A stretch of DNA of 64,000 nucleotides from Terriglobia bacterium. Its GTDB lineage: Bacteria > Acidobacteriota > UBA6911. Of this stretch, positions 1-64,000 are shown piece by piece (the first letter of the stretch is position 1; each line of letters starts with the position of its first letter). The translations under genes were made by a program, and so were the position numbers. The stretch is from the NCBI GenBank assembly GCA_020072565.1, contig JAIQGI010000051.1, positions 1 to 64,000 of the forward strand. Direction: 5' to 3'. Under the pieces are notes generated by a model. That model was not told where the DNA came from. It saw only the letters and a list, made by a program, of their open reading frames with translations, and ran no database searches.

Positions 1-463
1 CCCATAGGCGTCCGCCGCAAGCAACAGCGGCTTCCTTCAAGTGACCTTATCGGAAATGCCCCGGCAAGTTCTGGTTCCTTTGTTATCGCGGATTTCTGCG
101 CCGTGGCATTTCCGATGAAGGCTTACCACTTACCGCTCGGAATGTATGAACCGCAGCCTCTGTTTCGATGGTTGCTTCCTGGAATCACATCGGTTGTTTC
201 ACTTCTACGGTTACGGCGTATCTCAGGCAAGTGGCCGGTCGTCAGTCAACTTCCCACATACGTCGTATCTGGGGAACGTACCTGTTTACGAGTGCCCGAT
301 ATTCAGACAAGTGCTGCGGATTCAACTACCCAGGCCTGAAAGTGTGAGAGCGACTGAGCTCCCTGCCTGGATGGATTGGCGCGTACGCCAAACTTGGCCC
401 CCGCTCGCCGCAGGTGGTATTCGGCTCGACAGACGCCGGCAAACGCACACTGGGCTGCTGCGC
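1..463. other. Left edge, no gene recognised
   Basis: No reading frame here has a ribosome binding site or a recognisable protein family. The only structure seen is an 11-bp perfect inverted repeat, TCGGAAATGCC at 50-60 and its complement at 105-115. The stretch ends at the stop codon of the amidohydrolase gene on the minus strand. Confidence 0.4.
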
Positions 464-1426
464 TTACTTCCGGCCGTTGTGCCGCGCGATTTGTTCCCTG
501 CTGAGACGAAGGAACCGGGCAGCGTTGTTGTAGAGAATGTCTCGCTTCTGAGCCGGTGTCAGGAACGTGGCTGTCTCAATGGACTGGATTGCCACTTCCA
601 ATGCTTCCGGCCACACCATCTGATCCGAACCGAACATCACTCGGTTGCCGAACCCGGTTTCCACTAGGCTTCGTAGATACCTATGAAAGACCGGACGGGG
701 AATACCGAAGCTGATCACGCCAACGTCGACGTACAGCTGCGGGTGCGTCCACAGCACCGCCAGGAGGTCGTCGAGCATGGGCCATCCGGCGTGCATCAAC
801 CACATGCGCAGCCGGGGATGCCGGAGGAGTGCTTCTTCCACCACAAGCGGGCTGTGGAGTCGGGCCCGATATCCTTGGAAACCCAGGTATGGAGCGCCCG
901 GAGGCCCAGGGCCGACGTGGATCCCAACTGGGATGTCCATCTCCTCGGCCAACGCAAGGTAGGGCTCGAATTTCGCATCTCCCGGCTCGATCCCCTGGTA
1001 CTGGATAATCACCTCGCCGAGGACGGAGTACCGGCCAGCTTTGAAAAGGGCTCGCATTTCCCCTGCGGAGGGTGCTCCGGGACCTAGGTCGAAAAATAGG
1101 CCGGGAATGATCCGGTCGCCGCTGACTTTGCGCCACTCGTTTACCAAAGGACCGCTGGCTACTCCGATGACGTTCCTACGTTCCATGATCGCGAGGGTCC
1201 GGTCCATCAGCTCCTTATCCGTGAGAGGAGAATGAATCGGATGCGCGCACGTCGGATTCTTGAGAAATGCGCCGAACGCGGCTCCCCAGTTTGCGCCGTT
1301 CTCAGCGGGGGGTATCGAGAGTGGAACACAAATACTGACCGGGGGCGGCCCCTGGTCCGCCGCTCGAAAGGCATGAAGATGCATGTCGAGAATAGGTGCG
1401 GGCCGGGTCTGCGCGGATGCCTTCAT
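464..1426 (-). CDS. Amidohydrolase-2 family metal-dependent hydrolase
   Basis: A 320-residue TIM-barrel hydrolase of the amidohydrolase-2 type (PF04909-like, the family of ACMS decarboxylase and related C-C or C-O hydrolases). The N-terminal metal motif DMHLH lies at residues 14-18, a later conserved His is in LMHAGW, and an Asp is in the C-terminal MFGSDQ motif. The upstream in-frame ATG at 1477 is rejected. The ATG at 1426 follows the strong Shine-Dalgarno GGAAGGAGG with about 7 nt spacing and starts MKASAQT. No signal peptide is evident, so it is probably cytoplasmic. The gene is isolated from the Na/Pi transporter upstream by about 0.7 kb. The substrate cannot be read from sequence. Confidence 0.85.
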   Translation of the reverse strand: MKASAQTRPAPILDMHLHAFRAADQGPPPVSICVPLSIPPAENGANWGAAFGAFLKNPTCAHPIHSPLTDKELMDRTLAIMERRNVIGVASGPLVNEWRKVSGDRIIPGLFFDLGPGAPSAGEMRALFKAGRYSVLGEVIIQYQGIEPGDAKFEPYLALAEEMDIPVGIHVGPGPPGAPYLGFQGYRARLHSPLVVEEALLRHPRLRMWLMHAGWPMLDDLLAVLWTHPQLYVDVGVISFGIPRPVFHRYLRSLVETGFGNRVMFGSDQMVWPEALEVAIQSIETATFLTPAQKRDILYNNAARFLRLSREQIARHNGRK

Positions 1427-2153
1427 GCTGAGCCCTCCTTCCGGAACGGGGTGGATGTTGACCGAGAACACGGCCATCTTACCAGAAGTTGGAGCGCCGG
1501 CGGCGATTTCCCGGTGCGAATGGCTGGATATGTCGGTGGGGCGATGCCGGCCAACTCCAATTCTATCTGAGCAGAAAGTATCGTCCAGAGAATATCATCC
1601 GCACCTTCTGCCGCGAGAGTGCCAGAATCCTGTCTCTTGCAGCATCGTTTTGGGGCATGACTGCTTCGAGGGCCCGAGAGACCCCGCTGGTCGACAAAAC
1701 ACTTTCGCATGGGAAGCAGCAATGGATAGTCGGAACAAGCTGCATTCTTGGGATCAAGTCCCGTCCCTGGGGGTTAGCTCAGCTTCCGATAGTCACATGC
1801 CTGTGTTGTCGCGTAACCGGAAAAGTGACCTGATCTGGACTCCAATTCCAGGCGCTTTTCGGCGATGTTGATCCCACGCGGGCGAATAACGCGCAAACCG
1901 TACATTGGCCTGCTAGGCCCGGAGTGGAGTGATTCCGAATCAAAAACGACGTTGTCAGCGGGTCCGACATCCACGAGGGTTTGATGTTCGTCAATTTGCG
2001 GCGGGATAGCTACCTGTCAAATAGCTCCTCAGCAAATATTCGCCAATCCGCATTCAGATGACCCATAATGTCTCTGAGGATTGCCTGCACACAATCGTGG
2101 CAGGTCAGTGGTGGTGCTCGTCGGCATGGAGCAGCAGCCCCGCGCCGCCAATC
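1427..2153. other. 727-bp intergenic region, no confident feature
   Basis: Several short frames exist on both strands but none has a credible start or family. The minus-strand frames around 1774-1994 have a scrambled, relic-like look, but I cannot assign them to an insertion sequence. The amidohydrolase promoter must lie in the part next to 1427. No hairpin terminator was seen after the Na/Pi transporter stop. Confidence 0.4.
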
Positions 2154-3896
2154 TCAATTGAAGATGTTCTCATCGTACGGGGCTTTGTTGCGCTTGATCT
2201 TGCCGGGGGGCTCGACTTTGTCAGACCGCTTTTCCAGCTTGTGTTCTTTGACGAAGAAAAACGGCTCCTTCTCCACCAGGGCGATCGTCTTCGAATGCTG
2301 CACAATCTTGTTGAAGCATGTGACGTAGCGATGAAAGAAAATGCCGGACAGGGCGTCTTCCTTTTTTTCGAGGATCTTGGTCTTTTCTTTCTGCTTGATG
2401 TCGAGGCTATATGCCACGTACTGGCTGCGCATTTCCAGGATCTCCGCGGCGAGTTTGGTCGGTCGATCGTAGAACGAGGGCTCGAAGGACCGAATCGTCA
2501 GGAGCAGCATCTGGTCAGCCTTCTTGTATAGCTCGATCAGGTCCATGACCGTATCGTCAGTGAACCAGATGTTTCTGGCCATTTTCTCCCGGGTAAGTTC
2601 GGCGATACTGTCGACATGGTCGCCAATCCGTTCGAGATCCGCCGTTGCCGTCATCAAATACTGAATGATTATGGATTGCCTCCGGGAAAGCTGCCGCCCG
2701 GCGAGCGCGATCAGATAAGAATTGACGGCCTCTTTGATGGTATCCAGAGCCTCTTCGTTTTTCCGCACGTAACGGAATCGCTCCGGATTGAGATCCAGGA
2801 ACCCGCGCATCGTGTCCTGCAACATCCTGCGGGTGATCGTTGCCATGCGCTGGAGTTCTTTGAGTGCGGCCACAATGGCTTTCTCCGGCGTTTCAAGATG
2901 ACTGTCGTCCAGGTGGCTCTTTTCAGGTTCGGCCTGTTGCGACGGAAAGATCCTGGTGACGAACTCGGCATACTGGCGCGTGAATGGCATGAAGATCATC
3001 GCCGTGAGCACCTGCACTGCCGTATGGGTATTGGCAATCTGGCGCAGCAAGCTTCCCGAGGTCATCGGGATGACGCTTTCGTAGACCCTGTACATGATCA
3101 CGGCGATCGCTGCCCCGAAGACGTTGAACATCAGATGCGAGAGGGCGGCGCGCCGGGCGGAGATCGATGCCCCGATGCTGCCGATCAAAGCCGGAGCACA
3201 GGTCCCGATGTGCGCTCCTAATATCAAGGGGAAGACCTGGTCGATCGAGGTGAAAACCCGGGCCGTGCTCAGGGCGAAGAGAATACCGATGGTGGCACCG
3301 CTGCTCTGGACCAGGGCGGTGAACAGACCTGACAGCAGCAGTCCGAATAACATGCCGGTCACCGTGGCCGCATTTGTGTGTCGAAGAACGTTCTCGAAGT
3401 AGCCGGAATTCCGGAGCGGAATGACCGCGTCGCTCATGATCCGCATGCCCAGAAACAGAAGCCCGAAGCCGACTACGACAAGCCCCAGATGCCTGAGCGA
3501 TTCCCGCCTGGAAACCAGATGACACATCAGGCCGACGAATATGGCCAGGAAGCAGTAGCGATCGATGCTGAAAGAAATAATCTGCATCGACAACGTCGTC
3601 CCGACATTCGCTCCGAACATGATGCTGATCGACTGTGCGAGGTCCATCAGACCGGCGTTGGCGAAACCCACCATCATGACGGTTGTCGGTCCGCTATGAA
3701 TCAATAAACTGAGGAGAGTACCGATGCCGAGACCGGACCACCGGCTGCTGGTAAGCCTGGTAAGGAACACCCGCAGCCTGTGTCCGGCAGTCTTCTGGAA
3801 TTCGCGGCTCATCAACTCCATCCCGTAGATGAAAAGTCCGATGCCGCCTAACAATTCCGTGATCGAGAAAAAAAGCTCAGAAGCACTGAGAGCCAC
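2154..3896 (-). CDS. Na/Pi cotransporter family protein with PhoU-like tail
   Basis: A 580-residue inner-membrane protein of the NptA/Na-Pi cotransporter II family, expected to move phosphate with sodium. The first ~330 residues hold two inverted membrane repeats. The second carries the family QSS motif (QSSGAT, residues 197-202), while the equivalent site in the first repeat is degenerate (HSGPTT, 67-72). GANVGTT and a later GAHIGT are paired re-entrant-loop motifs. Residues ~340-560 form a charged helical PhoU-like domain. The start is GTG at 3896, preceded by AAAGGGGA at about 8 nt. A terminal lysine- and asparagine-rich tail follows. The degenerate first QSS could alter ion coupling; this is inference. 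Confidence 0.9.
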   Translation of the reverse strand: MALSASELFFSITELLGGIGLFIYGMELMSREFQKTAGHRLRVFLTRLTSSRWSGLGIGTLLSLLIHSGPTTVMMVGFANAGLMDLAQSISIMFGANVGTTLSMQIISFSIDRYCFLAIFVGLMCHLVSRRESLRHLGLVVVGFGLLFLGMRIMSDAVIPLRNSGYFENVLRHTNAATVTGMLFGLLLSGLFTALVQSSGATIGILFALSTARVFTSIDQVFPLILGAHIGTCAPALIGSIGASISARRAALSHLMFNVFGAAIAVIMYRVYESVIPMTSGSLLRQIANTHTAVQVLTAMIFMPFTRQYAEFVTRIFPSQQAEPEKSHLDDSHLETPEKAIVAALKELQRMATITRRMLQDTMRGFLDLNPERFRYVRKNEEALDTIKEAVNSYLIALAGRQLSRRQSIIIQYLMTATADLERIGDHVDSIAELTREKMARNIWFTDDTVMDLIELYKKADQMLLLTIRSFEPSFYDRPTKLAAEILEMRSQYVAYSLDIKQKEKTKILEKKEDALSGIFFHRYVTCFNKIVQHSKTIALVEKEPFFFVKEHKLEKRSDKVEPPGKIKRNKAPYDENIFN

Positions 3897-4080
3897 TTGC
3901 CGTCCCCTTTAGGTCCATCTCAGTACAGCGGCGCCGGGAGGCCCAGCCAGAACAGTTTCGACGCCGACTGTTGTGGCGATGGCGAACCCGCTCCCGACCT
4001 TCCATCCGCACAGGTCGGGGGGCGCATCGGGCCGCCGCCGGCCTCGCTGCGCTCCGCAGTGTTCATCTGCAGCTCGTCCA

Positions 4081-6177
4081 TCATTTTTTTTGTAGTTCGA
4101 CGAATCCTGCTTTTTCCAGTACCAGCATGAAGTTCTCGACTTCCTTGAGCGGGATGGGGTCGTACTCAGCCGAGACTCCGTTTCGAATGTCGAGGATAGA
4201 GCGTCGTCCATCGATGAAGTTCCTCACCTCGTATTCGCTCCCTTGCAGCTTGTACGCCGGGAGATCCTTGATGTCCTTCAGCGCCGCCCGGAACGCTGCA
4301 GAATCGAAATAACCCTGCATCCGGGACGTCCTCACCGGGACAATCCTGCTCAACCGGATTTCGTCGGGCGTCGGCGCCGGCTTCTGATATCTTTGCCCCT
4401 CTCTGAGAGCGCGCTGCTCATAAACCTTCTCGACATCGTCTGCCGCAATCTTCATCAAACTGTCCAAAGCCTGGACCCGCGCCTTAAGCAGGCCGTCGAG
4501 GGCCGCGTCATTCCTGATGAAGAATTTGATCGAGGCCAGCGCGTCCTTTTCCCGCACAAATCCCTGGGTGACGACATTCACGGCCTCTCTTGCCGCGTCG
4601 GCAAGGGTTGCTGCGTCCGCGTTGAGCATCATGCGCTCGGCCCGCAATTTGTCCTTGCCGACGCGCGACAGCCCGCGGTTGGCCGTTTCCGCCATCATGA
4701 CCTGCGTCTCGCGCGACCCGGCCGAGCCGAGGAAAACCGCCGCAGCCGAGGTGATGAAGGCCACGCGCTTGAGCTGGGTGGCGTCGGCCTTGTCGATGGT
4801 ATCGCCGCTGGTGTGGTACCACATGTCCGGCCATGCGATGAGCATGAGCGCGGGTACTTTCACGCCGCCGTCCAGAAAGACGACATGGTCGCTGCCGCCT
4901 GTGTACTCGCTGATATAGTAGTAGAACGGCTGCAGGGAGCCGTTGGGCGAAACGACCGGGATCTCCGACGCGCCGTATTCCCCGCATTCCTTCTGGGTCT
5001 TCCCCAGCCACTCAAACAGGGCTTCGAAAACGTCGTTCAGATACGTCGGCGAGGACCAGGTCGACCGCTCCAGGTTGAAGAAGGACCGGTTCCTGACGAT
5101 GTCCTCCCCGACCATGTCGAGGTTGATGTCGGCGAAGAAACGCTTGGTGATCTCAGGGTATTTCTGGATATAGGCTGCCGTGCCCGAGATTTCCGGAATG
5201 AACAAAAAGCGGATCGAGCGCTTCAGCGGCGGGATCTTGCCGTCGTCCACGAGCTTTTTGATCGCCCGCGCCGTCTCCAGGATGACCGCACAGCCGCTGA
5301 TGTTGTCGTTGGCACCCTGTTTGGCGAAGCCTTCGAAAAGATGAGCGGTGAAAACGAGCTCCTCATTGGGAAATTCCTTTCCCGGGATCAGAGCGGAGAC
5401 CATTTCCTCCTGGTACGGGACCATCTGCGTCCTGACGATGGCGCTCATCTCGACCTTCGAGCCCCGCTCGCACAGATCTCGGAGCTCATCGAACTGCCGC
5501 TTCGATACGACAAAGCCGAAGGTTTTTTCGTTTTCGCCGACGCGAATCGAACTCCAGCCGATTTCGTCCACATCGTAGTCGGCGTGGCTGCCGCCCCAAC
5601 CGATGAGCCCCGCGGCCCCGAATTTATCAACGGCCAGCGCTTTGGCCATCCCCGGCGAGCCGTTGACCAGGACGATTTTGCCCTTGACGTCCTTGCCGGT
5701 GTACGACTGCTCGCGATTGCCGAAGCCGACGTAAACCAGCTCGGAGGTCACATCCGCCGAGCCGCTGCCGGAGCAAAGCGAAGCCGGGACCTCCTTGAGA
5801 TCGGCGATCTTCCTCTTCTCCGGGGAGAGCAGCCACAGCTCGGCCGCCTCGGCGTCCCAGGTGCTTTTGGCGCGCGCCGGCAGCCCGATGATTTCGGAAT
5901 CGGTGATGCCGTATTCTTTAAGCTTGTTAAGGACGTATGCGGTCTCGTAATATCCTTGGACATATTCCTCGGCGCGGCGGTTGCGGTTGACGCCCGCAAG
6001 CGCGATCATGTGATGCATGGCCTCATCTCCTGAGGCCTCGTTGGCAATTTCGAGGATCAGATTAGGCGGCAGAATGGTCTCGAGGTAGCGCTGTCGGCCC
6101 GACTGGGCGAAGTCCGGCGGGGCAAGCGTGAGCGCCAGGACCAGAACGGCGGTAAGGGTCGCAATCCTCTTCTTCAT
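4081..6177 (-). CDS. Secreted M28-family metallopeptidase with PA domain
   Basis: A 698-residue exported zinc aminopeptidase of family M28. A signal peptide ends near LAPPDFAQ. A PA-type insert follows (KGKIVLVNG...GAAGLIGWGG). The metal ligands of the family are visible in order: His in TAHLFEG, Asp in GANDNISG, Glu in FIPEISG, Asp in NLDMVGE and His in GGSDHVVF. The C-terminal ~60 residues (FIDGRRSILDIR) look like a small winged-helix-like domain. The ATG at 6177 has GGGAGGAG about 7 nt upstream; the longer frame to 6360 adds an unlikely arginine- and proline-rich leader. It is divergent from the GH127 gene with only 53 bp between the starts, so both promoters are squeezed into or beyond that gap. 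Confidence 0.92.
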   Translation of the reverse strand: MKKRIATLTAVLVLALTLAPPDFAQSGRQRYLETILPPNLILEIANEASGDEAMHHMIALAGVNRNRRAEEYVQGYYETAYVLNKLKEYGITDSEIIGLPARAKSTWDAEAAELWLLSPEKRKIADLKEVPASLCSGSGSADVTSELVYVGFGNREQSYTGKDVKGKIVLVNGSPGMAKALAVDKFGAAGLIGWGGSHADYDVDEIGWSSIRVGENEKTFGFVVSKRQFDELRDLCERGSKVEMSAIVRTQMVPYQEEMVSALIPGKEFPNEELVFTAHLFEGFAKQGANDNISGCAVILETARAIKKLVDDGKIPPLKRSIRFLFIPEISGTAAYIQKYPEITKRFFADINLDMVGEDIVRNRSFFNLERSTWSSPTYLNDVFEALFEWLGKTQKECGEYGASEIPVVSPNGSLQPFYYYISEYTGGSDHVVFLDGGVKVPALMLIAWPDMWYHTSGDTIDKADATQLKRVAFITSAAAVFLGSAGSRETQVMMAETANRGLSRVGKDKLRAERMMLNADAATLADAAREAVNVVTQGFVREKDALASIKFFIRNDAALDGLLKARVQALDSLMKIAADDVEKVYEQRALREGQRYQKPAPTPDEIRLSRIVPVRTSRMQGYFDSAAFRAALKDIKDLPAYKLQGSEYEVRNFIDGRRSILDIRNGVSAEYDPIPLKEVENFMLVLEKAGFVELQKK

Positions 6178-6230
6178 GTGGGGCTCCTCCCGGAAAAAGG
6201 TGAAGCTATCATTCCATAGGATGAAACACG

Positions 6231-8381
6231 ATGAAAAGGAAAACCCGATATCGATGCCTGGCCTTGATTTTATTGACCGTGTTGGCGACACGCGCCGGAC
6301 TGGCCCAAGTGGAACAGGCGACTCCGCCCGAGGCCGACCACCCCGTAGCCAACCGCGCACCCCTGGCGGCCAGCCCGTTCATGAAACTGCCCATCGGCCG
6401 CATCACGCCGCGAGGGTGGTTGCGCAATATGCTTGAAATCGAAAGAGACGGCATGACGGGGCATTTGAAGGAGATCTCCCCCTGGCTGAAGTTCGAGACC
6501 AGCGCCTGGGCCAACAAGGAAGGCAAGGGGGAGCGCGGCTGGGAAGAACTGCCTTATTGGTTGAAGGGTTTCGCCGATCTTGGCTACGTACTGAAGGACA
6601 ACGACATCATCGCGGAGGCGCGCAAGTGGATTGAACTGGTGTTGTCTTCGCAGCGCGCCGACGGCTGGTTCGGTCCGCGCGATCTGCTCACCTCGTTGAA
6701 GAGCAAGAATGATCCAAACGGCGTGCCGGATTTGTGGCCGAACATGATCATGCTCAACGTGCTGCAGTCCTTTTATGAATATACCGGGGATAAAAGAGTG
6801 ATCCCTCTGGTGACTAACTATTTCCAGTGGGAGAACCAGTTGCCTCCCTCCGCCTTTGGCGAGGGCTACTGGCCGCAGATACGCGCCGGCGACAATATTG
6901 AGAGTGTTTACTGGCTCTACAACCGGACGGGTGAGCCCTGGCTGCTGGAACTGGCGAAGAAGATTCACGACAACATGGCGCGCTGGGACCAGGACGTGAT
7001 CAACTGGCACAACGTGAATTTTGCCCAGGGATTTCGCGAGCCGGCGATCTATTGGATGCAGGCAAAGACCGCGGACCTGCTCAACGCCCCCGAGCGCAAT
7101 TATCAAAAAGCAATGGCTATGTACGGCCAGTTCGCCGGCGGCACTTTTGTGAGCGACGAGAACAGCCGGCCCGGATATATCGATCCGCGAGGTGGTTTCG
7201 AAACCTGCGGCATCGTGGAATTCATGCATAGTTTTGAGATGCTGACCAAGATTACCGGCAATCCGCTCTGGGCCGACCGGTGCGAAGAAATCGCGCTCAA
7301 CAGTTTTCCCGTGGCGGAAACGGCCGACATGAAGGCCCTGCATTACCTCACGTGCGCGAACCAGATCCAACTCGACAGCAGCAGCAAGTCGCCTGCTGTG
7401 CAGAACAGCGGCCCGACATTTTCCTACAGCCCCTACCAGGTCTATCGCTGCTGCCAGCACAACGTCTCGCACGGGTGGCCCTACTATGCCGAGGAACTGT
7501 GGCTGGCAACACCGGACCATGGTCTCGCCGCATCGCTGTATGCAGCGTCTGAAGTCGACACTCAGGTTGGGGACGGCACGAAGATCAAGATCATCGAAGA
7601 AACCGACTATCCCTTCCGGGATATCATCCAACTCAGGCTCTCCACGCCCAAGGAGGTGGAGTTCCCATTGTACATGCGCGTGCCCCGCTGGTGCGAGAAG
7701 GCTTCGGTTCGAATCAACGGCAAAGTGACTGATGTGAAAGCATCCCCCTCGTCCTACATTCAAGTGAAACGCCATTGGGCCAATGGCGATACGGTGATGC
7801 TGCAGCTGCCCATGAAGATTTCGGTCCGCAAATGGGCGAAAAACAAGGATTCGGTGTCCGTGGACTACGGGCCGCTGAGCTTTGCTTTGAAGATTGAAGA
7901 GAAGTGGCAGAAATATGGCAAGGATGACTTGTGGCAGGAATGGGAGGTTCTCCCGGCCACGGCTTGGAACTATGGTCTGGTGCTCAACGGGCTGGATCCC
8001 GCCGGATCGTTCAAGATAGTCCGCAACGCGGGCCCGCTCGCCAGGCAGCCCTTCACTCTGGAGGGGGCGCCGCTGGCGCTGCAGGTCAGAGCGCGCAAGA
8101 TACCGGAATGGCAGCAGGAAGCGAAAACGGGCATCGTAGGGTTGCTTCCGCAGAGTCCGGTAAAATCGAATGAGCCGGTCGAACAGGTTACGCTTATCCC
8201 GATGGGCTCAGCGCGTTTGCGAATCAGCTCTTTCCCGACGATCGCGGCCGAGCCGGCGGCCCGCAAGCAGCCAAACGCCATCAGTAAAAAGCAAAAGATT
8301 AACGCAGAGGGCGCGGCTGGGGGCAGGGGGCACGGAGGGTCGGGAAATGAGGCTACCAAGGTTCTGCGGGCTCAACGTTAG
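6231..8381 (+). CDS. GH127-type glycoside hydrolase (beta-L-arabinofuranosidase-like)
   Basis: A 716-residue exported enzyme of the DUF1680/GH127 superfamily, whose characterised members remove beta-L-arabinofuranosyl units with a zinc-bound cysteine nucleophile. A signal peptide covers residues 1-25. The (alpha/alpha)6 barrel occupies roughly 50-430. The zinc/cysteine site is present: E324-x-C326 (FETCG) and C407-C408 (RCCQHN). E310 is positioned as the possible acid/base. C-terminal beta-sandwich domains follow (VPRWCEKASVRING). The last ~25 residues are low complexity and read into a dispersed repeat beginning at 8377. It belongs to a different subfamily from the other three GH127-type genes here. 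Substrate specificity is inferred from family only. Confidence 0.88.
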   Translation: MKRKTRYRCLALILLTVLATRAGLAQVEQATPPEADHPVANRAPLAASPFMKLPIGRITPRGWLRNMLEIERDGMTGHLKEISPWLKFETSAWANKEGKGERGWEELPYWLKGFADLGYVLKDNDIIAEARKWIELVLSSQRADGWFGPRDLLTSLKSKNDPNGVPDLWPNMIMLNVLQSFYEYTGDKRVIPLVTNYFQWENQLPPSAFGEGYWPQIRAGDNIESVYWLYNRTGEPWLLELAKKIHDNMARWDQDVINWHNVNFAQGFREPAIYWMQAKTADLLNAPERNYQKAMAMYGQFAGGTFVSDENSRPGYIDPRGGFETCGIVEFMHSFEMLTKITGNPLWADRCEEIALNSFPVAETADMKALHYLTCANQIQLDSSSKSPAVQNSGPTFSYSPYQVYRCCQHNVSHGWPYYAEELWLATPDHGLAASLYAASEVDTQVGDGTKIKIIEETDYPFRDIIQLRLSTPKEVEFPLYMRVPRWCEKASVRINGKVTDVKASPSSYIQVKRHWANGDTVMLQLPMKISVRKWAKNKDSVSVDYGPLSFALKIEEKWQKYGKDDLWQEWEVLPATAWNYGLVLNGLDPAGSFKIVRNAGPLARQPFTLEGAPLALQVRARKIPEWQQEAKTGIVGLLPQSPVKSNEPVEQVTLIPMGSARLRISSFPTIAAEPAARKQPNAISKKQKINAEGAAGGRGHGGSGNEATKVLRAQR

Positions 8382-8518
8382 GCTTTTGAGGATCGAGGTA
8401 GTTGTCATGCACATGGGTGCGCCCCGGCGCATGAGGTGCTGTGCCGAGAATACAGCTGCCCTCCGCGTCCTCTGCATTGAGCTGTTGAGGCATGCGGCAG
8501 TTCTCATGCGCATGGGTG
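8377..8518. repeat. Two imperfect 43-bp direct repeats in the 8382-8696 gap
   Basis: Copies at 8377-8419 and 8476-8518 match at 32 of 43 positions and share TTGAGG and CATGGGTG blocks. The first runs into GGGTGCGCCCCGGCGCATGA (8415-8434), which recurs with one mismatch at 30531-30550. The elements also form TCATGC/GCATGA dyads. The gap contains no gene; the downstream repeat-protein promoter must lie after 8520. Confidence 0.6.
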
Positions 8519-8696
8519 GCCACAATCATCAGCCTCCGCTGCAACATTTCCGCCTTCCCAGGGTTAATGTGAAATAGCATGAGGAAATCGAGGAAGAGAA
8601 ATCGTCCAGGTCCGGAACATGTCGCCATCGTGCGAAGTCTGGCGAAATTGTGAAGAAAAAACACTAACCCGACCATTGCCAGGGAGGTCGCCGGTG

Positions 8697-9275
8697 ATGT
8701 CAACGAAAGTCCATCCAGTCGCGCGTGTTGTTGTTATCGTTTTTGTGTTGTTCAGCACCCACGTCGTATTAGCCAGCCAGGGCCAGCAAACCCGGCCAAA
8801 GGCCGCTCAGCGGGCCGGCCAAGCCAGGCAGAACCGGGAGCAATTGCGAAACCGAATCATGGGCATAAAGGACGAGCCGACGGTCGATACCGCCCTGGCA
8901 AATCTGGTGAAAGAGGGCAGGATAACCCAGAACCAGGCGGTGAAGATCAAAGCCCAGTGGCAGAAGCAGCAGGGGAGAAGCCAGCTGCAGCAGACGCTCC
9001 AGGAACTCAGAGGCATACAGGATGAAGCCAAGTTTACCGAGGCATTGAACAGCTTGGTTGCGGACGGAAAGATCACCCAGAAACAGGCGGTCAAGATCAG
9101 AGAGCAGTGGCAGAACCGGCGGCAGAACGCCGGCCTTAGGCAGGTTTTCAACAATATCCGCGGCATCAAGGACGAGTCGAAGGCTGACGAAGTCCTGGCA
9201 AATCTTGTCCGCAACGGCAGCATAACTCAGGAACAGGCGGCAAGAATCAAGGAGCGCTGGAAAAAACGCCGCTGA
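8697..9275 (+). CDS. Secreted three-repeat protein, period exactly 50 residues
   Basis: A 192-residue basic protein with a signal peptide (residues 1-27, ending LASQGQ). The mature part is three copies of a ~35-residue helical hairpin at 56-90, 106-140 and 156-190, exactly 50 residues apart. Each copy begins GI(K/Q)DE, has a central LV..G.IT..QA segment and ends (I)K..W. The hairpin resembles DUF2680/SHOCT-like short helical modules by eye, an unverified guess. The ATG at 8697 follows AGGGAGG at 9 nt. The linkers are rich in Gln and Arg (QLQQTLQEL, NRRQNAG). No enzymatic motif is seen; a periplasmic binding or structural role is possible. It stands alone between unrelated genes. Confidence 0.8.
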   Translation: MSTKVHPVARVVVIVFVLFSTHVVLASQGQQTRPKAAQRAGQARQNREQLRNRIMGIKDEPTVDTALANLVKEGRITQNQAVKIKAQWQKQQGRSQLQQTLQELRGIQDEAKFTEALNSLVADGKITQKQAVKIREQWQNRRQNAGLRQVFNNIRGIKDESKADEVLANLVRNGSITQEQAARIKERWKKRR

Positions 9276-9419
9276 AGCCGAGAGAGGGAGATCTGCGACG
9301 TTCTGGGACTCACAGTGAGCGGCTCCGCGGACGGCCAGATGCTGGACGGGCTGCACTGCCTCGATAAGTGCCTAGTCGTCAAGCAGCACGGCAACAGCGA
9401 TCCGATCCCTTGCCTCGAG

Positions 9420-9509
9420 TTACTCATCACGCAGTGCCATCACAGGGTCAAGCCGGGCCGCCCGTTGCGCCGGCAGCAGGCTGGCCGCGACCCCCGACAG
9501 CGGGGCAGC
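9420..9509 (-). pseudogene. Relic of the C-terminus of an FtsX/MacB-type ABC permease
   Basis: The minus strand encodes 29 residues ending ARLDPVMALRDE before a TAA stop, preceded by GVAASLLPAQRA. This matches the invariant cytoplasmic end of the last transmembrane helix in MacB-like permeases (PARRAARxDPxxALRxE), including acidobacterial duplicated orphan permeases. A TGA lies just upstream in frame and the rest of the gene is missing, so this is a remnant. The surrounding 9276-9656 spacer otherwise holds only a hairpin at 9563-9620. Confidence 0.7.
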
Positions 9510-9562
9510 GTGTCAACGATCAACTGCAGTTCGGACCAGGGGAAACCTCAACACAGAGATTG

Positions 9563-9620
9563 CTGAGACCGCAGTAATTTGAAATGTTTCGAAACCTCTT
9601 TCCGTGGGCTGCGGTCTCTG
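9563..9620. repeat. Intergenic inverted repeat (GAGACCGCAG type)
   Basis: CTGAGACCGCAG at 9563-9574 pairs with CTGCGGTCTCTG at 9609-9620, 11 of 12 bases. The loop is AT-rich. It lies between the permease relic and the 3' end of the 9657-12014 gene, where it could act as a weak transcription barrier. It belongs to the general class of short-period palindromes seen in several gaps of this window. Confidence 0.55.
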
Positions 9621-9656
9621 CGTCGAGAAAAGGGAGGCGGAATTCGCAACCTGGGC

Positions 9657-12014
9657 CTAGCTGAGTTGGCCGACCACTTCAAAATGTCTCTCCGCTCCGG
9701 TCCGGATCATCACGGTGTCTTTGTGCGGGCCGCCGAGAGTCGCGGGGCGGCCGTTGACCGTTACCGCCTTGACTGGATTCTGCGCGGGTACCCGCAGCTT
9801 GACGTGAACTTCCTTTGGGGCGCCCGGCTGCGCCAGCTCGACCGTTGCCGCGACGCTCCTGGATGCGGGTTTTGCCGCCAATTCCAGGCTGACCCTGCCC
9901 CAGCGCGTGGGCGCCTGGCTGATCTTGATCGGCTTTCCGGAGATCACCCAATCGCGCGGGACACCCTTGGCGAAGTAGAGCCGGTCTTCGTCCGAGTCCT
10001 CGAGTACAAGCATCCAGCGCACCATGACGGGGACGGTCTGCTGGGCCGGTATGCAAAAAGTGGCGGTGCCGCCTGTGATGCCGCAGACCTCTCCGGCAAC
10101 CCAGCCGCCGCGGGTGTGGGCATGATAACGATGCGAGTAGAGAAACAGCAGGTATTCTTCGATGCGGTCCAGGCGGAGCAGCATCAGGGCGTGGCCGTAG
10201 GCGATGAAGCCGAGAATGGAGCGGCCGCCGGGGCGGGCCGCGCCGACGTTGGCAAGAACGCCGAGGGTGGTGGCGCCGTAAGCCCTCATGGTGTCGACGA
10301 CCATGTTGGCCAGGTTTACGGGGAGTATATCGGCATGAACCAGTTCGGCGTAGAGGCGGTGCGGCCACTGTTGCGGACTGGGCCGCTCCTGCGCCATGGC
10401 TTCTCGAAACATCAGTTTTACGCCGGGCATTGGCGGGACATACGGCGGAGTCTTGTCCTTCCAGATGTTTTTCTCCATGCTCGAGACTGTGGCATCCTGA
10501 AGAACCTTGCTTCGGTTCAGCCAGTCCTGGGCCTCCTTTTCCATGCCGGGCATGGGCTTGAGCTTGTCGATCTCCAGCCATGCCCTGCCGATATCCTTGA
10601 GTCCGCGTGCGGAGAAAGCGCTGTTGGCATAATAAGGTTTCCACCAGACTTCGGGAGTGGCAGCCAGGCAGGCGTCCGATTCGCTCCAGCCGTGGATCAG
10701 ACCGTAACCGGGATCGTCCTGAGGCATCTTCAAGCCGAGGTCGTGCATGTCGGCGAGCAGCTTCGCCGTGGCCTGAATTTTGGCCTTGTGCTTGAGGAGC
10801 AAGGCGCTGTCGCGCGTGTAGTTGAAATAGCGGGCGAGCAGGGAGAGCGACATGCCGAACTGCGCCGTCTCCGGGCCGCGCATGTTGTTGACGCCTTTGG
10901 CATCGACGAAATCGGTGAAATAGTTGTCGATGAATTGTCGCGCCGTCTCGAACCGCCCCCACTCGAGATTGACATGGACGGCGCTGGTGAAAATATCCTG
11001 GAAGCCGTCGTACTCGGAACCGTAGTAATCTCGATCCACCGCCCCGTATTTGGGATAAACGCCGCCGGGCCGGACCATCAGTTCCTTGGCGAAATAGTGC
11101 CTGGACATGTCGATCCAGGAGTTGTCCGGCAGGGAAGCCGGCGCGAAATCCTTCAGCTGCCTGTCCCAATAGTTCGCGAAGACCAGCAGCGCGCGGTAGA
11201 ACTGTTCCGGCTGGGGATCCCGGCGGGCGGGCGGAAATGCGGGGTAGCTATGGCCGTAAAACGCCTTGGCGATTTTGCCGTTTTCAATCAGCATGGTGCG
11301 ATGCCAGGTCTGCACGATGAACCGGTCGTGCGCTTCAACATCGCCAAAAACCACCACCTCGCAATAGGAGTTGTCAGAGACTGGCATGACCTTCCGGACG
11401 GCAGGCATCCAGCCTCCGAGAAGGCCATCGAAGCGCTTCTGCGTCACGGCCGGGTTGCGGAGTTCGGCAAGGTATTGGGAAGGGTGGTACGTCCTGGTGT
11501 TGCCGCCCGTGTAAACCATCATCGTGTCGAAAGCTTCCCTGGTGCCGACAAAAGCGTCCCACCTCGAGCGGGGAGCTGCGGCGCCCGGACCCTGGCCGGC
11601 GGCGGACCCTTGAGGAGGCGCCGCCGATTTCACCATTTCGGGATCGGGATCGCCTCCGCCCGCGAGCAGCCTGTCGGCGAGGAGATCGGTTCCGGACAAC
11701 CCGATGTCGTTCATGCTCAATCCCAGATACGGAGGGTTGGCTTCGGCGAACGAGGCTTCGGCGCTCTTGGTGAGTACGCGTGCGCCGCCGGTCGACGAAA
11801 CAAAAGTCAGAACGCCTTCGCGGCTGCGCAGGTCCTCATAGACTTTCCACAAAGTCGCGTTGAGCTTGAACTCGCAGATGAGGGTGTGGCCCTCGATATC
11901 CGGGGTCACATCGGCTGCCGGCTCTTCGGGTGAGGCCGCGGCGCTGCCGCCAGATAGAGTCTCGAGGCTCGCGGCTGTCACTGCTAGGCTCTGCAAAAAC
12001 CTTCGGCGATCCAT
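9657..12014 (-). CDS. Tat-exported large protein with six-hairpin glycosidase-like core
   Basis: A 785-residue protein starting with a twin-arginine signal (MDRRRFLQSL) and therefore exported folded. The N-terminal third is beta-rich (VLTFVSSTGG). Residues ~260-640 read like an (alpha/alpha)6 toroid with repeated aromatic helices, for example GWSESDACLAATPEVWWKPY. A C-terminal beta-sandwich (VHVKLRVPAQNPVKAVTVNG) resembles the tails of GH127 and GH78 enzymes. Acidic residues in the core could be catalytic but I cannot assign a CAZy family. The start has GGAGGAG at 6 nt. A short Gly/Pro/Ala-rich insert (SAAGQGPGAAAP) sits near residue 140. Context suggests a polysaccharide hydrolase; function is unproven. 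Confidence 0.7.
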   Translation of the reverse strand: MDRRRFLQSLAVTAASLETLSGGSAAASPEEPAADVTPDIEGHTLICEFKLNATLWKVYEDLRSREGVLTFVSSTGGARVLTKSAEASFAEANPPYLGLSMNDIGLSGTDLLADRLLAGGGDPDPEMVKSAAPPQGSAAGQGPGAAAPRSRWDAFVGTREAFDTMMVYTGGNTRTYHPSQYLAELRNPAVTQKRFDGLLGGWMPAVRKVMPVSDNSYCEVVVFGDVEAHDRFIVQTWHRTMLIENGKIAKAFYGHSYPAFPPARRDPQPEQFYRALLVFANYWDRQLKDFAPASLPDNSWIDMSRHYFAKELMVRPGGVYPKYGAVDRDYYGSEYDGFQDIFTSAVHVNLEWGRFETARQFIDNYFTDFVDAKGVNNMRGPETAQFGMSLSLLARYFNYTRDSALLLKHKAKIQATAKLLADMHDLGLKMPQDDPGYGLIHGWSESDACLAATPEVWWKPYYANSAFSARGLKDIGRAWLEIDKLKPMPGMEKEAQDWLNRSKVLQDATVSSMEKNIWKDKTPPYVPPMPGVKLMFREAMAQERPSPQQWPHRLYAELVHADILPVNLANMVVDTMRAYGATTLGVLANVGAARPGGRSILGFIAYGHALMLLRLDRIEEYLLFLYSHRYHAHTRGGWVAGEVCGITGGTATFCIPAQQTVPVMVRWMLVLEDSDEDRLYFAKGVPRDWVISGKPIKISQAPTRWGRVSLELAAKPASRSVAATVELAQPGAPKEVHVKLRVPAQNPVKAVTVNGRPATLGGPHKDTVMIRTGAERHFEVVGQLS

Positions 12015-12098
12015 AACGGCTCCTCCAAACTGGTGGAATTATCGAATGGCGGGTCAGAAAACGATGAAACCGCCTGACCCTATATCTTTTCCTTTTTT

Positions 12099-13358
12099 TC
12101 AGTTCAGCCGGAACCTCACTTCAATCCGGGCCTGTACATCCACCGGCGCGTCTTTGAGCGTGCCGGGCTTGAATTTCCATCGGGTCGCGATCGTATTCAC
12201 CGCGGATTCGTCCAGGCCGTGACCCAATCCATGGATGATTCTGAGGTTGTCGACGGTCCCATTTTTGCGGACGACAGCCTGGATGGTCACGACACCCTCG
12301 ATTCGTGCTCTTCGTGCTTCCTCCGGATAGGGAGGTAAAGGTTGACTGATAGGCACAGGAGCGGTTACGCCCTCGCCAACCATGTATGATACGTTGCCGC
12401 TTCTTGTCCCCACACCTTGGCCCGCGCCAACTTCAGGAGCCTCGACGGGGCCAGTGTCCGTTGCGCCTCCGGTTCCGGCTTCGCCGCCTCCTACCCGGCG
12501 GCCCCATTGCATCTGATTGAATTCATCCACCGTCAGGAGCTCGAGGAAGTTGGTGGAGGGATAGTACGTGGCTTCCAGACGACTCCGGTAGGGTCTCAGG
12601 CATTCTTCAATTGGGAGCGGGAGGTTGTCCTGCCATGCCAGCCGGTCCATCTGCGTGTCGATGCGGCTGATCTCTTCTGCCAGCGTGCCGCGCCATTTCG
12701 TTTGCTTCACATCTTTGATGCTGTCCAGCTGATTCCGTAGCAAGTGAAGCATCAGGCGTCGATACTGCTCGCGCATGGCTTCCGGGCTGAAGGGGAAATT
12801 GTTGCCGCCCGGGCGGTCGCGTTCCCGCTGCTGGATCTTGGCAATAATCGACGGCCCCTCCGCGGGCGAATGGCCCAGAAATGAATAGTAGGCGATCGAG
12901 TAGATGTAGGCGTATTCGCCCAAACCCATCCGCTTGTCCAGCAGAACCCGGTTGCGCTGATTTACATACTCTCCTGCTGGTACGATAAGATTGGTCATCT
13001 CGCTCAGTGTTTGGAGCACGGCGCCGAACGACTGTTGCCTTCGGGTCAGGCGTTCAAAATCGAAATTGGCCAGAGCCGAGTCCAGCCGGGCCTGTGGGTC
13101 TTTGAGCGCGTCGCGTACTGAAAGAAATGCTTCCATTCGTCCAGGGTCGATGATCCCATCGGGGGGCGGCACAAAAGTATCCGGGGCGCCGTAGGCCGCC
13201 ACAATCTCTTTGCGACTGTCCGATGCTTCCTGCAGTGGCCGATATTTGCCGCGGACATAAACGATGGCACTGGTCACCAGCCCGACGACCAGCACGATCA
13301 AGACAGCGCAACCGATTCCGCAACCCGCGAGCCATTTCTGTGGGGTGGTCATAGCCAT
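12099..13358 (-). CDS. TonB C-terminal domain protein
   Basis: A 419-residue protein with one transmembrane segment near residues 12-34 (GCAVLIVLVVGLVTSAIVYV), a long helical periplasmic region of unknown family, and a C-terminal TonB domain of ~90 residues containing YPEEARRARIEGVV and a terminal WKFKPGT block. TonB-type domains contact outer-membrane receptors, so a role in energising or sensing through the TonB receptor at 50.7-54.5 kb is possible. The membrane anchor is preceded by a short cytoplasmic tail, as in TonB. The start is one of two nearby ATGs (13358 or 13352) with a weak ribosome binding site. The middle region contains many Arg and Gln residues and no Pro-rich spacer, unlike classical TonB. 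Confidence 0.8.
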   Translation of the reverse strand: MAMTTPQKWLAGCGIGCAVLIVLVVGLVTSAIVYVRGKYRPLQEASDSRKEIVAAYGAPDTFVPPPDGIIDPGRMEAFLSVRDALKDPQARLDSALANFDFERLTRRQQSFGAVLQTLSEMTNLIVPAGEYVNQRNRVLLDKRMGLGEYAYIYSIAYYSFLGHSPAEGPSIIAKIQQRERDRPGGNNFPFSPEAMREQYRRLMLHLLRNQLDSIKDVKQTKWRGTLAEEISRIDTQMDRLAWQDNLPLPIEECLRPYRSRLEATYYPSTNFLELLTVDEFNQMQWGRRVGGGEAGTGGATDTGPVEAPEVGAGQGVGTRSGNVSYMVGEGVTAPVPISQPLPPYPEEARRARIEGVVTIQAVVRKNGTVDNLRIIHGLGHGLDESAVNTIATRWKFKPGTLKDAPVDVQARIEVRFRLN

Positions 13359-13470
13359 GCTTCACCGCCGTTTCAATCCGTTCCCTGTATTGCACCTGCC
13401 GGCATTCCGCGAGGGATTGTATACCCAAAGGCTGCATCCGCGCCTGCAATATGTTACGAGGCCGCTTCGC

Positions 13471-13721
13471 GGGGTCGGACCCAAAGCGAGCCGCCGCGTG
13501 CCGGATGGCCGATGACAGACCCTCCAAGACCGCGTCGGTCTGGATTTGTGCCTTCTTTTTTTGGGATTAAGGGTCATGTACAATTGCCAGGCTCGCATTT
13601 CCAAGTGCAAAATTACTGTTAAACGCAAAAAATGAAGCCAATAATCGAGTTTGTGCCCCATTTTTTCCCAGGAATTCATTGCGAGAAACTGAGCACGCAC
13701 GGTTTATTCAGGTCCGACCCC
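13471..13721. mobile_element. MITE-like 251-bp element with 11-bp terminal inverted repeats
   Basis: GGGGTCGGACC at 13471-13481 and its exact complement GGTCCGACCCC at 13711-13721 bound a noncoding segment whose right two thirds are clearly more AT-rich than the neighbours. A degenerate end, GGTCCGACACC, recurs near 16853. No target-site duplication is obvious. It lies in the divergent gap 13359-13755, so the promoter of the GH42-like gene may be inside it. Such GGGGTCGGACC ends remind me of REP/RAYT-associated elements, which is recollection and not verified. Confidence 0.5.
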
Positions 13722-13755
13722 GATTTCCAATTTGTTCTTCAGGAATGGATGGATT

Positions 13756-16059
13756 ATGAGCAAACTGCTTTGCGCATTTTCATTTATTGTCGTTGCCGTC
13801 ATTTCGGTTTCTCACCCGCCGGCGGGCGCCGAACTGGCCAGCGAGGTCAGGTTCCTCCACGGGATGCCTGCGCTCTATGTAAATGGGGTGTTGACCAGCC
13901 AGGTACTGGGGTCGCCATACCGGCCCGGCCCGTCGGACTTCAACGATTTCCGCAAAGCGGGGATTTCGATATTCGACATTTATCTGCGCTTCGACTGGAC
14001 CGGCCCGGAGCAATACGATTTCACCAGGGTCGACGAGAAGGTTGAATCCTATCTCAAGATCGAGCCGAAGACTCTCTTCCTGCCGCGCATCCTGCTGACC
14101 CCGGGCCCCTGGTGGTGCAAGGCGTTTCCCAATGACATCACCATGCGGGATGACGGCAGCCCGGCCGGCATGTTCGGCCAGCCTTGCCATCCTTCGCTGG
14201 CATCGGAGAACTATCGCGAGTTGTCGCACAAGGCGATGATCGCGTTTCTCAATCACGTGGAGAGCAAGTACGGGGAACACATGGTCGGCTATCAGGTCGG
14301 GAACGGCTTCGGCGGCGAGTGGCTGATGTTCAACTCGTTCTGGGAAACCAGACCAGGCGGTCAGCCGCCCACAAGATTCGGAGTCGAGGATTACTGTCCT
14401 CCGGCGCAGGCGCTGTTCCGGATCTGGTTGAAGAACAAATACGGCAGCGTGGATCAACTGCGCCGTGCGTGGGGCAATCCACAAGTCAGCTTCGAGACGG
14501 CGACGCCCCCGAATGAGGTCGAGCGCTACAGTTCAAACCACGGCATCTTCTTCGACCCTGCGATCAGTCGGCGGGTGCCGGACTATTTTTCCTTTTTCAA
14601 TGACATGGTGTCCGACACGCTCCTCGAGAACGCCCGGTGGGTGAAGGAAATCACCCACAGGAAGAAGATCGTCGGAGCTTTCTACGGGTACTTATGGTGC
14701 AATTTCCCCAACCTGAGCGTGGTTCACAGCGGCCATCTTGGGTTCGCGAAGGTGCTCGATTCGGTGGATGTGGATTTCATCGCGAGCCCGTATACCTATG
14801 ACAACAAGCAAATCGGAGGGCCGAACAATTCCCAGACCCTTCCCGAAGCCGCTGCTCTCCATGGCAAGCTCTACTTCAATGAAGTGGACACCGAGACCCA
14901 CCTGTTCCAACGGCAATGGCGGTGGGGTGACTCCCTGCACAATCCAACAAACTTCGAAGAGACGAAGGGCCTGCTCATTCGCGATTACGCCTATACTCTG
15001 ACCAAGGGATTCGGCATGTGGTGGACCGACCTGCATGGCGGCACGTATCACGACGACCAGATCGTTCAGCTTCTGGGCCAACTGAAACAGATAGATGAGA
15101 AGTTTCTCGATGCCGACAGGAGTTCCAACGCAGATATCGCCGTCATTCTCGACGAAGCCAGCTTCACTTATTGCGGGGACGGGGAGCCGCTGTTCAACGC
15201 GCTCCTCACCGCTCAGAAGCAATGGGAGTTTGCATTTATAGGCGCGCCTTGGGATCCTTATCTGTTGACCGACATTGACAATCCGAAGCTGCGCGACTAC
15301 AAACTCTACATCTTCCTGAACACCTTCCGGGTCACGCCGGAGCAGCGCGCCGCCATCCACGCGCGCCTGAAGCGTAAGGGCGCGACGGCGATCTGGGTCT
15401 ATGCGCCGGGTTACATTGGCGAGAAACTCTCGGTCGAAAACATGCGGGCGCTCACCGGCATTCGACTGGCCGAGACCGGAAGCGCGGGCGAACTCAGAGT
15501 GGGCATAACGTCCTACAATCACTCATACACCAGATCCCTTCCCAAAGGGCTGGCTTATGGCACCGATGTGAACGTGGAAAATATCAAACGCTGGTATGAC
15601 CACCAAATCTACCTCAAGGATCCCCGGGACCCGTCGCTCAGGCGCGACCTGCCGGGATTCCGCATCAGCCCGCGCTTCTGGAGCGACGACCCCCAGGCCC
15701 AGGTACTCGGCATCCTCGCGGGCATCGATAAGCCCGGGCTGGTGGTGAAAAAACAGCCGGGCTGGACCTCGGTTTACTCGAGCGCGCCGATCCTCCCCGC
15801 TGCCCTCCTGCGCGGCATCGCGCGCGCCGCGGGATGCCACATCTACAGCGACGCGGGTGACGTGGTGTATGCCAACCGCAACTTCCTGGGCATATACGCG
15901 CCCGGCGGCGGCTCGCGCACGGTGCGGCTGCCGCGTGACCTGCGGGTGGCGAATTTGATGAACGGGCTCGTGCTTGAAGGCGGCGCCCATGAATTCCTCC
16001 TTAAACTGGCGCCAAATCAAACCGCCCTTTTCAAACTCGAAGAATCCGGGAAAAGATAG
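13756..16059 (+). CDS. GH42-like beta-galactosidase family protein
   Basis: A 767-residue exported clan GH-A protein related to GH42. The signal peptide is residues ~1-25. A TIM barrel spans ~40-400, followed by a trimerisation-like alpha/beta domain (~420-560). The canonical acid/base position reads VGNGFGGEW, with Gly where GH42 has the Glu of NE; E188 in GGEW may replace it. E376 in YFNEVDTETH is the likely nucleophile. The start at 13756 gives a clean signal peptide; an upstream ATG at 13732 lacks one. It is followed after 12 bp by the CBM9-like gene, probably one transcript. A relic of a homologous gene lies at 57716-57808. Confidence 0.82.
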   Translation: MSKLLCAFSFIVVAVISVSHPPAGAELASEVRFLHGMPALYVNGVLTSQVLGSPYRPGPSDFNDFRKAGISIFDIYLRFDWTGPEQYDFTRVDEKVESYLKIEPKTLFLPRILLTPGPWWCKAFPNDITMRDDGSPAGMFGQPCHPSLASENYRELSHKAMIAFLNHVESKYGEHMVGYQVGNGFGGEWLMFNSFWETRPGGQPPTRFGVEDYCPPAQALFRIWLKNKYGSVDQLRRAWGNPQVSFETATPPNEVERYSSNHGIFFDPAISRRVPDYFSFFNDMVSDTLLENARWVKEITHRKKIVGAFYGYLWCNFPNLSVVHSGHLGFAKVLDSVDVDFIASPYTYDNKQIGGPNNSQTLPEAAALHGKLYFNEVDTETHLFQRQWRWGDSLHNPTNFEETKGLLIRDYAYTLTKGFGMWWTDLHGGTYHDDQIVQLLGQLKQIDEKFLDADRSSNADIAVILDEASFTYCGDGEPLFNALLTAQKQWEFAFIGAPWDPYLLTDIDNPKLRDYKLYIFLNTFRVTPEQRAAIHARLKRKGATAIWVYAPGYIGEKLSVENMRALTGIRLAETGSAGELRVGITSYNHSYTRSLPKGLAYGTDVNVENIKRWYDHQIYLKDPRDPSLRRDLPGFRISPRFWSDDPQAQVLGILAGIDKPGLVVKKQPGWTSVYSSAPILPAALLRGIARAAGCHIYSDAGDVVYANRNFLGIYAPGGGSRTVRLPRDLRVANLMNGLVLEGGAHEFLLKLAPNQTALFKLEESGKR

Positions 16060-16071
16060 GGAGAAAAGAAC

Positions 16072-16776
16072 GTGAAACCACTGATATTTCTTTTTCTATT
16101 CTGCGCGTCGATGAGCCAGACCCAGGAAAAGGCCATGTTCCTGTCCTACTACGCGGAGAAGGCCGTCGAGCCGACGGCCGATCCGGATTCGGCGTTTTGG
16201 AAGGGCATTCAGGGCGTGGTCATCGATAAGAGCGTTCTCGGCCCCGCGATGCCCCAGTTTCGAGCCGAGGTGCGCTCGCGCTGGACCAAGGATTACGTCT
16301 ATTTCCTGTTCATCGGCCCCTATGAGAAACTCACGCTGAATCCGAACCCCGACACCCGGAACGAAACCTACAGGATGTGGGAGAAAGACTGCTTCGAGGT
16401 GTACCTGGGCGCCGACTTCGAGCATACGAACCGCTACCGCGAATTTCAGATGTCACCCCAGGGCGAGTTCCTCGATCTGGATATCGATTCGACAAAGGAC
16501 AAACCGGGATTCAACGGCGAGCAGGCCTGGAACTCCGGTATGCAGGTCAAGGCGCGCGTCGATGAGAAAAGGAAAATCTGGTACGGCGAGATGCGGATCC
16601 CAATCATTGCAGTAGACAAGCGCCCGGCGCAGGCCGGCAACGAGATGCGGATCAACCTGTATCGGCAGGATGGAGAGCCCCCGAACCGGGACTTTCTGGC
16701 CTGGCAGCCCCCCGGCGTCTGGAATCCTCATCACCCGGAGAAGTTCGGAACGCTGCGGCTCGTGAACGCCCGCTGA
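16072..16776 (+). CDS. CBM9-like carbohydrate-binding protein
   Basis: A 234-residue protein of the carbohydrate-binding family 9-like (DOMON-like beta-sandwich) type. A short signal peptide is followed by the domain, with the characteristic WEKDCFEVYLGADF motif near residue 105 and W-P-P-G-V near the end. The start is GTG at 16072 with AGGGAG at about 8 nt, 12 bp after the GH42-like stop, indicating translational linkage. It has no catalytic module, so it probably binds the saccharide or shelters products for its partner enzyme in the periplasm. A hairpin terminator follows at 16792. Confidence 0.85.
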   Translation: MKPLIFLFLFCASMSQTQEKAMFLSYYAEKAVEPTADPDSAFWKGIQGVVIDKSVLGPAMPQFRAEVRSRWTKDYVYFLFIGPYEKLTLNPNPDTRNETYRMWEKDCFEVYLGADFEHTNRYREFQMSPQGEFLDLDIDSTKDKPGFNGEQAWNSGMQVKARVDEKRKIWYGEMRIPIIAVDKRPAQAGNEMRINLYRQDGEPPNRDFLAWQPPGVWNPHHPEKFGTLRLVNAR

Positions 16777-16791
16777 GGCTTCCAGTGACGA

Positions 16792-16824
16792 AACCACGAA
16801 ACGCACCAAAGCGCTTTCGTGGTT
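16792..16824 (+). terminator. Hairpin after the CBM9-like gene
   Basis: AACCACGAAACGC at 16792-16804 pairs with GCGCTTTCGTGGTT at 16811-16824, with one bulge, 16 bp past the stop codon. There is no long T tract, only CCTTT. It sits between converging genes and may insulate both. Confidence 0.55.
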
Positions 16825-16917
16825 ACCTTTCAGGAAGCGAATGCTTTTACGAGGTCCGACACCGCTACCAAGCGTTACACTGGTTGACTGTGGACCAGTA
16901 AAACCATTGCCGGCACG

Positions 16918-18288
16918 CTAAAAGATCGTCCAGTGATACATGACCGGCACTGATTGAGTGGGGCCGAAGCCGGCCACGTCGTAGGAAGCGACAATCTTGA
17001 AATCGCCAACCGTCAGGGAAGGTACTCGCCATGAGTACGTGCAGGTGCCGCCTCAGCCAAACTGGAAGTTGCCGCTGGCCACCTGCCGATCACCCCTGTA
17101 AATGACAAATTTGGGAGGATTGCGGCGGTCGGGGGTCATGACCGTATACTCCTCCCCTGCCGCTCCCTTCAAAACGTAGCTTAGCAGCAGCGAGCTCCCT
17201 TTTCGTTCCGCTCTTACACTGCTGACAAACGGAGCGCCGATCTGCAGGCGGTTGGGAGCGCCCGCGGCCACCGTGATCCGCGAAGTTTCGGAGGTGGAAA
17301 CACCTGTCAGCACCGGCTTGTCGGCGGCAGGCACCAGGTACACCGTCTGGATGCGATAGTTGTCCGCTGGCAGAGTGACGGTCCGACCCGGCGATTCCAG
17401 GATTGCCAGTCGTGCATCCCCTTGCAGGATCAGCCGCCGGACGAACTTCCCATCCAGGGTTACCTCTGCCATGGGAGAGCGGTGTTCCGTGAGCGTGGCG
17501 GTCACGAGCGCAACCCCGGATGCCGCTCCAAAGGCGAAGGCGAGCTGGTACTGATTCCCGCCTATGAAAAGGATCCTGGGAAGCGCCATCGGGCGGTATG
17601 TGAGCGCTTTGGGGTCGCCGCTGCGGGCCACCGGCGTGATCAGGAACTTGTCCTGGGCATCGAACTGACCGTCGAGGTTGTCCTGAACCTGGAAAAGCCA
17701 CTTCCGTCCCTGAAGCTCGATCTCCCCCTCATAGAGCGACCGGATTCCTATGGAGGTCGAGTTCTCACCGAGAAAATAGAAAGGCTCCAACAGGTAGCGG
17801 CGATTGATGCCGTTGTTGCCGAGGTCGAGCCGGACACCTCTGAAGTAGGCAAAATATCCGGACGGCCCGCGCACCATTACCGACTTGTAGACGCCTTGAG
17901 GGTCATCCGTCAAATCCAGGTTCTGGTTGAGGTCGAGGTAGAGAGTGCGACTGGTGAAATTGACGGCGAAGCCTATAAAGTCGTTTTGACCGGGACCGAT
18001 CTTGAGCGCCCGGCGTATGACCTTGTCGTTTCCCCCGAAATTGGGCTCCCTGCGGAATTTCACCTCTTGTTTGCTGAGCTCGATCCTGGTGGCCAAGGAG
18101 CTTTTTTCCGCGTACTTGAGCGAAACTGAAAGCGGCGCGCTTTTTGCCGCCGTTTGAGACCGGACCGGAGCCTGAAACAGGCCCGCACCCAATCCCGGCA
18201 TCAACAGCAGGACACAACCCGGGACCAGGGCTGAACGATGAAGCTTGCGCAGACGACCGGGCCGAACCTTTGCAGTTCTGAAGTTCAT
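16918..18288 (-). CDS. Secreted beta-rich protein, candidate selenoprotein (in-frame TGA)
   Basis: Conventional reading stops at TGA 17053-17055 after 411 residues (ending ASGNFQFG). The same frame then continues 44 codons, GGTCTYSWRVPSLTVGDFKI onward, to TAG at 16918-16920. The extension completes an Ig-like beta-sandwich begun near residue 350 (SLLLSYVLKG, PPKFVIYRG), and about 70% of its codons end in G or C, like a real gene. With Sec at 412 the product has 456 residues and a U-G-G-T-C motif. A 6-bp hairpin lies 14 nt after the TGA. Residues 1-45 include a signal peptide. DLNQNLDLTDDP resembles a calcium-binding loop. The start has AAGGGGG at 8 nt. The alternative is a recent nonsense mutation. 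No family name is known to me. Confidence 0.7.
17022..17055 (-). promoter_or_regulatory. SECIS-like hairpin just after in-frame TGA
   Basis: On the minus-strand RNA, UGA (17055-17053) is followed by 14 nt, then GUACUC (17038-17033), a loop AUGGC, and GAGUAC (17027-17022): a perfect 6-bp stem. The loop begins 20 nt after the UGA, inside the 16-37 nt range known for bacterial SECIS elements. Bacterial SECIS loops usually have G in the first two loop positions; here G is third and fourth, unless the A-C closing mismatch is counted as stem, giving UGG. Confidence 0.45.
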
Positions 18289-18342
18289 GGTCGCAACCCC
18301 CCTTATAGGGTTTTACGTGCAGTGCCGCTCGATCTTTCCAAT

Positions 18343-18371
18343 ATTTTAAGCGGCAACCCTATGGAATCCAA
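18343..18371 (-). promoter_or_regulatory. Sigma70-like promoter for the candidate selenoprotein gene
   Basis: On the minus strand TTGGAT (18371-18366) is followed by 17 nt and TAAAAT (18348-18343). The start codon at 18288 lies about 48 nt beyond the expected transcription start. The -10 box matches five of six consensus bases; the -35 box matches three. Confidence 0.5.
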
Positions 18372-18439
18372 GGCGAACCGGAAAATTGGCGTCGGCCGGC
18401 GTTCTTCGGCGTCCAAAAATAGAATTTGGATCAGACTCA

Positions 18440-18477
18440 CGCGGATCAACGCAGATGCCGATCCGCGTTGATCCGCG
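18440..18477. repeat. 13-bp perfect inverted repeat (CGCGGATCAACGC)
   Basis: CGCGGATCAACGC at 18440-18452 is exactly complementary to 18465-18477, with a 12-nt loop. It lies 48 bp past the symporter stop and upstream of the candidate selenoprotein promoter, so it can separate the two transcripts. There is no T tract. It is the short-period palindrome type seen in other gaps. Confidence 0.65.
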
Positions 18478-18525
18478 CAAATCCCACCTCCTGGCTTCGA
18501 GCTTTCGGCTGCCCGTCAGGCGGCA

Positions 18526-20370
18526 TTATCCTCTGAAGTACAGGTAGGCCCCGATGATGCAGGTCAGAACTAACGCGGAAGCAGCCACCTCCTGCCAGCT
18601 CCAGCTTGCGCGGGTGCGTATGCGGTCTTCATGCGTGACGGTGCCGTAAGTAATGCTCTGTATCTTCACGTAGTCCGGCTCGGCCGTCATATAACTCACC
18701 ACGACCATGACGACCGCCGATACAATCGCAATCAGCACGCTGAAGTACTGGAAATAGATGTTGTTGATGATCCAGAGGAACGAGCCGGGCGTGTAGCCGT
18801 TTTCAAATCCCTTCAGGCCCAGCGTCACCGGCGTGTCCACCAGCATGCGGGACAGGCCCATCACAAAGCCCACCACCATGGCCCACAGACATCCCTTGGC
18901 GTTGAGGCGCTTAAAGAAGACGCCGAAGAAGAACACCACGAAAATCGGCGGCGCCAGGTAACCTTGCACCGTTTGCAGATAGTTGTAGAGACCGGATGCG
19001 CCCTTGATGACGGGGATCCATGCGAGCGCGATCAGCACCATGATGCCGGTGGCGATGCGGCCCGTGCGCACCAGGTCGTGTTGCGTGGCCTTGGGCTTCC
19101 ACTTCTCATAGAGATCCACTGTGAATAGCGTGCTGCACGCGTTAAACACACCTGCCAGCGAGCCCATGAGCGCGGAAAGCAACCCCGCGACCACGATGCC
19201 GCGCAGGCCCGGCGGCAGGAGGTATTGCACCATCAAGGGAAACGCCCCCTGTGCCTCTCTCCTTACGATCTGGCCGTCTGCCCCGATCAGGATGTTGTGC
19301 AGCTCGGGAATTTTGCCGCTCTTCGCCAGCGCGAAACAGATCAGTCCCGGAATGATGAACAGGTAGACCGGAGACAGCTTGAGGAAGCCGGCGAAGATAC
19401 TGCCGCGCCGCGCCACGGTCTCGTTGGGGGCGCCCAGGGCGCGCTGCACGATGTACTGGTCCGTGCACCAATACCAGAGACCTATGATGGGCGCGCAGAA
19501 CAACATGCCCAGCCACGGGTAGTGGCCGTTGAAGTACCAGGCCTGCTTCACGATGTTGCCGACCGTATCCTTTTCCAGCACCGGCGCCCACGTGCCCTGC
19601 ACGCCCGGAGGGATCAGCGGTTTCCAGAGGTTGAACATGTCCGATCCGCACCAGTAGCGGAGCTCATTCCAACCACCAAGCCTGTAAAGCCCATAAACCG
19701 TCAACAAGCCTGATCCCAGGATGAGGACCGTGACCTGCACGGCATCGTTATAAGCCACGGCACGCATGCCGCCGAGCATCGTGTAGAGGCCCGTCAGCAC
19801 GATGACCAGCACGGACCCGATCCAGAAGCTGTCGATCTCATAACCTCCGATATTCAGGCGCATCTCCGGGAGTAGTGTGCCGAAAACCACCCCGCCCGCG
19901 AAGATCCCCACGGCGATCTTCGACACCACGAATGTGATGAGCGAGACCACGGAGAGGACGTAGCGGGAGCCGGAGGAAAAGCGCCTCTCGAGAAACTCCG
20001 GCATCGTGAACACGAGCGCGCGCGCATAAAAGGGAACGAACACCCACGCCAGCACCAGCAGGCACCAGGCATGCAGCTCATAATGAGCCATCGCCACGCC
20101 ATCCGTGGTTCCGGACCCGGCCAGGCCCACGACGTGTTCGGACCCGATGTTGGAGGCGAAAATGGAGGCGCCGATGATCCACCAGCCGAGGTTGCGGCCG
20201 GCGAGGAAGTAGTCGGCCGCGGTGTCTTTGCTTTTGCGGACGACCCACCATGCGACGCACAGCAAAACCGTGAAGTAGAGCGCAATCATCACCCAGTCGA
20301 TGCTCGTGATGTGCGACTTGAAGGGAGTAACCTGGAGCGAAAGAAAGAATGTGGGGGACAAAATCTTCAT
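18526..20370 (-). CDS. Sodium:solute symporter (SSS/SLC5 family)
   Basis: A 614-residue inner-membrane carrier of the SSS family, close to SGLT-type bacterial sugar transporters. About fourteen membrane segments are visible. The early DYFLAGRNLGWWIIGASIFA block is the family signature of helix 1-2, and SEHVVGLAG with helix-8 motifs belongs to the sodium-binding region. The long loop WKPLIPPGVQGTWAPV and the WYWCTDQYIVQRALGA segment are typical of the SGLT branch. It is likely to import a monosaccharide released by the neighbouring GH127 enzyme, whose gene is upstream on the same strand after a 320-bp gap. The start ATG at 20370 has only a weak ribosome binding site. Confidence 0.92.
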   Translation of the reverse strand: MKILSPTFFLSLQVTPFKSHITSIDWVMIALYFTVLLCVAWWVVRKSKDTAADYFLAGRNLGWWIIGASIFASNIGSEHVVGLAGSGTTDGVAMAHYELHAWCLLVLAWVFVPFYARALVFTMPEFLERRFSSGSRYVLSVVSLITFVVSKIAVGIFAGGVVFGTLLPEMRLNIGGYEIDSFWIGSVLVIVLTGLYTMLGGMRAVAYNDAVQVTVLILGSGLLTVYGLYRLGGWNELRYWCGSDMFNLWKPLIPPGVQGTWAPVLEKDTVGNIVKQAWYFNGHYPWLGMLFCAPIIGLWYWCTDQYIVQRALGAPNETVARRGSIFAGFLKLSPVYLFIIPGLICFALAKSGKIPELHNILIGADGQIVRREAQGAFPLMVQYLLPPGLRGIVVAGLLSALMGSLAGVFNACSTLFTVDLYEKWKPKATQHDLVRTGRIATGIMVLIALAWIPVIKGASGLYNYLQTVQGYLAPPIFVVFFFGVFFKRLNAKGCLWAMVVGFVMGLSRMLVDTPVTLGLKGFENGYTPGSFLWIINNIYFQYFSVLIAIVSAVVMVVVSYMTAEPDYVKIQSITYGTVTHEDRIRTRASWSWQEVAASALVLTCIIGAYLYFRG

Positions 20371-20690
20371 AGCGTTGCCCGTCTCTCAGCAGTCATTCGT
20401 TCGATGAAGTTTTTCGGTTTATCCAGCCGGTTCCAGTGACGCGACACCGGAATCCCCGGCGGATGCTGCGTATCATACCCTAGAGTTAGTAAACATACTT
20501 TAAGAATCACGGGCCGGGTGGAGATTTGTTTTTCACGCATCCGGATGCGGATGCAAATTACTTGATCCTCATCAGTTTGACGCAGAGGATGCCGTGCATC
20601 CCCGGCCTCAATCCCGAACTATCCGCGCTCTCAGCGTGGGGCTTTTGCTTTTCATTTATATTTTCGAGACCGAAAAACAAGTCCGGGCAG
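20371..20690. other. 320-bp leader region between GH127 and symporter genes
   Basis: No gene. The minus strand contains an AT-rich patch near 20478-20515 with a TATGAT-like -10, but no convincing -35 at the right distance. GCATCCGGATGC near 20538 is a perfect 12-bp palindrome and a candidate operator, followed by a direct GGATGC repeat. Nothing else was seen. Confidence 0.4.
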
Positions 20691-23135
20691 TTATCGGTTC
20701 ACCCGCCACTCGATGATGCCGCATTCGTACCAGGTCAAATCCTGCGTCAGATAATTGCCGTCCGGCGGGCCGAGGGCTCCCTTCTTGTAAAGCTTTCCCT
20801 GGAGCTGGATCTCGAGGCGCAGGCTGGAGGTTGTCACCGGCTGAAAGGCCGCCTTGTTGAAGACATCTTTGGCAACCGGATAGGGGCCTGATGCGCTTAC
20901 GGGCTTCCAGGTGTCCCCGTCCTTATACAGCAAGCGCCAGCTTTGCGGCAGCACGCAGACCTGCTTGTCGTCCTTCCAGTAGACCTCGACGGATGAGACT
21001 TTGGCCGGTTCTGCAAAGTCGTACTGGACCCAGGCGCGATCGCCCGATTGGGGGTGCAGCCTCAGGAACGGCGCCGACCCGTCCTCAGAATTCACCGGTT
21101 CGAGTTGATCGTATATGGCGCTGATGGCGCCGCTCCCATCCTGGGAACTCGGGTAGAATCGCCGTTCGATCGTCGGCGGCTTATTCCCCGGGTAGTTCTC
21201 GGCAACGGTGCCGTTGCCGCACGAAGAGGTTGCGCGGCTGGTAGAGGCGATGGTCGGCTCCGGCGCGATCCCGGCCTTCGACCGGTCGCGCGCAAGCCAG
21301 ACAGACATTTCGCCCTGACTCCGGTTGCCGAAAGCGTAATACGGCACCGCCGTGAAATTCTGGGTTTGCATGACGATGGAAGTACGATCCACACCTCGGC
21401 GCAACGCGATCGCCTTCCCTGTGATCATGCCGATGCCCCCAAGCAGGTTCTGCCGGTAAGCGAATTCGAGGCCGGCGTTCTCTGGCAGCAGCAGGTTGAA
21501 AACGCCGCCGGGGTTGTCGGTTTGCTCGGCGCAGAAAACCAGCGGGCCACGCTCGAGCGCCACCATGCCACGATCATCTGCAACCTGGTCCGAGGCCACC
21601 ACTCTGCGCACCGGCATGGGGAGATTGAGCTCGATTGTATCGCCGGCCTTCCATTCCCGTTCGATCCGTGCGTAGCCCTTCTCCACCTCGTACGATGCTG
21701 TGGCGCCGTTGATCGTCATCGATATTTTCTGTTCAGGAGCAGGCAGGTATCGATACAGCAGACCAGGCATCGGCTGATTTCGGGCCCAGCCTGGAATGCG
21801 GACGAAGACGGCGAATTTCTGTGGCTTCTGCGGATTGATGATCAGCCTGGTGGCTCCATCCCATGGGTAACGGGTTACTTGTGCCACGGTCAGGGGCACG
21901 CCGCCCAGTTTGACCTCAGCCTTGCTGCCGACAAACAGATTTATGTACAGGCTCTGATCACCTTGGGCGTAAATCAGGCCCCCCAATTGGGGCAAGAGGC
22001 GGGCGAGATTGGGGGGGCAGCAGTTCGGCCCGAACCAGCGCTGCCTGGCGAAACCGCCGTATGTTCTCAGCGGCGCCTGATACAGATAGGTATCGCCGCT
22101 CAGCGACACGCCCACGAGGAACGCATTGTAGAGCGTGCGTTCCAGGACGTCGATGAACTTGGCATCCTGGCGTAGCAGAAAGAGCTTCTGGTTCCACAAA
22201 GTATTGCCGTAGGCGGCGCAGATCTCATTCCAGGCGCTGAGATTGGGCAGGTCGTAATCGTCGCCGAAATCCTCTTCATCCCGATAGCTGCCGACGCCGC
22301 CCGTGAGATAGGTCCTTTTTGATACCGCGTCTTCCCAGATGCGCTCGTCCGCCCGGGCATATTCGGAATCGCCTGTCAGTGCCGCAATGTCGGTTAACGG
22401 CATATAGAGGTACGTGGCTCGCACGGCATGGCCGATCGCCCGGGTTTGAACTTTCACCGGCTGGTGATCCTGAGCATAAGGTCCGTATAAGCCGGGCCGG
22501 TCCGCAGGATCGCCGCGCGCATCGAGGAAGAACCGGGCCAAGTTCAGATACTTCGTGCTTCCGGTGCAGCGATAGAGGCGGATGAGACCGATCTTGATCC
22601 CCTCGTGATTCGCAATGTCATGCCGCCTGCCGGGCCCAAAGACCGAATCCAGGTCATCGGCGATCTCTATTGCCACGTCCAGCAGCTTACGGCTTCCCGT
22701 GGCCTCGAAGTAAGCGACCGAAGTTTCCAGGAAGTTACCGGCCCAGAGCCCGTCGCCGTCTCCCTCAGTGGACCACTTGTGCTTCCGGCTGCGAATCTCG
22801 GCGATGATTCTGTCGAGCGTTCCATCGACGCGCTTCCTCAGCGCAGCATCCGGATTCCTGGCGAGAACATAGCAGGCTGCTTCGATGAGTCGTAGATCGG
22901 GGCTGCGGCCCGTCTTGTCATATCGGTCCAACAAGCCAGGGATCGAGACCGTGCGATTGCTTTCCAGACGCGGAGTCCAGAATGCGTCCGTGATCTGCAC
23001 GTCCTTGTACGAAACCGGCGAGATCCGGTAATCGGGCTTGCGTTGTGAAGTCTGCGGATAAGCGGAGAACGAAAAAGCGATTGCTGCGATTCCGGCGATT
23101 TTGAGCCACCAATATCTCATGGATAGTTTCACCAT
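20691..23135 (-). CDS. GH127 beta-L-arabinofuranosidase-like enzyme with discoidin-like tail
   Basis: An 814-residue exported enzyme and the most typical GH127 of the window. A signal peptide precedes residue ~28. The barrel carries GGVGSYRDEEDF with E288 as probable acid/base, NEICAAYGN with E304 and C306, and NCCPPN with C372-C373, reproducing the zinc-thiolate site known for Bifidobacterium HypBA1 (E338, C340, C417, C418). A beta-sandwich region follows (RIPGWARNQPMPG). The last ~120 residues form an F5/8-type-C-like module (LPQSWRLLYKDGDTWKPV) shared with the DUF5695-like protein at 57821-61060. The start is uncertain between ATG 23135 and ATG 23120; neither has a good ribosome binding site. 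It likely cleaves terminal beta-linked arabinofuranose or a related pentose. Confidence 0.92.
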   Translation of the reverse strand: MVKLSMRYWWLKIAGIAAIAFSFSAYPQTSQRKPDYRISPVSYKDVQITDAFWTPRLESNRTVSIPGLLDRYDKTGRSPDLRLIEAACYVLARNPDAALRKRVDGTLDRIIAEIRSRKHKWSTEGDGDGLWAGNFLETSVAYFEATGSRKLLDVAIEIADDLDSVFGPGRRHDIANHEGIKIGLIRLYRCTGSTKYLNLARFFLDARGDPADRPGLYGPYAQDHQPVKVQTRAIGHAVRATYLYMPLTDIAALTGDSEYARADERIWEDAVSKRTYLTGGVGSYRDEEDFGDDYDLPNLSAWNEICAAYGNTLWNQKLFLLRQDAKFIDVLERTLYNAFLVGVSLSGDTYLYQAPLRTYGGFARQRWFGPNCCPPNLARLLPQLGGLIYAQGDQSLYINLFVGSKAEVKLGGVPLTVAQVTRYPWDGATRLIINPQKPQKFAVFVRIPGWARNQPMPGLLYRYLPAPEQKISMTINGATASYEVEKGYARIEREWKAGDTIELNLPMPVRRVVASDQVADDRGMVALERGPLVFCAEQTDNPGGVFNLLLPENAGLEFAYRQNLLGGIGMITGKAIALRRGVDRTSIVMQTQNFTAVPYYAFGNRSQGEMSVWLARDRSKAGIAPEPTIASTSRATSSCGNGTVAENYPGNKPPTIERRFYPSSQDGSGAISAIYDQLEPVNSEDGSAPFLRLHPQSGDRAWVQYDFAEPAKVSSVEVYWKDDKQVCVLPQSWRLLYKDGDTWKPVSASGPYPVAKDVFNKAAFQPVTTSSLRLEIQLQGKLYKKGALGPPDGNYLTQDLTWYECGIIEWRVNR

Positions 23136-23230
23136 TCATTTGAGCCATCGAGTCCTGGAGTCTTCGCGGCACCTTTACCTCTAAGACTCGAAGACTTCAA
23201 GGCTCAAAGGCACTGGCTATTTTCACTGCT

Positions 23231-25417
23231 TCACTTTCCTGGCGGCGGAGCCTGCTTGAGAACCAGGTTCTCTATGAAGAACTCCATCATGCGAGCCGGA
23301 TTGACGCCGGTATGGCCCAAATCCGGTCCGACCTGCACTTCGAAATTTTTCCCGGCCTTCTGCAACGCCTGGATAAGCTGCAGCGAGTTCGACGGATGCA
23401 CGTTGTTATCGGCGGTGCCGTAGTAGAGAAGCAGCCTGCCTTTCAGGTTGTTCACGTAGGTCATCACGGCTGCCGCGTCATAGCCCGACCGGTTTTCTGA
23501 GACCAATCCCTGGTAGCGCTCACCGTAGACATCGTTGTAGTTGCGATAATCGGTTACCGGCGAACTGGAGCAGGCTGCCTGAAAGAGCTCGGGGAAACGC
23601 ATCAATAACGTCGCAGCAGCGGTGCCGCCGTACGACGTGCCATAAACGCCGACACGGTTCTTATCCACGTAAGGCCTCTTCAAGAGTTCCTTCACCCCCT
23701 CGGCCTGGTCATCCATCTCGACGATGCCGAGGTGCCCATAGAAGGCGTCGATGAACCGCTTGCCCCGCCCGGCGGCGCTGCGGGCATCGAACGATGCCAC
23801 CAGGAAACCGTATTCCGTGGTTGGGTTGGGAGTGGCAAAACTCTCGCTCGCGGCATTGGTCAGAGGGCCCCCATAGACGCTGACGAGCAGCGGGTATTTC
23901 TTGCCCGGGTCGAAATTCGATGGGAAGCTCAACATGCCGTGAAGGTCGGTCTGCCCGTCCGGCGCTTTGAATTTGAAGAGTTCCACGCGCTTCAAGCCCA
24001 GCTGTTCGAAGCGGGTCATATCGCTTTTTGCCAGTTCCGCCACCACCTTGGCGTCGGAGTCCACCAGGCGGGTCACCGGGGGGACATCATGGGTTTGAGC
24101 CACATCGATGAGATACCTGCCGTCGGGAGAAAGGTCCACGCGATGATTGAAGGCGGGGTCGGTGAGGCGTTTATCTCCTCTGCCATCCAGCCCGACGCGG
24201 TGCAACTGCATCTTCATGTGATTGTCGCCATCGCGCGCCATGTAGTAGAGAAGCCCGGCTTCCTCGTCAACGCGCACGATGCTGGAAATCTCGCATGGAT
24301 GATTCGTGAGCGTCGCCAGCAGCTTGCCGCTGAGGTCATAAAGGTGGTAGTTCTTAAATCCGGTGCGCTCGGAGCTCCAGATGAAGCGATTCCCGTCGTT
24401 GAGGAAATAGACCGTCGGGACCCACTCCACCCAGCTCGGCAGCCATTCCTCGCGCACGATAACGCGGCATTTGCCAGTGTCCGGATTGGCGGCAGCAAAT
24501 TCCACGGTGTTTTGTTTGCGATTCATGCGGTGAAAGAGCAGCTCTCTGCCGTCCGGCGACCAGTAAATGCGGTAGACATAGTACCCGACCGTCGAATCTT
24601 CAAACGGTTTGCCGTCGCGCACGTCGACCCGCACCGACCTCCTGGCGTCCAGATCGTAGATGTAAAGATTGACAACCGGGCTGGTCACTCCTGCCTTCGG
24701 GTAAGGGTCGACCTCCAGCGCGTTGTACTGCGCCGTCTGTTTGAGCGGCACATAGTAATCGGGGACTTTGCTTTCGTCGAACCCGTAGTAGGCAAGCTTT
24801 CTGCCATCCTGCGACCAGAATATCCCCCCGGACATCCCCAGTTCTTCGCCGTAAATGATCGTCGCCACGCCGAAGCGAATGCGGGCTTTCTCGTTTCCGT
24901 CTGTGGTTATGGCCACGGCATTGCCGCCGTCAGGGTCGCTGATCCACAGATTCCCGTCACGCGAGAAGGCGTTGTGCCTGCCGTCGGGCGACAGTGCCGA
25001 CGTCGTCTGCGAACGCACGATGCCGCCCCCGCCCATCTGCTGGCCGGCCCGAGCAAAGCTGGTTGCGCGGCCTTGGCTGCCGCCGCGGCCGCTCCCCACG
25101 CCGCCCCTGCCGCCCTGGGGTGGAGTCTGAGGCGGCGCCGCGGCGTCTTCCGTTGCCTTCCGGGCCGCGATATCGTAGTGATAGATTTTCCCGTTCCACT
25201 GATAATCGAACGACTTGCCGCCGTCCTTCCACGTCACCGACAGGGAGCCGAGCTTGACCGCATTTCGGATCTCCCCGCTCATCTTCTGGTATTGCGCGTA
25301 GCCGGGGTACTCTGGCAGGCGGTTCTGGGCTTTTGTCGGTCCCGCAATGATCCCGGACAGAATAATTGCAGCAACACACATGCTTGTCTTGCAGGCGGTT
25401 AAAGTTCGATCGGCCAC
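23231..25417 (-). CDS. S9 family (DPP-IV-like) exported peptidase
   Basis: A 728-residue prolyl-oligopeptidase-superfamily enzyme of the DPP-IV type, expected to remove N-terminal dipeptides in the periplasm. A signal peptide is followed by a Gly/Arg-rich linker (GGRGGVGSGRGG, about residues 101-112), a beta-propeller (WSPDGREL, WSSERTGFKNYHLYD) and the hydrolase domain. The catalytic triad is Ser595 in GTSYGG, Asp670 in GTADNNVH and His702 in GHTG. The start is GTG at 25417, preceded by GGAGGT at 6 nt. It is divergently arranged with another S9 gene at 25814, which is frameshifted. Confidence 0.93.
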   Translation of the reverse strand: MADRTLTACKTSMCVAAIILSGIIAGPTKAQNRLPEYPGYAQYQKMSGEIRNAVKLGSLSVTWKDGGKSFDYQWNGKIYHYDIAARKATEDAAAPPQTPPQGGRGGVGSGRGGSQGRATSFARAGQQMGGGGIVRSQTTSALSPDGRHNAFSRDGNLWISDPDGGNAVAITTDGNEKARIRFGVATIIYGEELGMSGGIFWSQDGRKLAYYGFDESKVPDYYVPLKQTAQYNALEVDPYPKAGVTSPVVNLYIYDLDARRSVRVDVRDGKPFEDSTVGYYVYRIYWSPDGRELLFHRMNRKQNTVEFAAANPDTGKCRVIVREEWLPSWVEWVPTVYFLNDGNRFIWSSERTGFKNYHLYDLSGKLLATLTNHPCEISSIVRVDEEAGLLYYMARDGDNHMKMQLHRVGLDGRGDKRLTDPAFNHRVDLSPDGRYLIDVAQTHDVPPVTRLVDSDAKVVAELAKSDMTRFEQLGLKRVELFKFKAPDGQTDLHGMLSFPSNFDPGKKYPLLVSVYGGPLTNAASESFATPNPTTEYGFLVASFDARSAAGRGKRFIDAFYGHLGIVEMDDQAEGVKELLKRPYVDKNRVGVYGTSYGGTAAATLLMRFPELFQAACSSSPVTDYRNYNDVYGERYQGLVSENRSGYDAAAVMTYVNNLKGRLLLYYGTADNNVHPSNSLQLIQALQKAGKNFEVQVGPDLGHTGVNPARMMEFFIENLVLKQAPPPGK

Positions 25418-25813
25418 CGTCTGACCTCCATCTAAAGAAAGGCGTTTTCCACCTCTAAGCGTGAAAAAGCCCCGTCCGGATCGCCCGGAGTTCGGGGAAG
25501 TAGTGCCCTATGATACAGCAGCCAGGTTGGTTCGCAGGAGAAAGTTCGCACGCTTCTTTAATAATCCTCTTTTATTATCCTTGCTCCTGCACGCCGCTTG
25601 GGATAAAAAAGCCACAAATCGCCGCCTGGAACCTCTTGCATTTGCTCCAGGGGAGTTCGCAGGCGCATGAAAAGGGATTTGCTTAAAGGCAGCCTCGAAG
25701 AACACGAATGGCCACTTTCAAGAACTAATGATGTATTCAACCGACGTGGCGCGCGCACGATCAGCAAGCGAAGCCCCGCTGATGATCAACCTTTCGGTTA
25801 CGCAGGAGGATAT
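25418..25813. other. 396-bp divergent promoter region between two S9 peptidase genes
   Basis: No gene is supported. The region must hold both promoters. A short AT-rich tract (CTTTTATTATCCTTG, about 25565-25582) is the best melting region, but no clean -35/-10 pair was found. The frame running into the right-hand gene from 25667 lacks a signal peptide at its start and is not used. Confidence 0.4.
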
Positions 25814-28326
25814 ATGAGATTCATGAATCGATTGTTGACCGCCCTATTCCTGATGGTCGCGGTTTTGGGTCTGGGTGTGCTTCTGCCGACAGCGGTCCAG
25901 GCGCAGGGGACCCAGGCTGATTATCAGCGGGCCCAAGACCTCGGCACCAAGTTTCGAGGATTGGTGGCTAATGTCCCGGGTACTGCGAACTGGATCACCG
26001 GCAGCAACCATTTCTGGTACTACAAGTCGGTAAAGGGCGGCTATGAATTTGTTCTGGTAGATGCGGAGGCGGCGTCGAAGAAGCCGGCCTTCGATCATGT
26101 AAAACTCGCAGCGGCCATCAATCTGGCGTCGGGCGGCAAATACACGGCGCTAAATCTGCCGTTCGCGCCCCAGGCGGGCGGCCGTGGTGGTGGTGGAGGA
26201 GGAGGAGGCCGCGGGGCCGGTCCGGCGGCCGCGGCGGGGCACCCGCAGATAGTTCTTTGGCGGCGGACGATGACCAGCTCGCCAATCCGATGGAAGTAGG
26301 CGGCGATCCGGTGGACGGTCTCGAGTACCTCGCGCCTCCCCTGCTGCAGGGCGGCGGTCAAGGCAGAGGTGCCGGCCAGGGCCAGGAGAGGTGCCGCCCC
26401 CGTACCCCGGCTGGAGCGCCAGGCCAGGGCCGTGGCGGTACCGGCACGGGCGGCCGCGGGGCTGCCGGCCCGGCCGCTGCCGGCCAGACGCCCACTGAAC
26501 CTCAGCTGTGCGGCTCTTTCGACGGCAAATGGGATGCATTCATTCAGAACTTCAATGTGTACCTGCAGCCATTGAGCCCCAGGGGGCCGGCGATTCCACT
26601 GAGCTTCGACGGTTCGGAAGGCAACTACTACACTTTTGATTCCATCGCCTGGTCGCCGGATTCCACGAAGCTGGTGGCGTACCAAACACGCCCGGGTTAT
26701 GATCGCCGGATTCATTACATCGTATCATCGCCCGCGGACCAGCTTCAGCCGACAACCCGCACCTCCAACCTTTACCGCAAGCCGGGCGACGCGTTGGATA
26801 TTGCCTCCCCGGCCCTTTTCGACGTGGCCAGCAAGAAGGAGACCGAGATCGATCCGGCCCTTTTCCCGAATGCGTTCAGCCTCTCAAGGCCCGCGTGGTG
26901 GAAGGATGGTCGCGCCTTCACGTTCGAATACAATCAGCGCGGCCACCAGGTGTATCGCGTCATCGAAGTGGACGCCCAAACCGGCAAGGCGCGCTCCCTC
27001 ATCTCGGAAGAAAGCAAGACGTTCATATACTACAACAACCTGGGGTCGGGCCTCTCGGCCGGCAGGAAGTACCGCCGCGACCTCAATGACGGCAAGGAGA
27101 TCATCTGGGCTTCGGAACGCGACGGTTGGGAGCATCTGTATCTCTACGACGGCGTAACGGGCAAGGTGAAGAATCAGATCACCAAGGGTGAATGGGTAGT
27201 GCGCAACGTCGACCGAGTGGATGAAGCCAAACGGCAGATCTGGTTCGAGGCCGGCGGCATGAACCCCGGGCAGGACCCATATTTCACTCATTTTTACCGC
27301 ATCAATTTTGACGGCACCGGCCTGGTCAAACTGACGGACGCCGACGGCAACCACTCGTTGACGCCCTGGCCCGACTGGACCCAGGGTGATCCCCGGTATT
27401 ACATCGACACCTGGCAGCGGGTCGACCTGCCGCCGGTGTCGCAACTGCGTCGCGGCGAGGACCAGAAGGTGATCATGGACCTGGAGAAGGCGGACGCTTC
27501 GGCGCTCCTCGCCGCAGGCTTCAAAATGCCCGAGGCCTTCGTGGCCAAGGGCCGCGACGGGAAGACCGACATCTGGGGCGTCATTTTCCGGCCAACCAAT
27601 TTCGATCCCGCGAAGAAATATCCCGTGGTCGAAAGCATCTATGCGGGACCCCAAGGCTCATTCGTTTCCAAGACCTGGAACGGTACGGGTCAGGCGATTG
27701 CGGAACTGGGATTCATCTGGGTGCAGATGGACGGCATGGGGACAAGCAACCGCTCGAAGGCATTCCACGATGTCGCCTGGAAAAACCTGGGCGATGCCGG
27801 CTTCCCGGATCGCATCCTCTGGCACAAGGCGGTCGCCGCAAAATATCCCTGGTACGACATCACCCGAGTGGGCATTTACGGGACTTCCGCCGGCGGGCAG
27901 AATGCGATGGGAGCCATGGTGTTCCACCCGGAGTTTTACAAAGTCGCCGTCGCCAACAGCGGTTGTCACGACAATCGCATGGACAAGATCTGGTGGAACG
28001 AGCAGTGGATGGGATGGCCGCTCGGCCCCGAGTATGTTGCGTCATCCAACATGGAAAACGCGGGCAAGCTGCAGGGGAGGCTGATGCTGATTGTTCCCGA
28101 GCTGGACACTAACGTGGATCCATCTTCCACCATGCAGGTCGTCAATGCCTTGCTTAGGGCCAACAAGCAGTTCGACATGCTCGTGGTGCCGAACTCCGAC
28201 CACGGGGCCGGCAGCATCAGTTCTCATTTCCGCGATGACTTCCTCGTCCGCCACCTGCTGGGCGTCGAGCCGCCGAATTGGAACCAGTTGCCTCCGCCCC
28301 CGCCAGGGAGAGGCCCAGGCAACTAG
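25814..28326 (+). pseudogene. S9 family peptidase interrupted by a -1 frameshift in a G-rich tract
   Basis: The gene starts at ATG 25814 (AGGAGGA just upstream) with a signal peptide ending AVQAQ. It runs in one frame through [20 protein letters not shown], then that frame meets a stop at 26297. Homologous sequence continues in the -1 frame from about 26245 ([15 protein letters not shown], then propeller and hydrolase) to 28326. The switch lies within the GGT/GGA/GGC-rich run at 26183-26245, so one base is missing. The hydrolase part is intact: Ser in YGTSAGGQ, Asp in ELDTNVDP, His in NSDHGAG. The cause could be assembly error, slippage-prone phase variation or a true pseudogene. A second Gly/Arg-rich patch ([11 protein letters not shown]) lies just after the shift. 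Confidence 0.85.
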
Positions 28327-28386
28327 TCGAACGCATTTAGGCCAGAGGGATATTCGGCCCCGATGTGAGAACGGCTGCGAGGAAAA

Positions 28387-28450
28387 GGGGGACGCATCTG
28401 CAGAAATTAAGAAATCAGTCGATTCTTTGATCTTTGCAGATGCGTCCCCC
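28387..28450. terminator. Long palindromic hairpin between convergent genes
   Basis: GGGGGACGCATCTGCA (28387-28402) is exactly complementary to 28435-28450, and the inner sequence also pairs (AAGAAATC with GATTCTT). It sits 60 bp past the S9 stop and 8 bp before the stop of the convergent GH127 gene, so it can end transcription from both sides. It is one of three related TCTGCAAA hairpins in the window (others at 33449-33489 and 34431-34473). Confidence 0.75.
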
Positions 28451-28457
28451 CTCAGAA

Positions 28458-30317
28458 TTACCAGAGAACGTTCCGCAGCGCCGGGTCGAAATACATCCGA
28501 TACGTCGCCATCTCCGTGAAACGGTAGAGCGGCATGAAATCGTCGCGCTGGGAGGACTGTTCCTGACCGGCATAGCGGAAAACCGCCGGGTCGTTGCTCG
28601 CCACCATCCATTGGTTTAGCGCTTCGTCGTCCTTCGGAATGCCTACCAGGTGCTTGTGCACGACCTGCTGCGCATAGACAACCGGCCCACGTACGATGGC
28701 CACCCGGTTGGGATGCTGCCGATCGATCGGCGCACGGCGGAAGCGCAGCGGGATCGTCATTTCGATCCGGTCGCCGCCTTGCCAGTCGCGCTGGATGGAC
28801 GCCCACTCGCCCGGCCGCGCCGCCACATTGACGATGTTCCCATTCACCTTGAACGAGACTCCGCTTGACCAGCCGGGCACGCGCAGCCGCAGCGCAAAAT
28901 TGGCCGGTTGCGCCAGTTCCAGCCGCATCGCGACCGTCTCGGCCTCCGGATAGGATGTCTCCTGCGTGAGCCGAACGGTGCGCCCGCCCGCCTCCCAGGT
29001 CACCGACGAGGGGAGATAGAGGTTGACGTGCAGCGCCGAGTCGTCCTTGAAGTAAATCAGGTTCTGGTACTCCACGACGTCCTGAAAATAGGTTCCGGAG
29101 CAGCAGGTGTAGTTGTTGCGCGAATAGATCTTCATTCCGGCGCCAAGCTGGTAGTTGGCATAGTAGAAGTGTTTGCCGTTTTCGACGATGGGGAGAGCCG
29201 CGCCAATGGCGTTGTAAAGCAGCCGCTCAATCCAGTCGCCGTAACGCGCTTCACCCGTGAACATCATCAAGTATTTTGCCAGCTTGAACGCCGCCCAGGA
29301 GCAGCACGGCGCCTCGAAGCTGTCGAGGCGGAGCGCCAGCGATTCACCGAGGGCGCCGTCGGCGAACACGTAGCGCTCGGCCGGTCCGAAACCTCCCGTT
29401 GCATAGCATTGCGAGCTCTGCAGAAAATCGTAGAAGTTTTTCAGGATCTGGAGAAGCCTGGGATCGCCCTCGATCAGGTAAGCCATGGCCGCGCCGCTGA
29501 ACGAGTTGCAGTGGCTGTAGGCGTGCACGCCATGGGCATTAGACGGCGCGTTGGTTTCGGCGAACTTGTTCCAGTAAGCGTCGTAGCGCCAGACGTCGCC
29601 GAACTCCTTGTATTTTGCCAGGCCCGTGAGCATATAGGCGCGATAAAGGTTTTCGCTGAGCGTGTACCACTCCAGCGGCGTCCCCGAGTGGAGTTCCCAG
29701 GGTGCGTTTGCGGCCGGCGTGCGCGTGCGATCGAGGCTTTTGATTCCCCAGTCGACGACCTTATCGATCAGCGCCGGCGTGCCGCCATGGCCGGCGTATT
29801 GGTGCATATCGGACAGCCCACCCACCAGCTTCTCCCATGGGTAGTGTTGCATGCGCGGGTTGCCGTCGGCGCCGATCGTTTTGGCCCATTCGTCGGCGAG
29901 TTTGACCGCCTTGCCGCGCAGCTCAGTGTCGTTGTTGGCTCTTGAGGTGCGCGCCATAGCCTGGAGCCACTGGCCGAAGATGACCGAAGAATCGCGGTTT
30001 GCCCAGCCCCCGAGCACCTTGCCCGGGGCGTTCAGCCCTGCGGCGCGGCGGAACCCATAGAGGATGTCGTCATCCGGGACGCGCAGGTAGTAGTCGCGCG
30101 CCGACTGGTACTGCTGCTGCCAGCGGCTCGGACCAAAGGCAATCCCCTGGTAATCGAACGGCTGTATCACGATCTTGCCCTTGGGCGTGATCTTGCTGCC
30201 GACGCTGCCGGCCGGCGTATTTTGTGCTGCCGGAACGCCCTGGGCGAGCGGCGAGAACACCACGGACGCCGCCGCCACCGTTCCCAAAAACTCGCGCCGA
30301 TCCATCGTGTTATCCAT
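28458..30317 (-). CDS. Tat-exported GH127-superfamily glycoside hydrolase
   Basis: A 619-residue enzyme with a twin-arginine signal (MDRREFLGTV) and the GH127 superfamily fold. GGFGPAE (E314 as possible acid/base), FEAPCCSW (E335, C338, C339) and NYTCCSG (C405, C406) supply the zinc-thiolate site, although the spacing of the first site, E-x-x-C-C, differs from canonical E-x-C. This marks a separate subfamily. A beta-sandwich C-terminus follows (RVPGWSSGVSFKVNG). The start has GGAAGGAGG at 8 nt. It is the last gene of the long minus-strand block 28458-40812, with the FAD oxidoreductase upstream separated by a hexamer-repeat hairpin. Its substrate is unknown. Confidence 0.85.
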   Translation of the reverse strand: MDNTMDRREFLGTVAAASVVFSPLAQGVPAAQNTPAGSVGSKITPKGKIVIQPFDYQGIAFGPSRWQQQYQSARDYYLRVPDDDILYGFRRAAGLNAPGKVLGGWANRDSSVIFGQWLQAMARTSRANNDTELRGKAVKLADEWAKTIGADGNPRMQHYPWEKLVGGLSDMHQYAGHGGTPALIDKVVDWGIKSLDRTRTPAANAPWELHSGTPLEWYTLSENLYRAYMLTGLAKYKEFGDVWRYDAYWNKFAETNAPSNAHGVHAYSHCNSFSGAAMAYLIEGDPRLLQILKNFYDFLQSSQCYATGGFGPAERYVFADGALGESLALRLDSFEAPCCSWAAFKLAKYLMMFTGEARYGDWIERLLYNAIGAALPIVENGKHFYYANYQLGAGMKIYSRNNYTCCSGTYFQDVVEYQNLIYFKDDSALHVNLYLPSSVTWEAGGRTVRLTQETSYPEAETVAMRLELAQPANFALRLRVPGWSSGVSFKVNGNIVNVAARPGEWASIQRDWQGGDRIEMTIPLRFRRAPIDRQHPNRVAIVRGPVVYAQQVVHKHLVGIPKDDEALNQWMVASNDPAVFRYAGQEQSSQRDDFMPLYRFTEMATYRMYFDPALRNVLW

Positions 30318-30400
30318 ATCCGCGGCCTCCTTCCAAACCGCAGCCAGTTGCCAAATGCCAAAATCCCCTGCAAGAAATTACTGTGACTACTTCGAAAATA

Positions 30401-30487
30401 GATCCGGTATCGCAATCGCCATCGCAATCGGAACTCTTGGCCGGCGAAAGCCGATAGCGACCTCGATATCGATTGCGATACCGATCC
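30401..30487. repeat. Hexamer-based palindromic element (ATCGCA type)
   Basis: The left arm 30401-30431 is built from near-tandem (A)ATCGC(C) hexamers. The right arm 30451-30487 is its approximate complement, with hexamers such as GATATC and GATTGC. A 19-nt spacer separates them. The RNA could fold into a long hairpin between the FAD oxidoreductase and GH127 genes. The architecture, though not the sequence, is repeated at 41300-41459. Confidence 0.65.
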
Positions 30488-30518
30488 CGACGTTTAACAA
30501 CCGGATAGGATGAGCTTT

Positions 30519-30550
30519 TCATGCGTCGTAGGGTGCGCCCTGGCGCATGA
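30519..30550. repeat. Dispersed dyad GGGTGCGCCCTGGCGCATGA
   Basis: TCATGCG at 30519-30525 pairs with CGCATGA at 30544-30550. The inner and right part match 8415-8434 at 19 of 20 bases. It is a second copy of the same mobile or REP-like unit, 18 bp past the stop of the FAD oxidoreductase gene. Confidence 0.6.
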
Positions 30551-30568
30551 TAGGGTGTTTCGCAACGT

Positions 30569-31966
30569 TTATGGATCGCGGCCTGTGACTTCCAGATCCA
30601 CGCCGTCTGCGCGCAGCTTGTCCTGGAGTTCCGGCACTTTCACGTCCCGGGGCTGGATCCCTTTTTGCGCTGCCAGGGAAGCTGCCAGGCCGGCAGCATG
30701 ACCGGTGGCCATGCAGTTGCCCATGCTCTTGGCCGCCGCGGCGGCCACATGGGAGGTTGAAATGCAGCGGCCGGCGACCAGTAGCCCGTCGAGTTTCTCA
30801 GGCACGAGCGCCCGGTAGGGCACGTCATGGGTCTTCATCGAACCGCCGGGCCCGCCGATTTCTCCCCCGGGATCCATGAGCCCGCTGCGCCATGCGATGA
30901 CATCCTCGAATTTCTGACCGGCTCTGGCATCCTGCTCGGTGATTACGTACAAGCCCTTGACGCGGCGGCTTTCCCGGACGCTGAGCTGTGGGCCGGCGGC
31001 GACCCACTCGATCTGGTTGATGTTCGGATTGTCCGATCCCCGCAGCGCCTGGGCCATCTGGAGGGCTTGCCGGCGGCTTGCGCACTCGGCCTTCGTGCGC
31101 TCCACGGGATCCGTGGCATCGATACGTCCCATATCCGCGGTTCCCGAATGGTTGATGAACCAACTGCTGCTCTGGACAATGGGCCTGATCTCCAGAAACC
31201 CTGACGGAATCAAAGGGTATTTCTTCCTCCCGTTGCGGATGGCCGACGAAATGTCGGCGGATCTGACCTTGGTCTTGTCGATGTTGGTGAGGGCCAGCGC
31301 CAGGGTCATCGGCATGAGACTCTTGGGATCCATCATGGTCTCCGCCCCCGCATAATACGAGACATCAGCATCGCCTGTGCAGTCGATTGCGGCCTTGGCA
31401 CGGACCACCATCAACCCGCGCTTGGTGCCGACTACCACGCCGGTCACGCGATTGCGCTCGACCACTGCATCCACGGCGCGCACATGCACCAAATAGCGCG
31501 CGCCGGCCGCTTCCAGGGCATCGAGAACCGCGACCTTGAGGTATTCGACGTTGCACCAGAGCTCATGCTTGTTCAGCGTGCCGATGCTCACCGCCTGGTC
31601 CCCATAGGCCACGAGCTTTTCGATCAGCAACTCGTGAACCGCTGAGCGCGGTTTGCCTCCGGGACGCACCTGGTTGATCTCCATTCCCAACATCCATGCC
31701 GCCACACCGCCGAAAAACGAGTGGTTCTCGATCAACAGGGTCTTCGCCCCGGCGCGGGCCGCCCCCAGCGCAGCTCCGATGCCGGCCGGGCCTCCCCCCA
31801 CCACCAGAACATCCACCGTGTCGAGGACGGGGTATCCGGACGCCGAGCGCATCGCCGGGGCTTGCGCGAAGCTGTGTGCGCTTCCCCCGGCCACCGCCAT
31901 TACGCCGACTCCGGCCGCTCCCGTTTGTAGGAATCCTCTCCTCGAGAGACTTCGCTGCTTTTTCAT
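30569..31966 (-). CDS. Tat-exported FAD-dependent oxidoreductase
   Basis: A 465-residue flavoprotein of the FAD_oxidored (PF12831-like) group. The twin-arginine signal SRRGFLQTG (residues 8-16) shows export of a folded, cofactor-loaded enzyme. The Rossmann dinucleotide-binding motif VVGGGPAGIG starts near residue 55. AAIDCTGDADVSYYAG is the second conserved FAD-contact block, and the C-terminal GRCISTSHVAAA closes the site. The start has GGAGG at 8 nt. Family members include uncharacterised periplasmic oxidoreductases often found in polysaccharide loci. A role in oxidising a released sugar is inference from its position between GH127 and an MFS carrier. Confidence 0.85.
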   Translation of the reverse strand: MKKQRSLSRRGFLQTGAAGVGVMAVAGGSAHSFAQAPAMRSASGYPVLDTVDVLVVGGGPAGIGAALGAARAGAKTLLIENHSFFGGVAAWMLGMEINQVRPGGKPRSAVHELLIEKLVAYGDQAVSIGTLNKHELWCNVEYLKVAVLDALEAAGARYLVHVRAVDAVVERNRVTGVVVGTKRGLMVVRAKAAIDCTGDADVSYYAGAETMMDPKSLMPMTLALALTNIDKTKVRSADISSAIRNGRKKYPLIPSGFLEIRPIVQSSSWFINHSGTADMGRIDATDPVERTKAECASRRQALQMAQALRGSDNPNINQIEWVAAGPQLSVRESRRVKGLYVITEQDARAGQKFEDVIAWRSGLMDPGGEIGGPGGSMKTHDVPYRALVPEKLDGLLVAGRCISTSHVAAAAAKSMGNCMATGHAAGLAASLAAQKGIQPRDVKVPELQDKLRADGVDLEVTGRDP

Positions 31967-32114
31967 GGCATCCGCCTCCAGCGTGACCTTCTGGGCGATC
32001 TTGCTTGTGTGCCCTAGAGCCTATACCAGAACGGCTCACGAAACGTATCGATTATTTAACACGCCGGAAACCCACCGTGACTTCAAAGCTGAGGAAGGGA
32101 ATGTCGGGGACTGT

Positions 32115-33419
32115 TCAGGGGCCGGCCTGCACGGCCGGCTCTTGCGCCGTGAGGATGGGGACGTCTATTGGCTGCACGTTGCGGATGATCACCACGATCA
32201 GCAGGAATGCGAGCACATGGAGTGTCCCCGCGATCATGAAGATGGGGCCATATCCGGTGCCGTATTTGAGCATCTGGCCGGCAAGCTCCCCGAAGACGAT
32301 GCCGCCCATCGCGCCACCAAAGCCGACCAGGCCGGCGACGGCACCTACGACCCGGCGTGGAAATATGTCGGCCGGCAACGTCATCACCAGCGTGGACCAA
32401 GCCTGCTGTCCGAAATACGCGATCGCGAAGGGAACGATAATCCAGCGATTCGAGGCGAAGGGAACGAACAGGAGGCAAGGCATGACGGATACGCTGACTC
32501 CCAAGGCGATCTTGCGGGCGCGGTTCAGCGCGAATCCCCGCCCGACCAGCCAGCTCGAAAATGAGCCGACGACCAGGCAGCCGATGCCGGCGGCCGCCCA
32601 CGGTATCCAGGCGTAATACCCCACCTCCTTGACGTTGTACCCGCGCGTATCCAGCAGATACTTTGGCAGCCAGAACGCGATGAAATACCAGACGGCGTCG
32701 GTGAGAAACTTGGCGATGACCAGGGTCCAGACCTGCGAGTAGCGGAAGAGTCGAATCCAGGGAATGCCGGGATCTCTCGGTCCGCTCACTGCCATTATTT
32801 CCTGCAGTTCGCTCCTTTCGGCGCCGGAAAGCCGGGGATGACGTGCCGGCGGGTAATAAGCACGCAGCCACCACACGGTCCAGACGAGTCCTGCAGCTCC
32901 CGAGAAATAAAAAACCCAGGGCCAACGGGCGTAGGACAAAATGGCGGCGATCGCGGGAGGGGCGATGATTCCCCCCACGGCCGTTCCCGCATTGATGATA
33001 CCCATCGCCGTCGAGCGCTCCCGCATCGGGAACCACTCGGCCACGGCCTTGGTGGCCGCCGGGAAGCCACCGCCCTCACCTACTCCAAGCATGAGACGGC
33101 TTATGGCCAGCGCCGTGAAACCGGTCGCGAGGCCATGACTGGCGCACGCCAGCGACCACCACGCCATAATCAGAAAGAACCCCAAACGTGTGCCCAGTGC
33201 GTCGATCAGCTTTCCGCCGATGACATACATCAGACCATAGGTGATCAGGAATGCAGTGTTCAGGTGCGCGAATTTTTCGTCCGGGATGGGGATTTGCTTC
33301 CTGATCTCGCCCACGGCCACCGAAAGCGTCTGCCGGTCGAAATAGCTGACGGTGATCGCGGCGCAAAGCAGAATCGCGATCCACCAGCGAGTGGCAATGC
33401 GAGGAATCCTGACTTCCAT
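32115..33419 (-). CDS. MFS transporter, anion:cation symporter-like (sugar acid type)
   Basis: A 434-residue, twelve-helix major facilitator. The helix 1 region ITVSYFDRQTLSVA, the GGKLIDALGTRLGF loop 2-3 motif and LGVGEGGGFPAATKAVAEWF resemble the ACS family (hexuronate, galactonate and tartrate carriers). The ATG at 33419 (MEVRIPR) is chosen because it begins just before helix 1; the upstream ATG at 33461 lies inside a hairpin repeat. It sits downstream of the dehydrogenase and transketolase genes on the same strand and is the likely importer for the pathway. An acidic sugar substrate is suggested by the family but not proven. Confidence 0.9.
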   Translation of the reverse strand: MEVRIPRIATRWWIAILLCAAITVSYFDRQTLSVAVGEIRKQIPIPDEKFAHLNTAFLITYGLMYVIGGKLIDALGTRLGFFLIMAWWSLACASHGLATGFTALAISRLMLGVGEGGGFPAATKAVAEWFPMRERSTAMGIINAGTAVGGIIAPPAIAAILSYARWPWVFYFSGAAGLVWTVWWLRAYYPPARHPRLSGAERSELQEIMAVSGPRDPGIPWIRLFRYSQVWTLVIAKFLTDAVWYFIAFWLPKYLLDTRGYNVKEVGYYAWIPWAAAGIGCLVVGSFSSWLVGRGFALNRARKIALGVSVSVMPCLLFVPFASNRWIIVPFAIAYFGQQAWSTLVMTLPADIFPRRVVGAVAGLVGFGGAMGGIVFGELAGQMLKYGTGYGPIFMIAGTLHVLAFLLIVVIIRNVQPIDVPILTAQEPAVQAGP

Positions 33420-33448
33420 AATCTCGGCCCATATAATCGGGGTCGGCT

Positions 33449-33489
33449 CTGCAAAGGTCAAAAAAATCCGTTTTTTTTGACTTTTGCAG
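33449..33489. repeat. TCTGCAAA-type hairpin within the sugar operon
   Basis: CTGCAAAGGTCAAAAAAA (33449-33466) is nearly complementary to 33471-33489 around a TCCG loop. Outer GGGGTCGG and CGATCCCC blocks extend the similarity to the elements at 28387 and 34431. It separates the MFS gene from the dehydrogenase gene upstream and could attenuate transcription between them. Confidence 0.65.
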
Positions 33490-33506
33490 ATTCGATCCCC
33501 TTGCCC

Positions 33507-34394
33507 TCAGCCTCGCACTTGTACCTTGGCCAGGTTCTCGTAGAACTCGACGAGGCCGCTGTGGTCGTTCCCGGCTTTGCCGTCCACTTTGAGCGCCTGC
33601 ATGATTTCCAGGACCTGGCTGGAGAGTGGGATCGGCACGCCCAGGCTATGGGCAGTGTCGAGCGCGTTCATGAGATCCTTGATATGGAGTTCGATGCGGA
33701 AGCCCGGCTTGAAGTTGCCTGCCAGGATCATGGGCATTTTGGCGTCCATCACGGTGCTGCCGGCCAGGCCGGCGCGGATGGCCTGGAAGACCATCCTGGG
33801 ATCGACGCCGGCCTTCGTCGCCAGAACCATTGCTTCGGAAAGGGCGGCGATGTTCAGCGCCACAATGATCTGATTGGCGAGTTTGGTGACGTTGCCGCTG
33901 CCGATTTCGCCGCCGCGCGTGACCGATGCGCCCATGACCCCAAGAATATCCTTCACTTCGGCGAACGCCTGTTGCGGCCCGCCGGCCATGATGGCGAGGG
34001 TGCCCTCGATGGCCTTGGGTTCGCCGCCGCTTACCGGCGCGTCGAGCATGGGGACGCCTTTCTTCGCAAAGCAAGCGGCAATTTCCCGGCTCGCCAGGGG
34101 AGCAATGGAACTCATGTCGATGAAAATGGAGCCTGCGCGAATCCCCTCGATTACACCCTCCTTACCCAGCGCTGCCTCTTTAACCTCGGGAGAATTGGGC
34201 AGCATGGTGATAATCACTTCGCTGCGTGCCGCCACATCCTTGGGAGACTGGCCCGCCACGGCGCCGGCTCGAGCCATTTCCGTGACGGGCTCGGGTCGAA
34301 TATCGTGAACAACCAGCTCGTGACCCGCCTTCAGCAGGTTCTTCGCCATGGGCTTGCCCATGATGCCCAAACCGATAAAACCAATTTTTTTCAT
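33507..34394 (-). CDS. Beta-hydroxyacid dehydrogenase, GarR/3-HIBADH type
   Basis: A 295-residue NAD(P)-dependent dehydrogenase. The N-terminal Rossmann motif GFIGLGIMGKPMAKNL (5-20), the substrate motif DAPVSGGEPKA (118-128) and the catalytic Lys171 in SGNVTKLANQ are all present. Length and motifs fit 2-hydroxy-3-oxopropionate (tartronate semialdehyde) reductase or 3-hydroxyisobutyrate dehydrogenase. The ATG at 34394 has AAGGAG at 6 nt; the frame up to 34436 is part of a repeat. It follows the transketolase subunit genes and would reduce a 2- or 3-oxo acid product of the pathway. The exact substrate is not determinable. Confidence 0.9.
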   Translation of the reverse strand: MKKIGFIGLGIMGKPMAKNLLKAGHELVVHDIRPEPVTEMARAGAVAGQSPKDVAARSEVIITMLPNSPEVKEAALGKEGVIEGIRAGSIFIDMSSIAPLASREIAACFAKKGVPMLDAPVSGGEPKAIEGTLAIMAGGPQQAFAEVKDILGVMGASVTRGGEIGSGNVTKLANQIIVALNIAALSEAMVLATKAGVDPRMVFQAIRAGLAGSTVMDAKMPMILAGNFKPGFRIELHIKDLMNALDTAHSLGVPIPLSSQVLEIMQALKVDGKAGNDHSGLVEFYENLAKVQVRG

Positions 34395-34430
34395 GTCAGC
34401 TCCTTGAAGCACCCAATCCGGAGATCGGAT

Positions 34431-34473
34431 CTGCAAAATTTAAAAAATCCGCCCGTTTTTCAACTTTTGCGGG
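34431..34473. repeat. TCTGCAAA-type hairpin overlapping a gene end
   Basis: CTGCAAAATTTAAAAAATCCG at 34431-34451 (21 bp, shown by position) partly pairs with 34454-34473. The element overlaps the last codons and the stop of the transketolase C subunit (ending LKNGRIF at 34440), so a copy of this repeat family supplies part of the coding sequence. Confidence 0.55.
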
Positions 34474-35405
34474 TCCAATCCTATTGTTTCCATGGTGCTG
34501 GCGGCAATCTGGTTGGCTGTGAGGCTATACGCTTCCAGCAGATCCTTATAGCTCTGCGCCGACTGACCGAAGTTGTCTTCGATTCCCACACATCGCACGG
34601 GGATGCCCTGGCCGCGGAAGGCGAAAGTGATTACGCTTGCCAGGCCGCCGATCAGGGAATGTTCCTCAGCGGTGACGATGCCCTTCATCCCCAGAGCAAG
34701 AGCCTGTAATGCCCTTTCGTCAACCGGCTTGAGGGTGCTCACATTCACGACGCGCAACGAGATTCCCTTGGTTTCGAGGGACTCTGCGGCTGCAAGCGCT
34801 TCGGAAACCATCTGACCCATGGCAAAAACGACGACGTCCCTGCCGTCGCGAACGAGGGCGGGCTTCCCGATTTCGAAAGGCGTGTCTTCAGGAGTCACAT
34901 CGGTGAGATCGTTGCGTGTGATCCGCATGTAGACTGGGCCGTGAAAAGCGGCGATCGCACGCGTCATTTTGCGGGTCTCGACGGCGTCCGCAGGTACGAG
35001 AACCGTGAGGTTGGGGATGGCCCGCATGATGGCCACGTCCTCCACCGTCTGGTGCGAAGAACCGTCGCCATAATCTGACAGTCCGGCGCTCGAGCCGACG
35101 ATCTTGACGTTGAGCTTCGGGATGCAGATGCCCTGGCGTATCTGATCAAAGGATCGCCCGGCTGCGAAGACCGCGAAGGAATTGGTGAACGGGATCTTTC
35201 CGGTCAGCGAGAGGCCGGCGGCAAAGGAGGTCATGTTGGCTTCGCCGATCCCCATTTCGAAGAAGCGCTCGGGAAACGCTTCTTCGAAGTAGCAGGTCAT
35301 GGTGGACTTGCCCAAATCAGCCTCGAGCACCACGACGTTGGGATTTTCCCGGCCGAGTTCGACCAGCGTGCGGCCATAGACCTCGCGTGGATTCTGCATT
35401 CTCAT
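34440..35405 (-). CDS. Transketolase C-terminal subunit (split transketolase)
   Basis: About 321 residues covering the PYR and C-terminal domains of a transketolase. EADLGKST, the conserved MGIGEANMTSFAAGL block with the catalytic-type Glu that activates thiamine diphosphate, and SFAVFAAGRSFDQIRQG are typical. It pairs with the N-terminal subunit at 35499-36338, as in known split transketolases. Candidate starts are ATG 35417, 35405 and 35399 around an AGGGAGG at 35418-35424; 35405 gives the best compromise. The C-terminus (LKNGRIF) lies inside a hairpin repeat. With the isomerase and dehydrogenase it forms a sugar-cleaving pathway. Confidence 0.88.
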   Translation of the reverse strand: MRMQNPREVYGRTLVELGRENPNVVVLEADLGKSTMTCYFEEAFPERFFEMGIGEANMTSFAAGLSLTGKIPFTNSFAVFAAGRSFDQIRQGICIPKLNVKIVGSSAGLSDYGDGSSHQTVEDVAIMRAIPNLTVLVPADAVETRKMTRAIAAFHGPVYMRITRNDLTDVTPEDTPFEIGKPALVRDGRDVVVFAMGQMVSEALAAAESLETKGISLRVVNVSTLKPVDERALQALALGMKGIVTAEEHSLIGGLASVITFAFRGQGIPVRCVGIEDNFGQSAQSYKDLLEAYSLTANQIAASTMETIGLDPQKLKNGRIF

Positions 35406-35498
35406 GGGATCAATCATCCTCCCTCGCTGCGCCGTCGGGACCACGAGACCAACGAAATAGACGAAAGTCGTTTTGGGAATTTCGTGTGTTTCGCGGCT

Positions 35499-36338
35499 TC
35501 ACTGTTCCTTCCCCAGTTCCCGGCAGGCCTGAGCGAACTGTTCGGCGTTCAGGATGCCGTTGTGAAACTCCGGCCGGTTCTCCGCAAACGAGATCCCCTT
35601 CCCCTTGATCGTGTGTGCGATGACCATCTTGGGCTTCCCCTGGATCTCGTTCACGGCGTCGAGTGCCTCGAGGATGGCCGCGATATTGTGGCCATCGGTC
35701 TCGAGCACGTGCCAGCCGAACGCCCTCCACTTCTCTGGATAGGGGGAGGTGTCGTAGCGCCTGGCGATGGGGCCGGTCGCCATCAAGCGGTTGTTGTCGA
35801 GGATCGCCACCAGGTTATCCAGCTTATAGAACGCTGCTGTATGTGAAGCCTCCCAGACCTGGCCCTCAGCCGCTTCCCCGTCTCCGAGGATGCAGTAGAC
35901 GCGGCTCTCCCGGCCGTCGATCCTGAGCCCGGCAGCCATGCCGCAGGCGATCGATATGCCCTGTCCCAGCGAGCCCGTGTTGGCCTCGATGCCCGGCGTT
36001 TTGAGCCGGTCAGGATGCCCCTGCAGCATGGCTCCCAACGTCTTGACTTTCTTCAATTCATGTTTGGGGAAATAGCCGCATTCGGCGAGGGCGGCATACT
36101 GCGCGAGTGCGCTGTGGCCCTTGCTGAGGAGAAAGCGGTCGCGGTCGGGCCAGGCGGGATCAGCCGGATCATGGCGCATCTTTGCGAAGTAGAGCGCAGT
36201 GACGATGTCGGCCGCAGAACAGGAACCGCCCAGGTGCCCTCTCTGCCCCACGCCGACCATTTCCACAATGTGCAGGCGGATCAATGCGGCTATCCGCTCG
36301 AGTTCCTTGATGCTGCGTGTCTGGTGGAACATTTCCAT
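35499..36338 (-). CDS. Transketolase N-terminal subunit (split transketolase)
   Basis: A 279-residue thiamine-diphosphate-binding PP domain. The binding motif is complete: GDG at 152-154 and NN at 182-183 (LGDGEAAEGQ...AILDNN). GHLGGSCSAADIVTALY and LSKGHSALAQYA are the usual transketolase blocks. Its start ATG overlaps the stop of the upstream racemase-like gene (TAATG), showing translational coupling. The C subunit gene follows after 93 bp. Split enzymes of this form include the apulose-4-phosphate transketolase AptAB, a precedent and not proof of the substrate here. Confidence 0.92.
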   Translation of the reverse strand: MEMFHQTRSIKELERIAALIRLHIVEMVGVGQRGHLGGSCSAADIVTALYFAKMRHDPADPAWPDRDRFLLSKGHSALAQYAALAECGYFPKHELKKVKTLGAMLQGHPDRLKTPGIEANTGSLGQGISIACGMAAGLRIDGRESRVYCILGDGEAAEGQVWEASHTAAFYKLDNLVAILDNNRLMATGPIARRYDTSPYPEKWRAFGWHVLETDGHNIAAILEALDAVNEIQGKPKMVIAHTIKGKGISFAENRPEFHNGILNAEQFAQACRELGKEQ

Positions 36339-37021
36339 TATCCGATCGCTTCCAGGATTTGACGGATCCTGTTGAAGGAGGTGCGTCCGCTATTGTAGAC
36401 GGGGACCTTCGTGTGGTCGAGTCGTGGTTCGAGTGCGGTCATCGAAACCTGAGCCATGACGATGGCATCGACTTCACCGGACAGGCGGTCGATTTCCTCG
36501 AGCAGCATGTCGTTGTGCTTTTCCGGATTGCCGGCCTTGAGAATCCGGAAGGCCTCGCTGCAGAGGCGAAGCTTGACGTCGATCACTTTCCCCGCTTCTT
36601 CGGCCGCGAGACGCAAGAGGCGCTCGGAAGAGGGCACGGTCGTCGGCACCGTGGCCAGCAGTCCGATCCGATCGCCGTCCTGGACGGCGAGGTCCATCAT
36701 GGGCCGGTCGATCTGTAACATTGGCGTCTCAATCATCGGCTGCGCATACTCGGCCGCCCGGTTGAACGTGGAGCAGGCGAGCAATATCAGATCCACTCCG
36801 TACTCCTGTTGCGACAAGGCGGCCTGCACAAACTTGGCGTAATTCTTTTTGGGGATCGTGCCGGGCTCACAGGCGAAGTTGGTGTTCTGGATGGTGTCGT
36901 CCACCCAGTGCACCACTTCCACTTCCGGGATGATCTCGTCGATATACTTCTGTACGGCGCGCGTTGTGATCAGCGCCGCGTGAATAATGCCCAGCTTCTT
37001 TCCCTTCAGACCTTTTCGCAT
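36338..37021 (-). CDS. Asp/Glu racemase superfamily protein lacking the second cysteine
   Basis: A 227-residue protein of the Asp/Glu/hydantoin racemase fold, a two-domain alpha/beta protein. The first catalytic Cys is present (C83 in LLACSTFN). The expected second Cys site reads IVMAQVSMTAL, with Gln191 in place of Cys. Thus a two-base cysteine racemase mechanism is unlikely; decarboxylase- or isomerase-like chemistry, as in arylmalonate decarboxylase relatives, is possible. The ATG at 37021 has CAGGAG at 8 nt. It is translationally coupled to the transketolase N subunit. Its function in the sugar pathway is unknown. Confidence 0.8.
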   Translation of the reverse strand: MRKGLKGKKLGIIHAALITTRAVQKYIDEIIPEVEVVHWVDDTIQNTNFACEPGTIPKKNYAKFVQAALSQQEYGVDLILLACSTFNRAAEYAQPMIETPMLQIDRPMMDLAVQDGDRIGLLATVPTTVPSSERLLRLAAEEAGKVIDVKLRLCSEAFRILKAGNPEKHNDMLLEEIDRLSGEVDAIVMAQVSMTALEPRLDHTKVPVYNSGRTSFNRIRQILEAIG

Positions 37022-37095
37022 TCGATCACTCCTGTCGTGCGGAATCATAATCCGCCACGGAAAATTTCGCGGATCTCTCGAAGTCATTCTCGGAA

Positions 37096-37932
37096 TCAAG
37101 CCGTGGGCTGCTTCGGAGCGCCGGTGCAGTCCGCCGCGGGCTTGTCCTGAACGCGCAACATATGGAGCGCACGTCGAGCGTCGGTTGGGAAATCGGTCGT
37201 GCACGCTTCAATACTGCACCGGCCCGAATAACCCACGTGCCGCAGGGTATCGAAGAAACCGGCGTAGTCCGGTTCCCGCGCGGCAGGGAAGCCTCTTCCC
37301 TCGACCTTCGCGAAGTGCACGTGGCGGATCGCGGGCCCTGCCTCGGCGAGGATCGCCAGGTCCTCCCGCTCCAGCATGAAATGATAGAAATCGACGAGCA
37401 GTTGAATGTTACTATGCCTGACCTCGCGGGCAAGACGCAATCCGTCGGCAACCAGGTTGACGATGTTGGCTTCCCGCTTGTTGATCGGCTCGATCGCGAT
37501 CGTGAGGTTGTGCTCTGCAGCCACAGGACCCAGTCGCTTGAGCAAGGCAACGATTTGGCGCCATGCGTCGGTTTTGGAAAATCCATCGGGAACGTTTTTG
37601 GCACCCGCGCTGCCGAATACGATGATGCGCGCGCCCAGGCGGGCGGCTCGGTCCAGGGCGCGGCCGGCATAATCGAGCGCCGTATTCAAGCGAGCCTCGG
37701 CCCCGGTCAGACGGATCCGGGGCGGGAAGAAGTTGTTGCAGGCCTCACACCGGATGCCGGACCGTTCCACACGCCGTGCCAGGCCGGAAAACGCCCGCTC
37801 CGGCAACGCAGCCAGATCCGCCAGCGACAACTCGATATAATCGAATCCGATCTCCGCCATCGTCTCGACCATCTCGATGCCGATGGGATCCGTCGAGGGC
37901 GAGATCAGACTGCCGCAGCACCCAAATTGCAT
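37096..37932 (-). CDS. Xylose-isomerase-like TIM barrel (sugar isomerase/epimerase)
   Basis: A 278-residue AP-endonuclease-2-type TIM barrel. Metal-site Glu and His residues are seen in IAIEPINKREANIV, LLVDFYHFMLEREDL and HVHFAKVEGRG. Its size matches hydroxypyruvate isomerase, tagatose epimerase or apiose isomerase families. The ATG at 37932 (MQFGCCGS) has AGGGA at 6 nt; longer frames start within a hairpin repeat at 37958-38043. It is the first gene of the pathway cluster running to the MFS carrier and probably converts the imported sugar to the ketose used by the transketolase. Confidence 0.88.
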   Translation of the reverse strand: MQFGCCGSLISPSTDPIGIEMVETMAEIGFDYIELSLADLAALPERAFSGLARRVERSGIRCEACNNFFPPRIRLTGAEARLNTALDYAGRALDRAARLGARIIVFGSAGAKNVPDGFSKTDAWRQIVALLKRLGPVAAEHNLTIAIEPINKREANIVNLVADGLRLAREVRHSNIQLLVDFYHFMLEREDLAILAEAGPAIRHVHFAKVEGRGFPAAREPDYAGFFDTLRHVGYSGRCSIEACTTDFPTDARRALHMLRVQDKPAADCTGAPKQPTA

Positions 37933-37957
37933 GGAATTCCCTAAACGCAACATTAAA

Positions 37958-38043
37958 CCGCGAAGACCTCGAAGACCGCAAAGGCTTACTTCAAAGTGTC
38001 CCAAGATCCTTCGCCTTCTTTGCGGTCTTTGAGGTCTTCGCGG
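37958..38043. repeat. Long inverted repeat built on CGAAGACC units
   Basis: Arms at 37958-37984 and 38014-38043 match over about 23 bp with one mismatch plus a short bulge. Each arm contains two tandem copies of a CGAAGACC-like unit. It lies 9 bp past the stop of the GH127 gene upstream, so it can act as a terminator or processing site separating that gene from the isomerase operon. A relative lies at 50506-50574. Confidence 0.7.
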
Positions 38044-38052
38044 CTCGCCCCT

Positions 38053-40812
38053 TTACTTCTCCGGGATCCAAACGATGGATGTGGGAGGACGAGGCGCCGG
38101 GCGAGCCGCGGGCTGTCCGCCGGCCTGCTGCTGCGGCTGAGGCGGCGGTGGGGGCGGCGGCGCGGGACCGCGATTGGTCCGGGCAAAGTTGGGTATTGCC
38201 ATCATCGGAGAGCCGTCGGCAAAGGAGCCTTTGATCACCATCACTCCTCCCAGAAGATCTCCCTTCCACTCAGTGGTCAGAGCGGCTGTAGAGCTGATGG
38301 GCGTTGTGATGTCCTGGTCGGCTCTTTCGATGTTGTAAACAAGAGGTCCGTAGCGCAGGGCCACCTTGTTCTGGGTTGCCGCAATCTTGTCGCTGGCTTT
38401 GACGCGCTGCACCTTCATGGGGAGTTCGAGGTCGATCTTGTCCCCAGTCTTCCACGCCCGCGTGATCACGGCATACCCTCTGTCGATGGAGGGCTTCACC
38501 GCCGACCCGTTGACTTTCAAAGTAGTGATGCCATTCGCATCGGGCGTGCCCTTGTAAAGGACGCTCACGTCACGATTCGGAACACGAACCCTTACGCTGA
38601 AGGTTTTTTGCTTTTTGGGATTGACGGTGATGGATACCTTGCCGTTCCAGGGATAATCCGTGGCCTGCACCATTTGAATGTCGGTGCCCGCTATGTTTTC
38701 CAGGTTTATCGTACTTCCGACGAAGAGATTGACATAGACGCCGTCTTCACTCTTGGCATAAACCCACGTCGGGAGCATGAGCAGAGTCCTGGGAATGTTG
38801 CCTACGCAGCATGGGCAGGCATCCCAAGGGGAGCGAAGTTCAACGGCATCCAGCGGATTCCGGTAGTAGAAGTTCTTTCCTTCGAGGTCCACCGCGCCCA
38901 GGAGGGCATTGAACATCGTCAACTCATACTGATCCGCATACCTGGCGTCGTGATACGCCAGGTTCATCTTCCATTGGAAGAAAATTTCACCGCAACTGGA
39001 ACAGGCTTCGCAATAGGCGCCGTTGCGCAGCGAGTAGTTGGGACCAAACCCTTCCGAGGTCTCGCCGCTGCCTACGCCGCCTGTGAAGTAGTATTTCTTA
39101 TTGACGACGTTGTCCCAGATCGATTTGACGGCACTCTGGTAGTCGGGATCGTGCGTTTCCACGGCGACATCGGCCATGCCCGAGTAGGTGTAAACGGCGC
39201 GCACCGCGTGCCCCACCGCCTCATACTGCTGAATGACGGGCAGATGGCTCTGGTCGTACTCGGTGCCGTTTTTCCGGTTGTCGAGCAAGAATTTCGCGAG
39301 CTGGATATAGCGGTTGCCCTTGCCGCCGCCCTCCATGTCGTTGACGAAACGCCCGAAGCGCACCAGGGCCTGTTCCATTTCCTGGTGGCCGTCGAACCAT
39401 TCTTTCTTGGGGGCCGGCCCGAGGTTGTCGCACCAGCAGTCGGCCAGCTTCTTGGCCGCGTTGTACAGGCGCGCATCTTTCTTGTCGGTCATAAGGTAGT
39501 GATTGATCGCCGACTCGATGAAGTACCCGGCGGTGTAGCCTTCGTGATTGCCCCTGCCTTGGGGCGTCCAGCGATCCGGCCAGCGGTCCACGTTGCGTAG
39601 CGTGAAGGCCGTCTGCAGGTAGCCGTCTGGGTGCTGTGCGGCCAGGATCTTCGGGATCCAGTCGTCCAGGGTCGCCCGGAATTTTTCATGGGCCTTGATG
39701 ATTTCCGGATCGCCCTGGGGATCGACCATCAGCGCGATGCTCATCGATTCGACCGTCTGATGGACCCAGGCATTGGAGAACACGTATCCCTTGTGGGCGG
39801 CGTGCGGCTCCCCGCGCAACGCCTTGGCGGCTTCAATGAAATTGTCGATGCCGCCCGGCCCCAGGGTCAGATCGGTCCGGTTGATCTGGTCGATGCAGTG
39901 GGGGATCCAGCTGGTGGTCAGGGCCTTCGCGCGGGCGTTCCACAGCGGGCTGTTGATCTTGAAGGGCTTAGTATAGACGGCGTCCAGTTGCTTCGCAGGC
40001 GGGGGTGTTTCCACCGAAACATTGAAGTCCGACGAAGCGGTTGTTTCACCGGATTTGACCGTGAGCTTCAGGACATAGGCGCCAGGAGTGGAAAACGTCG
40101 CGGTCGTCGCGAGCGACTTGGGATCCGCAAATGTAACGGTTCCGGGGCCGGACACTTTGCTCCAATTGAAACTGCCGGGAAGAATGCGGAGGTTCACGGC
40201 GATCGTCTGCGCCGGATTGGCGGCCCCAGGTGCATTGACCGTAACGGTCGTCTGATAGTTGCCGGGAGGAAGCGCCTCGGCACTGGCAGGCAACGTCTGG
40301 TAGCTGCCGAAAGAAAGAGGTGCGGCATTTACGGTCAGAGTCAAAATGCGGCTGCCTCCGCCGCGGCCCCCACCCCGGCCCTGTGCGCTATTCCAGGATT
40401 GGGGCGTGACCGACAACCACGCGGGCTTGGGAGCACCCGCTGACACAGTCCCGCTCGTGGCTCCCTCTACGGACAGAGGAACAAACCGGCTGGGGGGATT
40501 GGCGCCCTGGATCATCTGAAAATCAATGGACGCCGGAGTCGGTGCCGCAGGAACTCCTCCTCTGCCTCCCATCCCCTGCCTCGCCGGTTCGCCGCCGAAT
40601 CCGGCCCAGCCCATCAGGTAGGTCTTTCCCGGGAGCACGGTGACGCGATCGACGCCCGCAATGGCGTTCAGCGGCTCATCCGCGGCGATGACGCCGGAGA
40701 CGATGAGAGTCTGCATGAGGGGAGTGATGGCCACCGATGCCGCTGCCGCCTTGCCGACGGTCCCCATCATTTCCCGGCGAGTCATGTTGGATATCTTTGT
40801 TTCTTCACTCAA
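38053..40812 (-). CDS. Large Tat-exported GH127-type enzyme with N-terminal Ig/PKD-like domains
   Basis: A 919-residue protein. TRREMMGTVG at 11-20 is a twin-arginine signal. Residues ~95-270 hold two Ig/PKD-like domains split by a Gly/Arg-rich run (GRGGGRGGGSR, 145-155). The GH127 barrel starts near 285: TSEGFG with E587, YCEACSSCG with E602 and C604, and DACPCCVGN with C666, C668 and C669. The C-terminus is Pro/Gln/Ala-rich. The start is TTG at 40812 preceded by TTGGAGGTGA at about 6 nt. With two extra cysteines near the zinc site (C607, C666) it may bind metal differently. The domain set suggests binding to insoluble polysaccharide. Confidence 0.9.
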   Translation of the reverse strand: MSEETKISNMTRREMMGTVGKAAAASVAITPLMQTLIVSGVIAADEPLNAIAGVDRVTVLPGKTYLMGWAGFGGEPARQGMGGRGGVPAAPTPASIDFQMIQGANPPSRFVPLSVEGATSGTVSAGAPKPAWLSVTPQSWNSAQGRGGGRGGGSRILTLTVNAAPLSFGSYQTLPASAEALPPGNYQTTVTVNAPGAANPAQTIAVNLRILPGSFNWSKVSGPGTVTFADPKSLATTATFSTPGAYVLKLTVKSGETTASSDFNVSVETPPPAKQLDAVYTKPFKINSPLWNARAKALTTSWIPHCIDQINRTDLTLGPGGIDNFIEAAKALRGEPHAAHKGYVFSNAWVHQTVESMSIALMVDPQGDPEIIKAHEKFRATLDDWIPKILAAQHPDGYLQTAFTLRNVDRWPDRWTPQGRGNHEGYTAGYFIESAINHYLMTDKKDARLYNAAKKLADCWCDNLGPAPKKEWFDGHQEMEQALVRFGRFVNDMEGGGKGNRYIQLAKFLLDNRKNGTEYDQSHLPVIQQYEAVGHAVRAVYTYSGMADVAVETHDPDYQSAVKSIWDNVVNKKYYFTGGVGSGETSEGFGPNYSLRNGAYCEACSSCGEIFFQWKMNLAYHDARYADQYELTMFNALLGAVDLEGKNFYYRNPLDAVELRSPWDACPCCVGNIPRTLLMLPTWVYAKSEDGVYVNLFVGSTINLENIAGTDIQMVQATDYPWNGKVSITVNPKKQKTFSVRVRVPNRDVSVLYKGTPDANGITTLKVNGSAVKPSIDRGYAVITRAWKTGDKIDLELPMKVQRVKASDKIAATQNKVALRYGPLVYNIERADQDITTPISSTAALTTEWKGDLLGGVMVIKGSFADGSPMMAIPNFARTNRGPAPPPPPPPQPQQQAGGQPAARPAPRPPTSIVWIPEK

Positions 40813-41563
40813 GGGTCACCTCCAACTCTTGATAAATCCCTAGCGATGCGATTTTTAACGTCACGGCAGCGATGCCGCGGCGCAAATCGGGCCGAAACAT
40901 TCGAAGCGCGAGTTCCCAATGGATCATGAAGATGGCGGCCCCTATTCTCGCGCAGCAACCCCTTTGGCCGCAAGCAAGATCGAAAAAATTAAGAAACCTT
41001 CGGAATTATTTTCCCTGGTCTGGCCCGGAACAACAAATGGTGTCTGGCTACCATTTCCCCTTATGTCAAAGTAGAACGAGCAACCTGGCACGAATGGAGC
41101 TTAAATGCGGATTTCAATTGGACCCTGAAGGGGTCCAGCAGCAAAGCCCAGGGCGTAAGCCCTGGGGAACCCGCGCCTGGCAGAAAATCAGCCCTGAAAG
41201 GGCGGCGCAGCTGCGTCGCCCCTTCAGGGCTAGTCTTTTGGATGTCCATAATCCCAGGGCTTACGCCCTTAAGCGCTAACTTAACCCACTTTCCCGACCT
41301 GGGCTTGGGCTTGGACTTGGACTTTGACGTGGACCTTGACGCTCTGCTGCGCAGCAAGCGATAAGAAGCGACCCGTAGCCTGATAAAGGTTGGGCGTGCA
41401 AGAGTTTGTCTCCGCTCAAAAGGTCCACGTCTACGTCCAGGTTTAGGTCCAAGTCCACGTTTATCACGCCCTTTCAGGGCTTAAGACCCTTGATTTGGCG
41501 GCACTGCCAGGTGATTTTGGTTACTCTCATTTGAGTGCCATTCTTGCCTGACACCGTATTCAC
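40813..41563. repeat. Repeat-rich 751-bp spacer: stacked palindromes and a hexamer element
   Basis: No gene. Three hairpins are stacked: CCCAGGGC-GTAA-GCCCTGGG at 41147-41166, AGCCCTGAAAGGGGC-like arms at 41190-41231, and CCCAGGGCTTACGCCC at 41252-41267. A further CGCCCTTTCAGGGC lies near 41467. Between them, 41300-41341 and 41422-41459 are complementary arms made of GGACTT/GGACGT hexamers around an 80-bp core. The left 230 bp, next to the GH127 start, shows nothing beyond presumed promoter sequence. Confidence 0.65.
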
Positions 41564-44461
41564 TTATCGACGGTCGGCGCGCTGCAAATCGATTTTCGAG
41601 GTTGGTCCGCTGATTGCCAGCTCGGCGCGCCACGGATAATCCCAGTTGCCCGTCTGGACGACGGGCACCGCTTTGCCCTCCTGGAGCAACTCGTACCTGG
41701 ATTGGGCGGGGATCGACAGCCGCACGCCGGTCTTGTGTGCGTTGGCGGTGCGGTTCTCGATCGTGAATGCGATCTTTTGAAGCGCCTTGTCCATCGTGAT
41801 CGGGCCATCAGCTGCAAAGCCGTCGCGTTCCAGCTCCAGCTTGACCCTCCGGATGTCGTCCGGGAAGGGGAGGTACATGTCGGGGATGACGACATCCAGG
41901 CGCCGCCGCAAGCCGTCGCGCGGATTGATCGACAGTTCGTTGCCCTGCTCCGTCATCATGCCGCCATAGGCGAACCAGCCGAAGACCGGGTCACGCGTGA
42001 CGATGGTCGAGGCCATGCGCAGCGCGCCGCCGTAACCCAGATCGATCTCGCCGTCGTAGCGCCACGGGCCGCGCGGCACGATCACGCCGCCGGGATAGCT
42101 CGAGCCCATCCACGCGCTGCCCACTTTGGAGGACATGAACTGCCAGCCCGACGCGCCGTCGTTCTCCGGGCCGGGATACCAGAAGCCGTAGTTTGTGTCA
42201 GGCCGGCCGGTGTTCATCAGGCACCACGAGCTCAGGTAGGAGGCATAGCCGAGCTGCAGCCAGTCGAACGGTTGCGCGGCGAAGTTGAGCGCATAGTCGA
42301 GTACGCCCCAGCCGCCCATGGCGGCCATGTAGCTGACGCCACCGTCGGCGCCGAGCGTATAGAAAGCCGGGTTGAGCCAGCCGCGCACCACGAGGCCCGA
42401 CGCCAGCTGCCGATCCATGAAGACGCGCGAGTCCTCACGCCGCACCAAGGGGTGCGAATACCACTTCTTGAGCTTCAGGTCGAACCACAGGTTCTTGTCG
42501 GGCTGCATGTCGTGCGTCGCGCCGTACTTGGCAAACGCGTACGTCGACTCGAACGCCGTGCGGTCGAAGGCGTACTCGGAGCGGAACGGATAGAGATCGT
42601 CATAGACGAAGTACTTGACCTTTTTCTCCCACTCGTTGCGCAGCCAGACCGCCTGCTCCGGGAAGCCTTCCTGATCCAGCGCGTCGATCAGATCAAGCAC
42701 GATGAGCTCGTTGTAGAGCCCCCATTTATAAGTCTCGTAATACGACGGGTAGATCTCGTAAGGATAGGTGTAGAAAGCACGGGCTGTCTCCCAGGCGCGG
42801 TTGAGGTAACCCGCGGCATCGAGGTACTTCGACATCTCGGGGTACATCTTGGCGATCTGGTACATATGGAAGTAGAGCATGATCACGTGCGGGTAATCGT
42901 AGGAGCGCCACACGTGTTCCTTATCGAGATCGCGCAGTGCCGTCGCGCCGGATGCCAGCTTCTCGGCATAGGCTTTGCGCCGCGCCGGGTCGCGGTTGAT
43001 GTACCAGTTCGGTGTGCCGTAGACGCCATATGGATACGGCCGCTCGTCGTCGCGCCGCTGCAGGCCGCCCCAGACGAAGTTCTTCAGATAGTACTCCAGC
43101 GATTCGATCTCCTTCAGGTTTGGATAAGTGACGTTTTTTGACGCGATGTAAGGCGCCTTGCTCAGGCCCGGGTCGTCGCACGTCAGCGCATAAATCATGC
43201 GGTCCAGGAAGATGTCCGGATCGTCGATCGTCCGCGTAACCTTCGCCTTCATGTCGTACGGCCCGTAGACCCCGTTCCACCACTTCGCCGGGTCCTTGAT
43301 CTGCTGCTTGTCGACGATGAACGCGGCGCGTTTCTTGATCAGCGTTTCCATCGGCTCGGTGACGAAGAACTCGAGGTAGGTTTGGCGCCCGCCGTCGTGT
43401 TTTATGGTCAGCATGTTCTCGCCGAGCTTCTTGAATGCCACTTCGTAGACATGGTGGCCGGGCCTGGGCTCGCCAAGGGCCTTGAGGGTCGTCTGGTCGG
43501 GGAACTCCGACTGGATGGTGTCGATCTTGGCCTTGGTGTGAAGCGAGAAGCGCGCCGTGAGGTTATCGGGAATCGTCATGCCCGGCACCACGCGGATGTC
43601 GAAAAGCCCGGCCTGATAAATCATCTCGCGCAATTCTTCGTAACTGTCGGCCCATTGCATGCGGAAGCCGTAAGAGGCCTTGCTGCCCGGCCGGCCCGCA
43701 GCGGCAAGGTCGAGGGCGGTGTGCGCCTGGCGCCAGGTGCCGCGCGTCTCGGCGCCGCCGGTCCGGCTCGAGTGAACATAGACCTGCGCGCCGCCGCGGC
43801 CGCCGCCTCCACCTGTGTACTCGAGCTTTGTGCCGGGCCGGACGGTCACCAGCAGAAAAGGCGGGGCACCTGAGGCGCGCACGAAGTAAAAGAACGATCC
43901 ATGGCCCGAGATAAACTGGTGGCGGAGAAATCCCCGCTCGAAGATCTGGATCGGATTTTCGCCCGACGGCCCGACGACCGGGATGTTGATGCCCAGGTCA
44001 CCGATCTGCACGGCCGTCTTGCCTGTCGACTCCACGTCGATCGTCCAGTCGAGCACATTCCCGTCGGTCCTGTAGGTTTCGGCGACCTTGAGCGGCACGT
44101 TGCTGGAGTCGTTGGCATAGGTGACAACACCGGTTTCAGGCGAGGCTGTCCACTTCGGCCCGCGCGTCGTCAGAGTGGTCCATTCGCCGTTGCCCGCTCG
44201 ATAGCTCAGGCTCAGCCCAAGCGTGGCGGCGCCGCCGCCGCGACCCGTGGCTCCTCCCTGGCCCCGTCCGCCGGGCGCCGCGGACGGCATGAGCATCGCG
44301 CCAAACGGATCGTGCGGATTGGCAAGGCCCGAAATGCCGCGCTCGTCGTAGGCGAAGCGGAAACTGCCCTTTTCGATCGTGCCGGGTGCGGTCTGAGCCA
44401 CTGCGAGGGCCGGGATGGCCGCCAGCATGCCGGCAGCGCAAATCCTCATGAATAGCTTCAT
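41564..44461 (-). CDS. Large exported DUF5695-like protein, paralogue 1
   Basis: A 965-residue exported protein with a signal peptide ending ALAVAQ. The N-terminal beta-sandwich (LDWTIDVESTG) is followed by a long alpha-helical toroid with many aromatic motifs, for example SYDYPHVIMLYFHMYQIAKM and YPYGVYGTPNWYINRD. A C-terminal sandwich closes it (TIENRTANAHKTGVRLS). By memory it resembles DUF5695 proteins, which are uncharacterised but glycosidase-like. Two Gly/Arg-rich loops ([16 protein letters not shown]) occur. The ATG at 44461 has AAGGGAG at 7 nt and a strong hairpin just upstream. It shares clear homology with the 57821-61060 gene, which has an extra inserted module. Confidence 0.8.
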   Translation of the reverse strand: MKLFMRICAAGMLAAIPALAVAQTAPGTIEKGSFRFAYDERGISGLANPHDPFGAMLMPSAAPGGRGQGGATGRGGGAATLGLSLSYRAGNGEWTTLTTRGPKWTASPETGVVTYANDSSNVPLKVAETYRTDGNVLDWTIDVESTGKTAVQIGDLGINIPVVGPSGENPIQIFERGFLRHQFISGHGSFFYFVRASGAPPFLLVTVRPGTKLEYTGGGGGRGGAQVYVHSSRTGGAETRGTWRQAHTALDLAAAGRPGSKASYGFRMQWADSYEELREMIYQAGLFDIRVVPGMTIPDNLTARFSLHTKAKIDTIQSEFPDQTTLKALGEPRPGHHVYEVAFKKLGENMLTIKHDGGRQTYLEFFVTEPMETLIKKRAAFIVDKQQIKDPAKWWNGVYGPYDMKAKVTRTIDDPDIFLDRMIYALTCDDPGLSKAPYIASKNVTYPNLKEIESLEYYLKNFVWGGLQRRDDERPYPYGVYGTPNWYINRDPARRKAYAEKLASGATALRDLDKEHVWRSYDYPHVIMLYFHMYQIAKMYPEMSKYLDAAGYLNRAWETARAFYTYPYEIYPSYYETYKWGLYNELIVLDLIDALDQEGFPEQAVWLRNEWEKKVKYFVYDDLYPFRSEYAFDRTAFESTYAFAKYGATHDMQPDKNLWFDLKLKKWYSHPLVRREDSRVFMDRQLASGLVVRGWLNPAFYTLGADGGVSYMAAMGGWGVLDYALNFAAQPFDWLQLGYASYLSSWCLMNTGRPDTNYGFWYPGPENDGASGWQFMSSKVGSAWMGSSYPGGVIVPRGPWRYDGEIDLGYGGALRMASTIVTRDPVFGWFAYGGMMTEQGNELSINPRDGLRRRLDVVIPDMYLPFPDDIRRVKLELERDGFAADGPITMDKALQKIAFTIENRTANAHKTGVRLSIPAQSRYELLQEGKAVPVVQTGNWDYPWRAELAISGPTSKIDLQRADRR

Positions 44462-44479
44462 CGTTCTACTCCCTTCTTG

Positions 44480-44505
44480 CAATGCGGCGGCATACCGCCG
44501 CATTG
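44480..44505 (-). promoter_or_regulatory. Perfect hairpin immediately upstream of a ribosome binding site
   Basis: CAATGCGGCGG at 44480-44490 is exactly complementary to 44495-44505 with a CATA loop. On the minus-strand RNA it ends about 4 nt before AAGGGAG of the DUF5695-like gene, so it could gate translation or protect the 5' end. It may also be a REP-like palindrome without function. Confidence 0.5.
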
Positions 44506-44526
44506 GAGTTAATCTATTCAGGGGGT

Positions 44527-44616
44527 GACGCCCGAAGGGCCGCCATTGCGTAGGCCCGGCCGTCAGGCCGGGAGACAGTGAGCACGTCCTGAATGAGCGC
44601 CGAAGGCGCGACACCT
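44527..44616 (-). repeat. 90-bp composite palindromic element, copy A
   Basis: It contains CGCGCCTTCGGCGCTCATT, a variable middle, and CCCGGCCTGACGGCCGGG followed by GGCGGCCCTTCGGGC on the minus strand. Copies B (44853-44943) and C (61123-61212) share the order and spacing. Copies A and C lie about 65 bp upstream of the two DUF5695-like genes. Confidence 0.65.
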
Positions 44617-44852
44617 CCCGCAGAGATCTTCCTGACCAGTTTGCGTGCCATCCAGTTGGATAGGGTATGGCCGGGAAATATCTCTGCGTAAATCTCCATA
44701 TCGTTTGGAGTACCAAGTGGAGGAAATGCCTCATCGATCCGCAATGAAGCCATCGTCTTTATGCCTATGTGGGTTCCGTTGCTCGCTTCAAGCAGGTCAG
44801 GCTCATACAGGCTAACAGCCGCTCACATCCATCTGTACACCACCATTTTGAT

Positions 44853-44943
44853 TGAGTGCCGCGCCTTCGGCGCTCGATTCTTCAGCCATACGCGTATCCC
44901 GGCCTTACGGCCGGGCCTACGAACTGCCGGCCCTTTGGGCCTC
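44853..44943 (+). repeat. 90-bp composite palindromic element, copy B
   Basis: GCCGCGCCTTCGGCGCTCGA is followed by CCCGGCCTTACGGCCGGG and CCGGCCCTTTGGGCC on the plus strand. It runs directly into the 19-bp minisatellite. A partial GCGCCTTCGGCGC also recurs near 45302. Confidence 0.65.
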
Positions 44944-45258
44944 CGCTCCGTCTTGGGGTTTCCGCTCCATCTTGGGGTTTCCGCTCCATCTTGGGGTTTC
45001 CGCTCCATCTTGGGGCCTCCGCTCCATCTTGGGGCCTCCGCTCCATCTTGGGGTTTCCGCTCCATCTTGGGGCCTCCGCTCCGTCTTGGGGTTTCCGCTC
45101 CATCTTGGGGTTTCCGCTCCATCTTGGGGCCTCCGCTCCATCTTGGGGTTTCCGCTCCATCTTGGGGTTTCCGCTCCATCTTGGGGCCTCCGCTCCATCT
45201 TGGGGCCTCCGCTCCGTCTTGGGGCCTCCGCTCCGTCTTGGGGTTTCCGCTCCGTCTT
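44936..45258. repeat. Minisatellite: 17 tandem copies of a 19-bp unit
   Basis: The unit is GGGG-(TT or CC)-TCCGCTCC-(A or G)-TCTT. Seventeen copies cover 323 bp. Two positions vary: the TT/CC pair and the A/G, giving the order cc-g, tt-a x3, cc-a x2, tt-a, cc-g, tt-a x2, cc-a, tt-a x2, cc-a, cc-g x2, tt-g. Because 19 is not divisible by three, long spurious reading frames arise in several phases. The rest of 44462-45735 holds palindromes and no gene. Confidence 0.92.
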
Positions 45259-45735
45259 GAATGTATGGACTCCAGGCAGCGGCATGCCGCTGCACTGCAA
45301 GGCGCCTTCGGCGCACGATTGCCTTGAGCGGTTGCATCTCACTGAACGGGTGCCGGGGGATGGGCTTGGGCGTCAATCCGGCAAAACCTATATCGAATAA
45401 GCCGCCGCAGCTCCGGCCCATAAACCCAGAAGGTAGGTCCACGCCCGCTGCGGTTGAGCTCCAAGCTACACGCCGCGCAATTGGTCGGGATCGCGCGTTG
45501 CCGTCTGAGCTGGCTTTGATTCGCGGTCCGTAACTTGCGGCCCGTGCCGTCAAAACGAGCAGGATTATATCATCTTCCAGTTGTGCACGGTTCTGGAATG
45601 GCGATAATGATCTTCATCAAACATCGTTACTTCAGGCAGGCGAGCGGACCTACCGTTGACCTATCAGAGCACATGGTTCCACGGATGGCAAAGGCTTCAG
45701 GTAGGCTGCCTTGCGACAGCCGGCGGAGAAGAAGC

Positions 45736-48669
45736 ATGAGAGCAATGAGGAAGATCGGGAGAGGGCTTCTTTACTCGGTTGCAGTGCTGGCCCTGGGAAC
45801 TGGTGCGCCCGGTCCCACGATTGCAGAAGAGCCCCTGGTATCCATTGTGGCAGACCGCGCGCCAGCAGCGCCGGCGATCCATGGTCTGGAAAAAATGATG
45901 GCCGCCTTGCGTGCAGGAAGCATCGCGTGCGAGAAAGTGACAGCCCTGGAAACCGCTCGTGGAAACACGCTGGTTGTCGTCGGACTTGGCGATGGCGAGG
46001 GCCCTGCAGCGCAATTGCTGAAAACCGCCGGTCTGCCGAAACCGCAGGGAGCGGAAGCGCTCATGATCCGGCGCATCCCCTGGAAAGGCAAATCCGTCCT
46101 GTTGATCACCGGAGCCGATGCTCGCGGCCTGATGTATGCCGAGCTGGATGTTGCCGATCGCATCGGGTGGAGCAGCGACCGCAAAATGCCTTTCAGCGAG
46201 GTGCGCGACACGAGCGAAAAGCCGGACGCGCCGCAACGCGCCCTTTCCATTTACACGATGAATCGGGCCTATTGGGAGAGCCGGTTCTACGACGAGGCTT
46301 ACTGGGCACGTTATCTGGATATGCTGGCGCAGAACCGCTTTGACTCGCTGGTGGTAATCTTCGGTTATGAGAACGGAGGATTTCTCGCTCCCTGCTATCC
46401 GTATTTTTTCGATGTGGAGGAGTTTCCGGATGTGCGCATGGTCGGCATCACCCGCGAACAGCAGCAGCGCAACCTGGCCGCGTTAAACCGCCTCATCCAG
46501 ATGGCGCATGATCGCGGAGTGGATTTCACCGTAGGGATCTGGGACCACATCTACCGCGGCGGCGTTCAGGGCGGCGGCCTGGCCGGCGCAGACGAAGCAA
46601 CCCGGAGACCCACACCCGGCCTGGTGTGGGGTGTGACCGGAGACAACCTCATCCCCTACACCAAAGCTGCACTCGCAAAGTTCATCCGTGCCGTGCCGGA
46701 TCTCGATGCGATCCAGTTTCGGATGCACGACGAATCCGGCCTCAAGCCGCAAGAGCAGCTGGAGTTCTGGCGGAGCGTTTTCCGGATGATGAAAGAGAAC
46801 GCCCCGAAGCTGCGGCTGGATCTGCGCGCCAAGGGGCTGCCGGATTCCGTGATCGAAGCGGGCCTCGATATCGGCGTTACGTTCCGTATCACCACCAAGT
46901 ATTGGATGGAACAGATGGGAATGCCGTTCCATCCCACGCACATCAACACGGAGGACCAATCCAACCGCCGGCACAGCTACGCCGACTTGTTGCGCTATCC
47001 GCAAAAGTACCAGCTTCACTGGCGGCTCTGGCCCGGCGGCACGGCACGCGTGTTGCTGTGGGGCGATCCGGAGTATGTGCGCCGATTCGTCGGCAGCACG
47101 CACCTCTACGATGGTGATGGTTTCGAAGTAAACGAGCCGCTCACCACGAAAATGGAAGCGCAGCCGCATGATATGAAGCCGTTTGAATTGCTTAAGCCAC
47201 AATACCGCTACTACGATTATGAGTTCGAGCGCTATTGGCATTTCCTTCAGGTCTTCGGCCGCATCGGCTACAGTCCCGGCACACCCGCGGAGGTGTGGCA
47301 GCGTGAATTTGAAAGGCGCATCGGCAAAGAAGCCGCGCCCTACCTGGAGAAGGGATTGCATCAGGCGAGCTGGGTTCTGCCGCGCATCGTCGCGTCCTGT
47401 ATTCCTTACAGCTATTTCCCGATGACCCGCGGCTGGGTCGAAAAAGAGCGGATCGGGGATCTCCCTTTTTACGCCATGGCGCAGGGAAGTGACATTCAGC
47501 AGTTCGCCTCCTTCGACGAGGAGGCACAGAACCTGATCGCCGGCAATGACACGGCCAAGACGCGGCCGCCCGAAACCAGCCGTTGGTTTGCTCAGGCGGC
47601 CAGGGAGATCGACACCGATGTCGCCGAAGCCGAAAAACGCATCGGCAGCCATCGGAACAAAGAATTTAACTCCACCATCATTGACCTGAAGATTCTGGCT
47701 GGTCTTGCTCTGTACCATGCCCGCAGAATCCCTGCTGCTGTCAGCTACCGTCTCTTCGAGCGGACAAAAGATGTCGGTGCGCTTGATGACGCCATCGCTC
47801 AGGAGCGCAATGCCGTCGAGGCCTGGAGAGGACTCGTGGCTGCTGCCGGCGACGTCTACGCCGATGACCTGATGATGGGCCTGCGCAGTTCGGGCTTGTG
47901 CGGCCATTGGAGAGATGAACTCGCCGCTCTTGAAAAGGGTCTCAGTGCCTTGGAGCGCCGGCGGCAGGAATTTCGTCCCGCCGGCACGACCACGAATCTT
48001 CAGATCGCGCATGCGCCGGTACGCCGCCTGCAACCGGGGGAAGAATTTGCAGTGCGCGCAACGGTCAGCGGACCGAATCCGATCGCAAAGGTGCGCGCGG
48101 CCTATCGCTTCGCGCCCGGTGAGTACCGCTATGTCGACATGAAGCCGGCCGGACCGTGGTTTTACACCGCTGCGATTGCCGTCCCGGCGCGCACGAGCCG
48201 ACTCGAGTATTTCATCGAAGCATCGGACGAAACCGGCAAACAATCGAGCTTCCCGGCTGCTGGATCACAGCCTGTTGCGGTGATCACGGGCGGCGACGTC
48301 GAACCGCCGCTCGTGATTCATCGGCCGGTCACGAGCGCTCCGGCAGGCAAGCCTCTTGCCATCGTCGCACAGGTGCAAGACCCTTCCGGGGTGAAATGGG
48401 TCCGCTTGCGCTACCGCAACGTCAATCAGCAGGAAGACTATCGGACCCTGCCGATGCTGCCTGCCGGCAGAAGGGGGCAATATCAGGCCGTTGTGCCCGC
48501 CGAGAGCCTCTCCTCAAAGTGGGATTTCATGTATCTGATCGAGGTGATGGATAACCAGGGCAACGGGAGGATCTATCCCGATTTCAACAAGGAAACGCCC
48601 TATGTGGTCGTTCGATTAGCACGCTCAAAGATGGCACCGCAGATGCGCGCGGATGCAGGCGGACGATGA
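45736..48669 (+). CDS. Exported GH20/GH67/GH84-like glycosidase family protein
   Basis: A 977-residue protein with a signal peptide ending near GPTIAE. Residues ~45-160 form an alpha/beta domain like that preceding the barrel in GH20, GH67, GH84 and GH115 (NTLVVVGLG, SVLLITGADARGLMYAELD). A TIM barrel follows (YWARYLDMLAQNRFDSLVVI, GIWDHIYRGG, FRMHDESG). Helical and beta-sandwich domains end it, with an Ig-like segment near 850-950. Candidate acidic residues include HDESG, but no exact CAZy family is assigned. The ATG at 45736 has GGAG at 8 nt and is preferred to the long leader frame from 45535. The GH39 gene follows after 22 bp, probably co-transcribed. Confidence 0.78.
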   Translation: MRAMRKIGRGLLYSVAVLALGTGAPGPTIAEEPLVSIVADRAPAAPAIHGLEKMMAALRAGSIACEKVTALETARGNTLVVVGLGDGEGPAAQLLKTAGLPKPQGAEALMIRRIPWKGKSVLLITGADARGLMYAELDVADRIGWSSDRKMPFSEVRDTSEKPDAPQRALSIYTMNRAYWESRFYDEAYWARYLDMLAQNRFDSLVVIFGYENGGFLAPCYPYFFDVEEFPDVRMVGITREQQQRNLAALNRLIQMAHDRGVDFTVGIWDHIYRGGVQGGGLAGADEATRRPTPGLVWGVTGDNLIPYTKAALAKFIRAVPDLDAIQFRMHDESGLKPQEQLEFWRSVFRMMKENAPKLRLDLRAKGLPDSVIEAGLDIGVTFRITTKYWMEQMGMPFHPTHINTEDQSNRRHSYADLLRYPQKYQLHWRLWPGGTARVLLWGDPEYVRRFVGSTHLYDGDGFEVNEPLTTKMEAQPHDMKPFELLKPQYRYYDYEFERYWHFLQVFGRIGYSPGTPAEVWQREFERRIGKEAAPYLEKGLHQASWVLPRIVASCIPYSYFPMTRGWVEKERIGDLPFYAMAQGSDIQQFASFDEEAQNLIAGNDTAKTRPPETSRWFAQAAREIDTDVAEAEKRIGSHRNKEFNSTIIDLKILAGLALYHARRIPAAVSYRLFERTKDVGALDDAIAQERNAVEAWRGLVAAAGDVYADDLMMGLRSSGLCGHWRDELAALEKGLSALERRRQEFRPAGTTTNLQIAHAPVRRLQPGEEFAVRATVSGPNPIAKVRAAYRFAPGEYRYVDMKPAGPWFYTAAIAVPARTSRLEYFIEASDETGKQSSFPAAGSQPVAVITGGDVEPPLVIHRPVTSAPAGKPLAIVAQVQDPSGVKWVRLRYRNVNQQEDYRTLPMLPAGRRGQYQAVVPAESLSSKWDFMYLIEVMDNQGNGRIYPDFNKETPYVVVRLARSKMAPQMRADAGGR

Positions 48670-48691
48670 CAGGTATCTCAGGAGGAAGATG

Positions 48692-50377
48692 ATGAAGAGA
48701 CTCGCAGCCGGCTGGCTGTTGTTGTGCGCGGCCATCCTGGAGACGGCGGTGCCGGGGCAAGGCAACCAGGATGTCGTAACCATCACTGTCGACGCTTCGC
48801 AACCCGGCGCGCCGTTGCGGCAGGTCTGGCCTTTCTTCGGTTTCGACGAGTGCAACTACGCCACGGCGCCGAATGCGCGCGCTCTGATGAAATCGTTGGG
48901 CGCCTCGCAGCCGGATCCCGTGTACATCCGCTCGCATTTTCTGCTTAACACCGGCAATGGCGTCCCCGCGCTCAAGTGGGGTTCGACGAACGCCTACACA
49001 GAAGATGTTGCCGGGACTCCTGTCTATGACTGGAAGATCATGGACGGCATTTTCGATTCGATCGTGAACTCGGGTGTGAGGCCGCTCGTCGAAATCGGTT
49101 TCATGCCCAAGGCGCTGTCCGTCAAACCTGATCCTTATCAACACGTATATCCACCGAATCAATGGGCCGGCTGGGCCTTCCCGCCCAACGATTATCAAAA
49201 ATGGGCAGGCCTGATCCGCGAGTGGGCGCGCCACAGCGCTGCTCGTTACCGCGGGGCGGAGGCCACATGGCTCTGGGAGTTGTGGAATGAGCCGGATATT
49301 TTCTATTGGCAGGGGACGTTCGACGAATACTGCAAGTTGTTCGACTATACCGAGAATGCGCTCCACGGGGTGCTGCCGAAGGCCATTTTGGGCGGGCCGC
49401 ACACGACCAGCCCTTCCTATCGCAGGCCGGCAGCCTGGCTGCGTGATTTCCTCGAGCACTGCCGCAGCGGCGTGAATTCTGCCACGGGGAAAACCGGCAC
49501 GCGCCTGGATTACGTGGGATTCCACTCCAAAGGCTCCACTTCCTTTGTGAATGGCCATGCGCGCACGAACCTCGCGGGCAACCTGGCCAACAACAAGGCC
49601 GGTTTCGAGATCGTGGCCGGATTCCCGGAATACAAAAACACGCCGATCATCATCGGCGAATGCGATCCGGAGGGCCTGGCCGCTCAATCCTCGACCGTTC
49701 AGCCTGCCAATGGCTACCGCAACGGCAGCGCCTATGCGGCTTACGAGGCAGCGATGATGAAACACACCCTCGACCTGGCCGAGCGAACAGGCGTGAACGT
49801 GAAAGGCATCCTGACGTGGGCCTTTATGTTCGAGGGGAGAGACTATTTCGAGGGGTTCCGCACGCTGGCAACCAACGGCATCCACAAGCCGGTGCTCAAT
49901 GTGTTTAAAACGCTGGGAATGCTCAAGGGGAAGCGTATCCGGCTGGCCAGCAGCGGCGCGTTGGGCGTGGATAAGATCATCGCGGAGAAAGTCATCGGGC
50001 AACCGGACATCGACGGCTTGGCCACGGCATCCGCCGATGCTGCGCAGATCATTCTCTGGAACTATCACGACGATGTCGCGGTTGCTCCCGCGGCGGCCAT
50101 ACGGATGTCGGTTCGTGCGCCGGATGCTTCCATCAAGCGTGCCCGAGTCACGCATTACCGGATCGACGAAACCCACAGCAACGCATACACCCGGTGGCTG
50201 CAGGCCGGCAGCCCCAAAGCACCGACTCCGGAACAACTCGCTGAATTTAAAAAGGCCGGACAGCTGGAGCTTTTTGAAGCGCCCAGAACCATCGAGCTGA
50301 AGAGCGGGCAGCTGCCGCTGGAATTTGAACTGCCGCGCCTGGGCGTTTCGTTCATCGAAACCAGATGGATTCGATGA
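48692..50377 (+). CDS. GH39 family glycosidase (beta-xylosidase-like)
   Basis: A 561-residue exported enzyme of clan GH-A. The signal peptide ends near VPGQG. The acid/base is Glu200 in LWELWNEPD and the nucleophile Glu323 in IIIGECDPEG, matching GH39 (beta-xylosidase, alpha-L-iduronidase). GFDECNYATAPN (51-62) is the N-terminal loop near the active site. The ATG at 48692 has CAGGAGGA at 5-6 nt; a tandem ATG at 48689 is possible. It lies 22 bp after the GH20/67-like gene and both probably act on the same polymer. The C-terminal beta-sandwich is retained. Substrate is likely a beta-linked pentoside by family, unproven. Confidence 0.92.
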   Translation: MKRLAAGWLLLCAAILETAVPGQGNQDVVTITVDASQPGAPLRQVWPFFGFDECNYATAPNARALMKSLGASQPDPVYIRSHFLLNTGNGVPALKWGSTNAYTEDVAGTPVYDWKIMDGIFDSIVNSGVRPLVEIGFMPKALSVKPDPYQHVYPPNQWAGWAFPPNDYQKWAGLIREWARHSAARYRGAEATWLWELWNEPDIFYWQGTFDEYCKLFDYTENALHGVLPKAILGGPHTTSPSYRRPAAWLRDFLEHCRSGVNSATGKTGTRLDYVGFHSKGSTSFVNGHARTNLAGNLANNKAGFEIVAGFPEYKNTPIIIGECDPEGLAAQSSTVQPANGYRNGSAYAAYEAAMMKHTLDLAERTGVNVKGILTWAFMFEGRDYFEGFRTLATNGIHKPVLNVFKTLGMLKGKRIRLASSGALGVDKIIAEKVIGQPDIDGLATASADAAQIILWNYHDDVAVAPAAAIRMSVRAPDASIKRARVTHYRIDETHSNAYTRWLQAGSPKAPTPEQLAEFKKAGQLELFEAPRTIELKSGQLPLEFELPRLGVSFIETRWIR

Positions 50378-50505
50378 AAACTCATAAGCATACCTGTGCC
50401 CATGGCGTTCACCTGCAGAACGAAGGAGAAATCACCCGCTGCTCCCAAGAACTCTCCGCCGCCCGGTGGACCCGCTTTTAAGATTCAAGGCGATAAAACA
50501 AAGTA

Positions 50506-50574
50506 AACCTCGAAGGCTCCAAGGCTCAAAGATCTCAAAATTGAGTTTCTCTGAGCCTTGGAGTCTTTGAGGTT
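50506..50574. repeat. Long inverted repeat related to the CGAAGACC family
   Basis: The 23-bp arms at 50506-50528 and 50552-50574 differ at two positions; they contain CGAAGGCTCCAAGGCTC in the left arm. The loop contains a second small dyad. It lies between the convergent GH39 and TonB receptor genes in the 50378-50729 gap, 129 bp after the GH39 stop. Confidence 0.7.
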
Positions 50575-50665
50575 CAAACTCCTTTTCGCGCAAAAACATA
50601 CCTGGGCAGGTAGCCTGCAAGCTTGCCGATGGAGTAGCGCGCGGGAGGCGCGGTCGCACCTGTGC

Positions 50666-50703
50666 AAAAAAACTGGGCCAAGTCCCCGGAGGACCTGGCC
50701 CAG
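50666..50703 (-). terminator. Rho-independent terminator of the TonB receptor gene
   Basis: On the minus strand CTGGGCCAGGTCC (50703-50691) and GGACTTGGCCCAG (50685-50673) form a 13-bp stem with one G-U wobble and a 5-nt loop, followed by TTTTTTT. It begins 26 bp past the stop at 50730. This is the clearest intrinsic terminator in the window. Confidence 0.9.
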
Positions 50704-50729
50704 CACTACATACCAAAGATGAGGCGGAT

Positions 50730-53700
50730 CTAGAACGAAATCGCCAGGCGGAATTCGATCACCCGCGGACCGTTCGATGCGCCGGTGGTAGTCGCCCAGC
50801 CGCTGCCACGAACGCCGCCGCTGGGTGGGTTTCGGAAGATCGGGTGATTGAAAGCGTTCAGGAACTGCGCCTGGAACGTAAGCCGCGACCGTTCGGTGAT
50901 CGCAACTGCCTTATTGAGGCTCATGTCGCATTCGAACGAGCCGGGGCCATAGATATAAAACGCGCCGACGTATGTGCCGGGCGTGGTGTTGGCTGTAATG
51001 TACTGCGTATTGGCGCCGACACCTACGGTCCGGTACTTGGGATCGATCATCTGGACAAAGTTGGCGCTGGTTTTAAACACTCCGACGGCATTCTGGAGGT
51101 CCTCCCTGGTGATTCCGTTGAGGTTCAGGCCGCCATCGGCAAGGTTGTTGAACGTGGTGTAGCCGCCAGTGATGCGGCCGGGGGATCCGCTCCGGTACGT
51201 CATAATCGTGCCGACGTTCCAGCCGCCGATGACCCTGTCAAGCGGGCCTTTTCCATTGAAGAACATCTTCCCGGACCCGAAGGGCAAGTCCACGTACCCG
51301 GAGATGTTGAAGACATGGCGAATGTCTATTGTTGGCCCATAGCTCTCCCGGAGATTACGCAGGGTATATGTGGTGTAGGCGCCAGTCCAGTCGTTCCCCC
51401 CAGCGGTCCCCCCCGGGTCTACGCCCAGACCGTGGCTCCAGGTGTAATTGGCATTGAACTGCAGGCCGTGCCAGTACTGCTGGCGGAAATCAACCTGCAT
51501 GGCGTTGTAATTGGAATAGCCCGGATCCGTCATCACCGTGACCGGGATCCCCGACCCGTACGGATTGGCCTGGAAGAAATTGATCGGGTAGCCTGCACCC
51601 GCCCCCGTATATCCCATGCGGGCGCAGGGAGCGAAGGAGGACCCCACCAGGTTGCAGAAGTACGGGACCGTGCCGTAGGTGGTGAGCACATTTGCCATCC
51701 CGCCGACAGAGCCGGTGTTCAGGGTTGTGATGAAGGAAGCGCGCCTGAACTCGCTGCTCGTCTGCGAACCGTTCCGGTCTCCCGTGAAAGCCGCCGTCAG
51801 GATCGGCAGAGCCACCGTGCCGCCAGCAGGATTGAGGTTGGCGAACGAGATAGTGCCGTTGGCGGCGTTGATGGCCAGGTTTTTCTGGGCGTTCTTGAAA
51901 TCCTGGAGGAACCCGTTCTCGAACACATTGACCTCGTTAACGTTTAACGACAGCCACTGGTGCACGACGCGGTTTCCGTTGTAGCGGACTTCAAGGGCAC
52001 GCGATTTACCCAGCCTTTGCTGAATGCCAAAAGTCCAGCTCATCGTGTACGGCTGACGGATGTTGTAATCCATCCCGTTGATGCCGTTCCCCTGGGAACT
52101 GTTGTTGAACGTGAAATTTCCCGCGGGAATGGACTTTTGATAGGACGGCGGATCGTACGAAAACGATGGGAAGGGTTGCCCAAGGAAGAGACTGCCCGGG
52201 GCAAAACTTCCCGGCGCGGTGCTGTTCCGTGCCGTCGCCGTATAGAATTGGTAGTAGAACGAGCCGTAATCGGTCGCATTGTTCCAGAAATACTGGTACG
52301 GTACCGTATAGTTGCGATACGAGAAGCTCGTGCGGATTACGGTGTTGCCCTCACCGAAAATCTTTTTCAGGAAACTGTTCCCGAACTTCGGGCTCCAGGC
52401 GATCCCCAATGACGGCTGCGGCGTGACGTACCAGCTGTTATAAGGATTCGCAATCTCATCGATCGTCGGATTCATGTTGCCGGTGAGAGTGCCGGGCTTG
52501 AAAAGATTGCCGACGCCGGAAGGCCCCCAGATCGAGGACAAGGTGGCGCTGTGATACAATCCATTCAGGTCTGTGCTCGCCGCGGTGAAATCCCAGCGGA
52601 AGCCGGCGTTAATGGTCAGATTCGGCAGCATGTGCCAGGCGTCCTGGATGAATATCCCCCCTGCCTTGGCGAGTTCGTTCAGATCGAAGTGCCCCAACGG
52701 CTTCTGGATGTATTGAGCGCTTTTCTTGTCGTACTTGTACATCCCCGTCATGTAGGAGACGCGCCCGGTCAGCAGCGCATACAGGCTGCGCGCAGTGCCC
52801 TGTTGGTTCGTATTCGAAAAAGGCAATGGCTGGTAGCTGCCCGCATTGGTCAAGGCATTGACAGCGGGATCTCCGACATCCATCCCGACGTTCTGCCACG
52901 TAGGCTCCGCTCCATTCCAATATTTATCCTGCTCACGATAAGCCGAGAACCCAAAACTGAGCGCGTGCTTTCCCTTCTGCCAGTTGAGCGTATCGGCAAG
53001 GGTCCAGACGGGATAATACGTGGGGATCGGATAACTATATGTCATCGGCGAAGTGACCAACGGCCAAGTCACGTCTAAGGGATGTGCACCCCAATCGTAG
53101 GTGGTAAAGCCATTCTGGGCATACGGATACAGGTAGCCTAACCGGAAGGCATTGAGCATCGTATTCGTTGCCGTCCAGTCAATCCCCAGCGAACCGGAGA
53201 TGTTATTGGATTTAAAACCACCAGCCCTGTCAGTAAACTCCTGTCCCGGGAAAAGGGGAGCTCCGGAAGTCGGTTGTGACCTCTTGGTCTGGTTCGCGGT
53301 CACGCTGAAGCGCCATTTTGAAACGGGGGAGTAATCCACGCGGAACGTCGGGAACCAGCGTATGTCTGGATTCGGCGTTTGCCAGTTGATCGCATTCGTG
53401 AGCAGGTCGGTGTTGGGGGTGCTTGTCGCCCCGACGATGGCACTGTTGATGAGTGCCAGCTGAGCGGCTATCACACTGTTCGTGGTGTTCGAAAGCGTGG
53501 GGTCATAGGCTTTGGCTAATTGAAGCACGTTGACGGTATGGCTCTGCCCGTCCGAACCGACGTAGGTATAATTTCCTGCCTGCCCGGCCGGATTCAGGAC
53601 AGTGGCGCCTCGGGTCGAAGTGCCCGGCTGCCGCGAGGTGGCGAGGCTGAAAAAGAAGAACAGCTTGTCCTTGAAGACCGGACCACCGACGTTGCCGCCA

Positions 53701-54539
53701 AAATCGTTCAGCTTGATCCTCGCCCTGGGGACGCCGCGGGCATTGCCGGACCAGGTGTTGGCGTTCAGCCAATCGTTGCGGAGATCCTCGAAGAAGCTGC
53801 CGTGCCACGTGTTGGTCCCGCGTTTGGTTGTATAGTTGACTTGCATGGCGGCCGCGCCGAAGCCCTGGTTTTCGTCGAGCTGGGCGGTCTGCACCGTCAT
53901 CTCCTCGATGTTCTCCAGCCGGACGCTGACGCTCGGCTGGGAATTGCCGCCGAACTTCATGCGGCTCGTGCTGCTGATGACGCCATCTATGTTGTTGCCC
54001 TGGGCGGCCGTCGGCAGACCATTCCACGTGCCCGTATACCCGGGAACATAGCGTGTAAACTGGCCAATGTCGCGGCCCTGGAGAGGCAAGGAGCCGATGT
54101 TTTTGACATCAATGGTCGAGCCAATGGCCACGGCCGTCGTCTCCACAACCGGCGTTGCGGCCTCGACGGTGATCACCTCAGTCGGCGCACCGACCTGCAA
54201 AGCCGCCAGGATATCGGTGGCCTTGGTCGCCGCGACGGTCACCTCGTCGTACACTGTATTCCGGAAACCTTTGCTGGAAATCGTCAGCTTGTACTTGCCA
54301 ACCGACAGGTTGGGAAAAGTGTAGGTGCCTGCGCTCGTGGTCACGGCATTACGGATTTCGTTCGTCGCCAGATCGACGAGCTCCAGCACGGCATTCGGCA
54401 CCACCTTCTCCTGTGGGTCAAGCACGGTGATATTGATTCGCCCGCGGGTTTCCTGTCCCCACACGGGCGCCGTTAGAGCCAAAACGATAAGCCCAATCGT
54501 GATACAGAACAGACTCCTTTCGAAAAACCAGCGCGACAT
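50730..54539 (-). CDS. TonB-dependent receptor, Oar-like with carboxypeptidase-regulatory domain
   Basis: A 1,269-residue outer-membrane receptor. The signal peptide ends TAPVWGQ. An Ig-like carboxypeptidase-regulatory domain (ITVLDPQEKVVPNAVLELVD, GTYTFPNLSVGKYKLTIS) precedes the plug (LPLQGRDIGQFTRYVPG, NIDGVISSTSRMKFGGNSQP) and a long 22-strand-type barrel. It ends RLAISF with a C-terminal Phe, the usual outer-membrane insertion signal. The start has AAAGGAGG at 5 nt. A sigma70-type promoter lies at 54715-54743 and a strong terminator at 50666-50703, so it is a single-gene unit. Such receptors in Acidobacteriota often import oligosaccharides, which fits the locus. No partner SusD-like gene is present. 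Confidence 0.95.
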   Translation of the reverse strand: MSRWFFERSLFCITIGLIVLALTAPVWGQETRGRINITVLDPQEKVVPNAVLELVDLATNEIRNAVTTSAGTYTFPNLSVGKYKLTISSKGFRNTVYDEVTVAATKATDILAALQVGAPTEVITVEAATPVVETTAVAIGSTIDVKNIGSLPLQGRDIGQFTRYVPGYTGTWNGLPTAAQGNNIDGVISSTSRMKFGGNSQPSVSVRLENIEEMTVQTAQLDENQGFGAAAMQVNYTTKRGTNTWHGSFFEDLRNDWLNANTWSGNARGVPRARIKLNDFGGNVGGPVFKDKLFFFFSLATSRQPGTSTRGATVLNPAGQAGNYTYVGSDGQSHTVNVLQLAKAYDPTLSNTTNSVIAAQLALINSAIVGATSTPNTDLLTNAINWQTPNPDIRWFPTFRVDYSPVSKWRFSVTANQTKRSQPTSGAPLFPGQEFTDRAGGFKSNNISGSLGIDWTATNTMLNAFRLGYLYPYAQNGFTTYDWGAHPLDVTWPLVTSPMTYSYPIPTYYPVWTLADTLNWQKGKHALSFGFSAYREQDKYWNGAEPTWQNVGMDVGDPAVNALTNAGSYQPLPFSNTNQQGTARSLYALLTGRVSYMTGMYKYDKKSAQYIQKPLGHFDLNELAKAGGIFIQDAWHMLPNLTINAGFRWDFTAASTDLNGLYHSATLSSIWGPSGVGNLFKPGTLTGNMNPTIDEIANPYNSWYVTPQPSLGIAWSPKFGNSFLKKIFGEGNTVIRTSFSYRNYTVPYQYFWNNATDYGSFYYQFYTATARNSTAPGSFAPGSLFLGQPFPSFSYDPPSYQKSIPAGNFTFNNSSQGNGINGMDYNIRQPYTMSWTFGIQQRLGKSRALEVRYNGNRVVHQWLSLNVNEVNVFENGFLQDFKNAQKNLAINAANGTISFANLNPAGGTVALPILTAAFTGDRNGSQTSSEFRRASFITTLNTGSVGGMANVLTTYGTVPYFCNLVGSSFAPCARMGYTGAGAGYPINFFQANPYGSGIPVTVMTDPGYSNYNAMQVDFRQQYWHGLQFNANYTWSHGLGVDPGGTAGGNDWTGAYTTYTLRNLRESYGPTIDIRHVFNISGYVDLPFGSGKMFFNGKGPLDRVIGGWNVGTIMTYRSGSPGRITGGYTTFNNLADGGLNLNGITREDLQNAVGVFKTSANFVQMIDPKYRTVGVGANTQYITANTTPGTYVGAFYIYGPGSFECDMSLNKAVAITERSRLTFQAQFLNAFNHPIFRNPPSGGVRGSGWATTTGASNGPRVIEFRLAISF

Positions 54540-54714
54540 TAGAGCCTCCTTTCAGCAGAAAGCAACGTGACGAGTATGATGGAGTGAATGCCAGGGACCC
54601 CAAAGAACGTAAGATGACTGATAGTGATCGGGAGAACCGACCGCCACGATGCCTGGGGGTGTTGATACAAGCACCTGCATACAAAATGTCCTGCTTACGC
54701 AGCTTTTAGCAGGG

Positions 54715-54743
54715 AGCATACGAGCGCTGGATGATAACGTCAA
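54715..54743 (-). promoter_or_regulatory. Sigma70-like promoter of the TonB receptor gene
   Basis: TTGACG (54743-54738), 17 nt, TATGCT (54720-54715) on the minus strand. The predicted start near 54707 leaves a leader of about 168 nt. Beginning just past the -10 box, CCTGCT and AGCAGG form a dyad spaced by 12 nt, a possible operator or early hairpin. Confidence 0.75.
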
Positions 54744-54891
54744 GACATTTCTTGCGAATCCTAAATAAATATTTTTGTATGCCCTTGGGCCCTTGCGGCA
54801 GACTGAAAATCCTTTTCCCTTGTTCCGTTGGTCCTCGGCGCTTAGAATCAGCGAGCTTGAGCTGAGTTGTGAGGCGCTATCAGTGAGCAGT

Positions 54892-56604
54892 ATGTCCAAC
54901 ATTTTGCGGCGAGTCTGGGTCGGCCTTCTGGTAACTACCTGTGCTGCCATGCTTTTGAGCGGGGCCCTTCCACCCGCCGTGGTGACTTTCACCGACATCG
55001 CGCCTACTGCCGGTATCAACTTCGTGCACGACAACGCCTGGACACCCGAAAAGTATTTGATTGAAAGCATGGGCGCCGGCTGTGCGTGGATCGACTATGA
55101 CCAGGACGGGTTGATGGACCTCTACCTGGTCAACGGCGCAGCCACCAAGGTTTACACCCCGAAACAGCCGCTGCGCAGCGCGCTCTATCGCAATAACGGC
55201 GATGGAACTTTCACCGATGTGACCCAATCCGCCGGCGTTGGAGCTGACGGATTGTTCGGCATGGGCGTGGCCGTCGGCGATTACGACAATGACGGCTTCC
55301 CCGACCTGTTTGTTCTCGGTTACGACCGCTGCATCCTATATCACAACAACGGCAATCGCACGTTTACCGACGTCACCGCGCGCGCCAAAGTCCAAAACCG
55401 CGGCCTCTGGGCCTCGAGCGCAGCCTGGTTCGATTACGACAACGACGGCCGCCTCGATCTGATCATCGCGAACTATGTCGACTGGACGCCCGAGCGCAAC
55501 TTCTACTGCGGCGATCAGGGCCCCGGCATGCGCGCCTACTGTCATCCCAATGTGTTCCACGGCCAGCCGGCCGCGCTGTACCACAATAACGGGGACGGCA
55601 CGTTCGCCGACGCGAGCCAGTCCTCGGGAATCGGTCCGAAGGCGGCGAACGGCCTGGGCGTGGTGACCTTTGACTACAACAACGACGGCTGGCAGGACGT
55701 ATTCATCTCCAATGACGCTCAGCCCAACCACCTTTTTCAAAACAAGGGCGACGGCACGTTTCGCGAAGTCGGCTACCCTGCCGGGACGGCAGTGAGCGGC
55801 GATGGCCAGATGGAAGCAGGCATGGGGGTGGATGCAGCCGACACCACCAATACCGGCAGGCTGGACATCTACATCACCCATCTTGACATGCAGCTCAACC
55901 GCTTCTACCGGAATATGGGCGATGAGAGCTTCACAGATGCCACGTTGTCCTCCAAATTGGGCTATGACACCTACCTGGTGAGCGGATTCGGCACCCGCTT
56001 CCTTGACTACGACAACGACGGCGCATGCGATCTGTTCGTCGCCAACGGTCACGTGATGGACAACATTCAACTCTACCACCCGAATACGACCTACGCGGAG
56101 CCCAAGCAGATGTTCCGCAACGTAGGCCGCGGCAAGTTTGAGAACGTCAGCGATCGGCTGGGGCCGGACATGCAGAAGCCGCACGTGAGCCGCGGTTGCG
56201 CAACGGGTGATTTCGACAATGACGGCGACCTGGACATTCTCGTCAGCAGCTGCGGCGGAAAGCCCCAGCTCCTGCGCAACGATGGCGGCAACACAAATCA
56301 CTGGCTGGAGATTTTCCTCATCGGAGCCAAATCAAACCGCGATGGCGTGGGCGCTCGTGTGAAAGTCACTGCCGGAGATCTCGCGGTGTATGATCAGAGG
56401 AAAGGCGGCATGAGTTACCAGTCGGCCCAGGACCCACGCCTGCACTTCGGATTGGGAGAGCATGCACAGGTTGACGCGGTCGAAATCGTTTGGCCCAGTG
56501 GGATGATCTCGAAGCTCGAAAAACTGAAAAGCGACCAGATCATCGCGGTCAAGGAAGGCGTGGGGCTGGTGGACCGTCCATTCCCGCGCGTTCAAGCAAA
56601 GTGA
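54892..56604 (+). CDS. CRTAC1-like FG-GAP/ASPIC-UnbV secreted protein
   Basis: A 570-residue exported beta-propeller protein. After a signal peptide (SGALPPAV), repeated calcium-binding FG-GAP/VCBS loops occur, with the pattern DxDxDGxxD (DYDQDGLMDLYLVNGA, DYDNDGFPDLFVLG, DYDNDGRLDLIIAN). The C-terminal ASPIC/UnbV domain (LHFGLGEHAQVDAVEIVWPS) closes it. The start is ATG 54892 with a weak ribosome binding site. It is divergent from the TonB receptor, sharing the 352-bp gap 54540-54891, and convergent with the nitrilase gene. Such proteins are numerous in Acidobacteriota; a surface or periplasmic role in saccharide handling is often assumed but unproven. A second copy occupies 62636-64000. Confidence 0.92.
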   Translation: MSNILRRVWVGLLVTTCAAMLLSGALPPAVVTFTDIAPTAGINFVHDNAWTPEKYLIESMGAGCAWIDYDQDGLMDLYLVNGAATKVYTPKQPLRSALYRNNGDGTFTDVTQSAGVGADGLFGMGVAVGDYDNDGFPDLFVLGYDRCILYHNNGNRTFTDVTARAKVQNRGLWASSAAWFDYDNDGRLDLIIANYVDWTPERNFYCGDQGPGMRAYCHPNVFHGQPAALYHNNGDGTFADASQSSGIGPKAANGLGVVTFDYNNDGWQDVFISNDAQPNHLFQNKGDGTFREVGYPAGTAVSGDGQMEAGMGVDAADTTNTGRLDIYITHLDMQLNRFYRNMGDESFTDATLSSKLGYDTYLVSGFGTRFLDYDNDGACDLFVANGHVMDNIQLYHPNTTYAEPKQMFRNVGRGKFENVSDRLGPDMQKPHVSRGCATGDFDNDGDLDILVSSCGGKPQLLRNDGGNTNHWLEIFLIGAKSNRDGVGARVKVTAGDLAVYDQRKGGMSYQSAQDPRLHFGLGEHAQVDAVEIVWPSGMISKLEKLKSDQIIAVKEGVGLVDRPFPRVQAK

Positions 56605-56681
56605 TTCCAGGCGCGTCCTGCCAAACTCGAATGGAGCGGGCGAATTCATTCGGGACTCCGCGCGCTCGCGGCAGGCGCGAT

Positions 56682-57698
56682 TCACTCCCGGCGCGGCGGC
56701 AGAGGCGGCCCCCCGGCCTTCGCCTTCTCAATCAGCCGGTTGTTTTCCTCGATGGTGTGCGGGAGCGCTTCGGCCCCCCGGGGATAGATCGGACGGGAAT
56801 ACCCGGAGTAGAGCTCGGTGCGCAGGTGAGAAAGCATGTGATGCCCGCGACGGCGGGCGCGCTCTCCGCGCAGGGCATCGATATCCACTGGCGCCACAAC
56901 TATCCTCTCGCCCGGACCGGGTTCGGCCTGGGCGAGAATTCGCCCGTCAAAGTCCACCACCATGCTCCCGCCGGGCCAGCTGAACGGCGGGTAGTTGGCA
57001 AGGCGCGCCCCCTGGTTGACCGCCACCACATAAGCGATGTTCTCGAGCGCCCGGCAACGATTCACCAGTGTCCACCAGTCCAGGGGAGCCGCTGTTCCCC
57101 ATGGGTCCATGTAGGCAGAAACCCGGATCAGCACCTCCGCGCCCTTGAGAGCCAGCTGGCGAATGGCCTCGGGGAATAGCCAGTCATAACAGATCGCTGC
57201 CCCCAGCCTCCCCAACTCGGTGTCGACCACGGGAAAAGGGTCTTCGCTGTAGCCGGGGATGTCGTGCGGGCTGGCATGAACCTCCCATGGGATCCACGGG
57301 TGGGTTTTCCGATATCGCGCAAGAACACCATCGGGCCCCACCAGGCATGTGGTGTTGAAGACGACACCCGGGTAATTCTCGTCTTTTTCCAGAAAAGTGC
57401 CGGTCTGGATGTAGATCCCATGGTGGCGGGCGCGCAGTGAGTACCGGTGCGTGTGCTCGTTAGGCACGGGAACCGCAAGATGCTCCTCCAGCTCGCGGAC
57501 CGTGTTGTAGACCGGTGGAGTGTGGGCGAACTCCGGAAAAACCACGAGGCGCACGGGAAAAAAGGGCTCATAGCCGATCACGGCGGAGTCGATCAGCTCA
57601 AGCATCCGGTCCACCCGCGCGGGAATTTCCCGTCGCGAAGCCGGGCTCGCAAAATCGGTCTGACAGCAGGCGGCATAATACCGTGGCCCGTGGCTCAT
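56682..57698 (-). CDS. Nitrilase-superfamily amidohydrolase
   Basis: A 338-residue carbon-nitrogen hydrolase with the complete Glu-Lys-Cys triad: Glu56 in VFPEFAHT, Lys131 in YRKTHPW and Cys170 in AAICYDWLFPEA. The two alpha-beta-beta-alpha halves are intact. No signal peptide is seen, so it is cytoplasmic. It likely cleaves an amide or nitrile, possibly an N-carbamoyl or formamide compound. The C-terminal tail is Pro/Arg-rich (GGPPLPPRRE). The start ATG 57698 has no clear ribosome binding site. It is convergent with the ASPIC gene, only 77 bp apart, with no obvious hairpin between. Confidence 0.88.
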   Translation of the reverse strand: MSHGPRYYAACCQTDFASPASRREIPARVDRMLELIDSAVIGYEPFFPVRLVVFPEFAHTPPVYNTVRELEEHLAVPVPNEHTHRYSLRARHHGIYIQTGTFLEKDENYPGVVFNTTCLVGPDGVLARYRKTHPWIPWEVHASPHDIPGYSEDPFPVVDTELGRLGAAICYDWLFPEAIRQLALKGAEVLIRVSAYMDPWGTAAPLDWWTLVNRCRALENIAYVVAVNQGARLANYPPFSWPGGSMVVDFDGRILAQAEPGPGERIVVAPVDIDALRGERARRRGHHMLSHLRTELYSGYSRPIYPRGAEALPHTIEENNRLIEKAKAGGPPLPPRRE

Positions 57699-57715
57699 AG
57701 GATTACAAGAATATC

Positions 57716-57808
57716 ATGAAAAATCATCCCGTCTCGGCCGACGTGGATTTCATCTCGAGTTGCTGCACGTCCGACAACAAACAGATCGGCGGGCCGAACA
57801 ACTTTTAA
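57716..57808 (+). pseudogene. Relic of a GH42-like gene (30 codons)
   Basis: ATG 57716 to TAA 57808 encodes 30 residues ending DNKQIGGPNNF, with VDFISS just before. The GH42-like protein at 13756-16059 has VDFIAS and DNKQIGGPNN at the same spacing (residues 339-358). Thus a fragment of a diverged paralogue survives here; the rest is gone. It is wedged between the nitrilase gene and the 3' end of the DUF5695-like gene. Confidence 0.75.
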
Positions 57809-57820
57809 AAGGTACCGATC

Positions 57821-60800
57821 TTAACGAGACGTGCGCGTGATTGATACCGGAACGGCGGCGACCGCGCCGACCGGCAGAGCAACCCTGGTTTCCTGCGCTG
57901 AGCCGCCGCGCACGGTTGCGGTTGTGCGTCCGCCGACGGCGACCGCGTACTCGCCTGCCGGCAGGCCGGCGATCCTCAAACCGGTTTCATGGGCGCGCCC
58001 GGTGCGGTTTTCGAGCGTGAACTGGATCCTGCCGAGGCCGTCATCGACGACGATCGGCTGCTCTTTGGCGTAGCCGTCGTGATCGAGCTCCATGTGAAGC
58101 CGCTCCTGATCGCGGATCACGTGAAATCGTACGCGCAGCCCGTCACGCGGAATCACCCGGACGGAAGCGCCCTGGCGCGTCAGCAGGCCGCCATAAGCGA
58201 TTTCGCCGAAAGCCGGATCCCGCGCCACGATCGTGGCGTGAGTGCGCAACGCGCCGCAGTAGCCCACGTCCTCTTCGGCGCTGTAGTACCAGGCGCCGCG
58301 CGCCATTTGTTTGCCGATCCAACCGCGCCCCATCGCCTCCGGAACGAAGCCGCCGCCGGTAGCCCCGTCGTTTTCTTTGCTCGGATTCCAGTAGCCGTAG
58401 CCGCTCTCGGCGGTGCCGGAGTTGACCAGCGCCCACGAGCTGAGCGAAGAGGCATAGCCGAGCCGCAGGTAGTCGGTGGGATCGGTGGCGAAATTCAGGC
58501 CATAGTCCAGGATCGACCACCCTCCCAGCTGGGACATGTAGCTAAGCAGGTAGGACAGCGAGCCGCGGTAATCGCTCCCAAGCTGATAATAGGTAGTCTC
58601 AAGCCAGCCGCGATCGCACATGTTCAGCAGCAGCTGGAAATTCATGAATTTCAGCGCGGCGTCGTAGGTGACGCTGCGGCGCAGGTCGGCCTCCGGCAGA
58701 TTGGGCTCGGCCGTCGCGCCCGGCTTAAGGACGCGGTTCAGCGCGTACTTCGCGAATGCGCCGGTCGATTCGAAACCGGTGGAATCAAACGCAAACTCCG
58801 AACCGTAGAGGTTCGGCGTTTTGTTGACGAAACGCTCGACTTTGCTTTCCCAATAGCCGCGCAGCGTATCGGCCCATTCCTTTTTGCCTTCCTCCTCGAG
58901 CGTACGGATCAACTCGGGGATAAAGGCTTCGTTCATCGTTCCGACCTCGTTGGCCGACCACTTCTCGATCTCGTTCGGAACCGTCCAGTAGGCGACCGCG
59001 GTGCGATAGGCGCGCTCCAGGTATTGCTCGGCGTTGAGGTACTTGACCTTTTCGGGATAGAACCTGGCAATGTGGAACATGCGGTAGTAAAGCATGATGA
59101 TGTGGGGGTAGTCATAGATACGCCAGAGATGAGCCTGGCCGTTACGGCCTTCATCCGTGCTTTCGCGATTGACCTTGAAGTTCGGAATGCCGTAAATGCC
59201 GTACGGATATTTCTCCTTCTCCGTCATCTGCATCCCGCCCCACAGGTACTTGCTGATGTAGAGCTCCAGGCTGTCGATTTCCGCCTGGTTGGGGAAGAAG
59301 ACGTTCTTCGATGCAACGTAAGCGGGCCGCGCGTTGCCGGCATCGTCGTCGGCGTCGGTCAGCCAGGTGGAGAGGCCGTCACGATCTTCGGGGCTGCGCA
59401 GGATCTCGTTTTTCTGATCCCATTCGGCGAAGACGCCGTAGTACCACTTCTGCGGATCCTGGTGCTGATGGTGCGTGACCAGAAACGAGGCCCGTTTCCG
59501 GATCACAGTTTCGAGCGGTTCCGTAACGAAGAACTCGAGCGAGGTCCACAGCCCGCCGTATTTGATCTTGAGCATGTTCTCGCCCAGTTTCGCAAACTGC
59601 ACCCGGTAGACCTTGACGCCGTTCCCCTTATCGCCGACGAACTCGACTTTGGTGCCGGCAGGATGCTCGGCCTCGACGGCGTCGATCCGGTTGTTGGTGC
59701 GCAGCGAAATCATGGCGGGCAGATCAATCGGGATCGTCATCCCCGGGACGATCACGGTGTCGAATTTGTTCTCTTTGAACAGCACGTCGCGTACGGCGGC
59801 GAAATCTTTGGCCCACTGAAAGCGGAATGAGTAAGTGACTGCAGCACCCGGTGCGCCCTCAGGCGCGAGCTTCAGGTTTGTTACCGGCAGGCGCCAGTTG
59901 CCGCCACCGGCGATGGCCGCCGCCGCTGCCGCCTGCGCGTGGATGTAAGGCGTAAAGGCTCCGCCCGAGTTGTCGAAATACTCGAACCCTGTTCGGCCCA
60001 TGGGAGTCATGATGAGATACGGGCCGTCGCCGCCGCTGCGCTGCCAGTAGATCCAGGAGCCGTGCCCGGCGACCAACGAGTGGCGCAGGAGCTTACGCGT
60101 ATAGATGTCGCCGCGGGCGCCTGTGCGTTCGGCAAAGTTAAACGGCACCGCCAGGTCGCCGATTTCGAGCGCCCTGCTGCCGTCATTGGCCAGCGTGAGG
60201 GTCCAGTCCAGGACTTCGCCGTCGAGTCTGAACGTCTGGTTCACCTTCAAATCGGCGGGCGGCACCGGGATCTGCGCGGGCCCGACGCGCCACTCGGCGA
60301 CGCCAGCGGCGGCGTTCGGCGCCAGCGTAACTTCTATCCGCATCAACGACGTTTTGACCGGGTCAAACTCGACGACGGTGAAGGCATTCGGGGCCGGCGC
60401 ATAAGGAGCGCGGCTACGGACTTCCTTCCACTCCCGGCCGTCACGATAGAGCAGACGCCACGACTGGGGCAGGGTGACGGCATTCGCCTCAGCCACCCAG
60501 AACACCTCGGCCCGGGAGACCTCCTCTTCCGTGGGGAACGTGTACTGCACCCATTGGGTCTGGCCGCGCGCGCCGGACCAGGTGAACATCGGGACCTGGG
60601 TTGCGCCGCCGGGTGCGCCGGGACCGCCGCCGCGGCCTCCGGGACCGCCGCCGCGACCACCGGAGGCGGGAACCTGGCCATCATTCAGCGCCCGCAGTCC
60701 CCCGGCACCTACGGCCGCGCTCGCGGTGCTCTTGGCGGCCAGCGTCGGCAGCAGCGTGCCGACCCGGTATGCAACCGCCTGCGCGCCCGCCTGCGGCTCT

Positions 60801-61060
60801 GGTCCGAGCAGTTCGCGCAGTTCGCGCCAGAAGCCGTTGGGTGCCGACCGGTAGCGGATTACCACGCTGCCGAGCGCGCCGTTGGCGCCGATGTATTCGG
60901 TGTCGTGGATGTCGTTCGTGCGCTTCAGGCTCCGGATCCCGGAGCCGTCATACTGGATCTGGAATGCCCGATTGGAAAGCTCGGCCGCCGTGGCCGCAAG
61001 CCCCGGTAGCATCAAACCCAAAACCGCAAGGCAGGTGCAAACGCGTCGAAGTTGAACCAT
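57821..61060 (-). CDS. Large exported DUF5695-like protein, paralogue 2, with inserted CBM-like module
   Basis: A 1,079-residue paralogue of the 41564-44461 protein, sharing YPYGIYGIPNFKVNRE and YDYPHIIMLYYRMFHIARFY. The signal peptide ends ATAAELS. Residues ~111-268 are an insertion absent from paralogue 1, starting with a Gly/Arg-rich linker (GGRGGGPGGRGGGPG, 134-148) and holding a discoidin-like module (LPQSWRLLYRDGREWKEV) that matches the tail of the GH127 at 20691-23135. The beta-sandwich resumes at LDWTLTLANDG. The start has GAGGGGG at 7 nt. A 90-bp composite repeat lies 63 bp upstream, as at paralogue 1. Function unknown; a glycosidase or lyase is plausible from fold and context. Confidence 0.82.
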   Translation of the reverse strand: MVQLRRVCTCLAVLGLMLPGLAATAAELSNRAFQIQYDGSGIRSLKRTNDIHDTEYIGANGALGSVVIRYRSAPNGFWRELRELLGPEPQAGAQAVAYRVGTLLPTLAAKSTASAAVGAGGLRALNDGQVPASGGRGGGPGGRGGGPGAPGGATQVPMFTWSGARGQTQWVQYTFPTEEEVSRAEVFWVAEANAVTLPQSWRLLYRDGREWKEVRSRAPYAPAPNAFTVVEFDPVKTSLMRIEVTLAPNAAAGVAEWRVGPAQIPVPPADLKVNQTFRLDGEVLDWTLTLANDGSRALEIGDLAVPFNFAERTGARGDIYTRKLLRHSLVAGHGSWIYWQRSGGDGPYLIMTPMGRTGFEYFDNSGGAFTPYIHAQAAAAAAIAGGGNWRLPVTNLKLAPEGAPGAAVTYSFRFQWAKDFAAVRDVLFKENKFDTVIVPGMTIPIDLPAMISLRTNNRIDAVEAEHPAGTKVEFVGDKGNGVKVYRVQFAKLGENMLKIKYGGLWTSLEFFVTEPLETVIRKRASFLVTHHQHQDPQKWYYGVFAEWDQKNEILRSPEDRDGLSTWLTDADDDAGNARPAYVASKNVFFPNQAEIDSLELYISKYLWGGMQMTEKEKYPYGIYGIPNFKVNRESTDEGRNGQAHLWRIYDYPHIIMLYYRMFHIARFYPEKVKYLNAEQYLERAYRTAVAYWTVPNEIEKWSANEVGTMNEAFIPELIRTLEEEGKKEWADTLRGYWESKVERFVNKTPNLYGSEFAFDSTGFESTGAFAKYALNRVLKPGATAEPNLPEADLRRSVTYDAALKFMNFQLLLNMCDRGWLETTYYQLGSDYRGSLSYLLSYMSQLGGWSILDYGLNFATDPTDYLRLGYASSLSSWALVNSGTAESGYGYWNPSKENDGATGGGFVPEAMGRGWIGKQMARGAWYYSAEEDVGYCGALRTHATIVARDPAFGEIAYGGLLTRQGASVRVIPRDGLRVRFHVIRDQERLHMELDHDGYAKEQPIVVDDGLGRIQFTLENRTGRAHETGLRIAGLPAGEYAVAVGGRTTATVRGGSAQETRVALPVGAVAAVPVSITRTSR

Positions 61061-61122
61061 TGTTAGTCCCCCTCATAAGAGCCAGATCGCACTGAAAGGC
61101 CTCTTTTCCATTCTGATATAGT

Positions 61123-61212
61123 GCCCTCCCCTCGGCGCTCATTGCTCTCGTGATCTTGTATCCCGACCTCACGGTCGGGCCTCTTCGCTGGCGGTCCTTC
61201 GGGCCTAACCCT
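61123..61212 (+). repeat. 90-bp composite palindromic element, copy C
   Basis: CCCTCGGCGCTCATT is followed by CCCGACCTCACGGTCGGG and GGCGGTCCTTCGGGCC. It lies 63 bp upstream of the DUF5695-like gene start at 61060. The palindrome arms have compensatory changes relative to copies A and B (GACC/GGTC for GGCC/GGCC), which supports conservation of the hairpin. The remaining 61213-61328 holds no gene. Confidence 0.65.
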
Positions 61213-61328
61213 CGTGCATATGTCCAGACTCCAGCCTCCGAGCTGACGCCCGCGGCTATTCAATGCCGGTGCTTGGGGCCTCCCCGCTTACGCCCCAACT
61301 TCTTTAGTTGGCGCCGTCCGGATGCCCG

Positions 61329-62477
61329 CTATTTCTTCTTTATGACAGGATTCGCCATATAGCCGGCCTTGCGGTCGCCGGGCGCATTTCGGATTCTCTC
61401 TATTTCTTCTTTGTTTAGCTTGTCCAGGATAGCGAGCATCTCTTCGGCCCGCGCTGTGTCACCTCGCCGGCGGTAGGCTGCTGCCAGGTTGGAATAGACC
61501 GCGGAGTTTTTCGGATCCAGCTCCCGGGCCACATTCAGGTGCACGATGGCATCGTCGATGCGGCCCTCCATCAAATACAGCTTGCCGAGAGACATCCGCG
61601 CGCTGACATAGGTGGGGCTCAGCGCGACGGACTGCTCCAGAGCGGAGCGGGCATCGGCGAATTCCGGACTGCGGACTTCGATCCCGGAGAGGATCACCGC
61701 CTCGCCATAGAGTGCCAGCAGCATGAAGTGCTGTTTCCCTTTGCCGATGCCCTCGCGGGCTATGCGTACGGCTTCCTCCACGTTGCTCTCGAAAATGCAC
61801 TTCTGAGCCGCGGCGATGTAAGCGACATCACTCCCCGGCGCCAGTTGGCTTACCTTCTGGAGTTCCTTCATGGCCTCGTCGATAAAATCCAGCCGGGCGA
61901 GCAGAATGCCGTGCTCGAACACCAGGGACGCGGAGCGCGGCAGGCGCTTCAACCCCGCCTCCACCACTTTGAGGCCCATGTCGTAATAGCCGCCGTTCAT
62001 GCACGACTCGATGATGTAGAGATAGAACTTCTCGTTATCAGGCGCCAGGCGGGCCGCGCGTTGGAAAGCAGCGAACGCCTCCTCCGGCTGCCGGTTGCCG
62101 ATCAACGACTGCGCCAGCAGATTCTCGACGTTGGCGTTGCTGCCGCCGTTTTGTCGCAGTTCGTTGAGCAATGCAATGGCCGGCGGGTATTGCCCGGTAC
62201 CCACGTAACAGAGCGCCAGGTTGAAGCTGAGTGCGAAGGCATCGCTAACCTGTCCTTGCGCGGCCAGAAAGTGCGGGATGGCTTCACTGAACTTTCCGCT
62301 GCGGGTAAATGCAATTCCCTTTTGCATCTCGGCTTCTGCCGCCGAGTTGCTCTGTCCGGATTTGCCGCCGCGCTGGGCAAATATCGGGTCGGCCAGGCCG
62401 GCCAGGGAAAACCACACCACGGCCGTGATCAGCGCCAGGCGCGCAGGGATGAGTTTGGTTGGTCGCAGCCGCAACAA
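61329..62477 (-). CDS. Exported TPR-repeat protein
   Basis: A protein of about 382 residues with a signal peptide (LALITAVVWFSLAGLADPIFAQ shown by role, residues ~12-34) and at least seven TPR-like helix pairs: GKFSEAIPHFLAA, GQYPPAIALLNEL, RQPEEAFAAFQRAARLAP and later AIVHLNVARELDPKNSAVYS. The start is uncertain. No ATG precedes the signal peptide in a sensible place, so TTG at 62477 or 62474 is proposed with weak support; the longer frame to 62744 runs through a palindromic repeat and the neighbouring gene. It lies downstream of the ASPIC gene on the same strand, a pairing typical of Acidobacteriota. Confidence 0.82.
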   Translation of the reverse strand: MLRLRPTKLIPARLALITAVVWFSLAGLADPIFAQRGGKSGQSNSAAEAEMQKGIAFTRSGKFSEAIPHFLAAQGQVSDAFALSFNLALCYVGTGQYPPAIALLNELRQNGGSNANVENLLAQSLIGNRQPEEAFAAFQRAARLAPDNEKFYLYIIESCMNGGYYDMGLKVVEAGLKRLPRSASLVFEHGILLARLDFIDEAMKELQKVSQLAPGSDVAYIAAAQKCIFESNVEEAVRIAREGIGKGKQHFMLLALYGEAVILSGIEVRSPEFADARSALEQSVALSPTYVSARMSLGKLYLMEGRIDDAIVHLNVARELDPKNSAVYSNLAAAYRRRGDTARAEEMLAILDKLNKEEIERIRNAPGDRKAGYMANPVIKKK

Positions 62478-62483
62478 GCTCCC

Positions 62484-62590
62484 GTAGGGGCGACCGGCCG
62501 GTCGCCCGTCGTGGGGGAAACAAGAGAGCAAACCATTCGAATGAACCTCATGGACCTCGTGTGATCGGGCGACCGGCCGGTCGCCCCTAC
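62484..62590. repeat. Two inverted copies of a 24-bp palindromic element
   Basis: GTAG followed by the perfect 20-bp palindrome GGGCGACCGGCCGGTCGCCC lies at 62484-62507. The palindrome again, followed by CTAC, lies at 62567-62590, so the pair is in inverted orientation. They fill most of the gap between the ASPIC and TPR genes and resemble REP/BIME units. They may stop or stabilise the upstream transcript. Confidence 0.85.
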
Positions 62591-62635
62591 AATCGTCACC
62601 ACGACTTTGGACACTTGTCTCGCAACAATATCTGG

Positions 62636-64000
62636 TTACACCCATTTGCCCTCTCCTTCGACGATTGTGACATAGCGATCGATGGGCGGATTGACGAAGC
62701 GCTCGACCTTGTCTGAAGGCGGGGGCCATTTTACTTCGATCCAATCCATCTTGGTGCGCGGGCCCAAGCCCAGCACGACGCGCGGGTCGTGTGCCGAGAG
62801 AAAGCCGCCGCGGCCGACGAGCCAGCGGTGGCGCTGGAAGTCTCCCGACTGATAGGTGATCTTCGCACCGATGGCGTCGGGATTGGCCTTGCGGCCCCTG
62901 AGTCTGACACCGAGCCAGTGGTTTTGCCGGCCGGCGTTGTTCCGCAGCAGGATCGGCGGACCGTCGTTGGTCGAAATCAGCAGATCCACCGAGCCGTTGT
63001 TGTCGAAATCGCCGAGCGCCAGCCCGCGTGCGCCAATGTCTTTGGCAAAGATGGGCCCGCTCTGCGCGCTGACGTTTTGCCAGCGCCCCCCGGAATTGCG
63101 GAAGAGCAGCATCGGCTCGTTATACTTCACATCGGGGATGCGCTGCTGCACGACCGTGTCCACGTGAGCGTTGCACAAAATCAGGTCGATGTCGCCGTCG
63201 TTGTCGTAGTCAAAGAGGCGGCTCCCCATTCCGCTCATGCGCATGGTGGCGGCACCGATGCCGCTGGGTATCGAAAGGTCGTCAAAAATCTCATTCTTCA
63301 GATTCCGATAGAGCGAGTACATCTCGTGGTCTATGGTGGTGGTGAAGAGGTCGATCCAGCCGTCCTGGTCGAAGTCGGCGGCGTCCACGCACATGGTGGA
63401 GCGGGCCACGCCCATGACATTGTAAGCGACGCCGCTGAGGGGGCCTATGTCTTCGAATTTGCCCTTGCGGTTGGCGAAGAGGAAAGCGGGGAGTTTGTCG
63501 TTGGAAACGAGCAGGTCCATCCAGCCATCGTTGTTGATGTCAGCCGCCACGACCCCCCAGGCCTTGGCCTCTTTGAGGAGACCCACTTCGCGGGTGACGT
63601 CGGTAAAGGTGCCGTCGCCGTTGTTGTGGAACAGCCGACATGGTAATCCTGGATACGCAGTCGGCATGCAGTAGGCGCGCAGGGCCGGGGTGCCGCAGTA
63701 AATGTTTTTCGCCTTGCTGAATTCCAGGAACTCGCAGACGAACAGGTCGAGGCGGCCGTCGTTGTCGTAGTCGAACCAGACGGCGCTGGTGGACCAGCCC
63801 GGCGCGGCTACGCCGGCCTTCTCCGTCACGTCGGTGAAAGTGCCATCCCCGTTGTTGTGATAGAGGACGTTGCGCGGGTACTGCGTGACGTAAAGATCGG
63901 GGAATCCGTCGCCGTCGTAATCCCCGACCGCGACGCCCATTCCATAGGCAGTGCCGAAGGCGCCCGCGCGTTCGGTTACATCGGTGAACGTGCCGTCGCG
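62636..64000 (-). CDS. CRTAC1-like FG-GAP/ASPIC protein, partial at window edge
   Basis: The frame is open from the right edge of the window (DGTFTDVTERAGAFGTAYG precedes the first internal Met at 63940), so the N-terminus lies beyond 64000. At least 454 residues are visible. FG-GAP/VCBS loops such as DYDGDGFPDLYV, DYDNDGRLDLFV and DNNGSVDLLIS are followed by a C-terminal ASPIC/UnbV domain (RVVLGLGPRTKMDWIEVKWP). It is a paralogue of the 54892-56604 gene. The TPR gene follows after a palindromic spacer and may be co-transcribed. Confidence 0.92.
   Translation of the reverse strand, partial: RDGTFTDVTERAGAFGTAYGMGVAVGDYDGDGFPDLYVTQYPRNVLYHNNGDGTFTDVTEKAGVAAPGWSTSAVWFDYDNDGRLDLFVCEFLEFSKAKNIYCGTPALRAYCMPTAYPGLPCRLFHNNGDGTFTDVTREVGLLKEAKAWGVVAADINNDGWMDLLVSNDKLPAFLFANRKGKFEDIGPLSGVAYNVMGVARSTMCVDAADFDQDGWIDLFTTTIDHEMYSLYRNLKNEIFDDLSIPSGIGAATMRMSGMGSRLFDYDNDGDIDLILCNAHVDTVVQQRIPDVKYNEPMLLFRNSGGRWQNVSAQSGPIFAKDIGARGLALGDFDNNGSVDLLISTNDGPPILLRNNAGRQNHWLGVRLRGRKANPDAIGAKITYQSGDFQRHRWLVGRGGFLSAHDPRVVLGLGPRTKMDWIEVKWPPPSDKVERFVNPPIDRYVTIVEGEGKWV

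Follow-up and report, generated by a model that had tools for sequence, protein, structure and literature searches.

A predicted exported selenoprotein family with an Ig-like domain and a conserved hairpin after an in-frame UGA, in an acidobacterial genome and several other phyla

Prokaryotic selenoproteins were mostly discovered through homologues that carry cysteine (Cys) at the position of selenocysteine (Sec). For nearly all selenoenzymes, homologues with Cys outnumber those with Sec (PMC13188914), and the deep-Sep method may miss families that lack them (PMC12013277). The family described here shares with the 119 families of the prokaryotic selenoprotein inventory of May 2026 an in-frame UGA, a downstream hairpin, Sec machinery in the genome and a Cys near Sec. 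However, none of the 119 has the motif GUGGTCxYSWRVP or is described as Ig-like with a seven-helix form, and the inventory holds no evident equivalent (PMC13188914). Unlike selenoenzymes generally (PMC13188914), the family is almost without Cys homologues. The GUxG motif of protein DG (NF049953) is compatible with the GUGG found here, but in an NCBIfam scan the NF049953 model did not match our protein even at E <= 1. Pfam and NCBIfam gave no match, apart from a sub-threshold hit to Big_3_5 (E 0.043), and Pfam returned nothing above cut-off for ten relatives. The passages located in the main text of a paper on selenoproteins of Planctomycetes do not name the family (PMC4807772), and no description was found in the literature on selenoproteins of these phyla, subscription papers, preprints and supplements lying outside the scope of that search. 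The family numbers well over a hundred genes, and no catalogue searched holds it. Having few Cys homologues and a hairpin that can miss standard filters would explain its absence from Pfam, NCBIfam and the current inventory.

The gene lies in a window of 64,000 nucleotides, the whole stretch of DNA analysed, from a Terriglobia bacterium (contig JAIQGI010000051.1). An open reading frame on the minus strand (17053-18288) starts with ATG, encodes 411 amino acids and ends at a TGA (17055-17053). An earlier note on this DNA had proposed that TGA as a candidate Sec codon, and its description of the site proved accurate. The frame runs on through 44 open codons to a TAG at 16920-16918; the GC content at third positions, put at about 70% past the TGA, is 70.5% after and 71.8% before it; and the residues noted as FQFG-U-GGTC do read NFQFG-U-GGTC. 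A 6-bp hairpin (17038-17022) starts 14 nt past the TGA with its loop at 20 nt, as claimed, and reading through in frame gives the proposed 456 residues with U412. Taking the comparative evidence together, we assign a probability of about 0.95 to the reading that the gene encodes a 456-residue exported selenoprotein with Sec at UGA codon 412. The features are as follows.

17056..18288, minus strand: selenoprotein gene, codons 1-411; a hydrophobic segment (residues 19-39), then a beta-rich domain with the DLNQNLDLTDDP motif
17053..17055, minus strand: UGA, inferred to be selenocysteine 412; TGA in the same column in 5/5 genome copies and 107/107 pattern matches
17022..17038, minus strand: SECIS-like hairpin GUACUC-AUGGC-GAGUAC, with covariation in 185 sequences (5' arm 17033-17038, loop 17028-17032, 3' arm 17022-17027, all minus strand)
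16921..17052, minus strand: read-through extension of 44 codons, GGTCTYSWRVPSLTVGDFKIVASYDVAGFGPTQSVPVMYHWTIF, final strands of the Ig-like domain
16918..16920, minus strand: TAG stop of the full-length protein
16921..17232, minus strand: C-terminal Ig-like domain, residues 353-456, with U412 and C416 (AlphaFold2 model and VIA-align)

Within the window the hairpin has no second exact copy. A comparable hairpin follows 57 of the 1806 TGAs of the window, at least 44 open codons follow 495, and 13 TGAs combine a hairpin with an open tail. Folding of the single sequence gave no support for the hairpin (z +1.26); the 51 nt including the UGA, folded alone, prefer another structure, and an Rfam scan of the window found no match. 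The case from the window alone is weak, little more than chance, and it is the comparative data that lift the selenoprotein reading above chance. These 13 TGAs would suit an ordinary stop, the open stretch having arisen by chance or being what is left of a longer ancestral gene in decay, as would degraded family copies on two other contigs (C41 and C8). The five family copies of the genome argue against it. They lie on contigs C51 (the window gene), C90, C61, C56 and C19 of an assembly of 7.46 Mb in 135 contigs, the other four being 46-64% identical to the window protein, and each has exactly one TGA, at the aligned codon (5/5). In pairwise comparison 21-30 of the 44 tail residues are identical, and most differences outside the hairpin fall at third codon positions (114, 84 and 164 at positions 1, 2 and 3). 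Decay predicts random changes rather than the invariant TGA that was also found in 107/107 relatives, and we consider an ordinary stop extremely unlikely.

The relatives were collected with a DNA pattern, G-[TGN]-G-[xG]-T-C-x-Y-[S/T]-W-R-V, in which the Sec position may be TGA, TGC, TGT or TGG. In a collection with one genome per species it matched 97 stretches, mostly from Planctomycetota and Verrucomicrobiota; among the groups in the record titles listed are Planctomycetota, Verrucomicrobiota, Lentisphaerae, Hydrogenedentota, Sumerlaeota, BRC1 and Riflebacteria. Together with the copies of the own genome these are 107 distinct genes, all 107 with TGA. Homologues thus extend past the TGA, which the earlier note had set as a test, in 5/5 genome copies and 107/107 pattern matches. 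The idea that the window protein is an orphan, which had arisen because a full-length profile search of contigs matched nothing close, was dropped in view of these 97 loci. A second search used a profile of 115 positions in which the U site was treated as Cys, so that it is blind to TGA. Of 392 Planctomycetota genomes, 35 gave a total of 65 matches, and 61 of these matches contain exactly one internal TGA. In the phylum to which a Verrucomicrobia bin belongs, 7 of 338 genomes gave 11 matches, each with one TGA (11/11).

Residue 412 aligns with UGA or Cys, as the earlier note had proposed, with few exceptions. U occupies the column in 210 of 212 profile matches across the family loci, the other two carrying one Arg and one Tyr, and Cys occurs in two distant relatives. 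Four Planctomycetota matches have no stop, and three of them were read: one has Tyr (L183, EYEYGGRFGHC) and two have Cys (L184, also recovered as L168, profile-aligned with i-E 1.6e-8; L185, aligned by eye). Cys relatives are hence rare and distant. The Arg of L131 (YGRNWMCQYRW) and the Tyr of L183 indicate that Sec can be lost without turning into Cys.

That UGA is read through in so many family genes could also reflect its reassignment to Trp or Gly in the lineage. Reassignment would, however, not need a hairpin, and UGA occurs in each gene at the U site alone, while TGA still terminates 38 of 103 family ORFs, so that the code is unchanged. In the paralogue on C61, TGA stands at the U site and also ends the gene. 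We give reassignment a negligible chance. On the comparative evidence, codon 412 (UGA) functions as a sense codon in this genome and in several phyla that keep UGA as a stop, mostly with Sec machinery.

The hairpin, 14-30 nt past the TGA, forms all six pairs in 107/107 genes; the search pattern itself fixes some of its bases, which is allowed for by a resampling control and by the profile-derived set. When synonymous codons were redrawn from each ORF's own usage, on average 5.9 of 90 sequences (maximum 14/90) kept six pairs. The codons are accordingly skewed: Tyr is TAC in 91/91 (expected 49), the third base of Arg, which is nearly always CGA, is A in 82/91 (expected 16), and Val is GTA or GTG in 91/91 (expected 43). 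Codon +5 ends in G in 87/90, and the partner of this G is the first base of the Pro codon. Where Ser is replaced by Thr (ACG), Arg changes to CGT and the pair is restored; pair 18-26 is U-A in 98 genes, U-G in 5 and, by compensatory double change, A-U in 4. Among 76 profile matches outside the pattern, 53 have perfect in-register stems, and these represent 19 different sequences (GCUCUC/GAGAGC, GGCCAC/GUGGCC and GUGCGU/ACGCAC among them), whereas shuffling of the arms gave a mean of 16.8 (maximum 25). In all, 22 distinct perfect stems occur among 185 sequences. Since the stems covary across different peptides, it is the RNA structure itself that is conserved, and the sequence comparison shows that selection maintains the hairpin after the UGA as an RNA element, in this genome and in several phyla.

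For bacterial SECIS elements the bSECISearch model sets a stem of 4-16 bp, a loop of 3-9 nt, 16-37 nt between UGA and loop, a G within the first two loop positions and a minimum free energy <= -7.5 kcal/mol, rules that a subset of such elements breaks (PMC13188914). Judged by hand against these constraints as given in that paper, the window copy resembles the bacterial consensus in size (6-bp stem, 5-nt loop, loop 20 nt past the UGA) and narrowly misses two of the four constraints, as the loop AUGGC has no G in positions 1-2 and the energy is -7.1 kcal/mol. The loop is GUGGC in 59 of 90 relatives. The family differs from the consensus in its RUGGM loop and in a stem that is almost identical in most members.

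The earlier note had also asked for selA, selB, selC and selD, and the genome holds them all: two selA, two selB and two selD above cut-off, and one tRNA-Sec (73.5 bits, anticodon TCA). A second tRNA-Sec was considered and rejected, as there is one convincing gene and the other inspected Rfam matches are ordinary tRNAs according to ARAGORN. On contig C19 a single minus-strand run comprises selA2, the gene of a SelD-AhpD fusion, selB2 and the genes of a NapH-type ferredoxin and of a 700-residue paralogue of the window protein. The fusion protein has AIRS, AIRS_C and CMD domains and is 567 aa long when counted from the start codon chosen; the product of selB2 has the SelB winged-helix domain. 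Akin to this, ten family copies occur in G443, a Planctomycetota bin that includes a contig of chromosome scale; seven lie no more than ~12 kb from its selA, and the bin also encodes a SelD-AhpD fusion of the same type (47.5% identity over its length). Across the family, 39 of the 97 motif loci, each spanning up to ~8 kb, contain sel genes, and selA is present in 45 of 50 motif genomes. It was not found in the other five, and many of these 50 are draft MAGs, so that the selA-less cases may be gaps in draft genomes. Among the 392 Planctomycetota, selA occurs in 29/32 genomes with a TGA-bearing match versus 217/360 without (Fisher p 2.6e-4). As family genes so often lie beside sel genes, Sec decoding in parts of Planctomycetota and related phyla may mainly serve this family.

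Hairpins after stop codons can promote read-through. One here might thus stimulate insertion of an ordinary amino acid and set the ratio of a short to a long protein, the short product of the window gene being 411 aa. Such a short form would lack the last three Ig strands, and neither the tight linkage to selA, selB and selD nor the co-occurrence with selA would be expected; Cys in distant sense-codon relatives likewise points to Sec. We regard this explanation as very improbable. The selenoprotein reading of the earlier note is supported, and the three checks that it had set as refuting all came out in its favour.

Two different selA/selB/selD sets were noticed in the genome (L031 at G000:C19:220000-236500; L001, L009 and L025). 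The SelA of C19 is 48% identical to a planctomycete SelA versus 43% to the other SelA of its own genome, and its SelD has the same SelD-AhpD fusion layout as the planctomycete protein. This fusion, in which SelD is joined to an AhpD-like (CMD) domain and carries a short N-terminal extension rich in Cys, recurs beside selenoprotein genes (L031:9739-11439, minus strand; L182:14449-16050, plus strand; L135:5177-6814, minus strand). In the G443 bin, seven copies surround selA together with double-cubane-reductase-like and activase-like genes and a SelD-AhpD fusion (L181 and L182, G443:C1:5040001-5072000).

With a full-length profile the window genome was the only match among 396 genomes of its own phylum, and the domain profile gave the same result. 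One carrier in 396 suggests horizontal gain followed by duplication. Contamination as the origin of the second sel set was considered and is not indicated, since the tetranucleotide frequencies of C51, C19, C90, C61 and C56 correlate at 0.84-0.92 with those of the contigs of the first set (C3, C23 and C13), though a closely related genome in the bin may still be its source. At slightly less than even odds, we propose that a large, nearly Sec-obligate exported Ig-like family, of which a genome often has several copies, is served by its own operon (SelA2, SelB2, SelD-AhpD) and its own uniform hairpin class, and that this operon was transferred together with the family genes into a genome that already had selA, selB and selD. 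Two parallel Sec-decoding systems would result, which may recognise different hairpins. The presence of two sel sets in one genome offers a way to test whether variants of SelB recognise different classes of SECIS.

In the proposed mechanism, which follows established bacterial Sec biology, Sec-tRNA(Sec) with anticodon UCA would be made by SelA with selenophosphate from SelD and delivered by SelB bound to the hairpin, probably by the SelB2 encoded beside the paralogue. Read-through would add 44 residues that supply the three final strands of the C-terminal Ig-like domain; a product without Sec would be missing them and probably misfold. In an AlphaFold2 model built from 47 sequences (pLDDT 85.8), the window protein consists almost entirely of beta structure; its N-terminal part, which includes the hydrophobic segment, is poorly ordered. 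Residues 353-456 are modelled as an Ig-like sandwich with its last three strands after U412, in line with the earlier claim that read-through completes such a domain. The pLDDT of this domain is mostly ~90 and lower at the U412 loop, as would fit a mobile loop. VIA-align relates the domain to Ig/FnIII domains with Z 8-9 and an rmsd of ~2-3.8 over 73-95 residues, among them KIR3DL1, the C-terminal part of PorU, SiiE and the MG domains of alpha-2-macroglobulin. The fold is the same, but identity is only 7-19% and a common fold shows no function; to our knowledge, none of these proteins has a Sec site. A fold search of the PDB gave no match at E <= 0.001 for either model, the membrane part being barely covered with nothing informative listed. 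With regard to the SoxYZ carrier proteins, which have a C-terminal GGCGG swinging arm, Foldseek gave a weak match to 2oxh chains (E 0.11, TMt 0.39); the U loop of our protein is internal.

Two copies of the genome run 312 and 294 codons past the TGA into a membrane domain (~290-310 residues), and this long form has about seven C-terminal membrane helices. The family would accordingly comprise a free exported short form and a long form tethered to a seven-helix membrane domain. Family genes are presumably annotated as cut at the UGA, whereby the Sec motif is lost and nearly half lose the whole membrane domain. Degraded membrane-form copies without the UGA site (L204 and L205, G000:C41:41000-44000 and C8:4500-8000) look like relics.

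The function is probably that of an exported Ig-like domain with a redox or ligand-binding Sec-Gly-Gly-Thr-Cys loop. Tentatively, and at somewhat less than even odds, U412 and C416 in this flexible loop may bond reversibly as a selenenylsulfide or bind a soft ligand, in either case outside the cytoplasm. The site could be coupled to an electron chain, in which the NapH-type ferredoxin encoded nearby may take part. Recurrent neighbours across the loci are double-cubane-cluster reductases, acyl-CoA dehydratase activases, NapH-type ferredoxins and a DVU_1556-like methyltransferase, a hint at low-potential electron supply. The clustering of these genes with SelD-AhpD fusions, and the near absence of Cys in place of Sec, would also suit a real Sec without a redox role. 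At the cell surface the UGGTC loop would then bind a soft ligand such as selenium, mercury or copper and thereby feed or protect the Sec pathway. The U...C spacing, however, fits a selenenylsulfide too, and we consider a role without redox chemistry less likely than not.

Beside the window gene, reading by eye (13732-23135) noticed no sel gene, and the neighbours look like carbohydrate metabolism, with a large hydrolase-like ORF at 13732, a transporter-like ORF at 18526-20370 and a glycosidase-like ORF at 20691-23135. Among the loci L108, L093, L147, L077, L099 and L145, a divergent subfamily reads GUGFSCSATW and has hairpins like GGCCAC-AUGGC-GUGGCC, and others read FGUDGTC or GUGGGF; these may be separate families.
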